From Cellulosimicrobium cellulans (GTDB taxonomy: Bacteria > Actinomycetota > Actinomycetes > Actinomycetales > Cellulomonadaceae), in assembly GCF_024124905.1 (NCBI RefSeq), contig NZ_JAMXST010000002.1:186001-250000 (forward strand): a stretch of DNA of 64,000 bases, written 5' to 3'. Shown here piece after piece: positions 1-64,000 of this stretch. A model generated the notes under the pieces. That model was not told where the DNA came from, made no database searches, and worked only from the letters and a program-made list of their open reading frames with translations. Positions within the stretch are counted from its first letter, which is position 1. The number at the start of each line of letters is the position of its first letter. The position numbers and the translations under genes are program-made.

Positions 1-230
1 TTCTGCGGCGCGGCCGGGTCCGCGACGATCTGCCCGGTCAGGGTGACGGTGTTGGTGACGTCGCCCGTGGTCACGGTCACGCGCGGCTCGACGAGCTCCG
101 CGGACGGCACGGCCGGGTCCGCGGGGGGCTCGGGCGCCGACCGGAAGGCGATCACGGCGAGCGCGGCGGCGATGACCCCCCAGACGACGATGCGGAGGGC
201 GGGGAAGACGATCCGGCGGGTGATACCCAC
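1..230 (-). CDS. membrane-fusion / periplasmic-adaptor-like protein, N-terminal part only
   Basis: The gene starts at GTG 230 and runs off the left edge, leaving 76 residues. An AGGAG ribosome site lies about 6 nt upstream. The N-terminus has basic residues (GITRR), then a membrane anchor of roughly residues 6-26, then a Pro/Ala linker. After that comes a beta-strand stretch with the pattern VTVTTGDVTNTVTLTGQIVAD. Similar N-termini occur in actinobacterial HlyD/RND-type adaptor proteins that work with an ABC transporter (MacA-like efflux). Only the first strand of the barrel is visible, so the partner and substrate cannot be named. The family is inferred from sequence style; partiality at the window edge is certain. 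Confidence 0.55.
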   Translation of the reverse strand, partial: MGITRRIVFPALRIVVWGVIAAALAVIAFRSAPEPPADPAVPSAELVEPRVTVTTGDVTNTVTLTGQIVADPAAPQ

Positions 231-685
231 GTGCGGGCTCCTGGGCGACGGTGACGGGACGACGGTGGCGGTCGGTGAGGGGGTGCTGCGAGGGCGGTCG
301 GGTGGACGCCCGGCCCGAGGCTAGGGGGTGCGGACCGGGGGCGTCGTCATCCCTGGGGAGGAGTTCCGTCGCGTTCTCTCCACCCAGAGGTCACCCATCG
401 GTAACGGGCCGAACGCCCCCCGCGCGGGGCGACGGGGAACGGGCGAGGGTGCGCGAAGGCGTGTGAGGGCGCAAGAGGGCAGCGTGGAGCAGCGACGACG
501 CCACGACACGATCCCCCTCACCGGCCTGACGGCCGTCCCCCTGACGAGATGCGGGCGAGACTATACCGTGGCACGGAGAAAAGACAGGGGCCCTGCCGGA
601 CGACGAGGCACGTCGCCCGCCCGGGCCCCCGGGCTCCCCGTTCGGGCGCCCCGGCACGAGGCGTCAGGCGCCCCGGCAGGAGGCG
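231..685. other. intergenic region between mrp and the adaptor gene
   Basis: No convincing gene lies here. The right end holds a 22-bp tandem duplication covering the end of mrp (646-689) and a GC-rich hairpin at 619-634 (arms GCCCGGG/CCCGGGC), a plausible weak terminator for mrp. A short lower-G+C patch around 560-590 contains TATAGT on the minus strand (560-565). This could be a distant -10 for the adaptor gene, but no good -35 accompanies it. Confidence 0.4.
619..634 (-). terminator. possible hairpin terminator of mrp
   Basis: Arms GCCCGGG (619-625) and CCCGGGC (628-634) are perfectly complementary but leave only a 2-nt loop, so the real stem would be shorter. It lies about 50 nt past the mrp stop codon. 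Weak candidate. Confidence 0.3.
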
Positions 686-689
686 TCAG
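646..689. repeat. 22-bp tandem duplication across the mrp stop codon
   Basis: Copies at 646-667 and 668-689 differ at one base (C versus G). The second copy contains the mrp stop codon (TGA, minus strand, 686-688), so the distal copy looks like a duplicate of the gene's extreme 3' end placed in the untranslated region. Confidence 0.8.
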
Positions 690-1834
690 ACGACCGTGAC
701 CCCGAGCGAGCGCCCCGCGAGGCCGCGCGGCCTCCGCGCGAGCCCGAGCGCGACGTCGTGCAGCGCGACGGCCGCGGGCGAACCGGGCTCGGCGAGCACC
801 ACGGGGGTGCCGCCGTCGCCCGCCTCACGCAGCGACACGTCGAGCGGGACCTGGCCGAGGAGCGGGACGTCGGTCCCGGTGGCGCGGGACAGGTTCGCCG
901 CGACGCGCTCACCCCCGCCGGACCCGAAGACCTCCAGCCGCGACCCGTCGGGCTGCTCGAGCCACGACATGTTCTCGACGACGCCCACCACGCCCTGCTG
1001 CGTCTGCGTGGCGACCGAGCCCGCGCGCTCCGCGACCTCGGCGGCCGCGACCTGAGGCGTCGTGACCACGACGATCTCGCTGCCCGGCAGGAGCTGCGCC
1101 ACGGAGATCGCGATGTCCCCCGTCCCGGGCGGCAGGTCGAGGAGCAGCACGTCGAGGTCGCCCCAGAACACGTCCGCGAGGAACTGCTGGAGCGCCCGGT
1201 GCAGCATGGGGCCACGCCACACGACCGGCTGGCCGGGCGGGACGAACATGCCGATCGAGACGACCTTCACCCCGTGCGCGATCGGCGGCAGGAGCATGTT
1301 GTCGACCCGCGTGGGCTGCCGGTCGACGCCGAGCATGCGCGGGATCGAGAACCCGTAGATGTCCGCGTCGACGACGCCGACCTCGAGGCCCTGCGCCGCG
1401 AGCGCGACCGCGAGGTTCGCCGTGACGGACGACTTGCCCACGCCGCCCTTGCCGGACGCGATCGCGTAGACCCTGGTCAGCGACTCCGGCTTCGCGAACG
1501 GGATCTCGGGCTCGCCCACGCCGCCGCGCAGCATCGTGCGCAGCTCGGCGCGCTGCTCCGCGCTCATGACGCCCAGGTCCACGCGCACGTCCGCCACGCC
1601 GTCGACCGCGCGCACGGCGGCGGCGACGTCGCGCGAGAGCGTGTCGCGCATCGGGCACGTCGCGACCGTGAGGTCCACGCCCACCGTCACGACGGCGCCC
1701 GGCGCCCCGGGCGCGACCGCGACCGAGCGGATCATGCCGAGGTCCGTGACGGGGCGGCGGATCTCCGGGTCGAGGACCGTGGTGAGGGCCTGCCGGACGG
1801 CGTGCTCGAGCGGGTCTGCAACAGGGTCGGGCAT
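686..1834 (-). CDS. mrp: Mrp/NBP35 family iron-sulfur cluster carrier ATPase
   Basis: 382 residues. Residues about 8-95 form a MIP18/DUF59 domain with the conserved TCPMRD motif at 59-64. A P-loop NTPase of the MinD/Mrp class follows, with deviant Walker A GKGGVGKS at 128-135. The family binds and transfers Fe-S clusters to apo-proteins in the cytosol. The loop that carries a CxxC cluster ligand in many ApbC/Mrp proteins here reads ENMSWLEQPDGS, without cysteines; as I recall, other actinobacterial Mrp proteins also lack it. ATG 1834 is preferred over the longer open frame because TACGAT ends exactly 6 nt upstream, indicating a leaderless transcript. The gene is divergent from the 1944 gene. 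No electron-transfer or SUF genes are adjacent. Confidence 0.9.
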   Translation of the reverse strand: MPDPVADPLEHAVRQALTTVLDPEIRRPVTDLGMIRSVAVAPGAPGAVVTVGVDLTVATCPMRDTLSRDVAAAVRAVDGVADVRVDLGVMSAEQRAELRTMLRGGVGEPEIPFAKPESLTRVYAIASGKGGVGKSSVTANLAVALAAQGLEVGVVDADIYGFSIPRMLGVDRQPTRVDNMLLPPIAHGVKVVSIGMFVPPGQPVVWRGPMLHRALQQFLADVFWGDLDVLLLDLPPGTGDIAISVAQLLPGSEIVVVTTPQVAAAEVAERAGSVATQTQQGVVGVVENMSWLEQPDGSRLEVFGSGGGERVAANLSRATGTDVPLLGQVPLDVSLREAGDGGTPVVLAEPGSPAAVALHDVALGLARRPRGLAGRSLGVTVV

Positions 1835-1840
1835 GGACCC

Positions 1841-1846
1841 ATCGTA
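1841..1846 (-). promoter_or_regulatory. -10 box (TACGAT), leaderless mrp promoter
   Basis: TANNNT hexamer ending 6 nt before ATG 1834, so the predicted transcript begins at the start codon. Confidence 0.6.
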
Positions 1847-1931
1847 GGCGCGCCGGCGCCGCGGTCCGCCGGGCCCTAGGTCCCGGGACGGACGTGAGGC
1901 GCATCGCACGCCGTGGTGCGCCGAACGGGTC

Positions 1932-1937
1932 TACGGT
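1932..1937 (+). promoter_or_regulatory. -10 box (TACGGT), leaderless promoter
   Basis: TANNNT hexamer ending 6 nt before ATG 1944. No ribosome site is visible, which fits leaderless initiation. Confidence 0.6.
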
Positions 1938-1943
1938 GCACGG

Positions 1944-2741
1944 ATGGACGCCCTGGCCTCCCTCGCACGGGACAGCGAGCTGTTCGGCGACGCCGTGCGC
2001 AGCGCGCCCCCGGACGCGCGCGTGCCGTCGTGCCCCGAGTGGACCGGCGCGGACCTGCTCTACCACCTCGCGGAGGTGCAGGACTTCTGGGCGCGCGTCG
2101 TCGGGCCCACCCCCGGGCACGGCCTCGACGGCGACGACGTCACCCCGCTCGCGCGGCCGTCGTCGGACGCGGAGCTGCCCGCGCTGCTGCAGCGCTCGAC
2201 GAGCCGGCTCGTCGCCGCCCTCACGGGTCGCGACCCGGCGGAGCCGTGCTGGTCGTGGCACGACGACGGCCGCCACGTCGGCTGGGTCGTGCGCCGGCAG
2301 GCGCACGAGGCGCTGATCCACCGCGCGGACGCCGAGCTCACGGCCGGCCGGGACGTCACGCCCGCCGACCCGGACGTCGCGGCGGACGGCGTCGACGAGG
2401 TGCTGTCGGTGATGGTCGACGGCGTGCCCGGCTGGGGCGTGTTCACGCCCGACGGCGCGACGGTGTCGGTCGTCGTGGACGGGTTCGGGGAGCGGCCCCG
2501 GAGCTGGGAGCTCGCGTTCGGGCGCTTCACCGGGACGGGCCCCGAGTCGGGCACCGCGTACGACCTCGACGTCGCGCAGCTCGTGGACCTCCCCGGCTCG
2601 ACCACGACGCAGGTCTCCGGCCCCGCGTGGGCGCTCGACCTGTGGCTGTGGGGCCGGGGCCCGGCCGACGGCCTGGCCGTCGAGGGCGACCCCGCGCTCG
2701 TCGAGCGCCTGCGCCGCGTCGCGGCCGAGGGCACGCGGTAG
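1944..2741 (+). CDS. maleylpyruvate isomerase family mycothiol-dependent enzyme
   Basis: 265 residues. The N-terminal half is a DinB-like four-helix bundle with the CPEWTGADLLYHLAEV signature near residues 33-48, typical of the mycothiol-dependent maleylpyruvate isomerase N-domain (TIGR03083 type). A histidine at the YHL position is a likely metal ligand. The C-terminal half matches the small MDMPI-C region. Family members use or detoxify mycothiol-linked substrates, or act as metal-dependent transferases; the actual substrate is unknown, and no aromatic catabolism genes are nearby, so a role in gentisate breakdown is unlikely. Transcribed alone, divergent from mrp, ending in a bidirectional hairpin. 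Confidence 0.82.
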   Translation: MDALASLARDSELFGDAVRSAPPDARVPSCPEWTGADLLYHLAEVQDFWARVVGPTPGHGLDGDDVTPLARPSSDAELPALLQRSTSRLVAALTGRDPAEPCWSWHDDGRHVGWVVRRQAHEALIHRADAELTAGRDVTPADPDVAADGVDEVLSVMVDGVPGWGVFTPDGATVSVVVDGFGERPRSWELAFGRFTGTGPESGTAYDLDVAQLVDLPGSTTTQVSGPAWALDLWLWGRGPADGLAVEGDPALVERLRRVAAEGTR

Positions 2742-2749
2742 CGGATCCT

Positions 2750-2815
2750 GAGATCGACCCGAGCGGCCGAGATCGACCCTCGGGGGGTCGATCTGGCGAC
2801 GGGCGGGTCGATCTC
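2750..2815. terminator. nested inverted-repeat terminator between convergent genes
   Basis: GAGATCGACCC occurs at 2750-2760 and 2769-2779, and its inverse at 2785-2794 (one base shorter) and 2805-2815. Inner and outer arms can form alternative hairpins on either strand, suitable as a shared terminator for the genes ending at 2741 (+) and 2819 (-). Confidence 0.75.
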
Positions 2816-2818
2816 GCG

Positions 2819-3328
2819 TCAGCGGTCGGAGGGTTCGTCGTCGGGCTGGCGGGCCGACTTCTCCTCCAGCTCCTCCAGCAGGTTGCGGATCTCGGAGCGC
2901 ACGAAGTCGCGCGTGGCCACCTCGCTCAGCGCGATGCGCAGCGCGGCCATCTCGCGCGCGAGGTACTCGGTGTCGGCGAGGTTGCGCTCCGCGCGCTGCC
3001 GGTCCTGCTCGGCGGTGACGCGGTCGCGGTCGTCCTGACGGTTCTGCGCGAGCAGGATGAGCGGCGCCGCGTACGACGCCTGGAGCGAGAGCATGAGGGT
3101 GAGCGCGGTGAACCCGAACTCCGCGGAGTCGAACCGCAGGCCCTCCGGCCCCCACGAGTTCCAGATGATCCACACCGCGCAGAACACGGTGAGGTAGACG
3201 AGGAACCGGGGCGTGCCCAGGAACCGGGCGATGCCCTCGGTCGCACGGCCGACCGCGTCCTGATCGACCTTGACCCGCGGGATGAGGGAGCGCCGCGCGC
3301 TCTTCGGGGTGTCGAGGCGGTCAGCCAC
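2819..3328 (-). CDS. DUF1003 family membrane protein
   Basis: 169 residues. Two membrane segments are visible at about 41-58 and 71-95, flanked by the family's conserved pattern (IARFLGTPRFL, WIIWNSW, LTLMLSLQASYAAPLILLAQNRQ). A charged, helical cytoplasmic tail follows (about 96-169, rich in DRxxAExD). The biochemical function of DUF1003 is not established. The gene overlaps the 3' end of the MgtE-N/CBS gene by 8 nt, so the two are almost certainly co-translated. In many actinobacteria the two families are neighbours, suggesting a joint role in Mg2+ or cation homeostasis (inference). Confidence 0.9.
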   Translation of the reverse strand: MADRLDTPKSARRSLIPRVKVDQDAVGRATEGIARFLGTPRFLVYLTVFCAVWIIWNSWGPEGLRFDSAEFGFTALTLMLSLQASYAAPLILLAQNRQDDRDRVTAEQDRQRAERNLADTEYLAREMAALRIALSEVATRDFVRSEIRNLLEELEEKSARQPDDEPSDR

Positions 3329-4661
3329 GGGTCACCCCCGTCGCGCCGCCGCGGGCCGCGGGACGCGGCAGCGCGCCGGGCGCGAGCGTGGCGCGCGCCT
3401 GCTCGGTGTCCACGTCGTCGTCCGTCTCGCGCCAGTCGTCCGGGAGCATGTGGTCGAGCACGTCGTCGACGCTGATCGCGCCGAGCAGGCGCTTCTCCGC
3501 GTCGAGCACGGGGACGCACAGGAGGTCGTACGTCGCGAGGATGCGCGTGACGCGCCCCAGGGGAGCGTCGGGAGCGACGCCCTCGACGTCGGAGTCGAGC
3601 ACCGAGCCGACGGCCGCGTGCGGGGGCTCGCGCAGCAGCCGCTGGAAGTGCGCGACGCCGAGGAACCGGCCCGTCGGCGTCTCGAGCGGCGGGCGCGCGA
3701 CGAACACCATCGACGCGAGCGCGGGGGCGAGGTCCTTGCGCCGGATCTGCGCGAGCGCGGTGGCGATGGTCGTCTCGGGGCCGAGCACGACCGGCTCGGA
3801 CGTCATGAGACCGCCCGCGGTGTCCTCCGCGTAGGCGAGCAGGCGGCGCACGTCGCGCGCCTCCTCCGGCTCCATGAGCTCGAGGAGCTGCGCGGCCTGC
3901 GCCTCGGGGAGCTCGTGCAGCAGGTCCGCCGCGTCGTCGGGCTGCATCGCCTCGAGGACGTCGGCGGCGCGGTCGGTGTCGAGGCCGGAGAGGATCGCGA
4001 CCTGGTCGTCCTCGGGCAGCTCCTCGAGGACGTCGGCGAGGCGCTCGTTGTCGAGCGCGCCCGCGACCTCGAGCCGGCGCGTGTCGCCCAGGTCGTGGAT
4101 GACGTCGGCGAGGTCGGCGGGCTTGAGGTCGTCGTAGGCGGCCAGGAGCATCGCGGCGCCCTGCGCCTCGGTGCTCCCCGCCAGGCCGGTGACCGCCCCC
4201 ACGTCCACGACGATCGCGTCGCCCCGTCGGCGCAGGCCGAGCGTGCCCTTGTGCTGCGCGCGGCGCCGCACGTACAGCTTGGTGACGAGCCAGTCGCCGG
4301 TGCGCTGCCGCTCGATCGCGAGGTCCTCGACCGTCGCCGAGCCCGACCCGTCGACGAGCTCGACCGTGCGCTCCAGCAGCTCGCTGACGGCGAGCGTCTC
4401 CATCGCGCGCTGCTCGAACCGCCGCATGTTCACCAGGCCCGTCGAGATGACCTGGCCCGCGTCGATACTCGTGACGCGCGTGAGCGGGAGGAAGACCCGG
4501 CGTCTCCCGGGCACCTCGACCACGAGGCCCACGGCGCGGGGCGCGCCCTTGGGCCGGATGAGCACGACGACGTCCCGCACCCGGCCGACCTGGTCGCCGA
4601 TGGGGTCGAACACGCTGGTCCCGGCCAGGCGCGCGACGAAGACGGTGGTGGCTGCGCTCAC
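3321..4661 (-). CDS. MgtE N-terminal/CBS domain protein lacking the transport channel
   Basis: 446 residues starting at GTG 4661. Residues about 5-75 resemble a PRC-barrel-like beta domain. Residues about 180-280 are the alpha-superhelical MgtE N domain (repeats such as DVLEELPEDDQ, LLHELPEAQAAQLL), followed by two CBS repeats at about 285-410. In MgtE these cytosolic parts sense Mg2+ and gate the channel, but here no transmembrane segment follows; the protein ends in an Ala/Pro-rich tail. It is therefore a soluble sensor-type relative rather than a transporter. TAGGCT ends 6 nt before the GTG (leaderless). It leads a two-gene operon with DUF1003. Confidence 0.88.
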   Translation of the reverse strand: MSAATTVFVARLAGTSVFDPIGDQVGRVRDVVVLIRPKGAPRAVGLVVEVPGRRRVFLPLTRVTSIDAGQVISTGLVNMRRFEQRAMETLAVSELLERTVELVDGSGSATVEDLAIERQRTGDWLVTKLYVRRRAQHKGTLGLRRRGDAIVVDVGAVTGLAGSTEAQGAAMLLAAYDDLKPADLADVIHDLGDTRRLEVAGALDNERLADVLEELPEDDQVAILSGLDTDRAADVLEAMQPDDAADLLHELPEAQAAQLLELMEPEEARDVRRLLAYAEDTAGGLMTSEPVVLGPETTIATALAQIRRKDLAPALASMVFVARPPLETPTGRFLGVAHFQRLLREPPHAAVGSVLDSDVEGVAPDAPLGRVTRILATYDLLCVPVLDAEKRLLGAISVDDVLDHMLPDDWRETDDDVDTEQARATLAPGALPRPAARGGATGVTRG

Positions 4662-4667
4662 GCGGCC

Positions 4668-4673
4668 AGCCTA
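4668..4673 (-). promoter_or_regulatory. -10 box (TAGGCT), leaderless promoter
   Basis: Ends 6 nt before GTG 4661. A clean TANNNT match. Confidence 0.6.
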
Positions 4674-4782
4674 CGCACGCGCCCCGGTCGCCGCGCGTTC
4701 CTTCCGACCTGTGGCGTCGCCCGGCGGCACGGAACGGCGGACGCGCGGGGACGCGGCCCTCGCGCGGTCCGCACGAGTAGGA

Positions 4783-4788
4783 CAGACT
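4783..4788 (+). promoter_or_regulatory. possible -10 box (CAGACT), leaderless promoter
   Basis: NANNNT hexamer ending 6 nt before ATG 4795. It favours 4795 over the in-frame ATG at 4801. Confidence 0.45.
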
Positions 4789-4794
4789 GGGCGA

Positions 4795-5577
4795 ATGAGC
4801 ATGTCACGCCCGGGTGCCGTCCCCCGTGTCCCCACCCCGCCCCGTGGTGAGGAGATCGCGTCGTACGCGACCTACCTCGAGGCGCAGAAGGCGGTCGACT
4901 TCCTCTCCGACAACAAGTTCGCGGTCGAGCTCGTGACGATCGTCGGCACCGACCTCAAGATGGTCGAGCGCGTGACGGGCCGGCTCACGTACGGGCGGGT
5001 CGCGATCGCGGGCGCGGCGTCCGGCGCGTGGTTCGGTCTCTTCGTCGGCCTGCTGCTCTTCATGTTCTCCGGCCAGGGCGGGTTCGTCCTCACGGCCATC
5101 GCGATCGGCGCCGGGTTCGGCCTCCTCTTCTCCGTGCTGTCGTACGCCCTCACGCAGGGCAAGCGCGACTTCACGTCGCAGAGCCAGATCGTCGCCTCGT
5201 CGTACGGGATCCTCTGCGCGCCCGAGCGCGCGGGCGACGCGCGCCAGCTCCTCGCGCGGATGCCGGAGGGCGCGGGCGGGGTCCGTGCCCCGGCCGTCCC
5301 GGCGAACCCGACGTGGGGCACGCCCGGAGCGACCCCGCCTCCCGCGGCTCCCACGCCGACCGCCCCGGCGCCCGAGCCGACGTCGGGCGCCGGCCCGGCG
5401 CCCACGCCCCCGGTCGCGCCGCCCGCCCGGACGCCCGACCCCCGCTGGACCACGCCGACCGGGGAGCCGCGCTACGGCGCCATGCGACCGACGTCGGACC
5501 AGCCGGCCGACGCGGAGCCCGGCACCGAGCAGGCCCCGGGAGCGCAGCAGCCGGACCAGCCCGAGCGTCCCGCCTGA
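4795..5577 (+). CDS. general stress protein 17M-like membrane protein
   Basis: 260 residues. Residues about 20-65 form the small alpha/beta domain of the YflT/general-stress-17M family (EEIASYATYLEAQKAVDFL, VGTDLKMVERVTG). Two glycine-zipper membrane helices follow at about 69-91 and 96-118, then a short soluble part and a long Pro/Ala-rich disordered tail (about 170-260). The family is linked to general stress responses but has no defined activity. The protein is probably inner-membrane with its ends in the cytosol (inference). Divergent from the MgtE-N gene; its stop is only 22 nt from the convergent aminopeptidase stop, with no clear terminator between. Confidence 0.78.
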   Translation: MSMSRPGAVPRVPTPPRGEEIASYATYLEAQKAVDFLSDNKFAVELVTIVGTDLKMVERVTGRLTYGRVAIAGAASGAWFGLFVGLLLFMFSGQGGFVLTAIAIGAGFGLLFSVLSYALTQGKRDFTSQSQIVASSYGILCAPERAGDARQLLARMPEGAGGVRAPAVPANPTWGTPGATPPPAAPTPTAPAPEPTSGAGPAPTPPVAPPARTPDPRWTTPTGEPRYGAMRPTSDQPADAEPGTEQAPGAQQPDQPERPA

Positions 5578-5599
5578 CGGACGACGAGGGCCAGCCACC

Positions 5600-7237
5600 T
5601 CAGGCGCGCAGGCGCGCCATCCAGGCCTCCACGTCCTCGGGGCGGCGGGGGAGCGCGGCCGAGAGGTTCTCGTTCCCGTCGGCGGTCACGAGCACGTCGT
5701 CCTCGATGCGGACGCCGATCCCGCGGTACTCCTCCGGGACCGCCAGGTCGTCCGCCTTGAAGTACAGACCGGGCTCGATCGTGAAGACCATGCCGGGCTC
5801 CAGGATCCCGTCGAGGTAGAGCTCGCGGCGCGCCTGCGCGCAGTCGTGCACGTCCAGGCCCAGGTGGTGGCTCGTGCCGTGCACCATCCAGCGACGGTGC
5901 TGCTGCCCCTCGGGCGAGAGCGACTCGGTGGCGCTCACCGGGAGCAGGCCCCACTCCTCCAGGCGCGCGGCGACGACCTCCATCGCGGCGGCGTGCACGT
6001 CGCGGAAGCGCGCGCCCGGCACGGCGACGGCGAACGCGGCGTCCGCGGCGTCGAGCACCGCCTGGTACACGCGGCGCTGGACCTCGGTGAACTCGCCGTC
6101 GACGGGCAGCGTGCGCGTGACGTCCGCCGTGTAGAGCGAGTCGACCTCGACGCCCGCGTCGAGCAGCACGAGCTCGCCCGTGCGCACGACGCCGTCGTTG
6201 CGGATCCAGTGCAGCGTCGTCGCGTGCTCGCCGGCCGCGGCGATCGTCTCGTAGCCGACCGTGTTGCCCTCGAGGCGCGCGTGGGCGTCGAACGTCGTCT
6301 CGATGACGCGCTCGCCGCGCCGGTGCTCGACGGCGCGCGGGAGGTTCCGCACGACCTCCTCGAAGCCCGCGATCGTGGCGGCGACGGCCTCGCGCATCTG
6401 CTCGACCTCGTGGGCGTCCTTGACGAGCCGCAGCTCGGAGACGGCCTCGACGAGCGCGGCGTCGGTGCGCCGGTAGGCGGCCTCCGCCCGGGCGAGCCAC
6501 TCGGCCTCGGTGAGCTCCTGGTCCTGGGCGCCCTCGACGTCGTCCAGCCCGGCCTCCGCGCGGATCGCCTCGACGAGCGCCTCCACGGCCTCGTCGGCGC
6601 CCGCGACGACGAGCAGCGTCACCCCGCCCGGGCCGACGTCCTTGGCGAGCGCGTCGCGCAGCTCGTCGACGTGGCGGGCCTCGACGCCCGTGGCCGCCGC
6701 GACGTCGTCGAGCGACGGCCGCGCGCCGACCCAGAACTCGCCGTAGCGCGAGTCGGCGTAGAACTCCTCGGTGTCGCGCGCGGCGAGCGGGCGCACGTAG
6801 AGCACGGCGTGGTGGTCCGAGCCGCCGTCGCCGGTCCCGGGCTCCACGGGGTGCAGCACGAGCACCGCGTCGGGCTCCTGGTCCGTGCCGTAGCCGGTGA
6901 GGTGCGCGAACGCCGAGTGCGGGCGGAACCGGTAGTCGGTGTCGTTCGAGCGCGTCTTCAGCGGCCCGGCGGGCACCACGAGGCGCGCGCCCGGGAACCG
7001 GGCGGACAGCGCGGCGCGGCGGGCGACGGTGTACGGGGCGGCCGGGAGGGGCTCGACGTCGAGCTCCGCGCGCGGCGCCCAGCCGCTCGTGATGAAGGCC
7101 TTGAACGCGTCGGAGTCGGGGCGCTGGGAGCGGTTGCTGCCGCGCGCGGCCAGGTCCTGGCCGTCGCCGGCGCTGTCGGGTGCCTGGTCGGGCGTCTCGG
7201 ACGTGGGCTCGGGCGTGACGGGGGTGGCGTCGGTCAT
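5600..7237 (-). CDS. pepP: Xaa-Pro aminopeptidase (aminopeptidase P, M24B)
   Basis: 545 residues. An acidic, low-complexity N-terminus (1-40) precedes the aminopeptidase P N-domain (about 65-210) and the pita-bread M24 domain (about 275-520). The five metal ligands are visible: D360 (LLDAGVE), D372 (ADVTRT), H457 (GTSHHLGLDVHD), E488 (TIEPGLYF) and E512 (IEDDVLVT). The enzyme is expected to remove N-terminal residues preceding proline, using two Mn2+ ions, in the cytosol. ATG 7237 overlaps the stop of the upstream alpha/beta hydrolase gene by 4 nt (ATGA), so translation is coupled. Length and motifs are normal for the family. Confidence 0.95.
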   Translation of the reverse strand: MTDATPVTPEPTSETPDQAPDSAGDGQDLAARGSNRSQRPDSDAFKAFITSGWAPRAELDVEPLPAAPYTVARRAALSARFPGARLVVPAGPLKTRSNDTDYRFRPHSAFAHLTGYGTDQEPDAVLVLHPVEPGTGDGGSDHHAVLYVRPLAARDTEEFYADSRYGEFWVGARPSLDDVAAATGVEARHVDELRDALAKDVGPGGVTLLVVAGADEAVEALVEAIRAEAGLDDVEGAQDQELTEAEWLARAEAAYRRTDAALVEAVSELRLVKDAHEVEQMREAVAATIAGFEEVVRNLPRAVEHRRGERVIETTFDAHARLEGNTVGYETIAAAGEHATTLHWIRNDGVVRTGELVLLDAGVEVDSLYTADVTRTLPVDGEFTEVQRRVYQAVLDAADAAFAVAVPGARFRDVHAAAMEVVAARLEEWGLLPVSATESLSPEGQQHRRWMVHGTSHHLGLDVHDCAQARRELYLDGILEPGMVFTIEPGLYFKADDLAVPEEYRGIGVRIEDDVLVTADGNENLSAALPRRPEDVEAWMARLRA

Positions 7238-8121
7238 GCCCCCAGTCTCGCACCGCGCACGCGGCCGAAGTCCGCGAGCGCGCGCCCGAGCACGCGGTTG
7301 AAGGCCTCGGGGGCCTCGCTGTTGACGTCGTGGCCGGCGCGCGGCACGACGACGAGCGCGGCGTCCGCGGCGGCGGCGAGGTAGCGCTGCTCGTCGAGGC
7401 GCATGTGGTCGCGGGCGCCGTTGACGAGCCAGACGGGCACGTCGACGTCGCGCACGTGGGCGAGCCACGAGCGGCCCGCGAGCTGGGTGAGGGCGTCGGT
7501 CACGACGTGCCACCCGGGTGCGGCCGGAGCGGGGGCACCCGCGTCGGCCGGACCGGCGAGCGCGTACGACGACGCGGCGCCGCCTGGGAGCGAGCGCCCG
7601 CCGCGGGCGATCGTGCTCCACGCCGCCGCGCTCGTGCGCGCCGCCCAGCGCGCTCCGCGCCCGACGGCGCCCCCTCCCGCCACGACGAGGCGCGCGACGT
7701 CGCGGTACAGCGCGACGGGCTTGCCCTTGGGGTCCGACGTGCAGGCCGCGGCGACCACGCCCGCGAGGTTCGCGGGGCGGCGGGCCGCCCAGGCGAGCGA
7801 CGTGTAGCCGCCGAGCGAGAGCCCGACCAGCGCGACCCGACGGTCCGGTCCGAACGAGGCGGCGGCCTCGTCGAGCACCTCGAAGGACCGGTCGAGCGTG
7901 AACCGCTCGTGCGCGCGGGCGCCGTGCGCGGGCAGGTCCACGGCGACGGCGTCGTGCCCGAGGGCGCGCACGTGGTCGACCTGGTGGTCCCAGATCGCGC
8001 CGGACGTGCGCATGCCGTGCACGAAGACGACGGCGGGCAGGCGCTCCGGGCCGTCGGTGGGCGCGTCGGTGCGGGGGGCGGGCGGGGCGAGCAGGGTGGG
8101 GGCGTGCGTCGTGGGGGTCAT
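7234..8121 (-). CDS. alpha/beta hydrolase
   Basis: 295 residues from ATG 8121. Fold motifs are in order: oxyanion HG at 35-36 (VVFVHGMRTSG), nucleophile S102 in GLSLGG, an acid in VNGARDHMRL and a histidine in PRAGHDVNSE. An insertion of about 50 residues rich in Ala/Gly/Arg lies between the nucleophile and acid (cap region). Substrate unknown; esterase, lactonase or peptidase activity is equally possible. It heads an operon with pepP (4-nt overlap), so a role in peptide or small-ester turnover can be imagined but not shown. CACAGT lies 8 nt upstream with GGGAG between, so the start could be leadered or leaderless. Confidence 0.85.
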   Translation of the reverse strand: MTPTTHAPTLLAPPAPRTDAPTDGPERLPAVVFVHGMRTSGAIWDHQVDHVRALGHDAVAVDLPAHGARAHERFTLDRSFEVLDEAAASFGPDRRVALVGLSLGGYTSLAWAARRPANLAGVVAAACTSDPKGKPVALYRDVARLVVAGGGAVGRGARWAARTSAAAWSTIARGGRSLPGGAASSYALAGPADAGAPAPAAPGWHVVTDALTQLAGRSWLAHVRDVDVPVWLVNGARDHMRLDEQRYLAAAADAALVVVPRAGHDVNSEAPEAFNRVLGRALADFGRVRGARLGA

Positions 8122-8226
8122 CGCTCCCGACTGTGGCACCCCAGCCTGGGACGGCCGTGGGGAGGGGTAGCGCCCCGTGTGCACATCGTGTGCGGGTCCC
8201 GTGCCGCCGACCTGGTGTCCCGTCAC

Positions 8227-8232
8227 TATCCT
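8227..8232 (+). promoter_or_regulatory. -10 box (TATCCT), leaderless promoter
   Basis: Ends 7 nt before GTG 8240, which it helps select over an in-frame upstream start. Confidence 0.65.
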
Positions 8233-8239
8233 GGGACCC

Positions 8240-9079
8240 GTGCGCATCGACCTCCACACCCACTCGACCGCGTCGGACGGCACGGACGCGCCGGGGGAGG
8301 TCGTCGAGGCCGCGGCCGCGGCCGGGCTCGACGTCGTCGCGCTCACGGACCACGACACGACCGCGGGCTGGGCGCAGGCGACGGACGCGGCGCTGCGCCA
8401 CGGCGTCGCGCTCGTGCGCGGCGCGGAGGTCTCGGCCCGCTCGGGCGGCATCAGCGTGCACCTGCTCTCCTACCTGCACGACCCGGCGCACGAGGCGCTC
8501 CTCGCGGAGCTCGACCGCACGCGCGACGCGCGCACGAGCCGGGCGCGGCGGATGGTCGACCTCATCGCCGAGGACTACCCGATCACGTGGGATGATGTGC
8601 TCGCGCAGACCGTCGAGGGCACGACGATCGGGCGGCCGCACATCGCGGACGCGCTCGTCGCCGCAGGGCTCTCGCCCGACCGCTCGGCGGCGTTCGCGAC
8701 GATCCTCGCCACCGACACCCCGTACTACGTGCCCCACTACGCGCCCGACGCCGTCGCGGCGGTGCGGGGCATCCGTGCCGCGGGGGGTGTGCCCGTCTTC
8801 GCCCACCCGGGCGCGGACGGCCGAGGGCGCGTCGTGTCCGACGCGGTGATCGAGGAGATGACCGCGGCGGGGCTCGCGGGGCTCGAGGTGTTCCACCGCG
8901 ACCACGACGAGCGTCAGCGCGCACGGCTCGAGGACCTGGCCCGCACCCTGGGCCTGTTCGTCACCGGGTCGAGCGACTACCACGGGGCCGGCAAACCGAA
9001 CCGGCTCGGGGAGAACACGACAGCACCGACCGTGCTGGAGCAGATCGAGGAGCTGGGACAGTTGGACGTGATCCGATGA
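8240..9079 (+). CDS. PHP-domain phosphoesterase (RNase AM/TrpH type)
   Basis: 279 residues. The N-terminal metal-binding motif is RIDLHTHSTASDGTD (H6, H8), followed by LTDHDTT and GAEVSA, then FAHPGAD and SSDYHG near the end. Together these give the trinuclear metal site of PHP phosphoesterases. Homologues of the TrpH/YciV group hydrolyse 3',5'-nucleotide bisphosphates or trim RNA 5' ends; which applies here cannot be told from sequence. GTG 8240 is chosen because DLHTHS must lie at the N-terminus and a TATCCT -10 sits 7 nt away. Stop is 7 nt before the MarC gene, so the two form an operon. Confidence 0.88.
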   Translation: MRIDLHTHSTASDGTDAPGEVVEAAAAAGLDVVALTDHDTTAGWAQATDAALRHGVALVRGAEVSARSGGISVHLLSYLHDPAHEALLAELDRTRDARTSRARRMVDLIAEDYPITWDDVLAQTVEGTTIGRPHIADALVAAGLSPDRSAAFATILATDTPYYVPHYAPDAVAAVRGIRAAGGVPVFAHPGADGRGRVVSDAVIEEMTAAGLAGLEVFHRDHDERQRARLEDLARTLGLFVTGSSDYHGAGKPNRLGENTTAPTVLEQIEELGQLDVIR

Positions 9080-9086
9080 TCGGACG

Positions 9087-9719
9087 ATGAGCGAGGTCTT
9101 CGACGTCCGGCTCTTCACGGAGGTCTTCGTCACCCTGTTCGTCATCATGGACCCGCCCGGCACGGTGCCGGTGTTCCTGGGCCTGACGAGCGCGATGGGT
9201 GCCAAGCAGCGCAACCAGGCGGCACGCACCGCGATCTTCGTCGCGTTCGGCGTGATCGTCGCGTTCGCGGCGTTCGGCCAGCAGATCCTCAGCTACATGC
9301 ACATCTCGCTGCCCGCCCTGCAGACCGCGGGCGGGCTGCTGCTGCTCCTCGTCGCGATGGAGCTGCTCACGGGCAAGATGGAGGAGCCGCAGCCGTCGGG
9401 CAACAAGGGCGTCAACGTCGCGCTCGTGCCCCTCGGCACGCCGCTGCTCGCCGGCCCGGGCGCGATCGTCGCGACCATGGTCTTCGTCCAGCGCGCGGGG
9501 GAGCGCGGAGGCGGCGTCGCGGAGTGGGTCGCGATCGTCGCGGGCGTCGTCGCGGTGCACGTGTGCCTCTGGCTCTCCATGCGCTTCGCGAACGTCATCA
9601 ACCGCGTGCTCGGCGACTCCGGGACCATCCTCGTGACGCGCATCGCCGGTCTGCTGCTCGCCGCCATCGCGGTCCAGCTCGTGGCCGACGCCGTCACGCA
9701 GTTCGTCCAGGCCGCCTGA
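9087..9719 (+). CDS. MarC family integral membrane protein
   Basis: 210 residues with six predicted membrane helices. The N-terminal signature FITLFVIMDPPGTVPVFL type (here residues about 10-28, FVTLFVIMDPPGTVPVFLG) and PLGTPLLAGPGAI near the middle are typical of MarC/UPF0056. The family was once linked to multiple antibiotic resistance, but that link was withdrawn; transported substrate unknown. Located in the cytoplasmic membrane. Follows the PHP gene by 7 nt and is probably expressed from the same leaderless promoter. Confidence 0.92.
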   Translation: MSEVFDVRLFTEVFVTLFVIMDPPGTVPVFLGLTSAMGAKQRNQAARTAIFVAFGVIVAFAAFGQQILSYMHISLPALQTAGGLLLLLVAMELLTGKMEEPQPSGNKGVNVALVPLGTPLLAGPGAIVATMVFVQRAGERGGGVAEWVAIVAGVVAVHVCLWLSMRFANVINRVLGDSGTILVTRIAGLLLAAIAVQLVADAVTQFVQAA

Positions 9720-9817
9720 CGTCCGCCGCGGGTCGTGCCGCGCCGCGCGAGCCGCGACTCCCGACCCGGCACCTCGTGGTGCCGCGCACGGCCTCGCGGA
9801 GCCTGTCGGGGGAGCGC

Positions 9818-9823
9818 TAGGGT
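9818..9823 (+). promoter_or_regulatory. -10 box (TAGGGT) of the GH20 gene
   Basis: Ends 8 nt before an in-frame GTG at 9832 and 53 nt before ATG 9877. It predicts a transcript start at about 9830. Confidence 0.5.
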
Positions 9824-9876
9824 CGGCAGCGGTGCGGACGACGGCCGTCCGCGCGACCAGTTCGGCAGGGGTCCTC

Positions 9877-11661
9877 ATGAATGCTGGCACGCGCTCGGCG
9901 CGACGCACGCTCGGCGTGGTCACCGTGATGGGGGTGGGCGGGGTCGTGGCCCTCGCCGGCTGCACGTCCACCCCCGGAGGGGCACCGACGGCGCAGGAGC
10001 TCGGGCTCGTCCCGCTCCCGGCGTCGGTCGAGGCCTCGGACGCCGCGCCCTTCGTGCTCCACGGCGGGACCCGGGTCGTCGTCGACGCGGCGGCGGGCAG
10101 CGCCGTCGGGCAGGAGGGCGCGGTCCACGTCGGCGAGCTGCTCGCCGCGGAGCTGCGCACGCCCACGGCGCTCGACCTCCCGGTCGAGACGGACCCCGAG
10201 GCCGACGGCGGCGCGGTGGTGCTGCGGCTCGAGCCCGGCGGCGAGTCGTGGGACCCCGACGGCCTGCTCGACGACCCGGCGGCCGAGGCGTACACCCTGG
10301 AGGCCGGGGAGGACGGCGTCGTGCTCGCCAGCACGACGCCCGCGGGCCTGTACCGCGGCACGCGCACGCTGCTCCAGCTCCTGCCGCCCGAGGTCGAGGC
10401 GTCCGTCCCCGTCGACGACGTCGCGTGGGAGGTGCCGGCGGTCGAGATCACCGACGCGCCGCGCTACGCGTACCGCGGCGCGATGCTCGACGTCGCGCGG
10501 CGCTTCGCCCCGGTCGAGGACGTCCAGCGGTTCGTCGACCACCTCGCGGACTACCGCCTCAACGTGCTGCACCTGCACCTGTCCGACGACCAGGGCTGGC
10601 GGCTGACGGTCGACGGCCTGCCGGAGCTCACCGAGGTGGGCGGCCGGACGCAGGAGGGCTGGCCGCCGGGGACGGGCGGTCCGTGGTTCTACACGCCCGA
10701 GGAGTACGCGGAGATCGTCGAGTACGCGGCCGACCGGTACGTCACCGTCGTCCCCGAGATCGACGGACCCGGGCACACGCTCGCCGCGCAGTCCGTCCTG
10801 GGGTCGCTGCGCTGCGACGGGACGCCCGGCGAGCCGTACTGGGGGCCGGAGGTGAACAACCCCATGATCTGCTCGAGCGACGAGAACATGCCGGCGGTCC
10901 AGGAGTACCTCGACACCGTCCTCGCCGCCGTCGTGGCGCAGAACCCCGGTCCGTACGTGCACCTGGGCGGGGACGAGGCTCCCAGCCCCGCGGAGGGCTG
11001 GTACGAGAACTACACGGCGGCGGCGAACCAGATCGTCGCGGAGCACGGGCGCACGGTCGTCGGCTGGCACCAGTGGGCGCAGGGCACGACCCTGCCGGAG
11101 GGCAGCCTGATCCAGTACTGGGGCGTGGGCGAGCGCAACCAAGGGCTCATCGGGACCGCGCGGGAGACCGCGGACGTCCAGGAGGTCCGCGCGGCGCTCG
11201 CCGCCGGCGCCGACCTCGTCATGTCTCCCGCGGACCGCACGTACCTCGACATGAAGTACGACGACCTCACCCCGTACGGGCTGGAGTGGGCCGCGCGGAT
11301 CGACCTCGAGCGCGCGTACTCGTGGGACCCCGAGACGGAGCTGACGTCGACCCTCGACCCGGAGCGGAAGGTCGACGTCGCGGGACGCGTCGCCGGGGTC
11401 GAGGCGCCCCTGTGGTCGGACCGCTCCTACCCGGACAGCCTCACCCACCTGCCGGCGAGCACCGACGAGTTCGTCGAGGTGGACGTCTACGTGGACTTCA
11501 TGACCTTCCCCCGCCTGCCCGCGCTCGCCGAGGTGGCCTGGACCGCCCAGGCCGACCGCGACTACGAGGACTTCGAGGCACGGATCGTGCGGCTGGCCCC
11601 TCGGTGGGACGCCGCGGGCATCGGGTGGAACCGCGTGCACGACGTGCGCTGGGACGACTGA
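9877..11661 (+). CDS. beta-N-acetylhexosaminidase, GH20, lipoprotein
   Basis: 594 residues. A lipoprotein signal ends in LAGC with C29 as the lipidated residue, so the enzyme should be anchored outside the membrane. A GH20b domain (about 40-165) is followed by the GH20 barrel, with the catalytic Asp-Glu pair D366-E367 in HLGGDEAP; substrate-assisted catalysis uses this pair to release terminal GlcNAc from chitin oligomers. RGAMLDVARRF and HLHLSDDQGWR are further family motifs. An in-frame GTG at 9832 would add 15 residues before the signal; ATG 9877 is preferred for signal length. It converges on the GH18 chitinase gene, with a hairpin between them, forming a chitin-degradation locus. Confidence 0.93.
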   Translation: MNAGTRSARRTLGVVTVMGVGGVVALAGCTSTPGGAPTAQELGLVPLPASVEASDAAPFVLHGGTRVVVDAAAGSAVGQEGAVHVGELLAAELRTPTALDLPVETDPEADGGAVVLRLEPGGESWDPDGLLDDPAAEAYTLEAGEDGVVLASTTPAGLYRGTRTLLQLLPPEVEASVPVDDVAWEVPAVEITDAPRYAYRGAMLDVARRFAPVEDVQRFVDHLADYRLNVLHLHLSDDQGWRLTVDGLPELTEVGGRTQEGWPPGTGGPWFYTPEEYAEIVEYAADRYVTVVPEIDGPGHTLAAQSVLGSLRCDGTPGEPYWGPEVNNPMICSSDENMPAVQEYLDTVLAAVVAQNPGPYVHLGGDEAPSPAEGWYENYTAAANQIVAEHGRTVVGWHQWAQGTTLPEGSLIQYWGVGERNQGLIGTARETADVQEVRAALAAGADLVMSPADRTYLDMKYDDLTPYGLEWAARIDLERAYSWDPETELTSTLDPERKVDVAGRVAGVEAPLWSDRSYPDSLTHLPASTDEFVEVDVYVDFMTFPRLPALAEVAWTAQADRDYEDFEARIVRLAPRWDAAGIGWNRVHDVRWDD

Positions 11662-11670
11662 GGCGGACGG

Positions 11671-11704
11671 CCGGCGTCCGGGGAGCGCGGCCCCCGGACG
11701 CCGG
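11671..11704. terminator. bidirectional hairpin between GH20 and GH18 genes
   Basis: 13-bp perfect stem, 11671-11683 with 11692-11704, 8-nt loop. It starts 10 nt past the GH20 stop and ends 31 nt before the GH18 stop. Confidence 0.8.
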
Positions 11705-11734
11705 TGCGTCACGGTCGGTGCGTCACGACGGCCG

Positions 11735-13816
11735 TCAGGGCCAGTAGGCGTCGAAGTTCCGCGAGAACTCCCAGCCGTTGTAGCGGTCCCAGTTGATCGA
11801 CCACGTCATGAGGCCGCGCAACGCGGGCCACCGCCCGTGCGTCTGGTACGACCCGCAGCCCGTGCCCTTCGTGAGGCAGTCCAGGGCCTGGTTGACCTGG
11901 GCGGGCGCGGTGTGGCCGTTGCCCGCCTGCGTGCTCGCCGGCAGGCCGATCGCGACCTGGTCCGGGCGCAGCGCGGGGAACACCTTGGTCGTGTCGCGCG
12001 CGACCGGGAAGCCGGTGAGCAGCATGTCCGTCATGGCGATGTGGAAGTCCGCGCCGCCCATGGTGTGGTACTGGTCGTCGAGCCCCATGATCGGGCCCGA
12101 GTTGTAGTCCTGGACGTGCAGGAGCGTCAGGTCGTCGCGCAGCGCGTGGATGACGGGCAGGTACGCGCCGCACCGCGGGTCCTGACCGCCCCACGGCCCG
12201 GAGCCGTAGAACTGGTAGCCGTTCTGGACGAAGAACGTCTCCGGTGCCATGGTCAGCACGAAGTCGTCGCCGTAGCGCGCCGCGAGCGTCTTGAGCGCGG
12301 AGATGAGGTTGACGATCACCGGCGTGGTCGGGTTGCGGAAGTCCGTGTCGCCCGTGTTCAGGTACAGCGAGTGGCCCTCGAAGTCGATGTCGACCCCGTC
12401 CAGCCCGTAGGTGTCGATGATCGAGCTCACCGACGCGACGAACGCGTCGCGCGCGGCGGTCGTCGTGAGCTGCACCTGACCGTTCTGCCCGCCGATCGAC
12501 AGGAGCACCTTCTTGCCCGCCGCGCGCTTCGCGGCGACGGCGGCCTTGAACTCGGCGACCGACTCGACGTTCGGGCACTCGGTCTGCGGGCACAGGCTGA
12601 ACCGGATGTCCCCGGACGTGACGCTCGTCGGCTCGCCGAACGCGAGGTTGATGACGTCCCACGAGTCGGGGACGTCCGCCATGCGGGTGTAGCCCGAGCC
12701 GTTGGCGAACGAGGCGTGCAGGTAGCCGACGAGCGCGTGCGACGGGAGGCCGCCGCCGGTGCCGCCGCCGTCGGCCGTCGTGACGGTGACGGCGGTGGAG
12801 CGGGCGGACTCGCCGGCGCTGTTGGTGGCGGTGACCTGGAAGGAGTAGGCGGTGGACGCGGCGAGCCCGGTGACGGTGGCGGACGGGGTCGTGGTGGTGG
12901 CGACCTTGGTGCCGTCGCGGTAGACGGCGTACCCGGTGGCGCCGGTCACCGCGCCCCAGGTGAGCGGGACGCTGCTGGCGGTGGGGGTGCCGGCGGCGAG
13001 GCCGGTCGGGGTGGCCGGCGGCTGCGTCGTGCCGCCGGCCGTGGTCACGGTGACGGCGGTGGAGCGGGCGGACTCGCCGGCGCCGTTGGTGGCGGTGACC
13101 TGGAAGGAGTAGGCGGTCGAGGCGGCGAGCCCGGTGACGGTGGTGGACGGGGTCGTGGTGGTGGCGACCTTCGTGCCGTCGCGGTAGACGGCGTAGCCGG
13201 TGGCGCCGGTCACCGCGCCCCAGGTGAGGGCGACGCTGCTGGCGGTGGGGGTGCCGGCGGTGAGCCCGGTGGGCGTGGCGGGCGGCTGCGTCGTGCCGCC
13301 GCCCGGGCCGACGAGGCTGACGTCGTCGACGACGTAGGCCGGCTGGCCGTACCAGCCGTGCAGGTAGATCGTCGCCGACGTGGCCGTCGCCGAGGTGGTG
13401 AACGTCAGGCTGAGGCGCTGCCAGGTCGAGGCGGACGGCGTCCACGTGGAGACGTCCTGCGCGGTCGCGCCGCTCGCCCCCAGGTAGACGTACGCGCCCT
13501 GGACCCACGCGCTGAGCGTGTACGTCGAGGAGGGCTGCACCGGGACGGACTGCGAGCAGCGCGCGTTGTCCGCGCCGGCGGGCGCGGCCCGCAGGGCACC
13601 GCTGCCGGTGCGGACCGGGCTCGCGGTCGCCTGTCCGGTCGAGCCGGAGCAGGTCCACCCCGACAGCCCCGACTCGAACCCGCCGTTGACGGCGAGCTCG
13701 GTGTCCGCTGCGGTGGCGGTGGTGGTCCCGGTGAGCAGCGTCCCGACGAGCGTCGCCGAGGCGACGAGCGCGAGGATCCTGCGCAGCCGTCGGCGTCGTG
13801 GGGTCGTGGGGTCCAT
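11735..13816 (-). CDS. secreted GH18 chitinase with carbohydrate-binding and two FN3 domains
   Basis: 693 residues. An Arg-rich signal peptide (1 to about 36) has a likely cut after TATA or TATAA. Residues about 38-170 form a jelly-roll carbohydrate-binding domain (NGGFESGLSGW...VDDVSLVG). Two nearly identical fibronectin type III domains (about 178-262 and 266-350) lead to the GH18 barrel (about 355-690), with the catalytic signature DGVDIDFE; its Glu is the acid/base. The enzyme should hydrolyse chitin outside the cell, feeding the GH20 enzyme. ATG 13816 is chosen because the signal peptide begins there; the open frame upstream is not signal-like. No clear promoter was identified. Confidence 0.94.
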   Translation of the reverse strand: MDPTTPRRRRLRRILALVASATLVGTLLTGTTTATAADTELAVNGGFESGLSGWTCSGSTGQATASPVRTGSGALRAAPAGADNARCSQSVPVQPSSTYTLSAWVQGAYVYLGASGATAQDVSTWTPSASTWQRLSLTFTTSATATSATIYLHGWYGQPAYVVDDVSLVGPGGGTTQPPATPTGLTAGTPTASSVALTWGAVTGATGYAVYRDGTKVATTTTPSTTVTGLAASTAYSFQVTATNGAGESARSTAVTVTTAGGTTQPPATPTGLAAGTPTASSVPLTWGAVTGATGYAVYRDGTKVATTTTPSATVTGLAASTAYSFQVTATNSAGESARSTAVTVTTADGGGTGGGLPSHALVGYLHASFANGSGYTRMADVPDSWDVINLAFGEPTSVTSGDIRFSLCPQTECPNVESVAEFKAAVAAKRAAGKKVLLSIGGQNGQVQLTTTAARDAFVASVSSIIDTYGLDGVDIDFEGHSLYLNTGDTDFRNPTTPVIVNLISALKTLAARYGDDFVLTMAPETFFVQNGYQFYGSGPWGGQDPRCGAYLPVIHALRDDLTLLHVQDYNSGPIMGLDDQYHTMGGADFHIAMTDMLLTGFPVARDTTKVFPALRPDQVAIGLPASTQAGNGHTAPAQVNQALDCLTKGTGCGSYQTHGRWPALRGLMTWSINWDRYNGWEFSRNFDAYWP
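12777..13300 (-). repeat. 264-bp tandem repeat encoding the two FN3 domains
   Basis: Two adjacent units (about 12777-13040 and 13041-13300) repeat with a 264-bp (88-codon) period. Corresponding residues differ at only about four to five positions, including T/A, A/P, T/A and G/S. Confidence 0.85.
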
Positions 13817-13944
13817 GGTGGGTCTCGCTTTCGTCGTCGAGGAGCGGTCCCGCGCAAGGTCCTCCGGGCGCCCCGTGCTGGTCAATCCCCGTACGAGAGA
13901 CCCCGTACGGCCCGTCCTCGTCGCCGCGACCAAACAGGGGATGT

Positions 13945-13950
13945 TAGGTT
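13945..13950 (+). promoter_or_regulatory. -10 box (TAGGTT), leaderless promoter
   Basis: Ends 6 nt before GTG 13957. Confidence 0.6.
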
Positions 13951-13956
13951 CTTTCG

Positions 13957-14667
13957 GTGAACCAGCCGATCGTCCCGCCCCGCAAGGTGTCCGAGCTCGT
14001 CGTCGAGCGGCTCAGCGAGCGCATCGCTCGCGGGGAGTGGCCGGTCGGCTCCCGGATCCCGCCGGAGCCCGAGCTCGTGGCCGAGCTCGGCGTGGGTCGG
14101 AACACGGTCCGCGAGGCCGTGCGGGCCCTCGAGCACGCCGGCGTCCTCGAGCCCCGGCGCGGCGACGGCACCTACGTCCGCGCGGCCGACGGCCTCGACG
14201 CCGCCCTGGCGCGCCGCGCGCGGACCACCGACGCCTTCCACGTGCTCGACGTGCGCGGCGTCCTCGAGCGCGGTGCTGCGCGGGCGGCGGCCGTCCGGCA
14301 CGACGCGGGCGCGCTCGCCCGGCTCGACGCGGCGCTCGCGGCCCAGACCGCGGCCCGCGGTGCGGACGAGGACACGTTCCAGGCCGCCGACGTCGCGTTC
14401 CACGCCGAGGTCGTGCGCGCCGCCGGCAACCCGCTGCTCGCGGACCTCTACGACGGCCTCGACCACGCGCTCGTCCGGACGTACCCCTCGGGGGAGCAGC
14501 GCCTGCACCACCGCGACGTCCCCGGCCACGAGGAGGTGGTGGCCGCGATCCGGGCCGGCGACGCCGACGCGGCCGAGGACGCGGTGACCGCGACGATCGA
14601 CGCCGTGCGTGCGCACCTGGTGGAGGCCGCCGCGGAGCGCGCCGGGGCGACGGAGGCCGACGCGTGA
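13957..14667 (+). CDS. FadR/GntR family transcriptional regulator (FCD type)
   Basis: 236 residues. A winged helix-turn-helix occupies about 10-75 (GSRIPPEPELVAELGVGRNTVREAVRALEHAGVLEPRRGDGTYV). An all-helical FCD ligand-binding domain (about 90-220) has acid/His candidates in ADVAFHAEVVRAAGN and GHEEVVAAIRAGD, usual for metal- or carboxylate-sensing FadR-type repressors. Its stop codon overlaps the GTG of the MFS exporter (GTGA), so regulator and transporter are co-translated and the transporter is the most likely target. The gene is divergent from the chitinase gene, 140 nt away, so control of chitin genes is possible but unproven. Effector unknown. Confidence 0.9.
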   Translation: MNQPIVPPRKVSELVVERLSERIARGEWPVGSRIPPEPELVAELGVGRNTVREAVRALEHAGVLEPRRGDGTYVRAADGLDAALARRARTTDAFHVLDVRGVLERGAARAAAVRHDAGALARLDAALAAQTAARGADEDTFQAADVAFHAEVVRAAGNPLLADLYDGLDHALVRTYPSGEQRLHHRDVPGHEEVVAAIRAGDADAAEDAVTATIDAVRAHLVEAAAERAGATEADA

Positions 14668-15854
14668 GCGGGCTGCGCCGACCGCTGGGGGTGGGGGCGG
14701 TCGTCGCGATCGTCCTGGCGTCGCTCAACCTGCGCCCCGCCGTCGTGTCGATCTCGCCGGTGCTCGGGGAGATCCGCGCCGACCTGGGGCTCAGCGCGAC
14801 GGCAGCCGGCGTGCTCACGACGCTGCCCGTCCTGTGCTTCGGCCTCCTCGCGCCGCTCGCGCCCGTGCTCGCGCGGCGGTGGGGCCTCGAGCGCGCGCTC
14901 TTCGTGAGCCTCGTCGCGCTGTGCGTCGGCTTCGCGCTGCGGCTCGTCCCCGAGACGTGGGGCCTGTTCGCCGGGACCGTGGTCGCCGGGTGCGCGATCG
15001 GCCTCGGGAACGTCCTGCTCCCCGCGCTCATCAAGCGCGACTTCGCCGACCGCATCGGCCTCATGACGGGGCTGTACTCGATGGCGCTGTCGGGCGGCGC
15101 CGCGCTCGCCGCGGGGCTGACGATCCCGGTCGCGACCGCGGCCGGTCTCGACTGGCGCGGCGCGCTCGCGACGTGGGGCGTGCTCGCCGTCCTCGGCGTG
15201 CTCGTGTGGGTGCCGCGCGCGCTGCGGCCCGACCCGGCCGGCGCGACGGCGTTCGGCGCGGGCGCGGGGGCCGGGGTCGCGCGCTCCACGGTGTGGCGGA
15301 GCCCGCTCGCCTGGGCGGTCACGGTCGTCATGGGCATGCAGTCGCTGTCGTTCTACGCCGTCAACGCGTGGCTCCCGGAGATCATGGTCGCGCTCGGCCG
15401 GACGCCGGAGGCGGGCGGCTGGCTCCTCGCGCTGTGCAACCTCGCGGGCATCCTCGGGTCGTTCGTGACCCCGGTCCTCGCCGGGCGCATGCGCCGCCAG
15501 CGGGGCATCGGGATCGCGCTCGTCGTGCTCGTCGGGACGGGGCTGCTCGGGCTGGCCCTCGCCCCCGGCGCCGCGGCGCTCTGGGTCGTGCTGGTGGGCC
15601 TGGGCCAGGGCGGCGGCATCAGCCTCGCGCTCACGCTCATGGCCCTGCGGGCCCGCGATGCCGCCCACACGTCCGAGCTCTCCGGCATGGCGCAGAGCGC
15701 GGGCTACCTGCTCGCGGCGACCGGGCCGCTCGGCCTCGGGCTCGCGCACGACGCCACCGGCGCGTGGACGCTGCCGCTCCTCCTGCTCGTCGCGGCGGCC
15801 GCCGTCCAGGGCGTCGCCGTGTGGTTCGCGGGCCGGGACGCGCACGTGCACTGA
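14664..15854 (+). CDS. MFS transporter, CynX/NimT family
   Basis: 396 residues, 12 predicted membrane helices. The N-terminal SLNLRPAVVSISPVLGEI motif and GLGNVLLPALIKRDF are characteristic of the CynX/NimT (cyanate/2-nitroimidazole) subgroup of major facilitator transporters. Substrate cannot be assigned; many relatives are annotated only by family. GTG 14664 overlaps the regulator's stop by 4 nt, so its expression should follow the FadR-type repressor and respond to its ligand. Ends 16 nt before a long bidirectional terminator. Confidence 0.88.
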   Translation: MSGLRRPLGVGAVVAIVLASLNLRPAVVSISPVLGEIRADLGLSATAAGVLTTLPVLCFGLLAPLAPVLARRWGLERALFVSLVALCVGFALRLVPETWGLFAGTVVAGCAIGLGNVLLPALIKRDFADRIGLMTGLYSMALSGGAALAAGLTIPVATAAGLDWRGALATWGVLAVLGVLVWVPRALRPDPAGATAFGAGAGAGVARSTVWRSPLAWAVTVVMGMQSLSFYAVNAWLPEIMVALGRTPEAGGWLLALCNLAGILGSFVTPVLAGRMRRQRGIGIALVVLVGTGLLGLALAPGAAALWVVLVGLGQGGGISLALTLMALRARDAAHTSELSGMAQSAGYLLAATGPLGLGLAHDATGAWTLPLLLLVAAAAVQGVAVWFAGRDAHVH

Positions 15855-15870
15855 CCGGTCCCGGGCGCGC

Positions 15871-15926
15871 CGAACCCCGGGTCGCTCCCCACGGCGTGGT
15901 GACCGTGGGGAGCGACCCGGGGTTCG
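15871..15926. terminator. strong bidirectional terminator, 23-bp perfect stem
   Basis: Arms 15871-15893 and 15904-15926 are exact reverse complements, with a 10-nt loop. It separates the convergent MFS (+) and DEAD-box helicase (-) genes. Confidence 0.9.
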
Positions 15927-15952
15927 TCGTCGGGCTTGCGAGAGCTTCCGGG

Positions 15953-17599
15953 CTACTCGGCGGGCTGGGCGGTCGCCTCGGCGCCGCCCTGCTGCTCGAC
16001 CGGACGGCCGCCGCGCGTGCGGCGACGGTTGCGGGACCGACGACGGCGCTCGCCGCCCTCGGACGGTGCGCCCGCGGCGTCGGTCTGCTCGCCCTCGGGA
16101 CGACCGCCCGAGCGCTCGCCCTCCGCGCGCCGGCCGCCGGAGCGGCCCTGGCCGCCAGACCGTCCGCGGTCACCCTGCTCGCCCCGGCTGCGACCGCCGT
16201 CGGACCGGCCGCCCTGGCGTCCCCGCGACCCGCCGGCCGGGGTGTGCCGCTTGCCGGTCTCGCCGAGGTCCTCGATCTCCTCCGCGTCGAGCCCGGCGAG
16301 CGTGCGCCGGTCCTTGGGGAGGCGGCCCTTGGTGCCCTCGGGGATGTGCAGGTCGGTGTACAGGTGCGGCGAGCTCGAGTACGTCTCGACCGGCTCGGGG
16401 ATGCCGAGGCCGAGCGCCTTGTCGATGAGCGACCAGCGCGGGATGTCGTCCCAGTCGACGAACGTGACGGCGGTGCCCTTGTTGCCCGCGCGGCCCGTGC
16501 GGCCCGTGCGGTGCAGGTACGTCTTCTCGTCCTCGGGGCACTGGTAGTTCACGACGTGCGTGACGTCCTCGACGTCGATGCCGCGCGCCGCGACGTCCGT
16601 CGCGACGAGCACGTCGATCTTGCCGTTGCGGAACGCGCGCAGCGCCTGCTCGCGCGCGCCCTGGCCGAGGTCGCCGTGGATCGAGCCGGCGGCGAAGCCG
16701 CGGTCGACGAGCTCGTCCGCGACCTTCGCCGCGGTGCGCTTGGTCCGCGCGAACACGATCGTGCGTCCGCGGCCCTCCGCCTGGAGGATGCGCGCGAGCA
16801 TCTCGACCTTGTCCAGCGCGTGCGCGCGGTAGACGACCTGCTCGATGTTCTTGACCGTCTGGCCGCCGTCGTCGGGGTCGTTCGCGCGGATGTGCGTCGG
16901 CTGCTTCATGTAGCGGCGCGCCATCGACACGACGGCGCCCGGCATGGTCGCCGAGAACAGCATCGTGTGGCGCTGCGCGGGCGTGCGGGCCAGGATCTTC
17001 TCGACGTCCGGGAGGAAGCCCAGGTCGAGCATCTCGTCCGCCTCGTCGAGGACCACGATCGCGGCCCGCGTGAGGTTGAGGTGGCCCTGGTTCATCAGGT
17101 CGATCATGCGGCCCGGGGTGCCGACGACGACCTCGACGCCGCGCTGCAGCGCCTCGACCTGCGGCTCGTAGGCGCGGCCGCCGTAGAGCTGGACGATGCG
17201 CACGGAGCGCCGCTTCGAGGCGGTGCCGAGGTCGTTCGCGACCTGGACCGCGAGCTCGCGCGTCGGGACGACGACGAGCGCCTGCGGCTTGCCGGGCGAG
17301 GGCAGCTCGTCGAACCCGGGCTCGCCCGGCGCGACGACGCGGTGCAGCAGCGGCACGCCGAAGCCGAACGTCTTGCCGGTGCCGGTCTTGGCCTGGCCGA
17401 TGATGTCGTGGCCCGACATCGCGACCGGGAGCGTCATCGCCTGGATGGGGAAGGGCTGGACGATGCCCGCGTCGGAGAGCGCGTCGACGATCTCCTGGCG
17501 CACGCCGAAGTCGGCGAAGGTGGTGTTGTCCGCGTGGACGCTGGCGGCGACGGTGGTCGCGTCCGCGCTCACGTCAGGGGTGGCGTCTGTGGTGGTCAC
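15953..17599 (-). CDS. DEAD-box ATP-dependent RNA helicase
   Basis: 548 residues. The two RecA-like domains carry the full motif set: Q motif (FPIQAMTLP), I (AKTGTGKT), Ia (PTRELA), Ib (TPGR), II (DEAD), III (SAT), V (ATDVAARGID) and VI (HRTGRTGR). A basic Arg/Gly/Ser/Gln-rich tail of roughly 130 residues follows, suited to RNA binding, as in cold-shock and ribosome-assembly helicases. GTG 17599 is chosen because an AGAGG site lies 6 nt upstream and the conserved core begins soon after. Transcribed divergently from the ferritin-like gene; the 242-nt gap must hold its promoter, but no clear one was found. Confidence 0.93.
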   Translation of the reverse strand: MTTTDATPDVSADATTVAASVHADNTTFADFGVRQEIVDALSDAGIVQPFPIQAMTLPVAMSGHDIIGQAKTGTGKTFGFGVPLLHRVVAPGEPGFDELPSPGKPQALVVVPTRELAVQVANDLGTASKRRSVRIVQLYGGRAYEPQVEALQRGVEVVVGTPGRMIDLMNQGHLNLTRAAIVVLDEADEMLDLGFLPDVEKILARTPAQRHTMLFSATMPGAVVSMARRYMKQPTHIRANDPDDGGQTVKNIEQVVYRAHALDKVEMLARILQAEGRGRTIVFARTKRTAAKVADELVDRGFAAGSIHGDLGQGAREQALRAFRNGKIDVLVATDVAARGIDVEDVTHVVNYQCPEDEKTYLHRTGRTGRAGNKGTAVTFVDWDDIPRWSLIDKALGLGIPEPVETYSSSPHLYTDLHIPEGTKGRLPKDRRTLAGLDAEEIEDLGETGKRHTPAGGSRGRQGGRSDGGRSRGEQGDRGRSGGQGRSGGRRAEGERSGGRPEGEQTDAAGAPSEGGERRRRSRNRRRTRGGRPVEQQGGAEATAQPAE

Positions 17600-17829
17600 T
17601 GGTGCCTCTGTCTCGTTCGGGCACGCGCGACCGTCGGCGGGCCCGGCGGGGCCCGGTCCCGGGAGGCTCCCGGTCGCGGTCGTACGCACCTCGTGGCCGG
17701 CAGCCGATCGTGGGATGTCGTGGCCAGGACCGCGCTGCGGACCGTGCCGTGCCGTCGTCGTTCCGCGTGACGAGCGTGAGGTCTGGACGACCGGGCAACC
17801 GATGTACGTCGGCCATGATATCGGAGAAC

Positions 17830-17835
17830 TATCCT
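17830..17835 (+). promoter_or_regulatory. -10 box (TATCCT), leaderless promoter
   Basis: Ends 6 nt before ATG 17842. Confidence 0.65.
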
Positions 17836-17841
17836 GTCCCG

Positions 17842-18555
17842 ATGAGCGACGCCGAGCACGCGAGCCCCCTGACCCTGCCCACGGCGGACCACGCGGACGC
17901 GGTGGAGCTGCTCGGGCTCGTCGCGTACACCGAGCTCGCGAGCTTCGGACGCCTCGCGGGCGATGCCGCGCACGCGCCCACGCTGCGCCAGCGTCGGGCC
18001 CTGTCCCGGCTCGCGGCGGCGATGCTCGACCGGCAGGAGCGCGTCCTCGTGCGCGTCGACGAGCTCGGCGGCGACCCCGCCGACTGCATGACGGCGTTCG
18101 ACGGCCTCTTCGACGACTTCGACGCCCGCACCCGTCCGAGCACCTGGTGGGAGGGGATCCTCAAGGGGTACGTCGGCCAGGGCGTCGCGGACGACTTCTG
18201 CCTGCTCGCGGCCCAGGGCCTCGACGAGCGCTCGCGCGACGTCGTCGTGGAGGCGCTCACGCAGGACACGCCCTCGCAGCGCTACGCCCCCGTCATCGCG
18301 GACGCCGCCGCCGCGGACCCGGTGCTCGCGTCCCGCCTCGCGCTGTGGGGCCGGCGCCTCGTCGGCGAGGCGCTGGGCGTCGTGGGCGTCGTCCTGTCCG
18401 AGCGGCCCGCTCTCGCCCGGCTCGTCGCGGCGGGCGTGGACGCGACGGCCGACGCCGGGTCGGGCGGCCCGGCGCCCGCGACGCAGTCGTGGGTGTTCTC
18501 GCGCCTGACGGCGGAGCACTCCCGGCGCATGGACCGCCTGGGTCTGGCGGCATGA
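17842..18555 (+). CDS. ferritin-like fold protein (actinobacterial)
   Basis: 237 residues, almost wholly helical. LLGLVAYTELASFGRLA near the start and LDRQERVLVRVDELGGDP in the second helix resemble the ferritin-like domain proteins found beside DUF3107 and DEAD-box genes in many actinobacteria. A glutamate in helix 1 (YTELASF), one in helix 2 (RQERV) and LTAEHSRRMDRLG near the end could contribute to a di-iron site, but I cannot confirm metal ligands. Function unknown. TATCCT ends 6 nt before ATG 17842 (leaderless). Followed by a hairpin terminator shared with the convergent DUF3107 gene. Confidence 0.75.
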   Translation: MSDAEHASPLTLPTADHADAVELLGLVAYTELASFGRLAGDAAHAPTLRQRRALSRLAAAMLDRQERVLVRVDELGGDPADCMTAFDGLFDDFDARTRPSTWWEGILKGYVGQGVADDFCLLAAQGLDERSRDVVVEALTQDTPSQRYAPVIADAAAADPVLASRLALWGRRLVGEALGVVGVVLSERPALARLVAAGVDATADAGSGGPAPATQSWVFSRLTAEHSRRMDRLGLAA

Positions 18556-18559
18556 CGAA

Positions 18560-18590
18560 GCCGCCGCCGCGCCCGAGGCGCGACGGCGGC
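18560..18590. terminator. hairpin terminator between convergent genes
   Basis: Outer arms GCCGCCG/CGGCGGC and inner CGCGCC/GGCGCG form a nearly continuous stem with single-base bulges, 5 nt after the ferritin-like stop. Confidence 0.65.
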
Positions 18591-18613
18591 ACGTGACGGT
18601 CAGGTCGTGGCGG

Positions 18614-18838
18614 TCAGAGAGAGCCGAAACCGACCTTGCGCTGCTCCTCGGTGCCGATCTCGACGTAGCCGAGCGACGCCGTCGGGACGATCACGCGACG
18701 ACCGCGCGAGTCGGTGAGCTCGAGGGCGGGGGCGCCGCCGAGGGCGTCCGCGACGGCGGTCGCCACGGCGTCGGCGGACAGGTCCGTGTCGACGACGAGC
18801 TCACGGGCCAGGTTCTGCACACCGATCGTGACTTCCAC
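18614..18838 (-). CDS. DUF3107 domain protein
   Basis: 74 residues, covering the whole family: VEVTIGVQNLARELVVDTD, then ALELTDSRGRRVIVPTASLGYVEIG near the end. DUF3107 is a small actinobacterial ATP-binding-like protein of unknown function. Two starts are possible. ATG 18844 directly abuts a GAGGAG ribosome site, too close to use; GTG 18838 lies 6 nt after it and matches the usual family N-terminus, so it is chosen. A -10 (TACTAT) lies about 90 nt upstream in the tail of the TetR gene, giving a leadered transcript, unlike its neighbours. Confidence 0.85.
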   Translation of the reverse strand: MEVTIGVQNLARELVVDTDLSADAVATAVADALGGAPALELTDSRGRRVIVPTASLGYVEIGTEEQRKVGFGSL

Positions 18839-18925
18839 GCACATCTCCTCACAGCGGCTGCGCCAGGCGCAGCGACGACGGGTCTCGGGCCGCCCGTGGG
18901 CGTCCCACCGGCGACAACGCGTTCG

Positions 18926-18931
18926 ATAGTA
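18926..18931 (-). promoter_or_regulatory. -10 box (TACTAT) for the DUF3107 gene
   Basis: Preceded by TG one base upstream in an extended -10 context, and abuts the 3' end of the TetR gene; no good -35. Predicts a leader of about 80 nt. Confidence 0.45.
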
Positions 18932-18932
18932 G

Positions 18933-19730
18933 TCAGATTCCCGCGATCGACCCGTCGAGCGCCGCGTCGGGGTCCGGGCCCGGCGCCGGGGCGACGTCGG
19001 GCGACGTCGTCCCCGCGGCGTCCGGCGAACCCGCCCGTGAGCGGCGCAGCATCCCGTGCACCCCGCGCCAGACGAGGCGCGGGACGAGCCGGGTGACGTC
19101 GTCGGCGGACGCGGTCCCGTCCGGCCGCACGGCCTCGGTCGCCGCCGCCCGACCCACGGCCGTGCACGTCCGCGAGACGACGAGCGCCTCGTCCGCGTCG
19201 AGGTCGGTGATCCGGACGAGCACGTCGGCGAACGCCCCCGCGATGCGGGCATCGGGGGCGAGCACGCGCGCCCGCACCACCGGGTCGCGCATGACGTCGG
19301 ACTCGAAGAGCAGGGCCGCGGACCTGCCCGCGGTGCGCGCGTAGGCGACGTACGCCCGGACGATGCCCTCGATGACGGCGAGCCCGTCGACCGCGAGCGC
19401 GTCGAGGTCGCTCGCCGAGATCCCCGGGGCCGGCTCGCGGAACGGGTCGAGCGTCTCGTGGACGGAGCGGACGAGGCGGTCCCCCTGGTCGTCGATGAGC
19501 GCGAGGTAGAGGTCGAGCTTCGAGGGGAAGTGTCGGTACAGCACGGGCTTGCCGACCCCGGCGCGGTCCGCGATGTCGTCCATCGAGATGTGGTGGTAGC
19601 CGTGGGAGGCGAAGAGCTCCTCGGCGATCGTCAGGAGCTGCGTGCGCCGCTCGTCCCGGGGCATCCGGGTGCGCGCGGGGACGGACGGCCCGGCCGTGCC
19701 GCGCGTGCGTCCCTCGCTGGCTCCGGTCAT
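18933..19730 (-). CDS. TetR/AcrR family transcriptional regulator
   Basis: 265 residues. A 30-residue basic leader precedes the TetR helix-turn-helix (about 34-80: RTQLLTIAEELFASHGYHHISMDDIADRAGVGKPVLYRHFPSKLDLY). The C-terminal ligand domain ends in an acidic Pro/Ala tail. The target is unknown; genomic position next to DUF3107 and DUF3152 is a recurrent actinobacterial arrangement. TATCCT ends 6 nt before ATG 19730 (leaderless). The start lies only 66 nt from the divergent DUF3152 start, so the two promoters sit back to back and could be controlled together, including autorepression (inference). Confidence 0.88.
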   Translation of the reverse strand: MTGASEGRTRGTAGPSVPARTRMPRDERRTQLLTIAEELFASHGYHHISMDDIADRAGVGKPVLYRHFPSKLDLYLALIDDQGDRLVRSVHETLDPFREPAPGISASDLDALAVDGLAVIEGIVRAYVAYARTAGRSAALLFESDVMRDPVVRARVLAPDARIAGAFADVLVRITDLDADEALVVSRTCTAVGRAAATEAVRPDGTASADDVTRLVPRLVWRGVHGMLRRSRAGSPDAAGTTSPDVAPAPGPDPDAALDGSIAGI

Positions 19731-19736
19731 GGGGGG

Positions 19737-19742
19737 AGGATA
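19737..19742 (-). promoter_or_regulatory. -10 box (TATCCT), leaderless TetR promoter
   Basis: Ends 6 nt before ATG 19730, separated from the start by six C residues on the coding strand. Confidence 0.65.
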
Positions 19743-19784
19743 CGGAAACGGGGGCCGGTGTCGACCGGGCGTCGCGAGGAGTGG

Positions 19785-19790
19785 GACGAT
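19785..19790 (+). promoter_or_regulatory. possible -10 box (GACGAT), leaderless promoter
   Basis: NANNNT hexamer ending 6 nt before GTG 19797; weaker than the facing TATCCT. Confidence 0.45.
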
Positions 19791-19796
19791 GGGCGG

Positions 19797-20756
19797 GTGC
19801 CCGACAGACATACCCCCTCGAACCGCCCGTCGACGCCGCGCGTGAAGCGCTCCTCGCGGGGCCTGCGGCACGGCGCGGCGGTCGCCGCCTGCCTCGTCGT
19901 CGGCTTCGGCGGCGGTGCCGCCACGGCGGAGGTGTGGGACGTCCCGGGCGCTCCGGCACCGGTCTCGGCGGACCGCGAGGACCCGCCCGCGCCCGTCCGT
20001 GACGAGCCCGACGCGGCGAGCCGGTCGGGCGTGGAGCGCGCGGACGACGTCGTGCGGGCCCCGGAGCTGCGCGAGCTCGTCGCGCCGCGCCCGGACGTGG
20101 TCGCGCCGCTCGCCCCCGCGGACGCGCCGACGGCTCCGGCCGCGGACCCCGTGCCGGACCCCGCGCCCACGACCCTCGAGGCGCCGGTCGCCGACCCCGG
20201 CTCGGGCCTCGTGGGCGACGTCGTCGTCGCTCCGGACCTCGGCGGTGCGCTCGACGTCGTCCCCGGGGAGGCGCCCGCACCCGGCACGGGCGTCGTGCGG
20301 TCCGTGCGGGTCGAGGTCGAGCAGGGTCTGCCCGTGGACGGCGAGGTCCTCGCGACGGCCGTGCTCGCGACGCTCAACGACCCGCGCGGGTGGTCGGGCC
20401 CCGACGGGGTGACGTTCTCCCGCACGGCGGCCGACGACGCGTCGATCCGCGTCGTGCTCGCCAGCCCCGCGACCACCGACCGGATGTGCGCCCCCCTCGC
20501 GACCGAGGGGAAGTACTCGTGCGGCAACTCCGTGTCCGGCGTCGCGGTGCTCAACTTCGAGCGCTGGGTGCTCGGCGCCCCCGACTTCGGGGACGACCTC
20601 GCGACGTACCGCCAGTACCTGGTGAACCACGAGGTGGGTCATGTGCTCGGGCACGGCCACGAGGACTGCCCGGCCCCGGGCGCGGTCGCGCCGGTGATGG
20701 TGCAGCAGTCGATCTCTGCCCAGGGCTGCCTGACCAACGGGTGGCCCGTGCCGTAG
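19797..20756 (+). CDS. DUF3152 protein, secreted/membrane-anchored metzincin-like protease
   Basis: 319 residues. Basic N-terminus, one membrane segment or signal at about 23-42, then a long Pro/Ala/Asp linker (about 45-160). The C-terminal DUF3152 domain has the zinc motif HEVGHVLGHGH (HExxHxxGxxH), followed by the family's conserved DCPAPG and VMVQQSI. It should therefore be an extracytoplasmic zinc peptidase, although proteolysis has not been shown for DUF3152 to my knowledge. Four cysteines in the domain (MCAPL, SCGNS, DCPAP, GCLTN) may form two disulfides, fitting export. Divergent from the TetR gene. Confidence 0.85.
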   Translation: MPDRHTPSNRPSTPRVKRSSRGLRHGAAVAACLVVGFGGGAATAEVWDVPGAPAPVSADREDPPAPVRDEPDAASRSGVERADDVVRAPELRELVAPRPDVVAPLAPADAPTAPAADPVPDPAPTTLEAPVADPGSGLVGDVVVAPDLGGALDVVPGEAPAPGTGVVRSVRVEVEQGLPVDGEVLATAVLATLNDPRGWSGPDGVTFSRTAADDASIRVVLASPATTDRMCAPLATEGKYSCGNSVSGVAVLNFERWVLGAPDFGDDLATYRQYLVNHEVGHVLGHGHEDCPAPGAVAPVMVQQSISAQGCLTNGWPVP

Positions 20757-20814
20757 TCGCGCCGCGCCGTCGGCGACGCCGGCGGTGTGGGTGGCGCGTG
20801 ATGGGATCGGGTCC

Positions 20815-23800
20815 GTGCCCCGGACGACCGCCCCTCGCCTCGTCGCGCGGCCTCGCGACCACGAGGCCGACGTCACGCTCGACGACTCCCAGCGCGCGGC
20901 GCTCGCCGCCGCGTCCCGTCCCGGCGTGACGCTCGTCGTCGGGGCGCCGGGCACGGGGAAGACGCTCGTCGCGCAGGAGGTCGTGCTCGCGGCGCTCGCC
21001 GACGGCCTCGCCCCCGAGCGCGTCCTGCTCCTCGCCGCGTCGCGTCGGGCGGCGGCGGCGCTCCGAGACCGCCTGTCGGCCCGCGCGCGGCGCACCGTCG
21101 GGGCGCCGATGGTGCGCACCGCGGCCTCCGCGGCCTTCGCGGTGCTGCGCGAGCGCGCGGCCGCGCTCGGGGAGCCCGTCCCGACGCTCATCTCCGGCCC
21201 CGAGCAGGACCTCGTGCTCTCCGAGCTGCTGGAGGGCCACCTGGGGGGCGACCTCGCGCACCTGGGCTCGCCCCTGGTCCTGCCGCCCGGACTGCCCGAG
21301 GAGGCGCTCGGGCTCCGGGGCCTGCGCCAGGAGCTCCGCGACCTCCTCATGCGCGCGGCCGAGCGCGGCCTGACGCCCGCCGACCTCGCCGCGCTCGGCG
21401 ACCGCTACGAGCGGCCGGAGTGGTCGCTGGGCGCCCAGCTCTTCGCGGAGTACCTCGACGTGACCGCGCTGCGCTCGGGGACCCCGGACGCGGGCGCCCG
21501 GTTCGACCCGGCGATCGTGGTCGACGAGGCGGCCGAGGCGCTGCTCGCGTGGGACGACGAGGTGCACGACGCCGCGCGCCCGCGGTGGGACCTCGTCGTC
21601 GTCGACGACTACCAGGAGGCGACGGTCGCGACCGCGCGGCTGCTGCACGTGCTGCACGACGACGGCGCCCGGCTCGTGCTGCTCGGCGACCCCGACGCCG
21701 CGGTGCAGACCTTCCGCGGCGCGAGCCCGGGCCTCGTCGGCCGCGCCTCGGCGCCCGCCCGCCGGGACGGTGCCCGGCGCGGCGAGCTCGGGGCGCGCGT
21801 CGCCGTGCTCGGCACGGCGTGGCGGCAGGACCCCGCGCTGCGCGCCGTGACGCGCCGGGTCGCGGCGCAGGTCGGCACCGTCGCCGGCGCGGTGCACCGC
21901 GGTGCCGCCTCCCGGGGGGCCCCGGTCGGCGCGGGCGACGCGGCCGGTTCGCCGGGCGCGTCGTCGGGGACCGGCGGAGGCGGCGAGCCCGGGGCCGCCG
22001 TGCCCGTCCAGGTCGCCGTGCTCTCGGCCGTCGCGCAGGAGTCCGCGTTCGTGGCGCGCGAGCTGCGGGCCGAGCACCTGCTGCACGGCACCCCGTGGCA
22101 CCGGATGGCCGTGATCGCGCGGACCGGGACCCGCCTCGCTGCGCTGCGCCGCGAGCTCGTCGCCGCCTCGGTGCCGGTCACGCTGCTCGGCTCCGACGTC
22201 CCGCTGCGCGACGAGCCGGCGGTCGCGCCGCTGCTCGCCGCGGTCCGTGCGTGCGTCGCCGACCCGGAGGACGCCGGCGCGCTGGACCCGTTCACCGCGG
22301 CGGCCCTGCTCACGTCGCCCGTCGGCGCGCTGGACGTCGTCGCGCTGCGCCGGCTGCGGCGCGCGCTGCGGGCCGAGGAGCTCGAGGGCGGGGGCGGGCG
22401 CTCGTCGGACGCGCTGCTCGTCGAGCTGCTGCAGGACCCGGCGCGCGCGGCGACGCTGCCCCCGACCGTGCGCCGGGGCCCGGTCGCCGTCGCGCGGGCG
22501 CTCGCGGCGGGGCGGGCTGCGGCGGCCGAGCCCGGCGCGACGGCGCAGACCGTGCTGTGGGCGGTGTGGGCGGCGACCGGGCTCGCGGAGCGGTGGCGCT
22601 CGGCGGCGCTCGACGGCGGCCCGGCCGGGGCGCGTGCGGACCGTGACCTCGACGCGGTGCTCGCCCTGTTCCGCGCGGCGGAGACGTTCGTCGACCGCAT
22701 GCCCGGTGCGCCGGCCGAGGCGTTCGTCGAGTACCTCGCGTCGCAGGACCTGCCGGCCGACTCGCTCGCGGCGAGCGCGAGCGGCGCCGACGCCGTGGCG
22801 GCGCTGACGCCCGCGGGTGCCGCCGGGCGCGAGTGGGACGTCGTCGTGGTCGCGGGCGTGCAGGACGGCGTCTGGCCCGACCTCCGCCTGCGCGACTCGC
22901 TGCTCGGGTCGCAGGCGCTCGTCGAGCTCCTCGCGGGCCGCGCGCACGACGCGCACGGCGTGGGGTCGCAGGCGCGGGCGCAGGTTCTCGCGGACGAGCT
23001 GCGCGCGTTCGTCGTCGCGACGTCGCGCGCGACCCGGCGGCTCGTGGTGACGGCGGTCCAGGACGCCGAGGAGGCGCCCTCCGTGTTCTGCGACCTGGTC
23101 GTCCCGCCCGCCGGGGCCGACGGTCCGGACGAGGGCCCGGACGGCGGCGCGCCGGACGACGGGTCGCCGGGTCCGGCCGCGGCGGGCGGGACCCCCTCCG
23201 GCCCCGGCGCCGACCCGGAGGCGCGGCGGCACGTGCGCGTCGGCGCCCCGCTCGACCTGCGCGGGCTCGTGGCCGCGGCCCGCGGCGTCCTCGTCGAGGC
23301 CGCCGCGGGCGCGGCGCGGGTGTCCCCGGCAGCCGCGGAGCAGGGACCGGGTCGCGTGCCCGACGACTCCCGCGGTGGCGCCGACCTCCACGGCGGGCGC
23401 GTCCCCGAGGGGGGCCCCGACGGCGTCCCGGACGCGCGTGCGGTCGCGGCGGCCACGCTCCTGGCCGACCTGGGCGAGCTCGGGGTCGCGGAGGCGCGAC
23501 CCGAGACCTGGTACGGGGTCGCCGGCGTGTCGAGCGCCGCGCCGCTGCGTGGCGCGCAGGAGATCGTCACCGTGTCGCCGTCGAAGGTCGAGACCGTCTC
23601 GACCTGCCCGCTGCGGTGGTCGCTCGAGGCCGCGGGCGGCACCGCGCCGGACGCGACGCACCAGAGCCTCGGCACGCTCGTGCACTCGATCGCGGAGACC
23701 CACCCGTCGGGGTCGCTCGCCGAGCTGCGCGCCGAGCTCGACCGCCGCTGGGCCGAGCTCGCGCTGCCCGGGGGCTGGCCGACGCGCCAGCTCCGCCGTC

Positions 23801-24312
23801 GTGCGGAGCGCATGATCGAGAAGCTCGCGGCCTACGTGGCGCAGGCGGGCGAGCCGCTCCTCGTCGAGCCGACGTTCGACGTCACCGTCGGTCGCGCGCG
23901 CCTGCGCGGGACGATCGACCGGGTCGAGGACGCGGGCGAGGGCACGGTCCGCGTCGTCGACCTCAAGACCGGACGGCGCACCGCGACCAAGGCCGAGGGC
24001 GCCGAGCACCCGCAGCTCGGCGCGTACCAGCTCGCGGTCGAGGCGGGCGCCCTCGACGTGCCCGAGGGGACGCGGAGCGCGGGGGCGCAGCTCGTCTACG
24101 TGGGCAGCACGCACGTCGGCCCCGCCGTCGTCCCGCAGCCCGCGCTCGACCCGGCAGCCGACGGCTCGAGCTGGGCGCGCGACCTCGTCGAGGAGGCTGC
24201 CGGCACGATGTCGGCGGCGACGTTCACGGCCCGCCAGAACGGGCTGTGCGAGATGTGCCCGGTGCGGCGTGCGTGCCCGGTGCAGCCCGAGGGCAGGAGG
24301 GTCGTGGCGTGA
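20815..24312 (+). CDS. adnA: AdnA-like subunit: UvrD-type helicase with Fe-S RecB-like nuclease
   Basis: 1165 residues. The N-terminal UvrD-type motor has Walker A GAPGTGKT (43-50) and motif II reading DDYQE instead of the usual DEYQD. The C-terminal RecB-family nuclease has VVDLKTGR (D1049, K1051) and four cysteines C931, C1145, C1148 and C1154, spaced like the AddB/Cas4 iron-sulfur ligands. With the adjacent gene it should form the heterodimeric AdnAB end-resecting motor-nuclease that processes double-strand breaks in actinobacteria. GTG 20815 is chosen over GTG 20785 by proximity to the conserved start; TGGGAT 7 nt upstream may be a weak leaderless -10. Stop overlaps adnB (GTGA). Confidence 0.9.
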   Translation: MPRTTAPRLVARPRDHEADVTLDDSQRAALAAASRPGVTLVVGAPGTGKTLVAQEVVLAALADGLAPERVLLLAASRRAAAALRDRLSARARRTVGAPMVRTAASAAFAVLRERAAALGEPVPTLISGPEQDLVLSELLEGHLGGDLAHLGSPLVLPPGLPEEALGLRGLRQELRDLLMRAAERGLTPADLAALGDRYERPEWSLGAQLFAEYLDVTALRSGTPDAGARFDPAIVVDEAAEALLAWDDEVHDAARPRWDLVVVDDYQEATVATARLLHVLHDDGARLVLLGDPDAAVQTFRGASPGLVGRASAPARRDGARRGELGARVAVLGTAWRQDPALRAVTRRVAAQVGTVAGAVHRGAASRGAPVGAGDAAGSPGASSGTGGGGEPGAAVPVQVAVLSAVAQESAFVARELRAEHLLHGTPWHRMAVIARTGTRLAALRRELVAASVPVTLLGSDVPLRDEPAVAPLLAAVRACVADPEDAGALDPFTAAALLTSPVGALDVVALRRLRRALRAEELEGGGGRSSDALLVELLQDPARAATLPPTVRRGPVAVARALAAGRAAAAEPGATAQTVLWAVWAATGLAERWRSAALDGGPAGARADRDLDAVLALFRAAETFVDRMPGAPAEAFVEYLASQDLPADSLAASASGADAVAALTPAGAAGREWDVVVVAGVQDGVWPDLRLRDSLLGSQALVELLAGRAHDAHGVGSQARAQVLADELRAFVVATSRATRRLVVTAVQDAEEAPSVFCDLVVPPAGADGPDEGPDGGAPDDGSPGPAAAGGTPSGPGADPEARRHVRVGAPLDLRGLVAAARGVLVEAAAGAARVSPAAAEQGPGRVPDDSRGGADLHGGRVPEGGPDGVPDARAVAAATLLADLGELGVAEARPETWYGVAGVSSAAPLRGAQEIVTVSPSKVETVSTCPLRWSLEAAGGTAPDATHQSLGTLVHSIAETHPSGSLAELRAELDRRWAELALPGGWPTRQLRRRAERMIEKLAAYVAQAGEPLLVEPTFDVTVGRARLRGTIDRVEDAGEGTVRVVDLKTGRRTATKAEGAEHPQLGAYQLAVEAGALDVPEGTRSAGAQLVYVGSTHVGPAVVPQPALDPAADGSSWARDLVEEAAGTMSAATFTARQNGLCEMCPVRRACPVQPEGRRVVA

Positions 24313-27300
24313 GCAGCGAGCTGTTCGAGCTCCCGGAACCCGAGGCGACGCGACCGCCGGTCCGGCTGGTCGCGGCCGACGGGGTCGCGGTCGAGGCGAC
24401 GGCGCCCGGGGGTGGCGCCGACGAGCCGCCCCGCCCGACGCTGTCCGCGACCCGCATCGCGGACCTGCTGGGCCGGCCCCGGCCGACGCCGGAGCAGGTC
24501 GAGGTGATCGAGGCGCCGCTCGAGCCGACGCTCGTCGTCGCCGGGGCGGGCTCGGGCAAGACGGAGACGATGGCGGCGCGCGTCGTCTGGCTCATCGCGA
24601 ACGAGCTCGTCGCGCCCGACGCGGTGCTCGGCCTGACCTTCACGCGCAAGGCGGCAGGCGAGCTGTCCGAGCGCGTCCAGGTGCGGCTCGCACAGCTCGC
24701 GCGCGCCCGCGGCGGCGCGTCGTCCGCCCTGTCGCTGCTCGACCGCCCGACGGTCGCGACGTACAACGCGTACGCCGCGTCGCTCGTCGGGGACCACGGC
24801 CTGCGCGTCGGCGTCGAGCCCGGCGCGCGGCTGCTGGGCGAGGCGCAGCAGTGGCAGCTCGCGTCCGAGGTCGTGGAGGGCTGGGACGACGACCTCGGCA
24901 CGGACCGCGCGCTGAGCACCGTCGTCGCGGCGGTGCTCGGGCTGTCGGGCGCGCTCGGCGAGCACCTCCTCGAGCCCGCCGACGCGCGCGACCGCCTGGC
25001 CGCCATCGTCGAGCAGCTCGACGCGCTCCCGCTCGGACCGCGGCAGAAGGCCCGGACCAAGGAGGTCGAGAAGCTCGTCGGCGACGTCGCCGAGCGCGTC
25101 CGGCTGCTCGACGTCGTCGCGGAGTACCGGCGCCGCAAGCGCGCCACGGACTCCCTCGACTTCGGCGACCAGGTGGCGCTCGCCGCCCGGCTCGCGCGCG
25201 AGGTCCCGGTCGTGGGGGAGACGGAGCGCGCCCGGTTCCGCGTCGTCCTGCTCGACGAGTACCAGGACACGTCGCACGCGCAGGTCGAGCTCCTCGCGGG
25301 GCTGTTCGGCGGCGGGCACCCCGTGACCGCGGTCGGCGACCCGCACCAGTCGATCTACGGGTGGCGCGGCGCGAGCGCGGGCGGCCTCGCGCGGTTCCCC
25401 GAGCGGTTCCCGCGGTCGACGGGCGACCGGTCGGCCGTGCGCTTCCTGTCGACGTCGTGGCGCAACGACGCCGCGGTGCTGGCCGCGGCCAACGTCACCG
25501 CGGGCCCGCTGCGGGGGGCGACGGGGGCGGGTGGCGGCGACCGGGTCGAGGTCCCCGCGCTCGCGCTGCGCCCGGGCGCCGGACCGGGCACGGTGTCCGC
25601 GCACGTCGCGGCCACCGCCGAGGAGGAGGCCGCGGCCGTCGCGGAGCTCGTCGCCGCGCGCTGGCGGCCGGCGAGCGCCCCGGGCGGGCGCGTCACGGCC
25701 GCGGTCCTGTGCCGCAAGCGCAGCCAGTTCGCCGCGGTCGAGGTGGCGCTGCGGCGCCGCGGCCTGCCGGTGGAGGTCGTGGGGCTCGGCGGGCTCCTGA
25801 CGACGCCGGAGGTCGTCGACGTCGTCGCGCTCCTCGAAGCGGTGCACGACCCCTCGCGCGGCGACGCGCTCGTCCGTCTCCTCACGGGTCCCCGGCTCAA
25901 CCTCGGGGCGGCGGACCTGCACGCCCTGGGGAGCCGCGCGGCGGACCTCGCGCGGCACGAGGGCGCGCTCGGGTCGCGCCGTCGCGCAGCGGCGCCGGCC
26001 GACGGCGACGGCGCCGAGCTCGTGGTCGTGGAGGGCGACGTGGCCGACCACCGCTCGATCGTCGACGCCCTCGACGACCTTCCCGAGCCGGGCGAGCCCG
26101 CCGCCGACGGCCGCACGCTCACGCCGCAGGGCCACGCCCGCCTGTCGGCGCTCGCCCGCACCCTGCGCGCGCTGCGCGGGCTCACGTACCTGTCGCTCCC
26201 GGAGCTCGTCGTCGAGGCGGAGCGCGCGCTCGGTCTCGACGTCGAGGCCGTCACGACCGAGGCGCTGCTCGCGTCGCGCCGGCTCGTGGACCCGGAGGCC
26301 GTGAGCGACCGCGCGCGCGAGCACCTCGACGCGTTCCGCGACGTGGCCGCGACGTTCACCCAGACGGCGGACGTCGTGACGCTGGGCGCGTTCCTCGCGT
26401 GGCTCGGGGTCGCGTCGACGCGCGAGAACGGGCTGGACCTGCCCGTGCGCGAGCCCGACCCGGACGCCGTGCAGGTCATCACCGCGCACGCCGCGAAGGG
26501 GCTCGAGTGGGACGTCGTCGTCGTCCCGGGGCTCGTCGACGGCGTGTTCCCGACGACGGCGCAGTCGTCCTCGGGAGTGCGCGCGGACAGCGGCTGGCTG
26601 ACCGACGTGAGCCAGCTCCCGTACCCGCTGCGCGGCGACGCCGCCGACCTGCCGGAGTTCCGCTACGACCTCGCGTCCGACACCAAGGAGCTCGTGGCGC
26701 GGCGCGACGAGTTCCGGGCGGCGTGCGGCGAGCACCAGCTCGCGGAGGAGCGTCGGCTCGCGTACGTCGCGTTCACCCGGGCGCGCCGGGAGCTGTACCT
26801 CACGGCCTCGTGGTGGCAGACGGGCTCCCGCCCGCGCGTGCTCTCGCCGTTCCTCCTCGAGCTCGTGGAGTCCGGGGTCGTGGCGGCGGACGGCTGGTCG
26901 GCCCCGCCCGGGCCCGACGACACCAACCCGCTGGAGGACGTCGAGGTCACGGGGGAGTGGCCCGCACCGGACGACGCCCCCGACGGGTCGGCCCGCGCCG
27001 TCCTGCGCGACACCGCGGCGGCGGTCGAGCGTGCCGCCCTCGCCCGCGCGGACGGGAGCGGCCCCGCGGGGCTCACGGCGCCCACGGGCGTGCTCGTCGA
27101 CGCCGAGGGACGCGACCTCGTCGCGCTCGCCCAGGTCCTGCTCGCGGAGCGGGCCGAGCGCTCGGGCCGGGAGGTCGAGCTGCCCGCGCACGTCTCGGCG
27201 TCGAGCCTCGTGCGTCTCGCGGCCGACCGCGACGAGTACGCGCTGCACCTGCGGCGCCCGGTCCCGGTCGAGCCCACGGTGCACGCGCGTCGCGGCACGC

Positions 27301-27788
27301 GGTTCCACCTGTGGGCCGAGCGCTACTTCACGACGTCGTCGCTCCTGGACGTCGAGGACCTCCCCGGCGCGGACGACGACGACCTCGACCCGGACGCGGA
27401 CCTCGAGACCCTGCAGCGGACGTTCCTCGCGTCCGAGTGGGCCACCAGGACCCCCGTCGCGGTCGAGGTCGACGTCGAGACCCCGGTCGGCGGCACGGTC
27501 CTGCGCTCGCGCATCGACGCGGTGTTCCCCGAGCGGCCCGAGCACGCCGGCGGGGCGCGGGACGCCGTCGTGGTCGTCGACTGGAAGACGGGACGGGCGC
27601 CGGCGGACCCCGCGGCGCGCAGCGTGCGCGAGGTGCAGCTCGCGGTCTACCGGCTCGCGTGGTCGCGGTGGACGGGGATCCCGCTCGACAAGGTGAACGC
27701 CGCGTTCTACTACGTCGCGTCCGACGAGACCGTGCGCCCACGCCGGCTCCTGGGCGAGGCGGAGATCGAGGCGCTGCTGGCGGGCTGA
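24309..27788 (+). CDS. adnB: AdnB-like subunit: UvrD-type helicase with RecB-like nuclease
   Basis: 1159 residues. Walker A AGAGSGKT at 78-85, motif Ia TFTRKAA, motif II LLDEYQDTSHAQ, motif III GDPHQSIYGWRGA, motif V/VI region VITAHAAKGLEWD and YVAFTRARREL are all intact, so this is probably the lead motor. The C-terminal nuclease domain has HLWAERYF and VVDWKTGR (D1091, K1093) but no cysteine cluster. It overlaps adnA by 4 nt, ensuring 1:1 synthesis, as expected for a heterodimer. In Mycobacterium, AdnB is likewise the dominant translocase (established knowledge); role here inferred by homology. No RecBCD or AddAB genes are in view. Confidence 0.92.
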   Translation: MSSELFELPEPEATRPPVRLVAADGVAVEATAPGGGADEPPRPTLSATRIADLLGRPRPTPEQVEVIEAPLEPTLVVAGAGSGKTETMAARVVWLIANELVAPDAVLGLTFTRKAAGELSERVQVRLAQLARARGGASSALSLLDRPTVATYNAYAASLVGDHGLRVGVEPGARLLGEAQQWQLASEVVEGWDDDLGTDRALSTVVAAVLGLSGALGEHLLEPADARDRLAAIVEQLDALPLGPRQKARTKEVEKLVGDVAERVRLLDVVAEYRRRKRATDSLDFGDQVALAARLAREVPVVGETERARFRVVLLDEYQDTSHAQVELLAGLFGGGHPVTAVGDPHQSIYGWRGASAGGLARFPERFPRSTGDRSAVRFLSTSWRNDAAVLAAANVTAGPLRGATGAGGGDRVEVPALALRPGAGPGTVSAHVAATAEEEAAAVAELVAARWRPASAPGGRVTAAVLCRKRSQFAAVEVALRRRGLPVEVVGLGGLLTTPEVVDVVALLEAVHDPSRGDALVRLLTGPRLNLGAADLHALGSRAADLARHEGALGSRRRAAAPADGDGAELVVVEGDVADHRSIVDALDDLPEPGEPAADGRTLTPQGHARLSALARTLRALRGLTYLSLPELVVEAERALGLDVEAVTTEALLASRRLVDPEAVSDRAREHLDAFRDVAATFTQTADVVTLGAFLAWLGVASTRENGLDLPVREPDPDAVQVITAHAAKGLEWDVVVVPGLVDGVFPTTAQSSSGVRADSGWLTDVSQLPYPLRGDAADLPEFRYDLASDTKELVARRDEFRAACGEHQLAEERRLAYVAFTRARRELYLTASWWQTGSRPRVLSPFLLELVESGVVAADGWSAPPGPDDTNPLEDVEVTGEWPAPDDAPDGSARAVLRDTAAAVERAALARADGSGPAGLTAPTGVLVDAEGRDLVALAQVLLAERAERSGREVELPAHVSASSLVRLAADRDEYALHLRRPVPVEPTVHARRGTRFHLWAERYFTTSSLLDVEDLPGADDDDLDPDADLETLQRTFLASEWATRTPVAVEVDVETPVGGTVLRSRIDAVFPERPEHAGGARDAVVVVDWKTGRAPADPAARSVREVQLAVYRLAWSRWTGIPLDKVNAAFYYVASDETVRPRRLLGEAEIEALLAG

Positions 27789-27866
27789 GCGGCGGACCGG
27801 CCCACGGCCGACCCGTCGACGGGCGGGACCGCCTCCGGGCGACCCGTGCCGGGACGCCCGGCCGGG

Positions 27867-28787
27867 TCAGTCGTCGGCGTCCTGCGTGGCGTCGTCCAGG
27901 TCGGCGAGCATGTCGAGCGCGTCGGCGACGACGTCGTCGAGCCCGTGGCGGACGCCGTGCAGGAGCCAGCGTGCGAGCGCGAGCTCGCCGACGAGGAGCG
28001 CGCGGTCCACGAGATTCTTGTCGGTGAGCTCGGTCCGGCGCAGCTGGTACGCCTCCATGATCGAGTCGATCGCCTCGGGCGGCGCGGAGACGAGCAGCCA
28101 CGCGAGGTCGTCCGCCGGGTCCGCGACGCGCGCGCTGGCCCAGTCCGTCACGGCGACGACGCGCCCGCGCGCGACGAGGACCTGCTCCGGGCCGAGGTCC
28201 CCGTGCACGACGACCGGCTGGAACCGCCACAGCGACACGTCCTCGAGCGCCGTCTCCCAGCGTCGCAGGAGGGTCGTCGGCACCTTCCCGGTCGCCGCGG
28301 CCTCGTCGAGCTCCGCCATCCGCCGGGCGCGGTACTCCTCGACGTCGTACCCGGGCAGCCCCGCGTCGTCCACGATCGTGCGGGGCAGCTCGTGGATCGA
28401 CGCGAGGACGCGACCGAGGTCGGCGGCGAGCCCCGGCCCGGGGCGCAGCGCGTCGACGTCGAGCGTCGTCCCGTCGAGCGCCGGGTGCACGATCGCGCGG
28501 CCGCCCTCCGGCAGGAGCGCGGTCCCGCTGATGCGGGGCACGGCGAACGACAGCACGCCGGTGTCGGCGTAGAGCTGGAGCGAGGTGAGCAGCTCCGCCT
28601 CGGCCTCGAGGGCGGCCCCGGCCTGGAGGCTGCGCGGGGCGCGCACGGTCCAACGGGCACCCTCGGCGTCCGTCACGACGGCGGTGTCGTAGTCGCCCGG
28701 GTCCTCGACGGCCAGCGCGCTGCGGGCGTCGAGACCCGGCACGGCGGCGGTCGCGAGCGCGGCGAGGGTCAACGGAGAGCGAGGCAC
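27867..28787 (-). CDS. aminoglycoside/macrolide phosphotransferase-like small-molecule kinase
   Basis: 306 residues with the APH fold. The catalytic loop is HGDLGPEQ (H195, D197), where the usual Asn is Gln202, and the metal-binding Asp is D215 in VTDWASAR, followed by ADPADDLAWLL. Such sequences are often labelled macrolide 2'-phosphotransferases, but drug activity cannot be inferred from this level of similarity; a housekeeping substrate is equally likely. TACCGT ends 6 nt before GTG 28787 (leaderless), and the promoter is back to back with that of nudC, 71 nt away. The gene sits on the opposite strand from its repair-gene neighbours. Confidence 0.8.
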   Translation of the reverse strand: MPRSPLTLAALATAAVPGLDARSALAVEDPGDYDTAVVTDAEGARWTVRAPRSLQAGAALEAEAELLTSLQLYADTGVLSFAVPRISGTALLPEGGRAIVHPALDGTTLDVDALRPGPGLAADLGRVLASIHELPRTIVDDAGLPGYDVEEYRARRMAELDEAAATGKVPTTLLRRWETALEDVSLWRFQPVVVHGDLGPEQVLVARGRVVAVTDWASARVADPADDLAWLLVSAPPEAIDSIMEAYQLRRTELTDKNLVDRALLVGELALARWLLHGVRHGLDDVVADALDMLADLDDATQDADD

Positions 28788-28793
28788 CCGACC

Positions 28794-28799
28794 ACGGTA
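28794..28799 (-). promoter_or_regulatory. -10 box (TACCGT), leaderless kinase promoter
   Basis: Ends 6 nt before GTG 28787. Confidence 0.6.
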
Positions 28800-28846
28800 G
28801 TCGCTCCCCGCCCGCCGCCCGGGGCACCCACGCCGGTCGCGTGGCC

Positions 28847-28852
28847 TACGGT
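28847..28852 (+). promoter_or_regulatory. -10 box (TACGGT), leaderless nudC promoter
   Basis: Ends 6 nt before GTG 28859; this hexamer lies inside a longer in-frame ORF start (28841), which is therefore rejected. Confidence 0.6.
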
Positions 28853-28858
28853 CGGAGG

Positions 28859-29893
28859 GTGACCACCCCCGCCACCCCGCCGTCGTCGGGCACGCTGCCC
28901 GTGACCGCCCTCCGCGACCTCCCGCTCCCGCTCGACGGCGCGGTCCTGGACCGCGCGGCCCACCGCCGCGGCGAGCCCGACCTCGTGGGGAGGCTGCGCG
29001 GCGAGGACACGACCCGCGTCGTGCTCGTCCACCGCGGCCGCCTCGCGCTCGCCGGTCCGAGCCCGGCGGACGGCGTCGCGCTGCTCGACCCGGCGACCCT
29101 GGCCGAGGTCGGTGCCGCCGCCGACGAGGACCAGGCGCGCTGGCTCTTCCTCGGCGAGGGGGACGGCACGACGTACCTGGCGCTCGTCCTGCCCGACGAC
29201 GCCGACGCGGAGGAGGTCGACATCGAGGGCGTCGACGCCTCCGACCCGTTCGCCGTGCTCGCGCGCGAGCGGTCGTGGTCGGGGCTGCGCGAGCTCGTCG
29301 GCGGGCTCGACGCGCCGCTCGCGGGCCTCGCGACCGAGGCGGTCGCGCTCGCGGCGTGGCACGCGAACCACACCCGGTGCCCCCGGTGCGGCGGCCGGAC
29401 GACGGTCGAGAACGGGGGCTGGACGCGGCGCTGCGTCGCGCAGGGCGTGGAGCTGTACCCGCGCACGGACCCGGCGGTCATCATGACGGTCGTGCACGGG
29501 GAGGGCGACGACGAGCGGCTGCTGCTCGGCCACGCGGCGCACTGGCCCGAGCGGCGCTTCTCGACGCTCGCCGGGTACGTCGAGCCGGGGGAGTCGCTCG
29601 AGAGCGCGGTGCGGCGCGAGGTCGCGGAGGAGGCGGGCGTCGTCGTCGGCGAGGTCGCCTACCGCGGGAGCCAGCCCTGGCCGTTCCCGGCGTCGCTCAT
29701 GCTCGGGTTCGCCGCCCGGGCGCTGACGACCGCCCTGCACGTCGACGGCGTCGAGCTCACCGACGCGCGGTGGTTCACGCGCCCCGAGCTCGCCGCCGCC
29801 GTGCGCGCGCAGGAGGTGCTGCTCCCGGGCCGCGCGTCCATCGCGCGCGCCCTGGTCGAGGACTGGTTCGGCGACCGTCTCCCCGACGCCTGA
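28859..29893 (+). CDS. nudC: NAD(+) diphosphatase NudC (NUDIX hydrolase)
   Basis: 344 residues. The N-terminal domain precedes a zinc-ribbon remnant with C174, C177 and C192; the usual fourth cysteine is not evident. The NUDIX box is at about 239-261 (GYVEPGESLE...REVAEEAGV), followed by the NudC-specific SQPWPFPASLMLGF that distinguishes NADH pyrophosphatases and RNA de-NADding enzymes. It should cleave NADH/NAD+, and NAD-capped RNA, to NMN plus AMP in the cytosol. It converges on mrx1, with a strong palindromic terminator between. Confidence 0.92.
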   Translation: MTTPATPPSSGTLPVTALRDLPLPLDGAVLDRAAHRRGEPDLVGRLRGEDTTRVVLVHRGRLALAGPSPADGVALLDPATLAEVGAAADEDQARWLFLGEGDGTTYLALVLPDDADAEEVDIEGVDASDPFAVLARERSWSGLRELVGGLDAPLAGLATEAVALAAWHANHTRCPRCGGRTTVENGGWTRRCVAQGVELYPRTDPAVIMTVVHGEGDDERLLLGHAAHWPERRFSTLAGYVEPGESLESAVRREVAEEAGVVVGEVAYRGSQPWPFPASLMLGFAARALTTALHVDGVELTDARWFTRPELAAAVRAQEVLLPGRASIARALVEDWFGDRLPDA

Positions 29894-29920
29894 CCGCCCC
29901 AGGCGTTGTGGGCATGGAAG

Positions 29921-29950
29921 GGGCCCGGTCCGGACGTCCGGACCGGGCCC
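29921..29950. terminator. bidirectional terminator, 30-bp perfect palindrome
   Basis: Self-complementary over 29921-29950 (centre ACGT). It lies between the convergent nudC (+) and mrx1 (-) stops. Confidence 0.85.
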
Positions 29951-29975
29951 GTTTCACGCCCACGACGGGGTGGGA

Positions 29976-30242
29976 TCAGACGGCGAGGCGCTGCTTGACC
30001 TCCGCGAGCGACGGGTTGGTCGCGGCCGAGCCGTCGGGGAAGACGACGGTCGGGACCGTCTGGTTGCCTCCGTTCACCGACTCCACGAACTCCGCCGTGC
30101 CGGGCGTCTCCTCGATGTTCACCTCGGTGTAGCCGATGCCCTCGGAGTCGAGCTGCGTCTTGAGGCGGCGGCAGTACCCGCACCAGCTCGTCGAGTACAT
30201 GACGATCGAGCCGGCGTCGGGAAGGGTCGGGGCGGTGCTCAT
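29976..30242 (-). CDS. mrx1: mycoredoxin (glutaredoxin-like)
   Basis: 88 residues, a compact glutaredoxin fold. The active site is WCGYC (C21, C24), followed by the conserved NGGNQTVPTVVFPDG with its cis-proline TVP and a typical C-terminal helix (NPSLAEVKQRL). Mycoredoxin-1 reduces mycothiol mixed disulfides on proteins, replacing glutaredoxin in actinobacteria. ATG 30242 follows an AGGAG site by about 10 nt. A TACCGT -10 at 30298-30303 gives a leader of roughly 50 nt. In Mycobacterium tuberculosis the homologue (Rv3198A) also lies next to uvrD2. Confidence 0.92.
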   Translation of the reverse strand: MSTAPTLPDAGSIVMYSTSWCGYCRRLKTQLDSEGIGYTEVNIEETPGTAEFVESVNGGNQTVPTVVFPDGSAATNPSLAEVKQRLAV

Positions 30243-30297
30243 CGAGGGCTCTCCTGGTGCGGTTCCGGGCGGCGCGTGCCGCGGGCGGTCGGTCGTG

Positions 30298-30303
30298 ACG
30301 GTA
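30298..30303 (-). promoter_or_regulatory. -10 box (TACCGT) for mrx1
   Basis: Lies about 56 nt upstream of ATG 30242; the transcript would be leadered, consistent with the AGGAG ribosome site. Confidence 0.45.
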
Positions 30304-30350
30304 ACACCGGCGGCCTGCGCGCTGTTCCCGTCCAGAGCCCGTGCCACGCT

Positions 30351-30386
30351 CCGCCGACACCCCCGCCGACGCCCCCGCCGACGTCC
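30351..30386. repeat. 12-bp tandem repeat, three copies
   Basis: Imperfect CCGCCGACRCCC-type units at 30351-30362, 30363-30374 and 30375-30386, in the gap between mrx1 and uvrD2. Likely simple-sequence slippage. Confidence 0.6.
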
Positions 30387-30442
30387 TGGGCCGTGTCCGG
30401 CCGGCGCCCGCGTGTCGGCGACGCCTGCGAGAATCGCGGGTG

Positions 30443-32497
30443 ATGTCCACACCACCGGTCTCACGCCCGCCGTCCCTGCGCACCGCCGACGAGATCCTCG
30501 ACGCGCTCGACCCCGACCAGCGCGACGTCGCGGTCGCGCTGCGCGGCCCGGTCTGCGTGCTCGCGGGCGCGGGGACCGGCAAGACGCGCGCGATCACGCA
30601 CCGCATCGCCTACGGCGTCCGCACCGGTGTCTACACCCCGACGAGCGTGCTCGCCGTGACCTTCACGGCGCGCGCTGCGGGGGAGATGCGCACCCGACTG
30701 CGCGAGCTGGGTGCGACGGGAGTCCAGGCGCGGACGTTCCACGCGGCGGCGCTGCGCCAGCTCGGCTACTTCTGGCCCAAGGTCGTCGGGGGCGCGCCGC
30801 CGCGCATCCTGGAGCACAAGGCGCCGGTCATCGCCGAGTCGGCGCGTCGCCTCGGCGTGGGCGTCGACCGCGTCGCGGTGCGGGACCTGTCGTCCGAGGT
30901 CGAGTGGGCCAAGGTCTCGCTCGTCACCGCGGACGACTACGTCCGGGCGTGCGAGGCGATCGACCGCGAGCCCCCCGCCGGGTACGACCACCAGACGGTC
31001 GCGCGCCTCATCACGGCGTACGAGGACGTGAAGACCGAGCGGTCGGTCATCGACTTCGAGGACGTGCTCCTCATGCTGGGCGACATGCTCGCGACGCAGG
31101 GCGGCGTCGCGGACGAGGTGCGTCGTCAGTACCGGCACTTCGTCGTCGACGAGTACCAGGACGTCTCGCCGCTGCAGCAGTTCGTCCTCGACCAGTGGCT
31201 CGGGGGGCGCGAGGAGCTGTGCGTCGTCGGGGACCCGTCGCAGACGATCTACTCGTTCACGGGCGCGACGCCGCACCACCTCCTCACGTTCTCGCGCACC
31301 TACCCGGGCGCGCAGGTCATCCGGCTGGTGCGGGACTACCGCTCGACGCCGCAGGTCGTGAACCTCGCGAACCAGCTCCTCGCGCGCGCCGGGCGCGCGG
31401 GCGGCGCGCACCAGGCGCTCGAGCTCGTCGCCCAGCGGCCCGCCGGCCCGCCGGTCGCGTTCACCACGTACGACGACGACGAGGCGGAGGCTGCCGGCAT
31501 CGCCCAGCGGATCTCGCGGCTCCTCGCGGCCGGCACGCGCGCGAGCGAGATCGCGGTCCTCTACCGCACCAACGCGCAGTCGGAGGCCTTCGAGTCGGCG
31601 CTCGCCGAAGCGGGCATCGGCTACCTCGTCCGGGGCGGCGAGCGCTTCTTCCAGCGCAAGGAGGTGCGCGACGCGATCGTGCTCCTGCGCGGGGCGGCCC
31701 GGTCGGCCGACCCCGACGTCCCGATGCCCGAGACGGTGCGCGACGTCCTCGCCGCCGCCGGGTGGGCACCCGAGCCGCCCGCCGCGCGCGGGGCGGCGCG
31801 CGAGCGGTGGGAGTCCACGCAGGCGCTCGTCGCGCTCGCCGACGACGTCGCCGCGCTCGCGCAGGCGGCCGAGGGGCCCGCGCCGACGGTCGCGACCTTC
31901 GTGGCCGAGCTCGACGAGCGCGCCGCCGCGCAGCACGCTCCGACGGTGGAGGGCGTGACGCTCGCGTCGCTCCACGCGGCCAAGGGCCTCGAGTGGGACG
32001 CGGTGTTCCTCGCGGGCACGAGCGAGGGGCTCATGCCGATCTCCCTCGCCGAGACGGACGAGGCGATCGCGGAGGAACGGCGGCTGCTCTACGTGGGCAT
32101 CACCCGGGCCCGCGAGCACCTGGAGCTGTCCTTCGCCCGGTCGCGGAACCCCGGCGGTCGCGCGACGCGGCGCCGGACCCGGTTCCTCGACGGGCTGTGG
32201 CCGGACGAGCCGGGAGCCCACGGCACGCGCCGTCCGCGCTCCGGGCAGGCGAAGCTGCGGCTCACGGGGGAGTACGACCGCGAGCTGTTCGAGAGCCTGC
32301 GCGAGTGGCGGCGCCAGGTCGCGCAGGAGACGGACAAGCCGGCGTTCACCGTGCTGGTGGACAGCGCGCTCGCGGCGATCGCCGAGTCCCGGCCCACCAG
32401 CACGGCCGCCCTGGCCCGCATCAACGGGCTCGGGCCGGCGAAGATCGAGCGGTACGGCGCGACGATCCTGGACATCGTGGGCCGCGCGGAACGGTGA
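30443..32497 (+). CDS. uvrD2: ATP-dependent DNA helicase UvrD2 (SF1A, HRDC domain)
   Basis: 684 residues. Walker A AGAGTGKT at 41-48, Ia TFTARAA, II VVDEYQDVSPLQQ, III GDPSQTIYSFTGA, IV YRTNAQSE, V ASLHAAKGLEWD and VI VGITRAREHL are all present, so helicase activity is expected. An HRDC domain occupies about 600-680 (DKPAFTVLVDSALAAIAE...RINGLGPAKIERYG). The tetracysteine zinc motif that in mycobacterial UvrD2 links helicase and HRDC is absent; the corresponding segment has no cysteine. Start could be GTG 30440, one codon earlier; GAGAAT at 30429-30434 may be the -10. Divergent from mrx1. Confidence 0.93.
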   Translation: MSTPPVSRPPSLRTADEILDALDPDQRDVAVALRGPVCVLAGAGTGKTRAITHRIAYGVRTGVYTPTSVLAVTFTARAAGEMRTRLRELGATGVQARTFHAAALRQLGYFWPKVVGGAPPRILEHKAPVIAESARRLGVGVDRVAVRDLSSEVEWAKVSLVTADDYVRACEAIDREPPAGYDHQTVARLITAYEDVKTERSVIDFEDVLLMLGDMLATQGGVADEVRRQYRHFVVDEYQDVSPLQQFVLDQWLGGREELCVVGDPSQTIYSFTGATPHHLLTFSRTYPGAQVIRLVRDYRSTPQVVNLANQLLARAGRAGGAHQALELVAQRPAGPPVAFTTYDDDEAEAAGIAQRISRLLAAGTRASEIAVLYRTNAQSEAFESALAEAGIGYLVRGGERFFQRKEVRDAIVLLRGAARSADPDVPMPETVRDVLAAAGWAPEPPAARGAARERWESTQALVALADDVAALAQAAEGPAPTVATFVAELDERAAAQHAPTVEGVTLASLHAAKGLEWDAVFLAGTSEGLMPISLAETDEAIAEERRLLYVGITRAREHLELSFARSRNPGGRATRRRTRFLDGLWPDEPGAHGTRRPRSGQAKLRLTGEYDRELFESLREWRRQVAQETDKPAFTVLVDSALAAIAESRPTSTAALARINGLGPAKIERYGATILDIVGRAER

Positions 32498-32500
32498 CGC

Positions 32501-32519
32501 GGAGCCGTTCTCGGGCTCC
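32501..32519 (+). terminator. short hairpin after uvrD2
   Basis: GGAGCC (32501-32506) pairs with GGCTCC (32514-32519), 4 nt past the uvrD2 stop. Probably separates uvrD2 transcription from the whiB7 promoter. Confidence 0.5.
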
Positions 32520-32554
32520 CAGGAGGGTTCGAGAAACTCGTCGAAGAAATTCCC

Positions 32555-32593
32555 GTAAATAAGTTGTGCGTCCCGCGACGCGCGACATATGGT
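32555..32593 (+). promoter_or_regulatory. whiB7 promoter with AT-rich activator block
   Basis: -35 TTGTGC at 32564-32569, 18-nt spacer, -10 TATGGT at 32588-32593. A rare AT-rich block (GTAAATAAG, 32555-32563) abuts the -35. In other actinobacteria, WhiB7 bound to the main sigma factor uses its AT-hook on AT-rich DNA at exactly this place, so autoactivation is expected. Confidence 0.8.
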
Positions 32594-32651
32594 CGACGAG
32601 TCCTGTTGGAGAGGGGCGCGCCGGGAGGCGGGCCTCGAACGGAGAGAGGGG

Positions 32652-32819
32652 GTGGGAAAGCTGATGAAGAACCAGATCGCCATGGCGAACCTGCTGGATA
32701 ACGCGTCCGTCTACACGGGCACGCCAGGAGGACTCCGTCCGCGTGCAGCCGCGCACCGCGGCGGCACCTTCGTCGCCCGCCCCGCTCCCGACTCCGCCTC
32801 CAGGACACCTCTGGTCTGA
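32652..32819 (+). CDS. upstream ORF in the whiB7 leader
   Basis: Open from GTG 32652 (55 codons) or ATG 32664 (51 codons, starting MKNQIAMANLLDNAS) to TGA 32819. A GGAGAG purine tract at 32641-32646 suits the GTG; AGGGGG further on could serve the ATG. The peptide has no recognisable domain and ends in a Pro/Ser/Arg-rich stretch. Its stop codon falls in the loop of a hairpin (32811-32827), and the terminator-like stem comes about 85 nt later. This is the expected arrangement if ribosome stalling on the uORF controls read-through into whiB7. Translation is inferred, not shown. Confidence 0.6.
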   Translation: MGKLMKNQIAMANLLDNASVYTGTPGGLRPRAAAHRGGTFVARPAPDSASRTPLV

Positions 32820-32938
32820 CCGACCAGAACCTTCCAGGCCGCGGAGTCCGTCTCGGACCCGTGGCCTTCGTGTTCTCCAGAGCACGTCTGCCGATGAGGA
32901 TCACCGGTCTCTCCCGTCCTTCCTACGGACGGGGACCG
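32730..32938 (+). promoter_or_regulatory. whiB7 leader attenuator (alternative hairpins)
   Basis: Elements in order: GGACTCCG at 32730-32737; hairpin CTGGTC/GACCAG at 32811-32827; nested hairpin 32836-32867 (AGGCC/GGCCT outside GTCCG/CGGAC), whose left half overlaps CGGAGTCC (32842-32849), complementary to 32730-32737. A 12-bp stem with a 3-nt bulge follows at 32905-32938, about 60 nt before the whiB7 start. The long-range pairing and the nested hairpin are mutually exclusive, as in transcription attenuators. Actinobacterial terminators often lack a U-tract, and this one does. Confidence 0.6.
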
Positions 32939-33000
32939 CTGTCCTCAGGTCCTGTGACGACGACGTTCACACCCACGACAGGACATCACTGGAGGACATC

Positions 33001-33438
33001 GTGCGGCTCACCGCGCTGCTCGACAACATCACTGCCCAGGGCGGATCCGGCCCCTGGGTCCCCCACCAACCGCTGGCCACGCCCCTCGGCGAGCAGGACT
33101 CCGCGGAGTTCGACCGCCTCCTCGCGGGCCTGCTGCCCTGCCGCACCAACGACCCGGAGCTCTGGTTCGCCGAGCGGTCCGCCGAGGTCGAGGAGGCCAA
33201 GGCCCTGTGCCGCACGTGCCCCCTCGTCGAGGGCTGCCTCGCCGGCGCGATCGAGCGCCGCGAGCCCTGGGGCGTCTGGGGCGGCGAGGTCTTCGTGGAC
33301 GGCGTCGTCGTCGCGCGCAAGCGCGGCCGCGGCCGTCCGAGCAAGGCCGAGGTGCTCGCCCGTGAGGCCGAGCGCCAGGCGCAGGAGGCGTCGCGCGTCG
33401 AGGCCGGGGCGTCAGTCGGCGCCTCGACGGCGGCCTGA
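33001..33438 (+). CDS. whiB7: WhiB7 (WblC) redox-sensing transcription activator
   Basis: 145 residues. The four [4Fe-4S] cysteines are C47, C70, C73 and C79 (C...CxxCxxxxxC), followed by the sigma-contacting GVWGGE turn (91-96) and the AT-hook RGRGRPSK (108-115) that is diagnostic for WhiB7 among Wbl proteins. It binds the main sigma factor and activates intrinsic antibiotic-resistance genes when translation is inhibited. GTG 33001 has GGAGG 5 nt upstream. The gene lies beside uvrD2 as in mycobacteria and is preceded by a long attenuator leader. Its last 27 nt overlap the convergent ThiF-like gene. Confidence 0.92.
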   Translation: MRLTALLDNITAQGGSGPWVPHQPLATPLGEQDSAEFDRLLAGLLPCRTNDPELWFAERSAEVEEAKALCRTCPLVEGCLAGAIERREPWGVWGGEVFVDGVVVARKRGRGRPSKAEVLAREAERQAQEASRVEAGASVGASTAA

Positions 33439-34539
33439 CATGGTGAGCGACGCCCCGTCCGGGGGCGTGCGCGCCAGCTCGTCGCACCCGCAGCGCGGGT
33501 GGCGACCCGTCTCGCGCAGCCGCGGCACCGCATCGGGAGCAGGGATCTCGATGCGGGCCGTGGCTGCGCGGGGCACCAGCCCGTCCAGGGCTGCCAGGAC
33601 CTGACCGAGCGCGACCGCGGCCGCCGAGGCCGCGAGCGACGACTCCTCGGCCGCGCGCACGCGCCCGTCGCGCAGCTGCCGCGCCAGCTGCGGCCAGCAC
33701 GGGTCCGCGTCGGCGTGGTGCAGGTCCACGCACGTCAGGCACGGGTCGAGGCCCGGCCGGACGAACGGTCCGACGACGACGTCGGCCTCGCGCACCACGA
33801 CCGACAGGTGCGCCACCCCCTCTCCCACGAGCCGCCCGACCCGCTCCGGGTCCGCCGCGCCGTGCTCGACCACGACCACGACGTCCGGGACCCGGCCCCG
33901 TGCTCCCGTCACCCGGTCGTCCACCGGGGCGCCGGCGCCCGCGCCTGTGCCCGCGGTGACGACGGCCCCGGGCGCCACCTCCTCGACGAGCCGCCGCACC
34001 GCGGTCTCGCGGGGCGTCCCGACGTCGCGCAGCCGGTACGCGCCCACCCCGACGTCCGTGGCGAGGACCGTGCCGCGGTCCTCCAGGACGACCGTGCCCA
34101 CCCCGGCCGTCGCGAGGTGCACGGCGAGCGCGGCCCCGACCCGCCCCAGCCCGACGACGGCGACGGTCGCCCGGGCGCGGGACGCGAGGACGCGATGCCC
34201 CGCGCCGTCGGGCCGCAGCGCCGAGAGCACGCCCACGTCCGCCGCGCCGTTCCCCGGGGCGGGCGAGACGGGGCGTCGCCGACGGGCGGGGACGAGCAGG
34301 TGCGCCTCCTCGAGGAGCCGGACGAGCGCGGCGCGCCGGCCGGGCGCCGCGGGCGGGCCGGCCGCGCGCCCGTCGGGACGCCGGGCCGCCGGCGACGCGA
34401 GCGCGCGCAGCCACTCCTCCTCGCCGGGCTCGAGCCCGGCGAGCCGGACCGACCACCGTGGGTCGGTGCCGACCTGCACCTCGCCCGGGCCGCGCCGCAG
34501 CAGCGGGGCCTCGGGCCGTAGCACGCGTCGTCGCTGCAC
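33412..34539 (-). CDS. ThiF/E1-like adenylyltransferase-fold protein
   Basis: 375 residues. An N-terminal winged-helix-like region (about 1-90) precedes a Rossmann domain with GLGRVG at 130-135. The usual ATP/acid positions are altered: LEDRG instead of VDxD, and the GxxK helix has GTPRETA. Cysteines C267/C270 (DPCLTC), C281 and C350/C352 (RCGC) could bind zinc. This resembles actinobacterial ThiF-like or TOMM-docking/cyclodehydratase proteins of unknown role found near WhiB7. Thiamine, molybdopterin or RiPP partners are absent nearby. GTG 34539 has GGAGG 5 nt upstream. Convergent overlap of 27 bp with whiB7. Confidence 0.72.
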   Translation of the reverse strand: MQRRRVLRPEAPLLRRGPGEVQVGTDPRWSVRLAGLEPGEEEWLRALASPAARRPDGRAAGPPAAPGRRAALVRLLEEAHLLVPARRRRPVSPAPGNGAADVGVLSALRPDGAGHRVLASRARATVAVVGLGRVGAALAVHLATAGVGTVVLEDRGTVLATDVGVGAYRLRDVGTPRETAVRRLVEEVAPGAVVTAGTGAGAGAPVDDRVTGARGRVPDVVVVVEHGAADPERVGRLVGEGVAHLSVVVREADVVVGPFVRPGLDPCLTCVDLHHADADPCWPQLARQLRDGRVRAAEESSLAASAAAVALGQVLAALDGLVPRAATARIEIPAPDAVPRLRETGRHPRCGCDELARTPPDGASLTMSGRRRGAD

Positions 34540-34700
34540 GTGTCCTCCGCGGGTCGTGGGGCGGGCGGCGCGCTCGGCCGCCCGCGGTCAGCGTGGCACG
34601 GAGGCGACCCCCGACCCGAGTTGTCCACAGGCAGACCTCGACGACGCTTCGCAGGCAGTTCCTTGACCGGCAGCACAGCTCCCCGCGACGTCTGCTCGAC

Positions 34701-34728
34701 CGTGCGGTGCGGAAATCCGCACCGCACG
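34701..34728. promoter_or_regulatory. 28-bp perfect palindrome, candidate operator
   Basis: 13-bp arms 34701-34713 and 34716-34728 around AA. It lies between the divergent ThiF-like and YgjP-type genes, 35 nt upstream of the latter's -10. Too far from any gene end to be a terminator for either; the whole 34540-34774 gap holds no ORF. Confidence 0.5.
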
Positions 34729-34762
34729 GCGTGGGCCCCTGCCGTTTCGTGGCGAGAACCAC

Positions 34763-34768
34763 TACGGT
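34763..34768 (+). promoter_or_regulatory. -10 box (TACGGT), leaderless promoter
   Basis: Ends 6 nt before GTG 34775. Confidence 0.65.
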
Positions 34769-34774
34769 CTGAGC

Positions 34775-35359
34775 GTGGTCCGGGAGACGATCGTGGAGGT
34801 TCGGCGCAGCCGCCGACGCAAGAGCACGGTGAGCGCCTACCGCGACGGCGAGCGCACCATCGTGGCGATCCCGGCGCGCTTCACCCGCGCGCAGGAGCGG
34901 GAGTGGGTCCAGCGCATGCTCGACCGCCTGGCCGACTCCGAGCGGCGGCGACGCCCCTCCGACGACGAGCTCGAGCGCCGCGCCGTCGAGCTGTCCGAGA
35001 AGTACCTCGACGGCCGCGCGCACCCGACGAGCGTGCGCTGGTCCGGGAACCAGGACCGGCGGTGGGGGTCGTGCACCCTCATCGACGGGACGATCCGCAT
35101 CTCGACCCGCGTGCGGGGGATGCCCTCGTGGGTGCTCGACTACGTGCTGCTGCACGAGCTCGCCCACCTGCTCCACGCCGGCCACGGCCCGGGGTTCTGG
35201 AAGCTGCTCGAGTCGTACCCGCGGACGGATCGGGCGCGCGGCTTCCTGGAGGGCTTCTCGTTCGCGCGGGACGCGGAGCTCGAGCCCGACGGCGACGAGC
35301 CCGGCGCCCCCGAGGGAGACGCCGGGCTCGCGGCCGACGGGTCGTCCGGCACCCCCTGA
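34775..35359 (+). CDS. YgjP/DUF45-type zinc metallopeptidase
   Basis: 194 residues. The zinc motif is HELAH (H127, E128, H131) with H137 in HGPGFW as third ligand; WSGNQDRRWGSC (about 89-100) is the other family signature. The fold is related to the WLM/SprT metalloproteases, which in eukaryotes act on DNA-protein crosslinks; the bacterial YgjP group has no fixed role. A disordered acidic tail of about 40 residues ends the protein. Leaderless start at GTG 34775. Neighbours are a ThiF-like protein and a second zincin-like protein (DUF2342), an arrangement that recurs in actinobacteria. Confidence 0.88.
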   Translation: MVRETIVEVRRSRRRKSTVSAYRDGERTIVAIPARFTRAQEREWVQRMLDRLADSERRRRPSDDELERRAVELSEKYLDGRAHPTSVRWSGNQDRRWGSCTLIDGTIRISTRVRGMPSWVLDYVLLHELAHLLHAGHGPGFWKLLESYPRTDRARGFLEGFSFARDAELEPDGDEPGAPEGDAGLAADGSSGTP

Positions 35360-35384
35360 GGGGTCGGGCGCCCCTGAGGGCGCC
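35352..35384. terminator. short GC hairpins between convergent genes
   Basis: CCCC-TGA-GGGG at the stop codon and GGCGCC/GGCGCC (35367-35372, 35379-35384). Weak alone, but placed between the convergent stops at 35359 and 35391. Confidence 0.4.
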
Positions 35385-35390
35385 GGAGGC

Positions 35391-36938
35391 TCAGCGCGCG
35401 CCGCTTCCCGCGTCCGTCGGCCCGTCGTCGGTCGTGTCGTCCGTCGACGCGTCGTCCGCCGTGCTGCTCGGGGGCTCGGCGTCCCCCGTCCCCTCGGCGG
35501 CGCGGAAGATCTCCTCAAGCGCGCGGTCGACGTCGGCCTCCTCGATGCGGGTCACGGCACGCCGGCTCTCGTAGCCCGCGGGGTCGTCGAGGTCGGTCGC
35601 GTCGGGCAGGAGGTCGGGGTGGTCCCAGACGCCGTCGCGGGCGCTCGGGCCGGACTGCGCGGCGATGAGCGCCCACAGGGCCGCCGCGTCGCGCGAGCGA
35701 CGGGGACGCAGCTCCAGCCCGACCAGGGTCGCGAACGTGTGCTCGGCGGGACCGCCCGCCGCACGCCGGCGGCGCAGCATCTCGCGCAGCGGGACCGCGT
35801 GCGGCAGGTGGGGGAGGGCCGCGGCGGCCGTCACCTCGTCGACCCAGCCCTCGACGAGCGCGAGCGTCGTCTCGAGCCGCAGGAGCGTGGCCTGCTGCTC
35901 GGGAGTGTTCTGGAGCCCGAAGACGCCGCCGGACAGGGCGCGCTGGAGGGCGCCCGTGTCGGTGAGGTCGACGTCGGAGAGCTGCGACTCGAGCGCGGAC
36001 AGGTCGATGGTGATGCCGCGCGCGTACGCGTCGACCAGGCTGCGCAGGTGCCCGCGCAGCCACGAGACGTGCGTGAAGAGGCGCGCGTGGGCCGCCTCGC
36101 GGAGCGCCAGGAACAGGCGGACCTCGTCCGCGGGGGCGTCCAGCCCCTCGGCGAACGCCTCGACGTTCGTCGGCAGGAGGACCGTCCCGGGCTGGTCGAG
36201 CAGCGGCAGCCCGACGTCGGTGGCCCCGAAGACCTCGCGCGACAGCGTCCCCGCCGCCTGGCCCACCTGCATGCCGAAGACGGCCGCGCCGAGGCGCTGC
36301 ATGAGCGCCGCGGGGTCGCCCGGCATCCCGAGCGCGCCGGCGGGGAGCCCGGGCACCTGGCCCGGGATCGTGAACCCGACCCCGGGCAGCGCCGACGGGT
36401 CCTCGCCGAGGCCCTCCGGGAGCTGATCGCGCAGGACCGTCGCGAGCGCGTCGGCCACCGACGCCGCGACGGGCGCGACGAGCTCGTTCCACGCCGGGAG
36501 CGTGTGCTCGACCCACTCGGACCGGCTCCAGGCCTGGGCACGTCCGCCCGACGGCGGGAGGTCGGTGACGGCGTCGAGCCACAGCTCGGCGACGGACAAC
36601 GACTCCGTCACGGCGCGCTGCTGCGCCGCCGTGACGGAGGGGTCGCCCTCGGCGACGGCGACCTGGCGGGCGACGTCGTGCGAGACGTCCGTGTTCACCG
36701 GGCCGTCGCTCGGCGTCGACAAGAGCCGCTGGACCTGCGCGAGGACGTGCTGGAAGAGCTGGGGGTCCGCCGCGCCCCCGGCGGCGAGCGCCTGGGGGTC
36801 GAGGCCGCGGGCGCGCAGCTCGCGCAGCGCCTCGTCCGCGTCGGGTCCGAGCATCGAGCGGAGCAGCTCCTCGAACCGCGGGTCGAAGGGCGTGTCGTCG
36901 TCCGGTCCGGGCGTGCGGTCGGGGGGAAGGCTGCTCAT
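35391..36938 (-). CDS. DUF2342 zincin-like protein (F420-associated family)
   Basis: 515 residues. The conserved core LRSRE/ALREAAHARLFTHVSWLRGHL (about 278-300) carries ExxH (E281, H284) where zincins have HExxH, and LVEGWVDEVT lies further on. Members are annotated zinc-dependent metalloprotease or coenzyme F420 biosynthesis-associated protein (TIGR03624), but no activity is established. The first 25 residues and last 20 are disordered and acidic. ATG 36938 follows GAGGAG by about 5 nt. The Mycobacterium tuberculosis homologue, as I recall it, is Rv3195, in the same neighbourhood. Divergent from the SDR gene with a 69-nt gap. Confidence 0.82.
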   Translation of the reverse strand: MSSLPPDRTPGPDDDTPFDPRFEELLRSMLGPDADEALRELRARGLDPQALAAGGAADPQLFQHVLAQVQRLLSTPSDGPVNTDVSHDVARQVAVAEGDPSVTAAQQRAVTESLSVAELWLDAVTDLPPSGGRAQAWSRSEWVEHTLPAWNELVAPVAASVADALATVLRDQLPEGLGEDPSALPGVGFTIPGQVPGLPAGALGMPGDPAALMQRLGAAVFGMQVGQAAGTLSREVFGATDVGLPLLDQPGTVLLPTNVEAFAEGLDAPADEVRLFLALREAAHARLFTHVSWLRGHLRSLVDAYARGITIDLSALESQLSDVDLTDTGALQRALSGGVFGLQNTPEQQATLLRLETTLALVEGWVDEVTAAAALPHLPHAVPLREMLRRRRAAGGPAEHTFATLVGLELRPRRSRDAAALWALIAAQSGPSARDGVWDHPDLLPDATDLDDPAGYESRRAVTRIEEADVDRALEEIFRAAEGTGDAEPPSSTADDASTDDTTDDGPTDAGSGAR

Positions 36939-37007
36939 GGCGACTCCTCACGGTAGCGTCGGTGATCACCGTAACCACGATCGACCGCCGAGAACGGGGG
37001 CTGGGCC

Positions 37008-38102
37008 ATGTCCGAGGGCCGGGTTCGCTCACGGCGCAGCGACGCGGTCCCGGGCGGGGGACGACCGCCGGGCGACCCGGGGGAGGCCCCCCGGTCCGAG
37101 CCCGTGAGTCCGCCGGGAGAGCCCGTCGTGGTCGTCGGCGTCGGGCAGGTCGCCGGCGCGGTACGTCGCGGGCTGGGCGCCGCCGACGCGTCGCCCGTCG
37201 ACCCCGAGGGGTGGCCCGACGGCGCGCGCCGGCTCGTCGTGGTCGCCCCGGCGGGGGAGTTCGGGGCGCCGCGCGCGAGGACCGACGCCGAGCAGCGCGC
37301 CCGGCTGGCGCTCCTCGGGAGGCGCGCGGGCGAGGCCGCGGTCGCGGCGGGGATCGAGCACGTCGTCGCCGTGACGTCGGCCGCGGTGCACGGGGCGACG
37401 CCCGGTCGCGCGGTGATCGAGGACGACGACCCGGTCGCCGTCGACGACGGACCGGGGTTCGCGGGGGACGTGGCCGCGTTCGAGGACGCGCTGCGCGAGG
37501 CGCTGGGCGGGGTGCCGCTCGGGCTCGTGCGGCCGACCGTCGTCGTCGGGCCGGGGATCGACACGCTCCTCACGCGGCACTTCGAGGCCCCGCGCCTGCT
37601 CACCGTCCGCGGCGGGGAGCGCACGTGGCACCTCGTGCACGTCGAGGACGTCGTCGCCGCGGTGCGCGTCGCGGTCGACGGTGGGCTCGTCGGCGGTCTG
37701 ACGGCCGGCCCGCTGCGCGACGGGCTGCCCGACGCGCTGGACTCCGAGACGGTGGCGGCGGCGGCCGGCCTGCGCACGGTGCAGCTCCCGCCCGCGACCG
37801 CGTTCGGCGCCGCCGAGCGGCTGCACCGCGTCGGGGTGCTGCCGTCGCCGGCGAGCGACCTCGCGTTCGTCGTGCACCCGTGGTCGGTCGCGGCCGGGCG
37901 CCTGCACGACGCCGGGTGGACGCCGGCCTGGTCGGGCGCGGCGGCGCTGGAGGTGCTGCTCGCGGAGGTGCGCGGCCGGGTGGGCGTCGCGGGGCTCCGG
38001 TTCGGCGGTCGTGACGCGGCGGCCCTCGGCGCCGCGGGAGCGGCGGTCGCGGTCCTGGGGACCGCGGCGGTCTGGCGGCAGGCGCGGTCGCGCCGCCTCT
38101 GA
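37008..38102 (+). CDS. SDR-type NAD(P)-binding protein with C-terminal membrane anchor
   Basis: 364 residues. A disordered N-terminus (about 1-38) is followed by a Rossmann fold starting VVVVGVGQVAGAV, which is a GxGxxxx variant of the extended SDR dinucleotide motif. VTSAAVHG resembles the SDR catalytic Ser strand, and VRPTVVVGPGID and HLVHVEDVVAAV match the NAD-dependent epimerase family. The YxxxK catalytic pair is not obvious; FEDALREAL stands in its place, so catalysis is doubtful. A hydrophobic segment near the C-terminus (AALGAAGAAVAVLGTAAVW) may anchor it to the membrane. Function unknown. GGGGG about 8 nt upstream may serve as the ribosome site. Confidence 0.72.
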   Translation: MSEGRVRSRRSDAVPGGGRPPGDPGEAPRSEPVSPPGEPVVVVGVGQVAGAVRRGLGAADASPVDPEGWPDGARRLVVVAPAGEFGAPRARTDAEQRARLALLGRRAGEAAVAAGIEHVVAVTSAAVHGATPGRAVIEDDDPVAVDDGPGFAGDVAAFEDALREALGGVPLGLVRPTVVVGPGIDTLLTRHFEAPRLLTVRGGERTWHLVHVEDVVAAVRVAVDGGLVGGLTAGPLRDGLPDALDSETVAAAAGLRTVQLPPATAFGAAERLHRVGVLPSPASDLAFVVHPWSVAAGRLHDAGWTPAWSGAAALEVLLAEVRGRVGVAGLRFGGRDAAALGAAGAAVAVLGTAAVWRQARSRRL

Positions 38103-38180
38103 CGGTGCGCCGTCGGGTGCCGGTCGGGAGCGCCTCGGACGAGTGGGCGCGGCCGGCAAGGAGATCCCAGCATCCTCGGG

Positions 38181-38186
38181 GATGAT
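38181..38186 (+). promoter_or_regulatory. possible -10 box (GATGAT), leaderless promoter
   Basis: NANNNT hexamer ending 6 nt before GTG 38193. Confidence 0.45.
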
Positions 38187-38192
38187 GTCCCG

Positions 38193-39302
38193 GTGAGCGA
38201 CGCCCCCTCCTTCGACGCCCTCCTCACGGAGGACGAGCACGTCCCGCCGCCCGTGACCCGACGGTCCCTGACGTTCGGCATCTCCCTGCTCGCGACGACG
38301 CTGCTCGTCGCGGGCCTCGCGATCCTGCCCGCGCCCTACGCGGTGCGGTCGCCGGGGCCCACGGAGGACACGCTCGGCGAGCAGGACGGCACGCCGCTCA
38401 TCTCCATCACGGGCGCCGAGACGTTCGACTCGACGGGGGAGCTGCGCCTGACGACGGTCTCCGTCGCGGGCGGACCCGGCTACCCGGTGAACCTCGGTCA
38501 GGTCGTGCAGGGCTGGTTCGACCGGTCGCGCAGCGTGCGTCCGGTCGAGGAGGTCTTCCCGACGGGCCGCACCAAGGAGGAGACGGAGCAGCAGGGCCAG
38601 GCCGAGATGATCTCCTCGCAGGAGAACGCGACGGTCGCGGCGCTCACCGAGCTCGGCTACGAGGTGCCGGCGACGCTCACGGTCGAGGCGGCGGTCCCGG
38701 ACAGCGGGTCGGACGGGGTCGTCGAGCCGGGCGACGTCATCGTCGCGCTCGACGGCGCCCCGGTCCCGACGTACCAGGACCTCATCGACGGGCTGGCCGC
38801 CGTCGACCCGGGCGCCGACGTCACCCTCGGCGTCCTGCGCGACGGCACGGAGACCGACCTCACGGTGACGACGACCGACGGCGGCGACACCGCGCTGCTC
38901 GGCGTGTTCATCGACCCGACCTTCGACTTCCCGGTCGACGTGTCGATCCAGATCGAGGACATCGGCGGCCCGAGCGCCGGGACGATGTTCGCGCTCGGCA
39001 TCGTCGACCAGCTCACGCCCGAGGACGAGGCGAACGGCGTCGTCATCGCGGGCACGGGCACCATGAGCGTCGAGGGGGACGTCGGCCCGATCGGCGGCAT
39101 CCAGCAGAAGCTGTACGGCGCCCTGCGCGACGGCGCGACGTGGTTCCTCGCGCCGCAGGCCAACTGCCCGGAGGTCGTGGGCAACGTGCCGGACGGCCTG
39201 CACGTCGCGGCGGTCTCGACGCTGGCCGACGCCCGCGCGGCCATGGAGGCGATCGGCGCGGGCGAGGGCGACTCCCTCCCGACGTGCGAGGCGCGCGGCT
39301 GA
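38193..39302 (+). CDS. YlbL-family PDZ/Lon-type (S16) serine protease, membrane anchored
   Basis: 369 residues. One membrane helix at about 25-48, then an extracytoplasmic part with a PDZ domain (about 165-250, PGDVIVALDGAPVPTYQDLIDGL) and a Lon-type proteolytic domain. The catalytic dyad is S261 (GGPSAGTMFAL) and K306 (GIQQK). Such proteases act outside the membrane on unknown targets; in Bacillus YlbL degrades a cell-division inhibitor (established for that homologue). The Mycobacterium counterpart next to UPF0182 is Rv3194c, as I recall. Leaderless GTG start. The C-terminus has two cysteines (QANC, PTC) that could pair outside the cell. Confidence 0.92.
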   Translation: MSDAPSFDALLTEDEHVPPPVTRRSLTFGISLLATTLLVAGLAILPAPYAVRSPGPTEDTLGEQDGTPLISITGAETFDSTGELRLTTVSVAGGPGYPVNLGQVVQGWFDRSRSVRPVEEVFPTGRTKEETEQQGQAEMISSQENATVAALTELGYEVPATLTVEAAVPDSGSDGVVEPGDVIVALDGAPVPTYQDLIDGLAAVDPGADVTLGVLRDGTETDLTVTTTDGGDTALLGVFIDPTFDFPVDVSIQIEDIGGPSAGTMFALGIVDQLTPEDEANGVVIAGTGTMSVEGDVGPIGGIQQKLYGALRDGATWFLAPQANCPEVVGNVPDGLHVAAVSTLADARAAMEAIGAGEGDSLPTCEARG

Positions 39303-39317
39303 CGGGCGCCGCTCGCG

Positions 39318-39932
39318 TCAGTCCTCGAGCGTCGCGCGCAGCGCGGTGACGAGTCCCGGGACGAGGTCCGGGCCGCCCGCGACGTCGGTCGCCGAGTCGT
39401 GCGCGCGCGACCGGACCGCGCACCAGGCCGGACCGTCCCGCAGCACCCCGACGGCGAGGCGCACGTCCTGCCGGTCCGGGTGCGACGTGAGGTAGTCGAG
39501 CGCGGCGTCCGGGTCGTCGGGCACGCCCTCCTCGGCGGTCGGGGGCAGGACGATCCGCTCGACGACGAGCGCGGCGCCGTCGACCGTCGCGGGCCACGCG
39601 ACGCGCGCGAGCCCGTCCTCGAGGTCGCCGTCCACGGCGAAGCCCTCCTGCTCGATCGAGAGCAGGTGGTGCGGGTCCGCGGTGGCCGCGGCGACGACGT
39701 CGGGCGGCAGGCGGTCCGCGAGCGTCGGGTCCGCCGCGAGCGCGCCGGCCGTGGCGACGAGCGCGAAGAGCCGCGGCGGGGCGTCCCAGCCGGCGTCCGC
39801 CGCGTGCACCTCGATCTCGTGGACGGCGAGCGCGAGGGCGTGCTGCGGCGTCGGGCCGCCGGGCGCGACCGGGTCGGGGCCGGAGCCGGGTGCGGGAGCG
39901 GGGGAGGGAGCGGCGTCGTCAGGCTGGGGCAT
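39318..39932 (-). CDS. PPA1309 family protein
   Basis: 204 residues. After a Pro-rich N-terminus (1-35), the conserved region starts ALALAVHEIEVHAADAGWDAPPRLFALV and runs to the end (VVERIVLPPTAEEGVPDDP, DVRLAVGVLRDGPAWCAVR). PPA1309 proteins are small, soluble and actinobacterial with no known activity. Of three in-frame starts, ATG 39932 is chosen because GACCAT ends 6 nt upstream. It lies convergent to the YlbL gene (15 nt apart) and divergent from UPF0182, the conserved order in this group. Confidence 0.88.
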   Translation of the reverse strand: MPQPDDAAPSPAPAPGSGPDPVAPGGPTPQHALALAVHEIEVHAADAGWDAPPRLFALVATAGALAADPTLADRLPPDVVAAATADPHHLLSIEQEGFAVDGDLEDGLARVAWPATVDGAALVVERIVLPPTAEEGVPDDPDAALDYLTSHPDRQDVRLAVGVLRDGPAWCAVRSRAHDSATDVAGGPDLVPGLVTALRATLED

Positions 39933-39938
39933 GCCCCC

Positions 39939-39944
39939 ATGGTC
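39939..39944 (-). promoter_or_regulatory. possible -10 box (GACCAT), leaderless promoter
   Basis: NANNNT hexamer ending 6 nt before ATG 39932; it contains no conflicting ribosome site. Confidence 0.4.
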
Positions 39945-40085
39945 CCCCATCGCGCCGTCCGGCGGCGGACGGTCGGCGACCGACGTGACGTCCCCCACGA
40001 GGCCCCGGACCGTGGGAACCTTGGGGGAGGACCGGGCGTTGACCCCGGTGCACGCCCGAGCCACGACCGAAGAGGTATACCCACC

Positions 40086-43000
40086 GTGTCATTCGCCGCA
40101 GCGCCCCGCCGGCCGTCCCCCGGGGCGCGGCCCGCCCGGCGCCGGAGCCCGATCGGGATCGCGATCGCCGTCGTCGGCGCCCTCGTGGTCCTCCTGCTCC
40201 TGCTCGCCCAGTTCTGGACCGAGGTGCTGTGGTTCCGGCAGCTCGACTTCGCGAACGTCCTGTGGACGCAGTGGGGCGCGCGCATCGCCCTGTTCGTCGG
40301 CGGGTTCCTCGTCATGGGCGGGCTCGTCTTCCTGTCCTTCTCGATCGCGTACCGGTCCCGGCCGATCTACGCGCCGTCGACGCCCGAGCAGGCGACGCTC
40401 GACCAGTACCGCGAGGCGATCGAGCCGCTGCGCAAGGTCGTCATGATCGTGGCGCCCGCGCTCGTCGGCTTCTTCGCCGGCGCGGCGGCGGCGTCGCAGT
40501 GGCAGACCGTCCTGCTCGCGCTCAACTCGGTCCCGTTCGGCACGACGGACCCGCAGTGGGGCATCGACCTGTCCTTCTACGTCTTCACGCTGCCGGCGCT
40601 CCGGTTCGTCGTGAGCTTCCTCATGGCGGTCGTCATCATCGCGGGCATCGCCGCGGTCGCGACGCACTACCTGTACGGCGGGCTGCGCATCGGCGGCGGC
40701 TCCGACGCGGGCCCGCGCACGACGACGGCCGCGCGCGTCCAGCTCTCGGTGACCGCCGCGCTCCTCCTCGTCCTCATCGGGGCCAACTACTGGCTCGACC
40801 GGTACTCGATCCTCACCTCGGGCGGCGCCAAGTTCGACGGTGCGTCGTACGCCGACGTGCACGCGGTGATCCCCTCGAAGGCGATCCTCACGGTCGTCGC
40901 GCTCTTCGTCGCGGCGCTGTTCGTCGTGACGGCGGTGCGCGGCAACTGGCGCCTCCCGGCGATCGGCGTGGGCCTCATGGTCGTGTCGGCCATCGCCATC
41001 GGCGGCATCTACCCGAGCGTCGTCCAGCGCTTCCAGGTCACGCCGAACGCGCAGGACTTCGAGGAGGAGTACATCCAGCGCAACATCGACGCGACGAAGG
41101 CCGCGTACGGGATCGACCAGGTCGAGACCGAGCAGTACAACGCCAAGACCGAGGCGGAGGCGGGCGCGCTGCGCGAGGACGCCGACACCACGGCGTCGAT
41201 CCGCCTGCTCGACCCCGAGATCGTCAGCCCCTCGTTCAGCCAGCTCCAGCAGAACAAGCAGTACTACCAGTTCTCGAGCTCGCTGTCGGTCGACCGCTAC
41301 ACGATCGACGACGAGAGCCGCGACACCGTCATCGCGGTGCGCGAGCTCAACCAGGACGGTCTGGGCGCCGACCAGCGGAACTGGGTCAACGACCACACGG
41401 TCTACACGCACGGCTTCGGCGTCGTCGCCGCGTACGGCAACCAGATCGGGCCCGACGGCCGCCCGGCGTTCTACGAGGGCTCGATCCCGTCGACGGGCGC
41501 GTTCACCGACGCGGGCGGCTACGAGCCGCGCATCTACTTCTCGCCCGAGGCGCCGCAGTACTCGATCGTCGGCGCCCCCGAGGGCCGCGACGCGTGGGAG
41601 CTCGACTACCCCGTCGACGACGAGGGCGGCCAGGTCAACAACACCTTCCCGACGCAGGACGTCCAGGCGGGCCCGAGCGTCGGGTCGTTCATGAACAAGG
41701 TGCTGTACGCGCTGAAGTTCGGCTCCGAGCAGATCCTCTTCTCCGACCGCGTCACGGAGGAGTCGCAGATCCTCTACGACCGCAGCCCGCGCGACCGCGT
41801 CGCGAAGGTCGCCCCGTACCTCACGCTCGACGGGCGCGTGTACCCGGCGGTCGTGGACGGCCGGGTCAAGTGGATCGTGGACGGCTACACGACGTCGAAC
41901 GCCTACCCGTACTCGACGTCGGAGTCGCTCGAGGACTCGACGCGCGACTCGCTCGTCGCGGCGAACTCGGTCGAGGCGCTCGCGCCGCAGCAGGTGAACT
42001 ACATCCGGAACTCGGTCAAGGCGACCGTGGACGCGTACGACGGCTCGGTCGACCTGTACGCGTGGGACGCCGAGGACCCGGTGCTCCAGGCGTGGACCCA
42101 GGTCTTCCCGAGCTCGGTCAAGCCGATCACGGAGATCTCCGGCGACCTCATGAGCCACCTGCGCTACCCCGAGGACCTGTTCAAGGTGCAGCGCACGCTG
42201 CTCGCGAGCTACCACGTGGACGACGCGAACGAGTTCTTCTCCGGCCAGGACTTCTGGCGCAGCCCGGAGGACCCGACGGCGAGCGGTCAGGTCAAGCCGC
42301 TGCAGCCGCCGTACTACCTCACGCTCCAGATGCCGAGCCAGGAGGCGCCGACGTTCTCGCTCATGTCGACGTACATCCCGGGCGGCGGCTCGGACCGCAA
42401 CATCCTCACGGGATTCCTCGCGGTGGACGCCGAGCCGGGCAACGAGGCGGGAGTGCGGTCGGAGGACTACGGCACGCTGCGTCTCCTCGAGCTGCCGCGC
42501 AACGCGACGGTCCCCGGACCGGGTCAGGTGCAGAACAACTTCAACACCGACCCGACCGCCGCCGACGGCCTGCTGGCGCTGCGGCGCGGCGACTCGACCG
42601 TCATCAACGGCAACCTCCTCACGCTCCCCGTGGGTGGCGGCCTGCTGTACGTCCAGCCGGTCTACGTGCAGTCGACGGAGGGCACGCGGTTCCCGCTGCT
42701 GCGCAAGGTGCTCGTGTCCTTCGGTGACGAGATCGGCTTCGCCGACACGCTCGACGAGGCGCTGGACCAGGTGTTCGGCGGCGACTCGGGCGCGAACGCG
42801 GGCGACGCCGACGGCGGGGTCGAGACCGAGGTCCCGGACCAGCCGGCCGACGGCGAGACCACCGACCCGGGGACGACGGACCCCGGCACCGAGCCGCCGG
42901 CCACCGAGGAGCCCGCGCCGCCGGCCGACGGCGGCACGGTCGACGGCGGCGCCCGCGCCGAGCTCGACCAGGCGCTGCGCCAGGCGCAGCAGGCCATCGA

Positions 43001-43130
43001 GGAGGGCCAGGCGGCGCTCGCGGAGGGTGACTTCGCCGCCTACGGCGAGGCGCAGGACCGGCTGCAGCAGGCGCTCGAGGCGGCGCTCGCTGCGGAGCAG
43101 TCGCTCGACACGGACTCGTCGGGCGGCTGA
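40086..43130 (+). CDS. UPF0182 family large membrane protein
   Basis: 1014 residues. About seven membrane helices occupy residues 20-330 (first at about 21-41), followed by a large extracytoplasmic domain (about 340-900) with conserved FSSSLSVDRYTID, YQFSSS, WIVDGYTTSNAYPYS and PYYLTLQMP motifs. A Thr/Pro/Glu linker and a coiled-coil-like tail (about 960-1008, QALRQAQQAIEEGQAALAEGDF) end the protein. UPF0182/COG1615 has no defined function; it is present across actinobacteria beside PPA1309 and the YlbL protease, suggesting an envelope role. GTG 40086 has AGAGG 10 nt upstream and no leaderless box. Confidence 0.92.
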   Translation: MSFAAAPRRPSPGARPARRRSPIGIAIAVVGALVVLLLLLAQFWTEVLWFRQLDFANVLWTQWGARIALFVGGFLVMGGLVFLSFSIAYRSRPIYAPSTPEQATLDQYREAIEPLRKVVMIVAPALVGFFAGAAAASQWQTVLLALNSVPFGTTDPQWGIDLSFYVFTLPALRFVVSFLMAVVIIAGIAAVATHYLYGGLRIGGGSDAGPRTTTAARVQLSVTAALLLVLIGANYWLDRYSILTSGGAKFDGASYADVHAVIPSKAILTVVALFVAALFVVTAVRGNWRLPAIGVGLMVVSAIAIGGIYPSVVQRFQVTPNAQDFEEEYIQRNIDATKAAYGIDQVETEQYNAKTEAEAGALREDADTTASIRLLDPEIVSPSFSQLQQNKQYYQFSSSLSVDRYTIDDESRDTVIAVRELNQDGLGADQRNWVNDHTVYTHGFGVVAAYGNQIGPDGRPAFYEGSIPSTGAFTDAGGYEPRIYFSPEAPQYSIVGAPEGRDAWELDYPVDDEGGQVNNTFPTQDVQAGPSVGSFMNKVLYALKFGSEQILFSDRVTEESQILYDRSPRDRVAKVAPYLTLDGRVYPAVVDGRVKWIVDGYTTSNAYPYSTSESLEDSTRDSLVAANSVEALAPQQVNYIRNSVKATVDAYDGSVDLYAWDAEDPVLQAWTQVFPSSVKPITEISGDLMSHLRYPEDLFKVQRTLLASYHVDDANEFFSGQDFWRSPEDPTASGQVKPLQPPYYLTLQMPSQEAPTFSLMSTYIPGGGSDRNILTGFLAVDAEPGNEAGVRSEDYGTLRLLELPRNATVPGPGQVQNNFNTDPTAADGLLALRRGDSTVINGNLLTLPVGGGLLYVQPVYVQSTEGTRFPLLRKVLVSFGDEIGFADTLDEALDQVFGGDSGANAGDADGGVETEVPDQPADGETTDPGTTDPGTEPPATEEPAPPADGGTVDGGARAELDQALRQAQQAIEEGQAALAEGDFAAYGEAQDRLQQALEAALAAEQSLDTDSSGG

Positions 43131-43153
43131 CGAGGACCTCGCGCCGGCGCGAC

Positions 43154-43209
43154 GCACGACGGGCGGGTCGGGACACCTCTCGGGGGTCCCGGCCCGCCCG
43201 TCGTCGTGC
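43154..43209 (+). terminator. long hairpin terminator after UPF0182
   Basis: Arms from 43154-43174 and 43187-43209 pair over about 20 positions with one wobble and a 3-nt bulge; loop CACCTCTCGGGG. Begins 24 nt past the stop codon. Confidence 0.75.
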
Positions 43210-43251
43210 CGGAGTTGTCATTTCCTGCGCCGACCGGGAGGATCGCTCCTC

Positions 43252-44292
43252 GTGACATCTGCAACGGTTTGCAGCAACGCTTTCAGCGTCGCGAGCGACA
43301 CGACCCCGGCCGTCCCCGCGGCGCGCCTGCACCACCCGTCCGGGGCCGAGCTCGTCGTGGCGCTGCGCGGTGCCGCCGTGCTCGCGTGGCGCGCACCGTG
43401 GCGCGGGGCCGACGGGACCGTGCAGGTGGAGGACCTCGTCGACGGGTACGCCGACGAGGCAGAGGTCGCCGCGCACGACGCCGCACGGTCCGCGCTCATG
43501 GCGCCGTTCGTCAACCGCCTCTCCGGCGGGGAGTACGTGTTCGACGGCGCACGGCACCGCGTGCCCCCCGTCCTGCCGTGGGAGCCCCTCACCATGCACG
43601 GGTTCGCCCGCACGCTCGACTGGACGGTTGTCGACCGGGGCGAGGACCCCGCGCAGCCCGCAGACGGGGACCCGGCACGACCGGTGTCGGTCGTGCTGCG
43701 CGCGTCCGTCGCCCGTGACGCGTACGCGGGGTACCCCTTCGCGCTCGCCCTCGAGGTCGAGTACGTGCTCGACTCGGGCTCGCTGGGCGTCGCGCTGCGG
43801 GCTCGCAACGTCGGTGCGACCGCCGCACCTGTCGCCCTGGGCTGGCACCCGTACCTGCGCGTCCCGGGCCACGACACGATCGACCGGCTCGAGCTCACGG
43901 TCCCGGCGCGCCGCGCCGTCGTGACCGACGCCGGGCTGCTCCCGCTCGCGGGGGCGGACGCGTTCGGTGCGATCGACGGTGTCGGACCGCTGCCGCTCGC
44001 CGGCGTGCGGCTCGACCACGCGTTCGGCGGCCTGCGCACCGACGCCGACGGCCGCGCGCGGACCCTCGTGCGCGACCCCGCGACGGGACAGGGGCTCGCC
44101 GTGTGGCAGGACCGCGGACTCGTCCACGTCTACACGGGCGACGGCCTGGCGCGCCGCGAGCGGGCCGCCGTCGCGGTCGAGCCCGTCGAGACCCTGACCG
44201 ACGCGTTCAACCGCCCCGACTGCGCGGCGGACGTGCGGCTGGAGCCGGGGGACGTGCGGGAGTTCGCGTTCGGGGTCGAGGTCCTGGCGTGA
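43252..44292 (+). CDS. aldose 1-epimerase family protein
   Basis: 346 residues of the galactose mutarotase fold. Catalytic candidates are His in MHGFART and GWHPYLRVPG and Glu in VAVEPVETLTDAFN; VNRLSGGEYVFDG is the substrate-loop motif. It should interconvert anomers of a free or phosphorylated sugar in the cytosol; the particular sugar is not indicated, since no catabolic genes adjoin. GTG 43252 follows GGAGG by about 10 nt. The first 15 codons use rare low-G+C triplets (ACA, TCT, GTT, GCT) because a 16-bp palindrome overlaps them, hinting at operator function. Confidence 0.85.
   Translation: MTSATVCSNAFSVASDTTPAVPAARLHHPSGAELVVALRGAAVLAWRAPWRGADGTVQVEDLVDGYADEAEVAAHDAARSALMAPFVNRLSGGEYVFDGARHRVPPVLPWEPLTMHGFARTLDWTVVDRGEDPAQPADGDPARPVSVVLRASVARDAYAGYPFALALEVEYVLDSGSLGVALRARNVGATAAPVALGWHPYLRVPGHDTIDRLELTVPARRAVVTDAGLLPLAGADAFGAIDGVGPLPLAGVRLDHAFGGLRTDADGRARTLVRDPATGQGLAVWQDRGLVHVYTGDGLARRERAAVAVEPVETLTDAFNRPDCAADVRLEPGDVREFAFGVEVLA
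43259..43274. promoter_or_regulatory. 16-bp palindrome over the epimerase start, candidate LacI-type operator
   Basis: CTGCAA-CGGT-TTGCAG. Arms are perfect and the centre carries CG, as in LacI/GalR-family sites of actinobacterial sugar genes. A second GCAACG follows at 43274-43279. Confidence 0.45.
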
Positions 44293-44313
44293 CCCACGTC
44301 TCGTCCACCCGAT

Positions 44314-44342
44314 TTGGCCTGGTCCGGAACCTCACGTAGAGT
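44314..44342 (+). promoter_or_regulatory. tRNA-fMet promoter
   Basis: -35 TTGGCC at 44314-44319, 17-nt spacer, -10 TAGAGT at 44337-44342; start predicted about 6 nt before the mature 5' end. Confidence 0.75.
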
Positions 44343-44354
44343 AGTGATCACCGA

Positions 44355-44428
44355 CGCGGGGTGGAGCAGCTCGGTAGCTCGCTGGGCTCATAACCCAGAG
44401 GTCGCAGGTTCAAATCCTGCCCCCGCTA
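44355..44428 (+). tRNA. tRNA-Met (CAT), initiator type
   Basis: Acceptor stem CGCGGGG pairs with CCCCGCT, leaving the unpaired C1/T72 that marks the initiator. The anticodon stem CTGGG/CCCAG has the three consecutive G-C pairs expected in tRNA-fMet, loop CTCATAA with anticodon CAT. T-arm GCAGG-TTCAAAT-CCTGC. Discriminator is A; the CCA end is not encoded. Confidence 0.95.
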
Positions 44429-44437
44429 CTCAGAAGG

Positions 44438-44471
44438 CGAAGGCCCTCGATCTGATGATCGAGGGCCTTCG
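44438..44471 (+). terminator. terminator of tRNA-fMet, 15-bp perfect stem
   Basis: Arms 44438-44452 and 44457-44471, loop TGAT, 9 nt after the tRNA. Confidence 0.9.
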
Positions 44472-44644
44472 TCGTGCGCGCGGGTCCGTCCGTCGTGCCG
44501 CGGTCCGCGCCGACGCCACGTCGCCTGTGACGCGACCCACCCCGCCGCGGAGCGGCCGAGGGAAGCCACGGCCCACGGCCCGGCGTTATCGTCAGTGGCC
44601 GGCGCCCACGACTCCCGCGGGCGCCCGACACCCGGAAGGTCACC

Positions 44645-45526
44645 ATGCGCCGTCTGCGTCCCCGTCCCGCCGTCCTCACCGCCGTCACGGCGGTCGCCGC
44701 GCTCACGCTGACGGCCTGTTCCTCGGGAGGCTCCGACGGCGGCGACGCCGCGAGCCCGAGCGGCAGCGCCTCGGGCGACGCCGCGCAGTGCGAGCCCGGC
44801 GCGCTCCCGACGCTCACCGACGGCGTGCTGACCGTCGGCGCGGGCGAGGCGTACGCGCCGTGGTACATCGGCGAGCACGACTCGGGCGAGGGCTTCGAGT
44901 CGGCGCTCATCTACGCGGTCGCGGACCGCCTCGGCTACGCGGCCGACGACGTCGTCTGGGAGACCGTGACGTTCGAGCAGATCATCAGCCCGGCCGTGAA
45001 GCCGTTCGACGTCGCCGCCTACCAGACGTCGATCACCGACGAGCGCAAGCAGGCCGTCGACTTCTCCAGCCCGTACCTCACGACGCGCCAGGGCGTCATC
45101 GTCATGGAGGACGGCCCCTACGCGGGCGCGACGACGCTCGCCGAGCTCGACGGCGCGCGCATCGGCGTGACGGCCGCGCAGACGAGCCTCACGCTCGCGG
45201 AGGCCGCGTGGGGCGAGGACGCGGACATCTCGCCGTACAACGCGGCGGGCGACGGCATGCAGGCGCTCCAGTCCGGCACGATCGACGCGATGGTCATGGA
45301 CGTCGACCAGGGCGTCGCGGCCTCGACCGAGTACTTCCCGGACTCCGTGGTCATCGGCACGCTGCCGGACCAGGGCGTCGTCGAGCAGTACGGGCTCGTG
45401 CTCGACCTCGACTCCGCGCTGACCGACTGCGTGACCCAGGCCGTGGACGAGCTCGAGGCCGACGGCACGCTCGCCGAGTTGCGCACGACGTGGCTCAAGT
45501 CGGACGACATCCCCGTCCTCGAGTGA
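44645..45526 (+). CDS. amino-acid ABC transporter, substrate-binding lipoprotein
   Basis: 293 residues. A lipoprotein signal ends LTAC with C25 as the lipidated residue, followed by a Ser/Gly linker. The mature part is a two-lobed SBP_bac_3 domain (about 60-285): LTVGAGEAYAPWYIGE, GFESALIYAVADRLGY, FDVAAYQTSITDERKQAVDFSSPYL and GVTAAQTSLTLAE. This is the receptor of a polar amino-acid or opine-type importer, tethered outside the membrane. GGAAGG lies 8 nt upstream of ATG. First gene of a three-gene operon with permease and ATPase; TATCGT (44587-44592) may be the -10. Confidence 0.9.
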   Translation: MRRLRPRPAVLTAVTAVAALTLTACSSGGSDGGDAASPSGSASGDAAQCEPGALPTLTDGVLTVGAGEAYAPWYIGEHDSGEGFESALIYAVADRLGYAADDVVWETVTFEQIISPAVKPFDVAAYQTSITDERKQAVDFSSPYLTTRQGVIVMEDGPYAGATTLAELDGARIGVTAAQTSLTLAEAAWGEDADISPYNAAGDGMQALQSGTIDAMVMDVDQGVAASTEYFPDSVVIGTLPDQGVVEQYGLVLDLDSALTDCVTQAVDELEADGTLAELRTTWLKSDDIPVLE

Positions 45527-45533
45527 CCCGGCC

Positions 45534-46463
45534 GTGACCGTGCCCGACGACGCGCGCCCGCCCGGGCGGGCCGGGACGCCCGACGGCGGCCCGGGGGTCG
45601 CGTGGACGCCGTCGCCGCTCGCGCTCGACCGCGCGGCGTTCCGGCGCGCCCAGCGCCGCCGCTCGCTCCTCGTGGCGCTCGCGAGCACGGTGCTCGTCGT
45701 CGCGGCGGTCGTGCTCGTCGTCGTCAACGCGCCCGGCTGGGAGCGCGCGCGGACCGCGTTCTTCGACCCGGCGATGGCGTGGGAGTCGCTGCCCGCGATC
45801 CTCGAGGGGCTGTGGCTCAACCTGCGCGTGTGGGTCGTCGCGGGCGTCGTCGGCACGCTGCTGGGGCTCGGGCTGGCGATCGCGCGCACGAGCCGCATCC
45901 CCGCGCTCTTCCCGCTGCGGGCGTTCGCGATCGGCTACGTCGACCTGTTCCGCGGGGTGCCGCTCCTGCTCGTCCTGCTGCTCGTGGGCTTCGGGCTGCC
46001 CGCGCTGCGGCTGGAGTGGCTGCCGACGTCGGGCGCGTTCCTCGGGGCGCTCGCGATCGTCCTCACCTACACCGCCTACCTCGCCGAGGTGTTCCGCGCG
46101 GGCATCGAGTCGGTGCACCCGTCGCAGGTCGCGGCGGCGCGCTCGCTCGGCCTCACCCGCGCGCAGACGACCCGCCGCGTCGTGCTGCCGCAGGCCGTGC
46201 GCAACGTCACCGCGCCGCTCGCGAACAACCTCGTCTCGCTGCAGAAGGACTCGGGCCTCATCTCGGTGCTCGGCGCGGTCGACGCGATCCGCGCGGCGCA
46301 GATCGCCACGACGGGGAGCTACAACTTCACGCCGTACGTCGTCGCGGGGATCCTGTTCTTCCTCGTGTCGTTCCCGCTGACGCGGGCGGTCGACGCCTAC
46401 CAGGCGCGCCGCGGCTGGGGCTGGTCGCTCGCGACCGTGAGCGGGGCGGGGGACATCCGATGA
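45534..46463 (+). CDS. amino-acid ABC transporter permease
   Basis: 309 residues. A cytosolic N-terminus of about 40 residues is followed by roughly five membrane helices. The EAA loop that docks the ATPase reads EVFRAGIESVHPSQVAAARSLGLT, typical of HisM/GlnP permeases. GTG 45534 starts 7 nt after the binding-protein stop. Single permease, so it probably works as a homodimer. Ends overlapping the ATPase gene by 4 nt (ATGA). Confidence 0.92.
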   Translation: MTVPDDARPPGRAGTPDGGPGVAWTPSPLALDRAAFRRAQRRRSLLVALASTVLVVAAVVLVVVNAPGWERARTAFFDPAMAWESLPAILEGLWLNLRVWVVAGVVGTLLGLGLAIARTSRIPALFPLRAFAIGYVDLFRGVPLLLVLLLVGFGLPALRLEWLPTSGAFLGALAIVLTYTAYLAEVFRAGIESVHPSQVAAARSLGLTRAQTTRRVVLPQAVRNVTAPLANNLVSLQKDSGLISVLGAVDAIRAAQIATTGSYNFTPYVVAGILFFLVSFPLTRAVDAYQARRGWGWSLATVSGAGDIR

Positions 46464-47263
46464 GCGCGTCCGTCCCGGCGTCCGGCGCGATCCCGCAGGA
46501 CGCGGGCGCGCACCACCTGCTCTCCCTGCGCGGTGTCCGCAAGACCTTCCCCGCCGCGGGGGCCCCGGGCGGGCGCCGAGTCGTGCTCGACGGGATCGAC
46601 CTCGACGTCGACGCGCACCGGTGCGTCGTGCTCGTGGGGTCGTCGGGCTCCGGCAAGTCGACGCTCCTGCGCGTCGTCAACCTTCTCGACGAGGTCGACG
46701 ACGGGCAGATCCTGCTCGACGGCGAGGACGTCGCCGACCCGCGCCTCGACGCCAACCGGGTCCGCGCGCGCATGGGCATGGTCTTCCAGGCGTACAACCT
46801 CTTCCCGCACCTCACGGTGCTCGACAACGTGACGCTCGCGCCGCGCCTCGTGCACCGGCGGGCGCGCGCGGAGGCGGAGGCGGCGGCCGTCGAGATGCTG
46901 GGTCGGGTCGGCCTGGGGCACAAGGTGAGGGCGTACCCCGACCAGCTCTCGGGCGGTGAGCAGCAGCGGGCGGCCATCGCGCGCGCCCTCGTCAACGGGC
47001 CGGAGCTCCTCCTGCTCGACGAGGTGACCTCGGCGCTCGACCCCGAGCTCGTCGGCGAGGTGCTCGACCTCCTCGCCGAGCTGCGGGCGGAGGGGCGCAC
47101 GATGGTCGTCGCGACGCACGAGATGGGCTTCGCCCGCCGCGTCGCCGACGAGGTCTGCTTCCTCCACGAGGGCCGCGTCCACGAGCGCGGCACCCCGGAT
47201 CAGGTGCTCGGCGACCCACAGCGCGAGCGCACCCGCACATTCCTCCGCCGCCTCCACGCATGA
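46460..47263 (+). CDS. amino-acid ABC transporter ATP-binding protein
   Basis: 267 residues. Walker A GSSGSGKST (about 57-65), Q-loop VFQAYNLF, signature LSGGEQQR, Walker B LLLLDEVTSALD and H-loop ATHEMGF are all intact. The profile matches GlnQ/HisP-type polar amino-acid importers. ATG 46460 overlaps the permease stop, so the proteins are made together. The operon ends in a hairpin about 20 nt downstream. Confidence 0.94.
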   Translation: MSASVPASGAIPQDAGAHHLLSLRGVRKTFPAAGAPGGRRVVLDGIDLDVDAHRCVVLVGSSGSGKSTLLRVVNLLDEVDDGQILLDGEDVADPRLDANRVRARMGMVFQAYNLFPHLTVLDNVTLAPRLVHRRARAEAEAAAVEMLGRVGLGHKVRAYPDQLSGGEQQRAAIARALVNGPELLLLDEVTSALDPELVGEVLDLLAELRAEGRTMVVATHEMGFARRVADEVCFLHEGRVHERGTPDQVLGDPQRERTRTFLRRLHA

Positions 47264-47282
47264 CCCGTCCCCCCGGGGCCGC

Positions 47283-47337
47283 CGAACACGACATGAGGGT
47301 CGTTCTGAGCGTCTTCGCGGCCTTCAGGTCGTGTTCG
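47283..47337 (+). terminator. hairpin after the ABC operon
   Basis: CGAACACGAC (47283-47292) pairs with GTCGTGTTCG (47328-47337); the 35-nt interior includes a further CTGA/TCAG pairing. Lies 20 nt past the ATPase stop. Confidence 0.55.
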
Positions 47338-47478
47338 ACGGCGCGTGGTGTCGTTCTCGTCGACCAGTGCGCCCGGGGCAGGGCGACCCTGCGGGCGGCT
47401 GGTAGGGTCGCGCGCAGCGTCGCGTGCTGGTGGCGGACCACGTCAGGCATGGAGGCGTCGAACCCGGAAGGGGGAGCC

Positions 47479-47520
47479 GTGACGGCACGGACCCTTTCCT
47501 CGTTCCTCACCGGTGAGTGA
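47479..47520 (+). CDS. 13-codon leader ORF overlapping the hemerythrin gene start
   Basis: GTG 47479 is preceded by GGAAGGGGGAG (47466-47476) and ends at TGA 47520, 8 nt inside the hemerythrin ORF whose own GTG 47513 has no ribosome site. Encoded peptide VTARTLSSFLTGE. It could recruit ribosomes to the downstream gene by coupling. Small size makes it tentative. Confidence 0.4.
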   Translation: MTARTLSSFLTGE

Positions 47521-48115
47521 GGGCGAGAAGACCAGGCTCGTGGCCTGGTACGACGAGATGCAGACGGTGCACGGGCGGCTGCGGCGCGCGTTGGCGCTGG
47601 TGCGCGAGGCGGTAGCCGAGGCGGACGAACCGCCCGGCTCTCGGCGACCCGGAGCAGACCCGCCCCCTGGGGCGCGACCCGGCGCCGGGACGAGGGTCGC
47701 AGCGCACGACCGCCCGGCACGGGACGGCGGGGCGCAGGGGGCCGGGCACGACCCGGCGCCCGCCACGGACCTGCTCGTGTGGTGCCGCGGGTTCTGCACC
47801 GCGCTCACCCGGCACCACACCGCCGAGGACGCCGTGCTCTTCCCCGAGCTGGAGCGTCGCCATCCCGACCTGGCCGACGTGCTGCGGCGCCTGCGCCAGG
47901 ACCACGGGATGATCGCGTACCTCGTCGCCGACCTCGAGCACGCGCTCGACCGGACGACGGACCCCGAGGCGTCGCGCGACGCCGTCGGGCGTCACCTCGA
48001 CGGCGTGGGCGCGATCATGGAGTCGCACTTCCGGTACGAGGAGCGCGCGCTCGGCGGCGTCCTCGCCGCGCTCGACCTCGTGGCGTCGCGCGACGACGTG
48101 CTCGGTCCGCTCTGA
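47513..48115 (+). CDS. hemerythrin (HHE) domain protein
   Basis: 200 residues. A four-helix HHE domain has candidate iron ligands in TVHGRLR, LTRHHTAEDAVLFPELERRH, LRQDHGMI and MESHFRYEERAL, enough for a di-iron site. A Pro/Gly/Arg-rich loop of about 40 residues (42-82) separates helices 1 and 2, unusual in length. Such cytosolic proteins bind O2 or NO, or act in iron and redox balance; no specific role is shown. GTG 47513 lacks a ribosome site but is overlapped by a short leader ORF. Converges on the Ser/Thr kinase gene across a terminator and a repeat array. Confidence 0.85.
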   Translation: MSEGEKTRLVAWYDEMQTVHGRLRRALALVREAVAEADEPPGSRRPGADPPPGARPGAGTRVAAHDRPARDGGAQGAGHDPAPATDLLVWCRGFCTALTRHHTAEDAVLFPELERRHPDLADVLRRLRQDHGMIAYLVADLEHALDRTTDPEASRDAVGRHLDGVGAIMESHFRYEERALGGVLAALDLVASRDDVLGPL

Positions 48116-48123
48116 CGGGCACG

Positions 48124-48153
48124 GTCGGGCGGCACCGCGCGGTGCCGCCCGAC
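48124..48153. terminator. hairpin terminator, 13-bp stem
   Basis: Perfect arms 48124-48136 and 48141-48153, loop GCGC, 8 nt past the hemerythrin stop; its end merges with the 22-bp repeat array. Confidence 0.85.
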
Positions 48154-48281
48154 GCCGGCCTGACGCCAGCCCGACGCCGGCCTGACGCCAGCCCGACGCC
48201 GGCCTGACGCCAGGCCGACGCTGGCCTGACGCCAGCCCGACGGCGGCCAGACGGCGGCCCGAGGGTGGCCCGACGGCCGCC
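48150..48281. repeat. 22-bp tandem repeat, six copies
   Basis: Copies start at 48150, 48172, 48194, 48216, 48238 and 48260. The first two are identical, the third and fourth differ by 1-2 bases and the last two have decayed. Each unit is made of two related 11-bp halves (CGACGCCGGCC and TGACGCCAGCC). It lies between convergent genes. Confidence 0.9.
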
Positions 48282-48308
48282 TGGTACCGGCCGTCTCGCG
48301 ACGGCAGC

Positions 48309-50498
48309 TCAGCCGCGCAGGACGAGCACCGCCGTGGCGACGACGGACGCGGACGCGAGGAGCGCGTACGGCCAGACCCACGTCCGCCGCCCGGCGACGC
48401 GCAGCACCACGGCCACCGCGAGCGCCGCCAGGGCGAGCACGGGGCCGTCGACGAGCGGGGCCAGGTCGACCGAGACGCGCAGGGTCTCCAGGAGCTGCGG
48501 CGGCAGCGGGATGAACGGCTCGCTCTGCCGGGCCGCGCCGTCGGGCACGAGCCACAGCGTGCGCAGCACGGCCAGGACTGCGAGCAGGGGCGGCAGCGCG
48601 CGCAGGAGCGCGCCCCCGATCCGGGACCGGGCCACGGGCGACGACGCCGCGGACCGCGAGGACGCTGCCGACCGCGACGACGCTCTCGACCGTGACGACG
48701 CCCCGGCCGTCGGCGCCGCGGGCTGCTGCGGCGGCGCCGGGAACGCGGGAGCGGTCTGCTGCGCGACGGAGGGCGGCGGGGCCGGGGCGCTCGTGACGGC
48801 CGCGCCCGTGACGCGCGGCCGAGCCGACCGCGGTGTGGGACCCAGGTGCTGGACCGGGCTCCGGCGCGGCGGGACCGACGGCGGGACCGGGCGCCCGACC
48901 TGCGTGGCGACGAGGTCGGGGGAGTCCATCACCCGGGTCCCCGCGACGGCCGCGGGCGCAGGCTCCGCGGGGGCCGCCCCCGACGGCGGTCGGCCCAGCG
49001 TGGAGACCCGCCGGACGGCTACCGGCCAGGCACGTCCGCCTGCCGCGCCGCGCGCCGGGACGCCGTCGGGCTCGTCGGTGCGCAGCCGGGCGACGCGGAC
49101 CACGGGCGCGGGCCGGGCCGGCGTCACGTGCGGCGGGCGACGGTACGCCCGCCACCCGCGCAGGGTGTCCGGGTGCCCGGCAGGAGGGGTGGCGGCCTGC
49201 CACTGCATCGCCTGCCAGAGCCAGTCCTTGAGCTCGGCGGGGGTCCGCCCGTCGGCGACGTGCGCCCCGATGCTCGCCACGTGGTCGGCGATGACCTCCG
49301 AGGCCGCGCCGTCGAACCCGTCGCCGTGCACCTCGGCGAGCACGCTCATGAGCGTGGCGTCGTACACGAGGGCGTGCCACGGCTCCCGGGTCCGACCCAC
49401 GACGGCGTCGGTCCCGGTCGGCGCGTCCTCCGCGGGCGGCCCGGGCCGGACGGGTGCTCCGGTCGCGGCGGACAGCCCGGCGACGGGGCCGAGCGCCCGC
49501 TCGGCCGCGGTGGCGCCGTCCGCCACGATCCGCTGCGTGAGGAGCAGGGTGTCGTCGGCGACCTGCCCGGCGAGCCGGGCGCGGAGCACCGCGGCGACGC
49601 TCTCGAGCGCGGGACGGTGGTTCGGCTGGTACCGCGTCATCGACAGGATCAGGTCCTGCAGGTGCGGGTCGATCTCGGGCAGCTCGGCCGGGGACGGGGC
49701 GAGCTCCATCCCGGCCGGCATCCCGACGAGGTCGTCCGGCACCTCGCGCACGAGGTCCTCGGCCTCGAGGTCGCGGCCGAGGAAGTTCAGGTCGGCCGGG
49801 ACGACGCCCGTGCTCGCGAAGATCAGCAGCAGCCCGAGCGCGTAGACGTCCGAGCGGGGGTGCACGCGCCGGGCGAACAGCTCCGGCGCCATGTACGCGA
49901 GCGTCCCGACGGGCTGGGTGGACGTCGCGGTGTCGAACAGCTTGGCGATGCCGAGGTCGATGAGGACGGCGCGGTCGCCGTCGACCATGATGTTGGCGGG
50001 CTTCAGGTCGCGGTGCACGCAGTGCTGCTCCTGCAGCACGAGCAGCGCCTCCGCGACCTGCGAGGCCAGCCGCAGCGCCTGCCGCCCGTCCAGCGGGCCC
50101 GACGCGCGGACCTGCTCGCGCAGCGTGGTGCCCGGTACCAGCTCCATGGCGAACCACGGCTGGTCGTCGTCCAGACCCGAGCGCACGAACGCGGGGAAGC
50201 CGCGTCCGCCCACGGCCTCCAGCAGGCGCGCCTCCTGCGTGAAGCGCTCGCGCGAGCCCTCCTGCAGGCCCGTGAGCACCTTCACGGCCACCTCCGCGCC
50301 GCCCGCGTCCGTGGCACGGTAGACGTGCGCGAACCCGCCGTGCCCGAGCACCTCGCCGAGGGTGAACGGGCCCCGGCGGTCGCCGCTCGCCGGCACCTGC
50401 CGGACGGGTCGCCGGGGCAGCGGCGCGGGCGACGACGGGCTCGGGTGGGTGTCGTCGTCGGTCGCCGCCGGGAGGACGGACTGCTCGGGGCCGGGCAT
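48309..50498 (-). CDS. Ser/Thr protein kinase with three C-terminal membrane helices
   Basis: 729 residues. The kinase domain (about 45-310) has a glycine loop LGHGGFAHVYRA, K73, HRDLKPAN (D164, N169), GTLAYMAPE, and DLG (D181) in place of DFG. A second, unassigned region (about 350-470: LAEVHGDGFDGAASEVIADHVASIGAHV) and a Pro-rich linker follow. The C-terminus has three predicted helices, with no PASTA sensor domain, so the receptor class differs from PknB. ATG 50498 is supported by TAACGT ending 7 nt upstream (leaderless). Substrates unknown; divergent from the YyaL-type gene, so co-regulation is possible. Confidence 0.9.
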   Translation of the reverse strand: MPGPEQSVLPAATDDDTHPSPSSPAPLPRRPVRQVPASGDRRGPFTLGEVLGHGGFAHVYRATDAGGAEVAVKVLTGLQEGSRERFTQEARLLEAVGGRGFPAFVRSGLDDDQPWFAMELVPGTTLREQVRASGPLDGRQALRLASQVAEALLVLQEQHCVHRDLKPANIMVDGDRAVLIDLGIAKLFDTATSTQPVGTLAYMAPELFARRVHPRSDVYALGLLLIFASTGVVPADLNFLGRDLEAEDLVREVPDDLVGMPAGMELAPSPAELPEIDPHLQDLILSMTRYQPNHRPALESVAAVLRARLAGQVADDTLLLTQRIVADGATAAERALGPVAGLSAATGAPVRPGPPAEDAPTGTDAVVGRTREPWHALVYDATLMSVLAEVHGDGFDGAASEVIADHVASIGAHVADGRTPAELKDWLWQAMQWQAATPPAGHPDTLRGWRAYRRPPHVTPARPAPVVRVARLRTDEPDGVPARGAAGGRAWPVAVRRVSTLGRPPSGAAPAEPAPAAVAGTRVMDSPDLVATQVGRPVPPSVPPRRSPVQHLGPTPRSARPRVTGAAVTSAPAPPPSVAQQTAPAFPAPPQQPAAPTAGASSRSRASSRSAASSRSAASSPVARSRIGGALLRALPPLLAVLAVLRTLWLVPDGAARQSEPFIPLPPQLLETLRVSVDLAPLVDGPVLALAALAVAVVLRVAGRRTWVWPYALLASASVVATAVLVLRG

Positions 50499-50505
50499 GG
50501 GCGCA

Positions 50506-50511
50506 ACGTTA
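50506..50511 (-). promoter_or_regulatory. -10 box (TAACGT), leaderless kinase promoter
   Basis: Ends 7 nt before ATG 50498. Confidence 0.6.
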
Positions 50512-50582
50512 CAAGCGCGCACGTCCTGGACGTAGCAGACAAACCCGTTCTGGACTCCGCTCGCCGCGGCGCCGCCACCTGG

Positions 50583-50588
50583 CAGGCT
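50583..50588 (+). promoter_or_regulatory. possible -10 box (CAGGCT), leaderless promoter
   Basis: NANNNT hexamer ending 7 nt before ATG 50596. Confidence 0.45.
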
Positions 50589-50595
50589 GGGACGC

Positions 50596-52599
50596 ATGGT
50601 CAACCGCCTCGCCGACGCCGTGAGCCCGTACCTGCGTCAGCACGCCGACAACCCCGTCGACTGGTACCCGTGGGGCGCCGAGGCGTTCGGGGAGGCGCGG
50701 CGCCGCGACGTGCCGGTCATGGTGTCGGTCGGGTACGCGACGTGCCACTGGTGCCACGTCATGGCGCGCGAGAGCTTCTCCGACCCCGCGGTCGGCGCGC
50801 AGCTCGCGCGCGGCTTCGTGGCGGTGAAGGTCGACCGGGAGGAGCACCCCGACGTCGACGCGAGCCTCCTCGCCGCCGCGAGCGCGTTCACGTCGGACCT
50901 CGGCTGGCCGCTCACCGTGTTCACGACGCCGGACGGCGCCCCGTTCTACGCGGGCACCTACTGGCCGCCGGTCCCCGTGGCGGGGCGGCCCGCGTTCCGG
51001 GACGTGCTCGACGCCGTCGCGCAGGCGTGGGAGCTGCGGCGCGACCAGGCCGTCGAGACGGGGGAGACGATCCGCGCCGCGCTCCGGGACGCGGCCGCGG
51101 GGCGGCGGACGGGGGTGCCGCGCGCCGCGGCGACGACGGTCGCCGCTCCGGGGGAGCCCGGCGCACCCTCCGGGGCCGACGCTGGACCGGTCGGCCGGCT
51201 CGCCGACCATGCGCGGACGGTCGTCGACCGGCTCGAGGCCGCGGAGGACCGCGTGCACGGCGGGTTCGGCGGCGCGCCGAAGTTCCCCGTCGCGCCGACG
51301 CTCGAGCTCCTGCTCGACCTGGCGGCGTCGTCCGTCGTGGACCCCGAGGTCGCGCGGCGCGCCCTCGTCCTCGCCGGCCGCACGCTCGATGCCATGGCGT
51401 CGAGCCCGCTGCGCGACGTCGACGGCGGGTTCTTCCGGTACGCGACCCGGCCCGACTGGTCGGAGCCGCACTACGAGCGGATGCTCTACGACAACGCCCA
51501 GCTCCTCTCGGCCGCGACGACGCTCGCCGTGCTCCGGCGCACCGGGCCGGTGGACGGCCCGCTCCGCACGCCCGCGCCCGCTCCCGGGACGCCGGACCCG
51601 GGCGAGGGCGCCGCGCGGGTCGCGGCCGACGTCGGGCGCTTCCTGCTGCGCGTGCTGCGCCTCGCCGACGGCGCGTTCGCGAGCGCGCAGGACTCCGAGT
51701 CCGTCGTCGACGGCGAGCGCGTCGAGGGTGGCTACTACCTGCTCCCGCCCGCCGAGCGGGCGCGTCACGAGCCGCCCCGGCTCGACACCAAGGTGCTCAC
51801 CGGCTGGAACGGTCTCGCGATCGAGGCGCTCGCGCGCGCCGGCCACCACCTCGACCTGCCCGACCTCACCGACGCGGCGCGCGCCGCCGCCGACCGGCTC
51901 CTCGCGACGCACGTGCGGTCCGACGGGACGCTCGTGCGGGCCTCGGAGGGGGGCGTCGCGTCGCGCGCCGTCGCGACGCTCGAGGACCACGGCGCGCTCG
52001 CGACCGCGCTCCTCGTCCTCGGCGGCCTGACGGGAGAGGCCCGGTACGTGCGCGAGGCCGTGCGCCTCGTCGACGCGACCCTCGGCGCAGACGGCGAGCT
52101 GCGGGCCCCGCAGGGCACCGACCCCGTGCTCACCGGCCTCGGGCTCGCGGCGGGCGCCGCCGCGGACGCGTCGGAGGGCGCGGTGCCGTCGGGCACGACG
52201 GCGGCCGCGCGGGCCGCGCTGCTCGCCCACCTCGCGACGGGCGAGCCCCGCTACCGGGACGCCGCCCGCGCGCACGTCGCCGCGTCGCCGACGGCGAGCG
52301 AGCACCCGCTCGGCGCGGCCGGGGTGCTGCGCGTCGCCGTCGGGCTCGCCGAGCCGCCCCACCAGCTCGTGCTCGTCGCGGACCCGGACCTCCGCGAGGC
52401 GTACCGGCAGGTCGCGCGGGACTGGTACCACCCGGGCGCGCTGCTCCTCGGCGCGACGCCCGGCGACGCCGCGGCGCTCGCGGTCGACGGCGTCGGGCTG
52501 CTCGCCGGCCGCGGACCGGGCGCGTACCTGTGCGCCGACTTCGTGTGCCGGCTCCCGGCGTCGGACCCCGACGCGCTGCGGGCCCAGCTCCGCGGCTGA
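50596..52599 (+). CDS. YyaL-type thioredoxin-fold protein (DUF255)
   Basis: 667 residues. The N-terminal thioredoxin-like domain (about 1-170) has the signature [18 protein letters not shown] and the redox-like CHWCHVM, followed by [23 protein letters not shown] long alpha/alpha-barrel (about 200-640, related to N-acylglucosamine 2-epimerases) follows: [37 protein letters not shown] and [18 protein letters not shown]. The family (human SPATA20, bacterial YyaL) has no agreed function. Length is typical. Cytosolic. ATG 50596 is placed by a -10-like CAGGCT 7 nt upstream. Confidence 0.9.
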
Positions 52600-52673
52600 C
52601 GTCCGGCTCCCGGGGGTGCAGGGGTCCCACCGCGGTCGCATGATGGAAGAGCGGTGCGGCACGAGGAGGAGCC

Positions 52674-53150
52674 ATGAGGGCATCGGTCGGGGACAGGATC
52701 GTGACCGCCTCGGGGGTCGTCGGCGGAGCGGTGCGCGACGGGGTGGTGGTCGAGCTGCGGCACGAGGACGGGTCGCCCCCGTACCTCGTCGAGTGGACCG
52801 ACACGGGGGAGCGCACGCTCGTCTACCCGGGGTCGGACAGCTACGTCGAGCACGTGCCCGGCGCGGAGGCCGGGAGCGGGGCCGGCTCGACCAAGGTGTG
52901 GCGCGTGCAGGTGAGCGTCGTCGAGTCGGAAGGTCGCACGACGGCGGAGGCCGTGCTGGTCGCGGAGGTGCCCGGTCACGTGCGGACGGTCGGGCGCGCG
53001 CGGCGGGACCCGCACGACCTGGACGTCCCGCTCATCGGTGACGAGATCGCCGTCGGGCGCGCGCTGCGGCGGCTCGCGGACCGGCTGCTGGACGACGCCG
53101 AGTCCGACATCGAGTCGTCGACGGGCGTCCCGGCGCACGTGCACCTGTGA
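52674..53150 (+). CDS. DUF1918-DUF1876 fusion protein
   Basis: 158 residues. Residues 1-62 match DUF1918, an SH3-like domain (MRASVGDRIVTASGVVGGAV, GSPPYLVEWTDTGERTLVYPG). Residues about 72-155 match DUF1876, a dsRBD-like fold (KVWRVQVSVVESEGRTTAEAVL, RDPHDLDVPLIGDEIAVGRALRRLADRLLDDAESDIE). In most actinobacteria I know of these occur as separate small stress proteins; here they are joined. Function unknown. A GAGGAGG ribosome site precedes ATG 52674. Its stop overlaps the acylphosphatase GTG (GTGA). Confidence 0.85.
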   Translation: MRASVGDRIVTASGVVGGAVRDGVVVELRHEDGSPPYLVEWTDTGERTLVYPGSDSYVEHVPGAEAGSGAGSTKVWRVQVSVVESEGRTTAEAVLVAEVPGHVRTVGRARRDPHDLDVPLIGDEIAVGRALRRLADRLLDDAESDIESSTGVPAHVHL

Positions 53151-53407
53151 CGCGGTCGCCCGACGCGCCGGTCGCCCTGCGAGCCGTCGTGCACGGGCGC
53201 GTGCAGGGCGTCGGGTTCCGCTGGGCGACGCGCGAGCGGCTCACCGTGCTGGGCCTCGACGGGGCGGCGACGAACCGTCCCGACGGCACGGTGGAGGTCG
53301 TCGCCACCGGGCCGCGGGACGCCGTCGACCGGCTCGTGGCGTGGCTGCGCGACGGCCCGACGCCGGGGCACGTCACCCGGGTCGACGTCGACGCGCGCGA
53401 GGGGTGA
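53147..53407 (+). CDS. acyP: acylphosphatase
   Basis: 86 residues, the normal length. The phosphate loop VHGRVQGVGFRWATRERL supplies the catalytic Arg, and ATNRPDGTVEVVATG the catalytic Asn. It hydrolyses acyl phosphates such as acetyl phosphate or carbamoyl phosphate in the cytosol. GTG 53147 overlaps the DUF1918-DUF1876 stop by 4 nt. Ends 50 nt before the convergent M15 peptidase stop. Confidence 0.95.
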   Translation: MTRSPDAPVALRAVVHGRVQGVGFRWATRERLTVLGLDGAATNRPDGTVEVVATGPRDAVDRLVAWLRDGPTPGHVTRVDVDAREG

Positions 53408-53457
53408 CGCCGTCGCGCGGGGCGCGGACCGACGCGGGCGCGGGGTCGGGCGACCGC

Positions 53458-54576
53458 TCAGGAGTCCGCGCGGGCCAGGACCGACTCCCAGTGCCACGGC
53501 TCGGGCACGCGGCCGTCCGGCTCGGCGAAGTCGGGGTGCGTCCAGCCGAAGGTCTCGGCGTTCTGCTTGAGCCACTCGTACTGAGGCGTGCCGAACGCCT
53601 GGACGCCGCCGCCCAGGTCGACGGCGAACCCCAGACCGTGGTTGGAGCAGCCGGGCGGCGCGGCGATCGGCGACGACGGGTCGTAGAGGCCCGCCTGCTC
53701 CTCGTACGTGCGGTAGGAGGAGTTGATCGTCAGGTGCACGCCGAACCGCTCGAGGTACGCCGCGTCGAGCGCGACGAGGCCGTCGAGCACGTCGGCCCGC
53801 ACGCGGTCCGACGGCGACCACGGGATCGCGGCCAGGGCGGAGTCCGGCACGCGTCCGCCGTCGGGGTCCCACACCTGGTCCGGCGCGGGGCAGGAGACGG
53901 CGTCCTGCGCGGTCGACATCTCCTCGGTCGACGTGGCGACGGACGCCAGGTCGGCCTCCAGGTCGAGCACGGCCTGCTCCAGGGCGGCGAGGTCGTCGGC
54001 GGCCGCACCCGCCCCGGCGGTCTCCGCCGTCGCCGCGGCCGCGTCGAGCGCCTCCCGGAGCCGGGCGCGCACCGCCTCGTCGGCGCCCAGGCCCTCCGTG
54101 GCGGCGTAGATCTTCTCGCCCTGCTCCTGGACGGGCGCGAGGCTCGTGCGGGCCGCCTCGACCTGGGCCCGCGCGTGCTCCAGCATCGAGGCGTGCACGG
54201 CCTGCGACGCCTGCTCCAGGGACGCGGTCGCGCCCGTCGTGCCGGTCGTCATCCGGTCGACGAACGATGCCCCGAGCAGGGCGCGCGCGTCGTCGACCTC
54301 GACCGCGAGGGCGTCCCGGACCGCAGGGTCGGCGACCTTGCCGTCGGACGTCGTGAGCAGGGTCTGCGCCGTGGTGGCCTGCGCGGCCAGGTCGTCGTAG
54401 GTCGACCCCCGGTACCAGACCAGCCCGCCGCCGGCGGCACCGAGGAGGAGCGCCAGCGTCACGACGACCGCGACCCACACGCCGCGGCGCCGGCCCGTCC
54501 CCCGGGCATGCCGCCGCTCCCGCCCGGTCGGGTAGCCCGAGGGGCCGGTGGAGGGTGGGGTGCTCGTGACGGTCAC
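53458..54576 (-). CDS. M15 family D-Ala-D-Ala carboxypeptidase, membrane anchored
   Basis: 372 residues. One membrane helix at about 26-48, a helical/coiled region rich in Ala/Glu (about 50-230), then the VanY-type M15 domain (about 255-370): NSSYRTYEEQAGLYD, zinc ligands in SNHGLGFAVDLGGG and EPWHWE. The enzyme should trim peptidoglycan peptides outside the membrane. The coiled region may hold the enzyme away from the membrane. GTG 54576 is chosen because the next upstream start is out of frame; TAGGTT lies 8 nt upstream. Divergent from the DUF2235 gene. Confidence 0.9.
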   Translation of the reverse strand: MTVTSTPPSTGPSGYPTGRERRHARGTGRRRGVWVAVVVTLALLLGAAGGGLVWYRGSTYDDLAAQATTAQTLLTTSDGKVADPAVRDALAVEVDDARALLGASFVDRMTTGTTGATASLEQASQAVHASMLEHARAQVEAARTSLAPVQEQGEKIYAATEGLGADEAVRARLREALDAAAATAETAGAGAAADDLAALEQAVLDLEADLASVATSTEEMSTAQDAVSCPAPDQVWDPDGGRVPDSALAAIPWSPSDRVRADVLDGLVALDAAYLERFGVHLTINSSYRTYEEQAGLYDPSSPIAAPPGCSNHGLGFAVDLGGGVQAFGTPQYEWLKQNAETFGWTHPDFAEPDGRVPEPWHWESVLARADS

Positions 54577-54584
54577 ACCGCCAG

Positions 54585-54590
54585 AACCTA
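54585..54590 (-). promoter_or_regulatory. -10 box (TAGGTT) of the M15 gene
   Basis: Ends 8 nt before GTG 54576; transcript nearly or fully leaderless. Confidence 0.5.
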
Positions 54591-54631
54591 CGCCACCCCG
54601 CGGGTGCCCCCGGACCGTTCGCCGGGTGTGC

Positions 54632-54690
54632 GGGGACACGCTCACCGAAGTATCACGATCCCCGCCGGACCCTCCCCAGATGGTGTCCCC
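54632..54690. repeat. inverted repeat between the M15 and DUF2235 genes
   Basis: GGGGACAC (54632-54639) and GTGTCCCC (54683-54690) flank a lower-G+C stretch with TATCAC. Could be a looped operator; low confidence. Confidence 0.3.
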
Positions 54691-54723
54691 GGCGACGGTG
54701 CCGGGGCGAGGTGGGGAGGGGCC

Positions 54724-55854
54724 ATGAAGCGGCTGGTGCTGTGCTGCGACGGCACGTGGAACTCGCCGGTGAACGCGAGCGTGTCGAACATCGAGAAGAT
54801 CGCGCGCTCGGTCCGCACCGGCATCGGACCGGACGGCGTCCAGCAGATGGTGTTCTCCGTCGAGGGGGTCGGGGCGCAGGGCTACCTCGTCGACCGCCTG
54901 CTCGGCGGGGCCTTCGGGTGCGGGCTGACGCGCAACGTCGTCGCCGGCTACCGCCATCTCGCGCTCAACTACGAGCCCGGCGACGAGATCTACGTGTTCG
55001 GGTTCAGCCGCGGCGCGTACACCGCCCGCAGCGTCGTCGGCATGGTCGCGACCGTCGGGCTGCTCACCCAGGACTCCCTCGCGCGCGATCACCTGTGCGA
55101 CGCCGAACGGATCTACCGCGTGCGCGACGCCGCCCAGCGGGCGGAGCAGGCCGCGGCCTTCCGCGCCCAGCACTGCCACGACCACGTCCCCGTCGCGTTC
55201 CTCGGGGTGTTCGACACCGTCGGCGCGCTCGGGGTCCCCGGTCTGTCGCGCCGGCGCAGCCGGTTCCACGACCTGCGCCTGTCGACCGACGTCGAGTGCG
55301 CCCGGCAGGCCCTCGCGATCGACGACCGCCGCATCACGTTCGAGCCGTGCCTGTGGGACGTCCCCGTCTCCATGGCGGCCCGGGTCAAGCAGGTGTGGTT
55401 CCCCGGCGGGCACAGCGACGTCGGCGGCGGGGCCCGCGCCCGCGCGCTCTCCGACACCGCGCTCCTGTGGATGGTCGGCGAGGCGATCGCGCGCGGGCTC
55501 ACGTTCGACGAGCACCGGCTGTTCGCCCAGCTCCACCACGAGGACGAGTTCGTGTGCCGGTTCCGCCCCGGCCTGCTCTTCGGTGCGCTCAACCTCCTCA
55601 AGCGCCTGCACCCGCGCCCGCGCTTCCGCGGCGACCGACGCGTGCTCGCCGGTGTCCCGACCCCGCCGGACACCGTCGACGCCGTGTACCTCGCCCAGAC
55701 CGCGGCGTCCCTCACGGCGGACCCCGACTCCGAGTACGCCCGCCACGCCCGGAACGTCACGTGGTGGCGCGAGAGCGCCGGGCCTGGCCTGGACCGCCTG
55801 GTCGAGCCGGTCCCCGGCGGCGCCCGGGAGGACCGGCCGCTCGTCCTCGCGTGA
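54724..55854 (+). CDS. DUF2235 alpha/beta hydrolase (Tle1-like phospholipase domain)
   Basis: 376 residues. The N-terminus RLVLCCDGTWN and nucleophile motif GFSRGAYTAR (S95) with acid-containing GGHSDVGGG define DUF2235. The domain is known from type VI secretion phospholipase effectors (Tle1), but it is also widespread as a free-standing cytosolic protein. No T6SS, immunity or VgrG genes lie nearby, so the effector role does not carry over; a housekeeping esterase is the simpler guess. A GGGAGG site precedes ATG 54724. Confidence 0.88.
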   Translation: MKRLVLCCDGTWNSPVNASVSNIEKIARSVRTGIGPDGVQQMVFSVEGVGAQGYLVDRLLGGAFGCGLTRNVVAGYRHLALNYEPGDEIYVFGFSRGAYTARSVVGMVATVGLLTQDSLARDHLCDAERIYRVRDAAQRAEQAAAFRAQHCHDHVPVAFLGVFDTVGALGVPGLSRRRSRFHDLRLSTDVECARQALAIDDRRITFEPCLWDVPVSMAARVKQVWFPGGHSDVGGGARARALSDTALLWMVGEAIARGLTFDEHRLFAQLHHEDEFVCRFRPGLLFGALNLLKRLHPRPRFRGDRRVLAGVPTPPDTVDAVYLAQTAASLTADPDSEYARHARNVTWWRESAGPGLDRLVEPVPGGAREDRPLVLA

Positions 55855-55989
55855 CGGAACGGCCGGACACGCACGGTCGACGGGCGATCGCTGATCGGCG
55901 ACGGCCCGGACGTGGACGCACCGCCGCGCCTGCCCGGGGTGCGGGGACGACGCCGTCCGCTCGCCGGGTGCGACGCGCCCGCCCCGTGC

Positions 55990-55995
55990 CATGCT
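55990..55995 (+). promoter_or_regulatory. possible -10 box (CATGCT), leaderless promoter
   Basis: Ends 7 nt before GTG 56003. It contains the competing in-frame ATG (55991), which is therefore unlikely to be the start. Confidence 0.45.
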
Positions 55996-56002
55996 GGGCG
56001 GC

Positions 56003-56551
56003 GTGAGCGAGCAGACCGCAGCACCCGTCCCGGCCGAGCAGCTCGTCCCCGCCGACGCGCACGTGCTCGGCGACCCGGACGCGCCCGTGACGATCGTCGA
56101 GTTCGGCGACCTGGAGTGCCCGTACTGCGCCGCCGCCGCGCCCGTGCTGCGGCAGGTCGTCGAGTCGTCGGGCGGCGAGGTGCGCCTCGTGTTCCGGCAC
56201 TTCCCGCTCTTCGAGATCCACCCGCACGCGCTCTCCGCGGCGCTCGCGGTCGAGGCCGCTGCGGCGCAGGGTCGGTTCTGGGAGATGCAGGCCGCGCTGT
56301 TCGAGCACCAGGACCAGCTCGGCGAGGCCGGCCTCGCCGACCGGGCCGAGGAGCTCGGCCTCGACGGCGCCTCGGTCGTGGGGGACGCCGCCCAGCAGTA
56401 CGCCGCCCCCGTGCAGCGCGACTACGCCGACGCCCTCACCCTGGGAGTCCAAGGCACCCCGACCTTGTTCGTCAACGGCGTCCGCTACCGCGGCCGCGTC
56501 ACCGCCGACGGCCTCCGCACCGCGATCGAGGCCACCGCCCCGCCGAGGTAG
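56003..56551 (+). CDS. DsbA-family thioredoxin-like protein
   Basis: 182 residues. Active site CPYC (C39, C42) in EFGDLECPYCAAAAPVL, the inserted helical domain typical of DsbA/FrnE relatives, and the cis-proline loop GVQGTPTLFVNG. No signal peptide or lipobox is seen, so it probably works in the cytosol, perhaps as a thiol-disulfide or organic-peroxide reductase (inference). Its stop codon TAG falls inside the first unit of a 21-bp repeat array, suggesting that the repeat began as part of the gene end. Confidence 0.87.
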   Translation: MSEQTAAPVPAEQLVPADAHVLGDPDAPVTIVEFGDLECPYCAAAAPVLRQVVESSGGEVRLVFRHFPLFEIHPHALSAALAVEAAAAQGRFWEMQAALFEHQDQLGEAGLADRAEELGLDGASVVGDAAQQYAAPVQRDYADALTLGVQGTPTLFVNGVRYRGRVTADGLRTAIEATAPPR

Positions 56552-56649
56552 AGCCGCGGTCGCGCGAGGTAGAGCCAGGGTTGCGCGAGGTAGAGCCCTG
56601 GTAGGCCGAGGTAGAGGCGTGGTCAGCCCAGGTAGAGGCCTGGTTTCGT
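56545..56649. repeat. 21-bp tandem repeat, five copies
   Basis: GAGGTAGAG cores at 56545, 56566, 56587, 56608 and (CAGGTAGAG) 56629, exactly 21 bp apart. The unit is gaggtagagcc + variable + gg + variable. The first unit includes the DsbA-like stop codon. On the minus strand the units would read as PxLYL-type heptads. Confidence 0.88.
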
Positions 56650-56677
56650 GCCCGATGGCGGTCTGGTCACCTTGGGT

Positions 56678-56775
56678 GGCGGGGTGGGTGGTGGTGCCGC
56701 GTCTACCATCCGCCGCTCGTTCCTCGCGGCTCCCGCCAGGCCCGACCACGACGCGGCACCACCACCCACCCCGCC
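56678..56775. repeat. perfect 26-bp inverted repeat
   Basis: Arms 56678-56703 and 56750-56775 are exact reverse complements, separated by 46 nt. No target-site duplication flanks it and no transposase is inside. It could fold as a very stable hairpin, 127 nt downstream of the DsbA-like gene. Confidence 0.85.
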
Positions 56776-57252
56776 CGGCTCTGTCTCGCCCTGGTCGGCC
56801 CTCACCTCGGGTGACCGCCCGCGGGGCTGGGTTCGGCCCGTGCCGCGCGGCCAGCCGCGGCGCGCGGCCGGCCGTGCCGCGTCGCCAGCCGGGCCGCCGC
56901 ACCGCCGCGCCCGGAACGGGCGGCCGGTCACGGCACCGTCGTCGAGCAGGTGGTTCGGGCGGGTCCGGCGCGGGACGAACCCACCTCGCCTGCTCGACCC
57001 ACCAGGACCGCCTGGTCGGGCTCATGCCGAGCCGATACGGGGACCCGGCCTCGGCGGGCCACCGATGGTCGCGAGCGGCGACCGGCGTCTCCGGGCGAGA
57101 CGATCGCCGAGCGGTGGGGGTGGGCTCGGATGCGAAGGGGCGTCAGAGCGGCGCTCCTCGAAACCACGGCCGAGTGACCGGGGTGACGGCGCCGCAGCCC
57201 CGAGCACCGAGGCCACCCGCGCCGCGGACCCGACCTCGCGGGCCTGCGACCA

Positions 57253-57292
57253 GACCAGGGTTCCCCTCGCCCGACCAGGGTTCTCCCTCGCG
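57253..57292. repeat. 20-bp direct repeat, two copies
   Basis: GACCAGGGTTC begins both copies (57253 and 57273); the remaining bases differ at two positions. Adjacent to the nhaA stop. Confidence 0.7.
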
Positions 57293-57303
57293 GGGTGGGG
57301 TGC

Positions 57304-58719
57304 TCAGGTGGTCGCCGGTGGGCGCCAGGGGAGGGGTGGGAGCTCGGGCGGGGGGCCGTCGGCGCCGGGGGAGCACAGGGGCCAGCGCTCGCCGACGAAC
57401 CGGAGGGCGAGGGAGCCGAGCACGGCGGCGACGAGCGAGCCGGCGAGGATGCCGATCTTGGCCTGCTCGATGAGCGCCTCGTCGTCGAACGCGAGCTCGG
57501 CGATGAAGAGCGAGATGGTGAAGCCGATGCCGGCGAGGATCGCGCCGCCGAGCAGGTGCGAGTAGCGCACCCTGCCCGGGAGGTCGCCGAGCCCGAGGCG
57601 CAGGGCGAGCGTCGCGGCGCCGAAGATGCCGACGGCGTTGCCCACGACGAGCGCGACGGCGACGCCGATCGTCACGGGCGACGTCGCCGCGGTCCGCAGC
57701 GACTCGGCGTCGAGCTGCACGCCCGCGTTGGCGAGGCCGAACACGGGCACGACGACGTACGCGCTCCACGGGTGCAGGACGCGCTGGAGGCGTTCGCTCG
57801 TGGGCACCGCCGCGCGCGCGGCGAGCTCGGTGAGGTGCTCGCGCTCCGCCGTCGTCTCCTGGGCGAGACGCTTGGCGTACTTGGGCACGACCGCGACGTC
57901 GACGGGACGCGACGAGCGCGACGGGACGAGCAGCCCCACGAGGACGCCGGCGAGCGTCGCGTGGACGCCGGACGCGTAGACCGCGCCCCACAGCGCGATC
58001 CCGACGAGGACGTACGGCGCCAGACGCCACACGCCGAGCCACCGCAGCACGACGATCACGACGACGAGCACGGCGGCGACGAGGAGCCCGGGGAGCCAGA
58101 GGTCGTCGGTGTAGAAGAGCGCCATGACGGTGATGGCGCCGATGTCGTCCACGACGGCGAGCGTGAGGAGGAACAGCCGGAGCTGGTCGGGGCAGCGCGG
58201 TCCGAACAGGGCGAGGATGCCCACGAGGAACGCCGTGTCGGTCGACATGACGATGCCCCATCCGTGCTGCGCGGGCGACCCGGCGTTGAAGGCGACGTAG
58301 ATGAGCGCCGGCACGGCGAGGCCGCCGAGCGCACCGAGCGCAGGCACTGCGACGGTCCGCCGGTTGCGCAGCTCCCCGCTCGTCACCTCGCGGTTGATCT
58401 CGAGCCCGATGACGAGGAAGAACACGGCCATCGCGGCGTCGTTGACCCAGTGGTGCAGGTCCATCTCGAACGACCAGGGCCCGACGTGCCAGCCCGCGGT
58501 CGCCGACCACAGGTCGTCGTAGGCGCCCGACCAGGCGGAGTTGGCCCACACGAGCGCGACGACGGTCGCGACGAGCAGCAGCACCGCGCCGCCCGCCTCT
58601 GTCGCGAGGAACGACCGCAGGGAGGGCGCGACGGGGCGCAGCTGGAAGCGCAGCGGCGGGCCCGGCCGGGCGGGGACGCGGACGATCGGGAACGAGGACG
58701 GCGGAGCGGGCTCGGTCAC
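57304..58719 (-). CDS. nhaA: Na+/H+ antiporter NhaA
   Basis: 471 residues with about 12 membrane helices. Diagnostic segments are FFLVIGLEINREV, GWGIVMSTDTAFLVGIL and LAVVDDIGAITVMALFY, the last holding the DD pair equivalent to the Asp163/Asp164 transport site. It exports Na+ for H+ at the cytoplasmic membrane, helping pH and salt tolerance. GTG 58719 follows GGAGG by 5 nt; the open frame reaches further upstream but into noncoding AT-rich regulatory DNA. A Pro-rich C-terminal tail is present. Confidence 0.95.
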   Translation of the reverse strand: MTEPAPPSSFPIVRVPARPGPPLRFQLRPVAPSLRSFLATEAGGAVLLLVATVVALVWANSAWSGAYDDLWSATAGWHVGPWSFEMDLHHWVNDAAMAVFFLVIGLEINREVTSGELRNRRTVAVPALGALGGLAVPALIYVAFNAGSPAQHGWGIVMSTDTAFLVGILALFGPRCPDQLRLFLLTLAVVDDIGAITVMALFYTDDLWLPGLLVAAVLVVVIVVLRWLGVWRLAPYVLVGIALWGAVYASGVHATLAGVLVGLLVPSRSSRPVDVAVVPKYAKRLAQETTAEREHLTELAARAAVPTSERLQRVLHPWSAYVVVPVFGLANAGVQLDAESLRTAATSPVTIGVAVALVVGNAVGIFGAATLALRLGLGDLPGRVRYSHLLGGAILAGIGFTISLFIAELAFDDEALIEQAKIGILAGSLVAAVLGSLALRFVGERWPLCSPGADGPPPELPPLPWRPPATT

Positions 58720-58888
58720 GGGGCCTCCGGGTGGTCGGGGACGGGCGACGCCCCCGGGCGTCGGACGTGCGAGCGGGGATCTTCGGGCCTTCGGGCCAGC
58801 CCTGGGCCGGCCCTGCGCTGGGACAACTCTTCCGGGCGGGAGTTCCTTCCGCAACGGGCCGGGTGCGGCGGAGTTCTCCACCGCCCTG

Positions 58889-58912
58889 TCCACAGTGTGG
58901 AAAAATTCTTCC
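58889..58912. promoter_or_regulatory. AT-rich paired palindromes, candidate operator
   Basis: TCCACA-G-TGTGGA at 58889-58901 and GGAA-AAATTC-TTCC at 58899-58912 overlap by three bases, just upstream of the -35 at 58920. Such A/T runs are rare in this DNA. A regulator binding here could control nhaA, the purine genes, or both. Confidence 0.45.
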
Positions 58913-58919
58913 GAATCTC

Positions 58920-58948
58920 TTGTGTCCTCGGTCACGCGCTGCTAGCGT
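58920..58948 (+). promoter_or_regulatory. purine-operon promoter
   Basis: -35 TTGTGT at 58920-58925, 17-nt spacer, -10 TAGCGT at 58943-58948. Predicted start about 58955. Confidence 0.7.
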
Positions 58949-59028
58949 CGTGCGTGCCAACGGCGGGCCCGGGCCGAGCGACACGCTCGGTGGTCGACGC
59001 GATCGATCCGACACCGGCAGCTACCTAC

Positions 59029-59110
59029 CAGGCGGAAGTGACAACTCGCCTGCAGCGGCCCGCCGGCCGCCTCCTCCCGGCTCACCGACGAGCCGGACAG
59101 CCGGAGGCGG
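59029..59110 (+). promoter_or_regulatory. structured leader of the guanine deaminase-permease operon
   Basis: Hairpin 1: CAGGCG (59029-59034) with CGCCTG (59047-59052), 12-nt loop. Hairpin 2: CCGCCTCC (59067-59074) with GGAGGCGG (59103-59110), enclosing CCGGCTC/GAGCCGG (59077-59083 with 59090-59096). It may be an attenuator or unknown purine-sensing RNA; it does not match the purine riboswitch consensus as I know it. Confidence 0.45.
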
Positions 59111-59148
59111 AGCACCCGGCGTCGCTGCCCGAACCGTGGAGACTCACC

Positions 59149-59628
59149 ATGGACACTCTTGTCGTGGACGCAGCACACCTGGACCGAGCCGTCGCCCTCG
59201 CGGTCGACAGCGTCGCGAACGCCGGAGGACCCTTCGGCGCCGTGATCGTCACCGCCGACGGGCAGGTGTTCGAGGGCAACAACCGGGTCACGCAGGACAA
59301 CGACCCCACCGCGCACGCCGAGGTCACCGCGATCCGGCGCGCGTGCGCCGCACTCGGCACGTTCGACCTCACCGGCGCGACGCTCTACTCGAGCTGCGAG
59401 CCCTGCCCCATGTGCCTCGCGTCCGCCCTCTGGGCGCGCGTGCAGACCGTGTACTTCGCCGCCGACCGCCACGACGCCGCGAGCGCCGGGTTCGACGACG
59501 CCGAGTTCTACGACTTCTTCGCCGCGGACCCGGCCGACCGGAGCATGCGGGTCGTGCACGAGCGCACGGCCACCGCCACCGCGCCGTTCGACGCGTGGCG
59601 CGTCCTCGAGTCCCGGATCGAGTACTGA
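59149..59628 (+). CDS. nucleoside deaminase, probable guanine deaminase
   Basis: 159 residues. The zinc site of the cytidine-deaminase fold is HAE (H56, E58) and PCPMC (C86, C89). GGPFGAVIV near residues 26-34, EGNNRVTQDNDPTAHAE and AGFDDAEFYDFF near the end resemble bacterial GuaD-type guanine deaminases more than tRNA or cytosine deaminases. It would convert guanine to xanthine in the cytosol. GGAG lies 8 nt before ATG. It is followed by an AzgA-type purine permease, which supports the guanine assignment. Confidence 0.9.
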   Translation: MDTLVVDAAHLDRAVALAVDSVANAGGPFGAVIVTADGQVFEGNNRVTQDNDPTAHAEVTAIRRACAALGTFDLTGATLYSSCEPCPMCLASALWARVQTVYFAADRHDAASAGFDDAEFYDFFAADPADRSMRVVHERTATATAPFDAWRVLESRIEY

Positions 59629-59681
59629 GCGGCCGCGCGGCCGATCAGCACCGCGATCTCGCACCGAAAGGACACAAGGAC

Positions 59682-61172
59682 GTGACCCTCCTCGGCACGC
59701 GGCGGGAGACCGCCGAGAACGACGACGCACGCGGCACCGGCCCGGCCACCGGCCGGCTGGACCGCTTCTTCAGGATCACCGAGCGCGGCTCGACCACGGG
59801 GCGCGAGCTCCGCGGCGGCCTGGTGACCTTCTTCGCGATGGCGTACATCGTCATCCTCAACCCCCTCATCCTCGGCGGGACGAGCGCCGAGAACGCACCC
59901 GTCGACGTCGCGGGCGGGTGGCTCCAGACGGCGCAGGTCGGCGCGATGACCGGCCTCGCCGCCGGCGGCCTGACCATCCTGTTCGGCCTCGTCGCGAACC
60001 TCCCGTTCGCGCTCGCGGCCGGGCTGGGCATCAACTCGTTCCTCGCGGTCGCCGTCATCGGCGACGTGACATGGCCCGAGGCGATGGGGCTCGTGCTCGT
60101 CAACGGCCTGCTCATCGTGCTGCTCGCCGTGACCGGCGCGCGGTCGGCGATCTTCAACGCCGTCCCGCGCCAGCTCAAGGCGGCGATCACCGTCGGCATC
60201 GGCCTGTTCATCGCGTTCATCGGGTTCGTCGACGCGGGGTTCGTCACGCGCACCCCGGGCGGGCCGCCGGTCCAGCTCGGCGACGGCGGCTCGATCACGT
60301 CGGTCCCGACGCTCGTGTTCGTCGTCGGCCTGCTCACCATGGGCATCCTCGTGGCGCGCAAGGTCAAGGGCGGTCTGCTCATCGGTCTCGTCGCGACGAC
60401 CGTCGTCGCGATCGTCGCCGAGTCCGTGCTGCACCTCGGCCCGGCGTCCGACGACAACCCCGGCGGCTGGCACCTCACGGTGCCGACGCTGCCGAGCTCG
60501 CTCGTCTCCGTGCCGGACCTCAGCCTGCTGGGGCAGTTCTCGTTCGGCGCGTTCGACCGGATCGGGGCGCTCGCGGCGACGATGCTCGTGTTCACGCTGT
60601 TCTTCACGAACTTCTTCGACGCGATGGGCACGATGACGGGGCTCGCCAAGCAGGGCGGCCTCGCCGACGCGGACGGCAACTTCCCGCGCATCAAGTCGGC
60701 GCTCGTCGTCGAGGGCGTGGGCGCGGTCGTCGGCGGCGCGACGTCGTCGTCGTCGAACACGGTGTTCGTCGACTCGGCCGCGGGCGTGGGCGAGGGCGCG
60801 CGGACGGGCCTCGCATCCGTCGTCACCGGCGGGCTGTTCCTCGTCGCGATGTTCCTCACGCCGCTCACGGCCGTGGTCCCGATCGAGGTCGCGAGCGCGG
60901 TGCTCGTGGTCGTCGGCGCGATGATGATGGGCCAGATCAAGGAGATCGACCTGACCGACTTCACGGTCACCCTCCCGGTCTTCCTCACGATCGTGACCAT
61001 GCCGCTCACGTACTCGATCGCCAACGGCATCGGGATCGGGTTCGTCACGTGGGTCCTGCTGCGGTTCGCGTGCGGCAAGGCGCGCGACGTCCACCCCCTG
61101 CTGTGGGTGGTCGCGGCCGGGTTCGTCGTGTACTTCGTGCGCGGTCCCCTGACCGCGGTCGTGGGAGGCTGA
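59682..61172 (+). CDS. NCS2-family purine permease (AzgA-like)
   Basis: 496 residues, about 12-13 membrane helices. Motifs FFAMAYIVILNPLIL, GLGINSFLA, GATSSSSNTVFVDSAAGVGEGARTG and MMGQIKEIDLTDFTVTLP identify the AzgA-like adenine/guanine/hypoxanthine group of NCS2 transporters rather than uracil or urate carriers. It imports purine bases with protons. GTG 59682 follows AAGGA closely. The upstream deaminase (53 nt) shares its promoter and leader. A hairpin terminator follows the stop. Confidence 0.92.
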   Translation: MTLLGTRRETAENDDARGTGPATGRLDRFFRITERGSTTGRELRGGLVTFFAMAYIVILNPLILGGTSAENAPVDVAGGWLQTAQVGAMTGLAAGGLTILFGLVANLPFALAAGLGINSFLAVAVIGDVTWPEAMGLVLVNGLLIVLLAVTGARSAIFNAVPRQLKAAITVGIGLFIAFIGFVDAGFVTRTPGGPPVQLGDGGSITSVPTLVFVVGLLTMGILVARKVKGGLLIGLVATTVVAIVAESVLHLGPASDDNPGGWHLTVPTLPSSLVSVPDLSLLGQFSFGAFDRIGALAATMLVFTLFFTNFFDAMGTMTGLAKQGGLADADGNFPRIKSALVVEGVGAVVGGATSSSSNTVFVDSAAGVGEGARTGLASVVTGGLFLVAMFLTPLTAVVPIEVASAVLVVVGAMMMGQIKEIDLTDFTVTLPVFLTIVTMPLTYSIANGIGIGFVTWVLLRFACGKARDVHPLLWVVAAGFVVYFVRGPLTAVVGG

Positions 61173-61192
61173 GCCTCGACATCGACCGCACG

Positions 61193-61230
61193 GCCGACGG
61201 GTCGCCCGCTCCTCCGGGTGGCCCGTCGGC
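61193..61230 (+). terminator. hairpin after the permease
   Basis: Arms GCCGACGGG (61193-61201) and CCCGTCGGC (61222-61230), with CCCG/CGGG pairing inside. 20 nt past the stop. Confidence 0.7.
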
Positions 61231-61256
61231 GTGCACGGGAACGTGGGAGGGCAGGC

Positions 61257-62606
61257 ATGGCCGGGACTGCGCGCGTGAGCGTCGACGAGCACCGCGCGGA
61301 CGTCGCGGCGCTCCTCGCCCCCCTCGTCGAGGCGGCCCGACGGCGCACGCGCACCGAGACCGTCGTCCTCGCCGACGCGCTCGGCCGGGTCCTCGCGGGC
61401 GACCTCGTCGCGCCCGTCGCCGTCCCGCTGTTCCGCAACTCCCAGATGGACGGCTACGCCGTGCGGGCCGCGGACGTCGTCGGGGCGAGCGCGGACGCGC
61501 CCGTCCGGCTCCGCGTCGCGGCCGAGATCCCCGCGGCCCCGGGCGTCCCTGCGCGCCTCGCGCCGGGCACCGCGGCCCGCATCATGACGGGTGCGCCCGT
61601 GCCCGACGGCGCGGACGCCGTCGTCCCCGTCGAGGACACCGTCGCGGGGACCTTCGCGGGCACGTCGCGACCCGACGTCGGCGGTCCCACGGGGGCCGAC
61701 CCGACCGTCCCCGGCGCGAGCCACGCGGTCGAGGTACGGGTGCCACGGTCGGCGGGAGACTTCGTGCGGGAGGCGGGCTCCGACGTCCGGCCCGGCGACG
61801 TGCTCCTCGCGGACGGCACCGTCCTCGCGCCGCACCACCTCGCCGCCGCGGCGGCGTGCGGGGTGGGGGTCGTGCGGGTGGTCGCCCGGCCGCGCGTCGC
61901 CGTCCTGTCGACGGGGTCGGAGCTCGTCGGGCCGGGCGAGACGCCGGGGCCGGGCCAGGTCTTCGACGCCAACGCCGACGCGCTGGGCGCCGCCGTGCGG
62001 CGCGCGGGCGGGGAGGTCGTGCGCACGGCACGCTGCGGCGACGACGCCGCGCGGTTCGCCGCCGTGCTCGCCGAGGCGACCGCGGTCGCAGACCTCGTCG
62101 TCACGTCGGGCGGCGTGTCGCAGGGCGCGTACGAGGTGGTCAAGGACGTGCTCGGGGGCCCCGGTGCCGTCGCCGGTCAGGACGCCGGTCGGGAGGTCGG
62201 CCGGGCGACGTCGCCGGGCGTCACGTTCCGGTCGGTCGCGATGCAGCCCGGCGGGCCGCAGGGGTTCGGCACCGTGCACGGGACGCCCGTGCTCACGTTC
62301 CCCGGCAACCCGGTGAGCGCCCAGGTGTCGTTCGCGATGTTCCTGCGCGAGCCGCTCGAGCGGGCGGCGGGTCTGCCCGGGGCCGAGCGCGTGCGCACGG
62401 CGGTCCTCGCCGAGCCGCTGACCTCGCCCGCGGGGAAGCGACAGCTCCTGCGCGGCGCGACCGGCCCCGACGGCACGGTCCGGGTCGTCGGGGGAGCGGG
62501 GTCGCACCTCGTCGCGTCGATGGCGCGGGCGGACGTGCTCGTGGACGTGCCCGCCGACGTGACAGAGTGGGCCGCCGGGACCGAGGTGGAGGTACGAGAG
62601 CTGTGA
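61257..62606 (+). CDS. moeA: molybdopterin molybdotransferase MoeA
   Basis: 449 residues. Standard order: domain with FRNSQMDGYAVRA, IMTGAPVPDGADAVVPVED, the MoCF-binding part with STGSELV and TSGGVSQGAYEVVKDVL, and FPGNPVSAQVSFAMFL. It inserts molybdate into adenylylated molybdopterin in the cytosol. Residues about 140-160 form a longer Gly/Thr/Pro loop than usual. GGGAGG lies 8 nt before ATG 61257. Overlaps moaE by 4 nt, with moaA a little further on, so this is a molybdenum-cofactor locus. Confidence 0.95.
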   Translation: MAGTARVSVDEHRADVAALLAPLVEAARRRTRTETVVLADALGRVLAGDLVAPVAVPLFRNSQMDGYAVRAADVVGASADAPVRLRVAAEIPAAPGVPARLAPGTAARIMTGAPVPDGADAVVPVEDTVAGTFAGTSRPDVGGPTGADPTVPGASHAVEVRVPRSAGDFVREAGSDVRPGDVLLADGTVLAPHHLAAAAACGVGVVRVVARPRVAVLSTGSELVGPGETPGPGQVFDANADALGAAVRRAGGEVVRTARCGDDAARFAAVLAEATAVADLVVTSGGVSQGAYEVVKDVLGGPGAVAGQDAGREVGRATSPGVTFRSVAMQPGGPQGFGTVHGTPVLTFPGNPVSAQVSFAMFLREPLERAAGLPGAERVRTAVLAEPLTSPAGKRQLLRGATGPDGTVRVVGGAGSHLVASMARADVLVDVPADVTEWAAGTEVEVREL

Positions 62607-63070
62607 GCGAGACGCAGGGCGAGTCCCCGGGGGCGGCCCAGGGCGGGGCGTCCGAGGACGTGAGCCGCGTGACGACGGACGTGCTCGACGACGCGGTGTC
62701 GCGCGCCGTCGAGGACGCGGTCGCGGGCCCCGAGTGCGGCGCCGTCGTGACGTTCCGCGGCGTGGTCCGCGACGTCGACGGCGGCCGTGGCGTGACCCGG
62801 CTCGACTACGAGGCGCACCCCGACGCGACCGCGGTGATCCGACGGTGCGTGGCCGGTGTGGCGGCCGAGACCGGGCTGCGCGTCGCCGCCGTCCACCGGT
62901 ACGGGACCCTGGGGATCGGCGACGTGGCGCTCGTCGCGTCGGCGGCCGCGGGTCACCGCCGTGAGGCGTTCGAGGCGTGCTCGCTGCTCGTCGAGCGCAT
63001 CAAGGCGGAGGTGCCGATCTGGAAGCGGCAGCACTTCGACGACGGCGTCTCGGAGTGGGTCGGGCTGTAG
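62603..63070 (+). CDS. moaE: molybdopterin synthase catalytic subunit MoaE
   Basis: 155 residues. After a disordered N-terminus (1-28) come the MoaE core motifs: GAVVTFRGVVRDVDGG, YEAHPDATAVIRR, HRYGTLGIGDVALV and KAEVPIWKRQHFDDG, with the catalytic lysines. It converts precursor Z to molybdopterin using MoaD-thiocarboxylate; moaD is not in view. GTG 62603 overlaps the moeA stop (GTGA). Ends before a long bidirectional terminator. Confidence 0.95.
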   Translation: MSETQGESPGAAQGGASEDVSRVTTDVLDDAVSRAVEDAVAGPECGAVVTFRGVVRDVDGGRGVTRLDYEAHPDATAVIRRCVAGVAAETGLRVAAVHRYGTLGIGDVALVASAAAGHRREAFEACSLLVERIKAEVPIWKRQHFDDGVSEWVGL

Positions 63071-63112
63071 CGGACCGCGCTCCGGCCACGCCGCCGAACG
63101 GGCCGGCGAACG

Positions 63113-63172
63113 ACGAGAGGCGAGAAGTGGCCCCCGGCTCGGGCCGGGGAGGGACCACTTCTCGCCTCTCGT
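63113..63172. terminator. bidirectional terminator, 18-bp perfect outer stem
   Basis: Arms 63113-63130 and 63155-63172 are exact complements; the loop holds a second CCCCGGC/GCCGGGG stem. It follows the moaE stop by 42 nt. Confidence 0.9.
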
Positions 63173-63267
63173 GCGTCGGGCTGCGGATCCGCCATGCGAC
63201 GACGATGTCGGGCGGGACGCTCCCGGTCTCGCGCTCGTCGCGCGGACCGTGGGTGGGTCGGGTCGGG

Positions 63268-63540
63268 TCAGCGCGTGGTGGGGCGGTTGTCGAGCAGCAT
63301 GCCGATGCCCAGACCGACGGCGGTGCCGAGGACGAGGCCGAACCAGCTCAGCACGACGGTCCCGACGACGGCGCCGATCGCCGCGCCGAGGACGCTCTTG
63401 GTCCCGGCCTTCCAGCTCCCGGAGCGCTCGTCGGTGCGGTAGATCGGCAGCGCGGAGGTGGTGTTGTCCGGCGTCGCCGTGGGCGCGTCGGAGGGTGAGT
63501 TCGCGGGGCGATTGAGGGGTGCAGGGGAGATCGTCGTCAC
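63268..63540 (-). CDS. small membrane protein with glycine-zipper helices
   Basis: 90 residues. Disordered first half rich in Pro/Asn/Ser/Thr, then two hydrophobic, glycine-spaced segments (SVLGAAIGAVVGTVVLSWFGLVLGTAVGLGIGMLL) that could cross the membrane as a hairpin. No family recognised. Two starts are possible: ATG 63549 or GTG 63540. GTG is preferred because TACCAT ends 7 nt upstream of it and overlaps the ATG. The gene lies between moaE and moaA but on the same strand as moaA; a link to molybdenum cofactor is unproven. Confidence 0.65.
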   Translation of the reverse strand: MTTISPAPLNRPANSPSDAPTATPDNTTSALPIYRTDERSGSWKAGTKSVLGAAIGAVVGTVVLSWFGLVLGTAVGLGIGMLLDNRPTTR

Positions 63541-63547
63541 GGCATCC

Positions 63548-63553
63548 ATGGTA
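63548..63553 (-). promoter_or_regulatory. -10 box (TACCAT), leaderless promoter
   Basis: Ends 7 nt before GTG 63540 and overlaps an alternative ATG. Confidence 0.45.
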
Positions 63554-63634
63554 GGAAGGCCCGTCCCGCGTGACCTGGGCAGACGCGTCGCGGTGACCGG
63601 CTTCACCCTATGATCTGCGCCACCGTCGCGACGC

Positions 63635-64000
63635 TCAGCCGCCGATCGCGCCCATGCTGCGCGACGTCGGCGCGAACGCGTCGGCGGCGAGCGTCGGGGC
63701 GTCGCTGCCGTGGGCGAGCGGCTTGCGCCACATGGCGCCCTGCCACGCGCGGGCGAGGGCGTCGTCGCGCTCGTCCTCGGCGAGGTCCGTGGAGCGCAGG
63801 ATCGCGCGCAGGTCGGTCTCGTCGTCGCCGAAGAGGCACGACCGGACCGTGCCCTCGGCGGTGAGGCGCGTGCGGTCGCACGCGCCGCAGAACGAGCGCG
63901 TGACGGACGCGATGATCCCGACGGTCTGGGGTCCGCCGTCGACGAGCCACTCCTCGGCGGGTGCGGACGGGTCGTCGCGGCCGACCTCGAGCAGGTCGAA
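63635..64000 (-). CDS. moaA: GTP 3',8-cyclase MoaA, C-terminal part
   Basis: The last 121 codons are present; the 5' part lies beyond the right edge. The C-terminal iron-sulfur site is clear: [22 protein letters not shown], giving three cysteines (CxxC...C) that bind the GTP-side cluster. MWRKPLAHG and the invariant terminal Gly-Gly (RSMGAIGG) are present, and the Gly-Gly tail is needed for activity in known MoaA. It performs the first step of molybdenum cofactor synthesis. Convergent in role with moeA/moaE, but on the other strand. Confidence 0.95.

Follow-up and report, generated by a model that had tools for sequence, protein, structure and literature searches.

The whiB7 leader of Cellulosimicrobium as a probable uORF-controlled transcription attenuator

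In actinobacteria, WhiB7 is a major hub of the intrinsic resistance to drugs that target the ribosome. In several reports, the whiB7/wblC genes of Mycobacterium and Streptomyces are described as controlled by uORF-dependent attenuation, with a terminator and an antiterminator (PMC4128351, PMC11550727, PMC13393426, PMC13236596). The general plan given in these and a related source (PMC7157823, PMC4128351, PMC11550727, PMC13393426) recurs in the leader analysed here: a WhiB7-dependent promoter followed by a long leader (the mycobacterial start lies about 350 nt upstream), a uORF with a Shine-Dalgarno (SD) sequence and then a stem with a U-rich stretch, and a choice between terminator and antiterminator that would be set by translation of the uORF. 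Since attenuation is known for whiB7/wblC, the Cellulosimicrobium leader represents a further case, with a corrected map; a literature search found no paper treating both whiB7 and Cellulosimicrobium. The differences concern the uORF peptide, which is mostly unrelated, the stop-codon hairpin, which is built into the antiterminator here, and the antiterminator strand, which is GACTCCGC here and, as judged by eye, seemingly TTCCG[CT]GGGCC in Streptomyces-like loci. The terminator of the Streptomyces loci (CAGGGCCGCGGAACCC...GGGATCCGCGGCCCTT) is clearly related.

Two other systems are close in part. The ilvB1 attenuator of M. tuberculosis, as described in PMC13236596, also combines a uORF with mutually exclusive terminator and antiterminator structures, but belongs to another gene and uses control codons to sense branched-chain amino acids. 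ErmDL-type leaders carry an Arg-Leu-Arg motif of the +X+ type, at which macrolides and ketolides cause arrest, and share an Arg-X-Arg motif with the uORF studied here. Stalling at the ErmDL motif is reported to make the mRNA refold in favour of the downstream gene (PMC8298421). The motif occupies codons 6-8 of ErmDL, versus codons 25-27 here, where ribosomes may stall, and the available text of PMC8298421 mentions no terminator.

The window, i.e., the whole 64-kb stretch of Cellulosimicrobium cellulans DNA that was analysed, contains the following features around whiB7.

32557-32562, forward strand: AT-rich WhiB7/WblC-type box AAATAA, adjoining the -35 element; exact match, conserved, WblC layout
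32564-32569, forward strand: -35 element TTGTGC, by match and conservation
32588-32593, forward strand: -10 element TATGGT (TANNNT type), 18-nt spacer from the -35
32664-32819, forward strand: predicted uORF of 51 codons, ATG...TGA, ending before the terminator, with in-frame deletions in relatives
32736-32744, forward strand: uORF codons 25-27, Arg-Pro-Arg, candidate macrolide/ketolide arrest motif of the +X+ type
32790-32797, forward strand: antiterminator 5' strand GACTCCGC, inside the uORF, starting 9 codons before its stop
32810-32828, forward strand: stop-codon hairpin of 7 bp whose loop opens with UGA (z -3.86), apical part of the antiterminator
32837-32866, forward strand: predicted intrinsic terminator hairpin GGCCGCGGAGTCC...GGACCCGTGGCC, by z-score, covariation and recurrence in class and family
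32841-32848, forward strand: antiterminator 3' strand GCGGAGTC, the same bases as the terminator 5' arm
32867-32878, forward strand: U-rich tail TTCGTGTTCTCC 3' of the terminator, 6 U in 12
32905-32938, forward strand: 12-bp stem with a 3-nt bulge (z -3.52), lacking a U tract, confined to the genus
32941-32997, forward strand: conserved block before whiB7, structure not supported
33001-33438, forward strand: whiB7, 145 aa, GTG start, SD GGAGG at 32991-32995

Judged by its sequence, the gene at 33001 is a true whiB7. The best solved relative of its product is WhiB7 of M. tuberculosis (7kif; E 2.9e-26), with which it has the GVWGGE and RGRP stretches in common, and the Pfam WhiB domain (PF02467) is detected at 57.4 bits; the genome contains four WhiB matches above the Pfam cut-off. 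The nearest named relatives are two Cellulosimicrobium loci (L049 and L050) with WhiB7 identities of 95 and 94%, in a comparison that may omit the window's own record. An N-terminally extended WhiB7, using the frame open from 32743, was considered and rejected: the frame is broken by single-base indels in relatives (32941-33000), and the GTG start and SD are conserved. Both are kept in nearly all family-level loci among those listed, with VRL following in most. The gene just upstream of whiB7 (30341-32494, forward strand) encodes a helicase of the UvrD type with an HRDC domain, and a convergent ThiF-type ORF (33412-34539, reverse strand) overlaps its 3' end.

For comparison we used 177 distinct upstream loci, identical ones having been removed. 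'Family-level' denotes the loci outside L069-L128, minus L064, a few named ones of which may fall outside the GTDB family. The terminator search pattern was written after the sequences had been viewed; with the pattern search no terminator was found in five loci (L068, L070, L071, L082 and L088) and no uORF in two.

We consider it very probable that whiB7 has a uORF-controlled transcription attenuator in its leader, in which the terminator at 32837-32866 competes with the GACTCCGC antiterminator. The analysis shows its sequence elements and their conservation, covariation of the alternative pairings, association with whiB7 throughout the class, and the logic of the folding. As in members of the whiB7/wblC class, we find an AT-rich WhiB7 box 5' of the -35 together with a TANNNT -10, an apparent uORF with an SD-like purine run and a stop just 5' of the terminator, a stem with a U-rich tail after the uORF (32837-32878) and an antiterminator competing with the terminator. 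A preliminary description of this DNA had proposed a WhiB7-type promoter with uORF-dependent transcription attenuation, and this general mechanism is well supported by the comparison.

The promoter elements proposed there (an AT-rich block against a -35 at 32564-32569, an 18-nt spacer and a -10 at 32588-32593) hold up as well. WblC promoters are described as having an A-rich box a few nucleotides upstream of the -35 and a TANNNT -10 (PMC7157823). Even with up to three mismatches allowed, the promoter pattern is unique in the window and is matched in none of 100 window shuffles; it is kept, with few substitutions or exceptions, in 25 upstream sequences from the genus and two neighbouring genera. 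By the start-site rule of the same source (PMC7157823), transcription is predicted to begin near 32600, 7-8 nt 3' of the -10, and the leader would be about 400 nt long because the start is placed there. A regulon search of the C. cellulans genome with the pattern AAATNNGTTGNN N16-19 TANNNT gave a single match, at whiB7, and no second site; the pattern is therefore too strict, or the regulon boxes are looser. Since the relaxed promoter pattern matches the whiB7 site only, autoactivation of this promoter by WhiB7 in Cellulosimicrobium is suggested by analogy with the known systems and not by a regulon.

The uORF was said to comprise 51-55 codons and to stop (32817-32819) in a hairpin loop, and this proved accurate: an in-frame GTG at 32652 would extend it to 55 codons, and the loop begins with the TGA at 32817-32819. 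In 115 family-level loci, which encode 107 distinct peptides, the uORF stop lies 8-26 nt 5' of the terminator, the search having covered at most 75 nt before it. Among the deletion cells of the genus-level alignment, all 13 that fall within the uORF have lengths divisible by three, compared with 16 of the 63 in the leader around it (shared events being counted repeatedly), suggesting that the uORF is probably translated in Cellulosimicrobium. The peptide itself is barely or weakly constrained, with an overall dN/dS of 0.97 within the genus (17 sequences); codons 21-27 give 0.42, with few changes.

The terminator hairpin folds with -26.2 kcal/mol (z -4.46 against shuffles). Across the loci its conserved form reads CAGGCCGCGGAGTCC...GGACCCGCGGCC, with U-rich tails after it, corresponding to 32835-32878 in the window. 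In 38 family-level loci (every third one) the mean z is -5.39 for the terminator, -4.16 for the antiterminator and -0.31 for the 5' ends of the uORFs. From the 114 distinct terminators we took 54 by similarity thinning and aligned them (alignment A1); 95.6% of the cells pair, 4 of the 13 pairs have changed on both sides, and none of 500 shuffles, which ignore relatedness, reached the covariation score. Transcription is predicted to end at about 32880, after the hairpin.

The tail is imperfect, and a strict terminator scan found no terminator. This fits the proposal that Rho-dependent termination coupled to uORF translation sets the read-through and that the hairpins only mark RNA processing, the more so as Rho and translated uORFs are described as shaping premature termination in M. 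tuberculosis. However, from general knowledge Rho would act with the opposite polarity, continued translation to the end being the condition that should terminate here, and the hairpin and its alternative pairing are strongly constrained; we regard such Rho control as the least probable of the readings considered, and hardly credible.

The alternative pairing involves GACTCCGC (32790-32797), which is complementary to the terminator 5' arm at 32841-32848. The region 32787-32850, with the stop-codon hairpin as its apex, folds with -32.5 kcal/mol (z -5.46). Complementary runs of 6 or more occur in 113 of the 115 family-level loci, and in 90 of them the run includes GACTCC, usually 9-10 codons before the stop; such a run needs only 6 pairs, with G-U allowed, within 60 nt, so that a match alone is weak. 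In an alignment of 62 of the 82 loci that were eligible by having G[AG]CTCC near the stop (alignment A3), 99.4% pairing is found; because these rows were chosen for the motif, this figure is not independent evidence, but the double co-change in L195 and L196 is: there, one C of the arm has become U and, correspondingly, G has become A in the antiterminator strand as well as in the 3' arm of the terminator. L168 and L169 show a change in the terminator partner alone, and the antiterminator covariation is slight, amounting to one pair in two sequences. In the stop-codon hairpin, 2 of 6 pairs have changed on both sides, in 13 of the A3 rows from Cellulosimicrobium and one neighbour (alignment A4, L020 left out). 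Covariation among relatives, proposed earlier as a check, thus concerns 4 of 13 terminator pairs, 2 of 6 pairs of the stop-codon hairpin and one arm position with both of its partners. By this comparison the three strands of the switch are mapped exactly, and one position is seen to co-vary in each of the two competing helices.

The preliminary description had assigned the uORF strand to another copy of the motif. It did not name the terminator at 32837-32866. It was right that GGACTCCG (32730-32737) can pair with CGGAGTCC (32842-32849) and that CGGAGTCC lies in a nested hairpin, but the conserved partner is the second copy, GACTCCGC, which is kept in 24 of 25 rows (GGCTCCGC in L021). As main partner we rejected the GGACTCCG copy: its region is deleted in all seven loci of genus g23 (L036-L042), and it is altered in several Cellulosimicrobium. 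In two loci of other families (L222 and L229) we noticed by eye GCGGACTCC with GGAGTCC, the arm and its likely uORF partner differing together, which looks like antiterminator re-pairing between clades.

Folding of the full and truncated leader, suggested as a further check, shows the two structures alternating in simulated nascent RNA. With the 3' end at 32848-32860 the antiterminator has P 0.96-0.98; the terminator wins once its 3' arm has emerged, and in the full leader at equilibrium it is always favoured (P 1.00), so the switch must be kinetic. When a ribosome is represented by masking about 15 nt on each side of the P site, the antiterminator has P of at least 0.98 with P-site codons 1-37, 0.46 at codon 38, 0.00 at codons 39-49, 0.22 at codon 50 and 0.94 at codon 51. 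Because the codon-51 mask again allows the antiterminator, timing matters.

In the mechanism that we propose, RNA polymerase would start near 32600 from the WhiB7-type promoter and a ribosome would load on the uORF. During unimpeded translation this ribosome would be on codons 39-49 as the terminator 5' arm (32841-32848) emerges; it would cover GACTCCGC (32790-32797), no antiterminator could form, the hairpin at 32837-32866 would fold, and transcription would end in the U-rich tail at about 32880. If the ribosome were slowed or stalled upstream, by a drug or by amino-acid shortage, or had never loaded, GACTCCGC would pair with the arm and form, together with the stop-codon hairpin, an antiterminator of about 59 nt; polymerase would pass, WhiB7 would be made and could then boost its own promoter.

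At gathering scores, Rfam detected one tRNA and no leader family in the whole window; in 32400-33500, two matches (E 1.2 and 2.6) were both far below the gathering scores. We built a covariance model of the terminator (R1), largely from sequences of the family itself. Although Rfam has no match for it here, R1 detects the terminator throughout the class: 189 of 296 class genomes, in 79 of 115 genera, are matched, mostly once per genome in the rows listed. Among the best 30 loci, which include two family members (the window locus being one), all 30 have WhiB7 just downstream on the same strand, and the only R1 match in the C. cellulans genome is at the whiB7 leader. In the order, 23 genomes were searched again for WhiB7: all six with an R1 match (of eight, the two weakest being omitted) have WhiB7 at E 1.1e-30 or better, against one of the 17 listed without R1, taking E < 1e-30. 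In the family, R1 matched 182 of 200 genomes and found nothing in 18. In eight of these 18 all WhiB matches are weak (E no better than 1e-7); in the other ten, which comprise all sampled g5, g15 and g17 genomes plus three g25 genomes, WhiB is matched at about E 1e-30 or better, and their leader may have diverged or been replaced. Lee et al. (2022) reportedly described conserved antiterminator and terminator structures of whiB7/wblC in several actinomycete clades, so that the terminator common to the class may have been published there already.

The 12-bp bulged stem at 32905-32938 had been taken as the attenuator, with a short terminated leader expected near 32940. The stem is real and stable (z -3.52), and some paired changes can be seen by eye within Cellulosimicrobium. 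However, it is followed by CTGTCCTC and not by a U tract, the two neighbouring genera in the alignment do not retain it, the corresponding segments across the family are of modest stability (104 segments, mean z -1.35, 32% below -2), and the uORF strand pairs with 32841-32848 and not with this stem. We therefore retain the stem as a structure confined to the genus and give very little credence to its being the attenuator; the predicted end of the short leader moves to about 32880, after 32837-32866. Some relatives have another G+C-rich hairpin at the position of this stem. It had also been thought that the uORF and stem sequences were specific to the lineage; this applies to most of the uORF peptide and to the 32905 stem but not to the switch stems, and the terminator recurs throughout the class.

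Between this stem and the gene, a block of 50-60 nt before the SD is near-invariant in Cellulosimicrobium and in g23 (probably Oerskovia), and Promicromonospora and Isoptericola types have a related version, GGTCCTG...GACGTTCA...CAGGA. In the window, GTCCTG (32949-32954) can pair with CAGGAC (32979-32984) and GTCCTC (32941-32946) with the SD region (32992-32997, GAGGAC). Translational control of the erm type, sole or additional, would have this block hide the SD except when rearranged by a ribosome or by RNA from upstream; the near-invariance of the block in the genus and its neighbours is in line with this, as are the minimum free energy fold, which pairs the whiB7 SD region, and the mean probability of the SD being unpaired, 0.27 in the 46 loci of the group versus 0.43 in 42 others. 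Yet the SD-hiding fold is not more stable than shuffles (z -0.69; mean z -0.10 across loci), none of its five pairs has changed on both sides in 45 of the 46 loci (alignment A2), the outer pairing with the SD is absent in neighbouring genera, and Cellulomonas-type members lack the block. A structured SD-sequestering hairpin is thus supported neither by stability nor by covariation, and control at this level seems improbable to us, though less so than termination at the 32905 stem or by Rho.

With transcription attenuation through the 32837-32866 terminator as the preferred reading, the uORF peptide may add a further element. Arg/Lys-X-Arg/Lys (+X+) is described as a macrolide arrest motif (PMC13410324, PMC8298421), and Arg-X-Arg is present in 93 of the 107 distinct family-level uORFs, against expected fractions of 0.29 in residue shuffles and 0.32 in fragments of window genes matched for length and Arg. 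Drawing one uORF per genus (17 of 25 genera represented, genus labels assigned by hand) gives 14.6 of 17 (minimum 12) versus 5.0 expected (maximum 11). DNA shuffled by dinucleotides tends to have more Arg codons and gives 0.72 (maximum 0.85); this is a real caution and weakens the enrichment. The other two frames give 0.89 and 0.97, which says little because they are Arg-rich. The motif is absent in 14 of the 107 uORFs, among which are the two from genus g10 and a cluster of the Cellulomonas type.

Outside the family, 22 distinct class uORFs from 28 loci have Arg-X-Arg at 0.73 versus 0.31 in shuffles. In the Streptomyces/Pseudonocardia set, +X+ (0.73 versus 0.60, maximum 0.76) is not clearly above shuffles and Arg-X-Arg (0.71 versus 0.35, maximum 0.57) clearly is. 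The middle residue of Arg-X-Arg is one of 12 different ones, and all four CGN codons are used. In 102 of 113 loci the complementary strand is preceded by a +X+ motif, at a median distance of 37.5 nt, the nearest one to the antiterminator strand having an interquartile range of 30-45 nt. It is conceivable, though on balance doubtful, that whiB7 uORFs carry built-in drug-arrest peptides, in which Arg-X-Arg would stall macrolide- or ketolide-bound ribosomes before the antiterminator strand and so turn whiB7 on. If this were the case, Arg-X-Arg would have been kept across genera while the remaining peptide turned over, and the whiB7 leader would join an ErmDL-like nascent-chain sensor to a class-wide transcription terminator. 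Context is reported to matter even at true +X+ sites (PMC8298421), and antibiotic stalling of ribosomes within the whiB7 uORF was stated to be untested in 2025 (PMC12121999); the recurrent motif names the codon at which to look for it.

The Cellulomonas-type and Streptomyces uORFs share a second stretch, xG(T/I/S)(G/A)(L/V)(S/P), encoded by DNA near CAGGGGACCGGTCTGTCC (L085, L112, L180 and others); similar DNA occurs in the Nocardia locus L088. Several third codon positions of this stretch are conserved, three of them in 24, 27 and 26 of 29. By eye, CCAGGAGGACTCCGTCC (32724-32740 in the window) may be a derived form of it.
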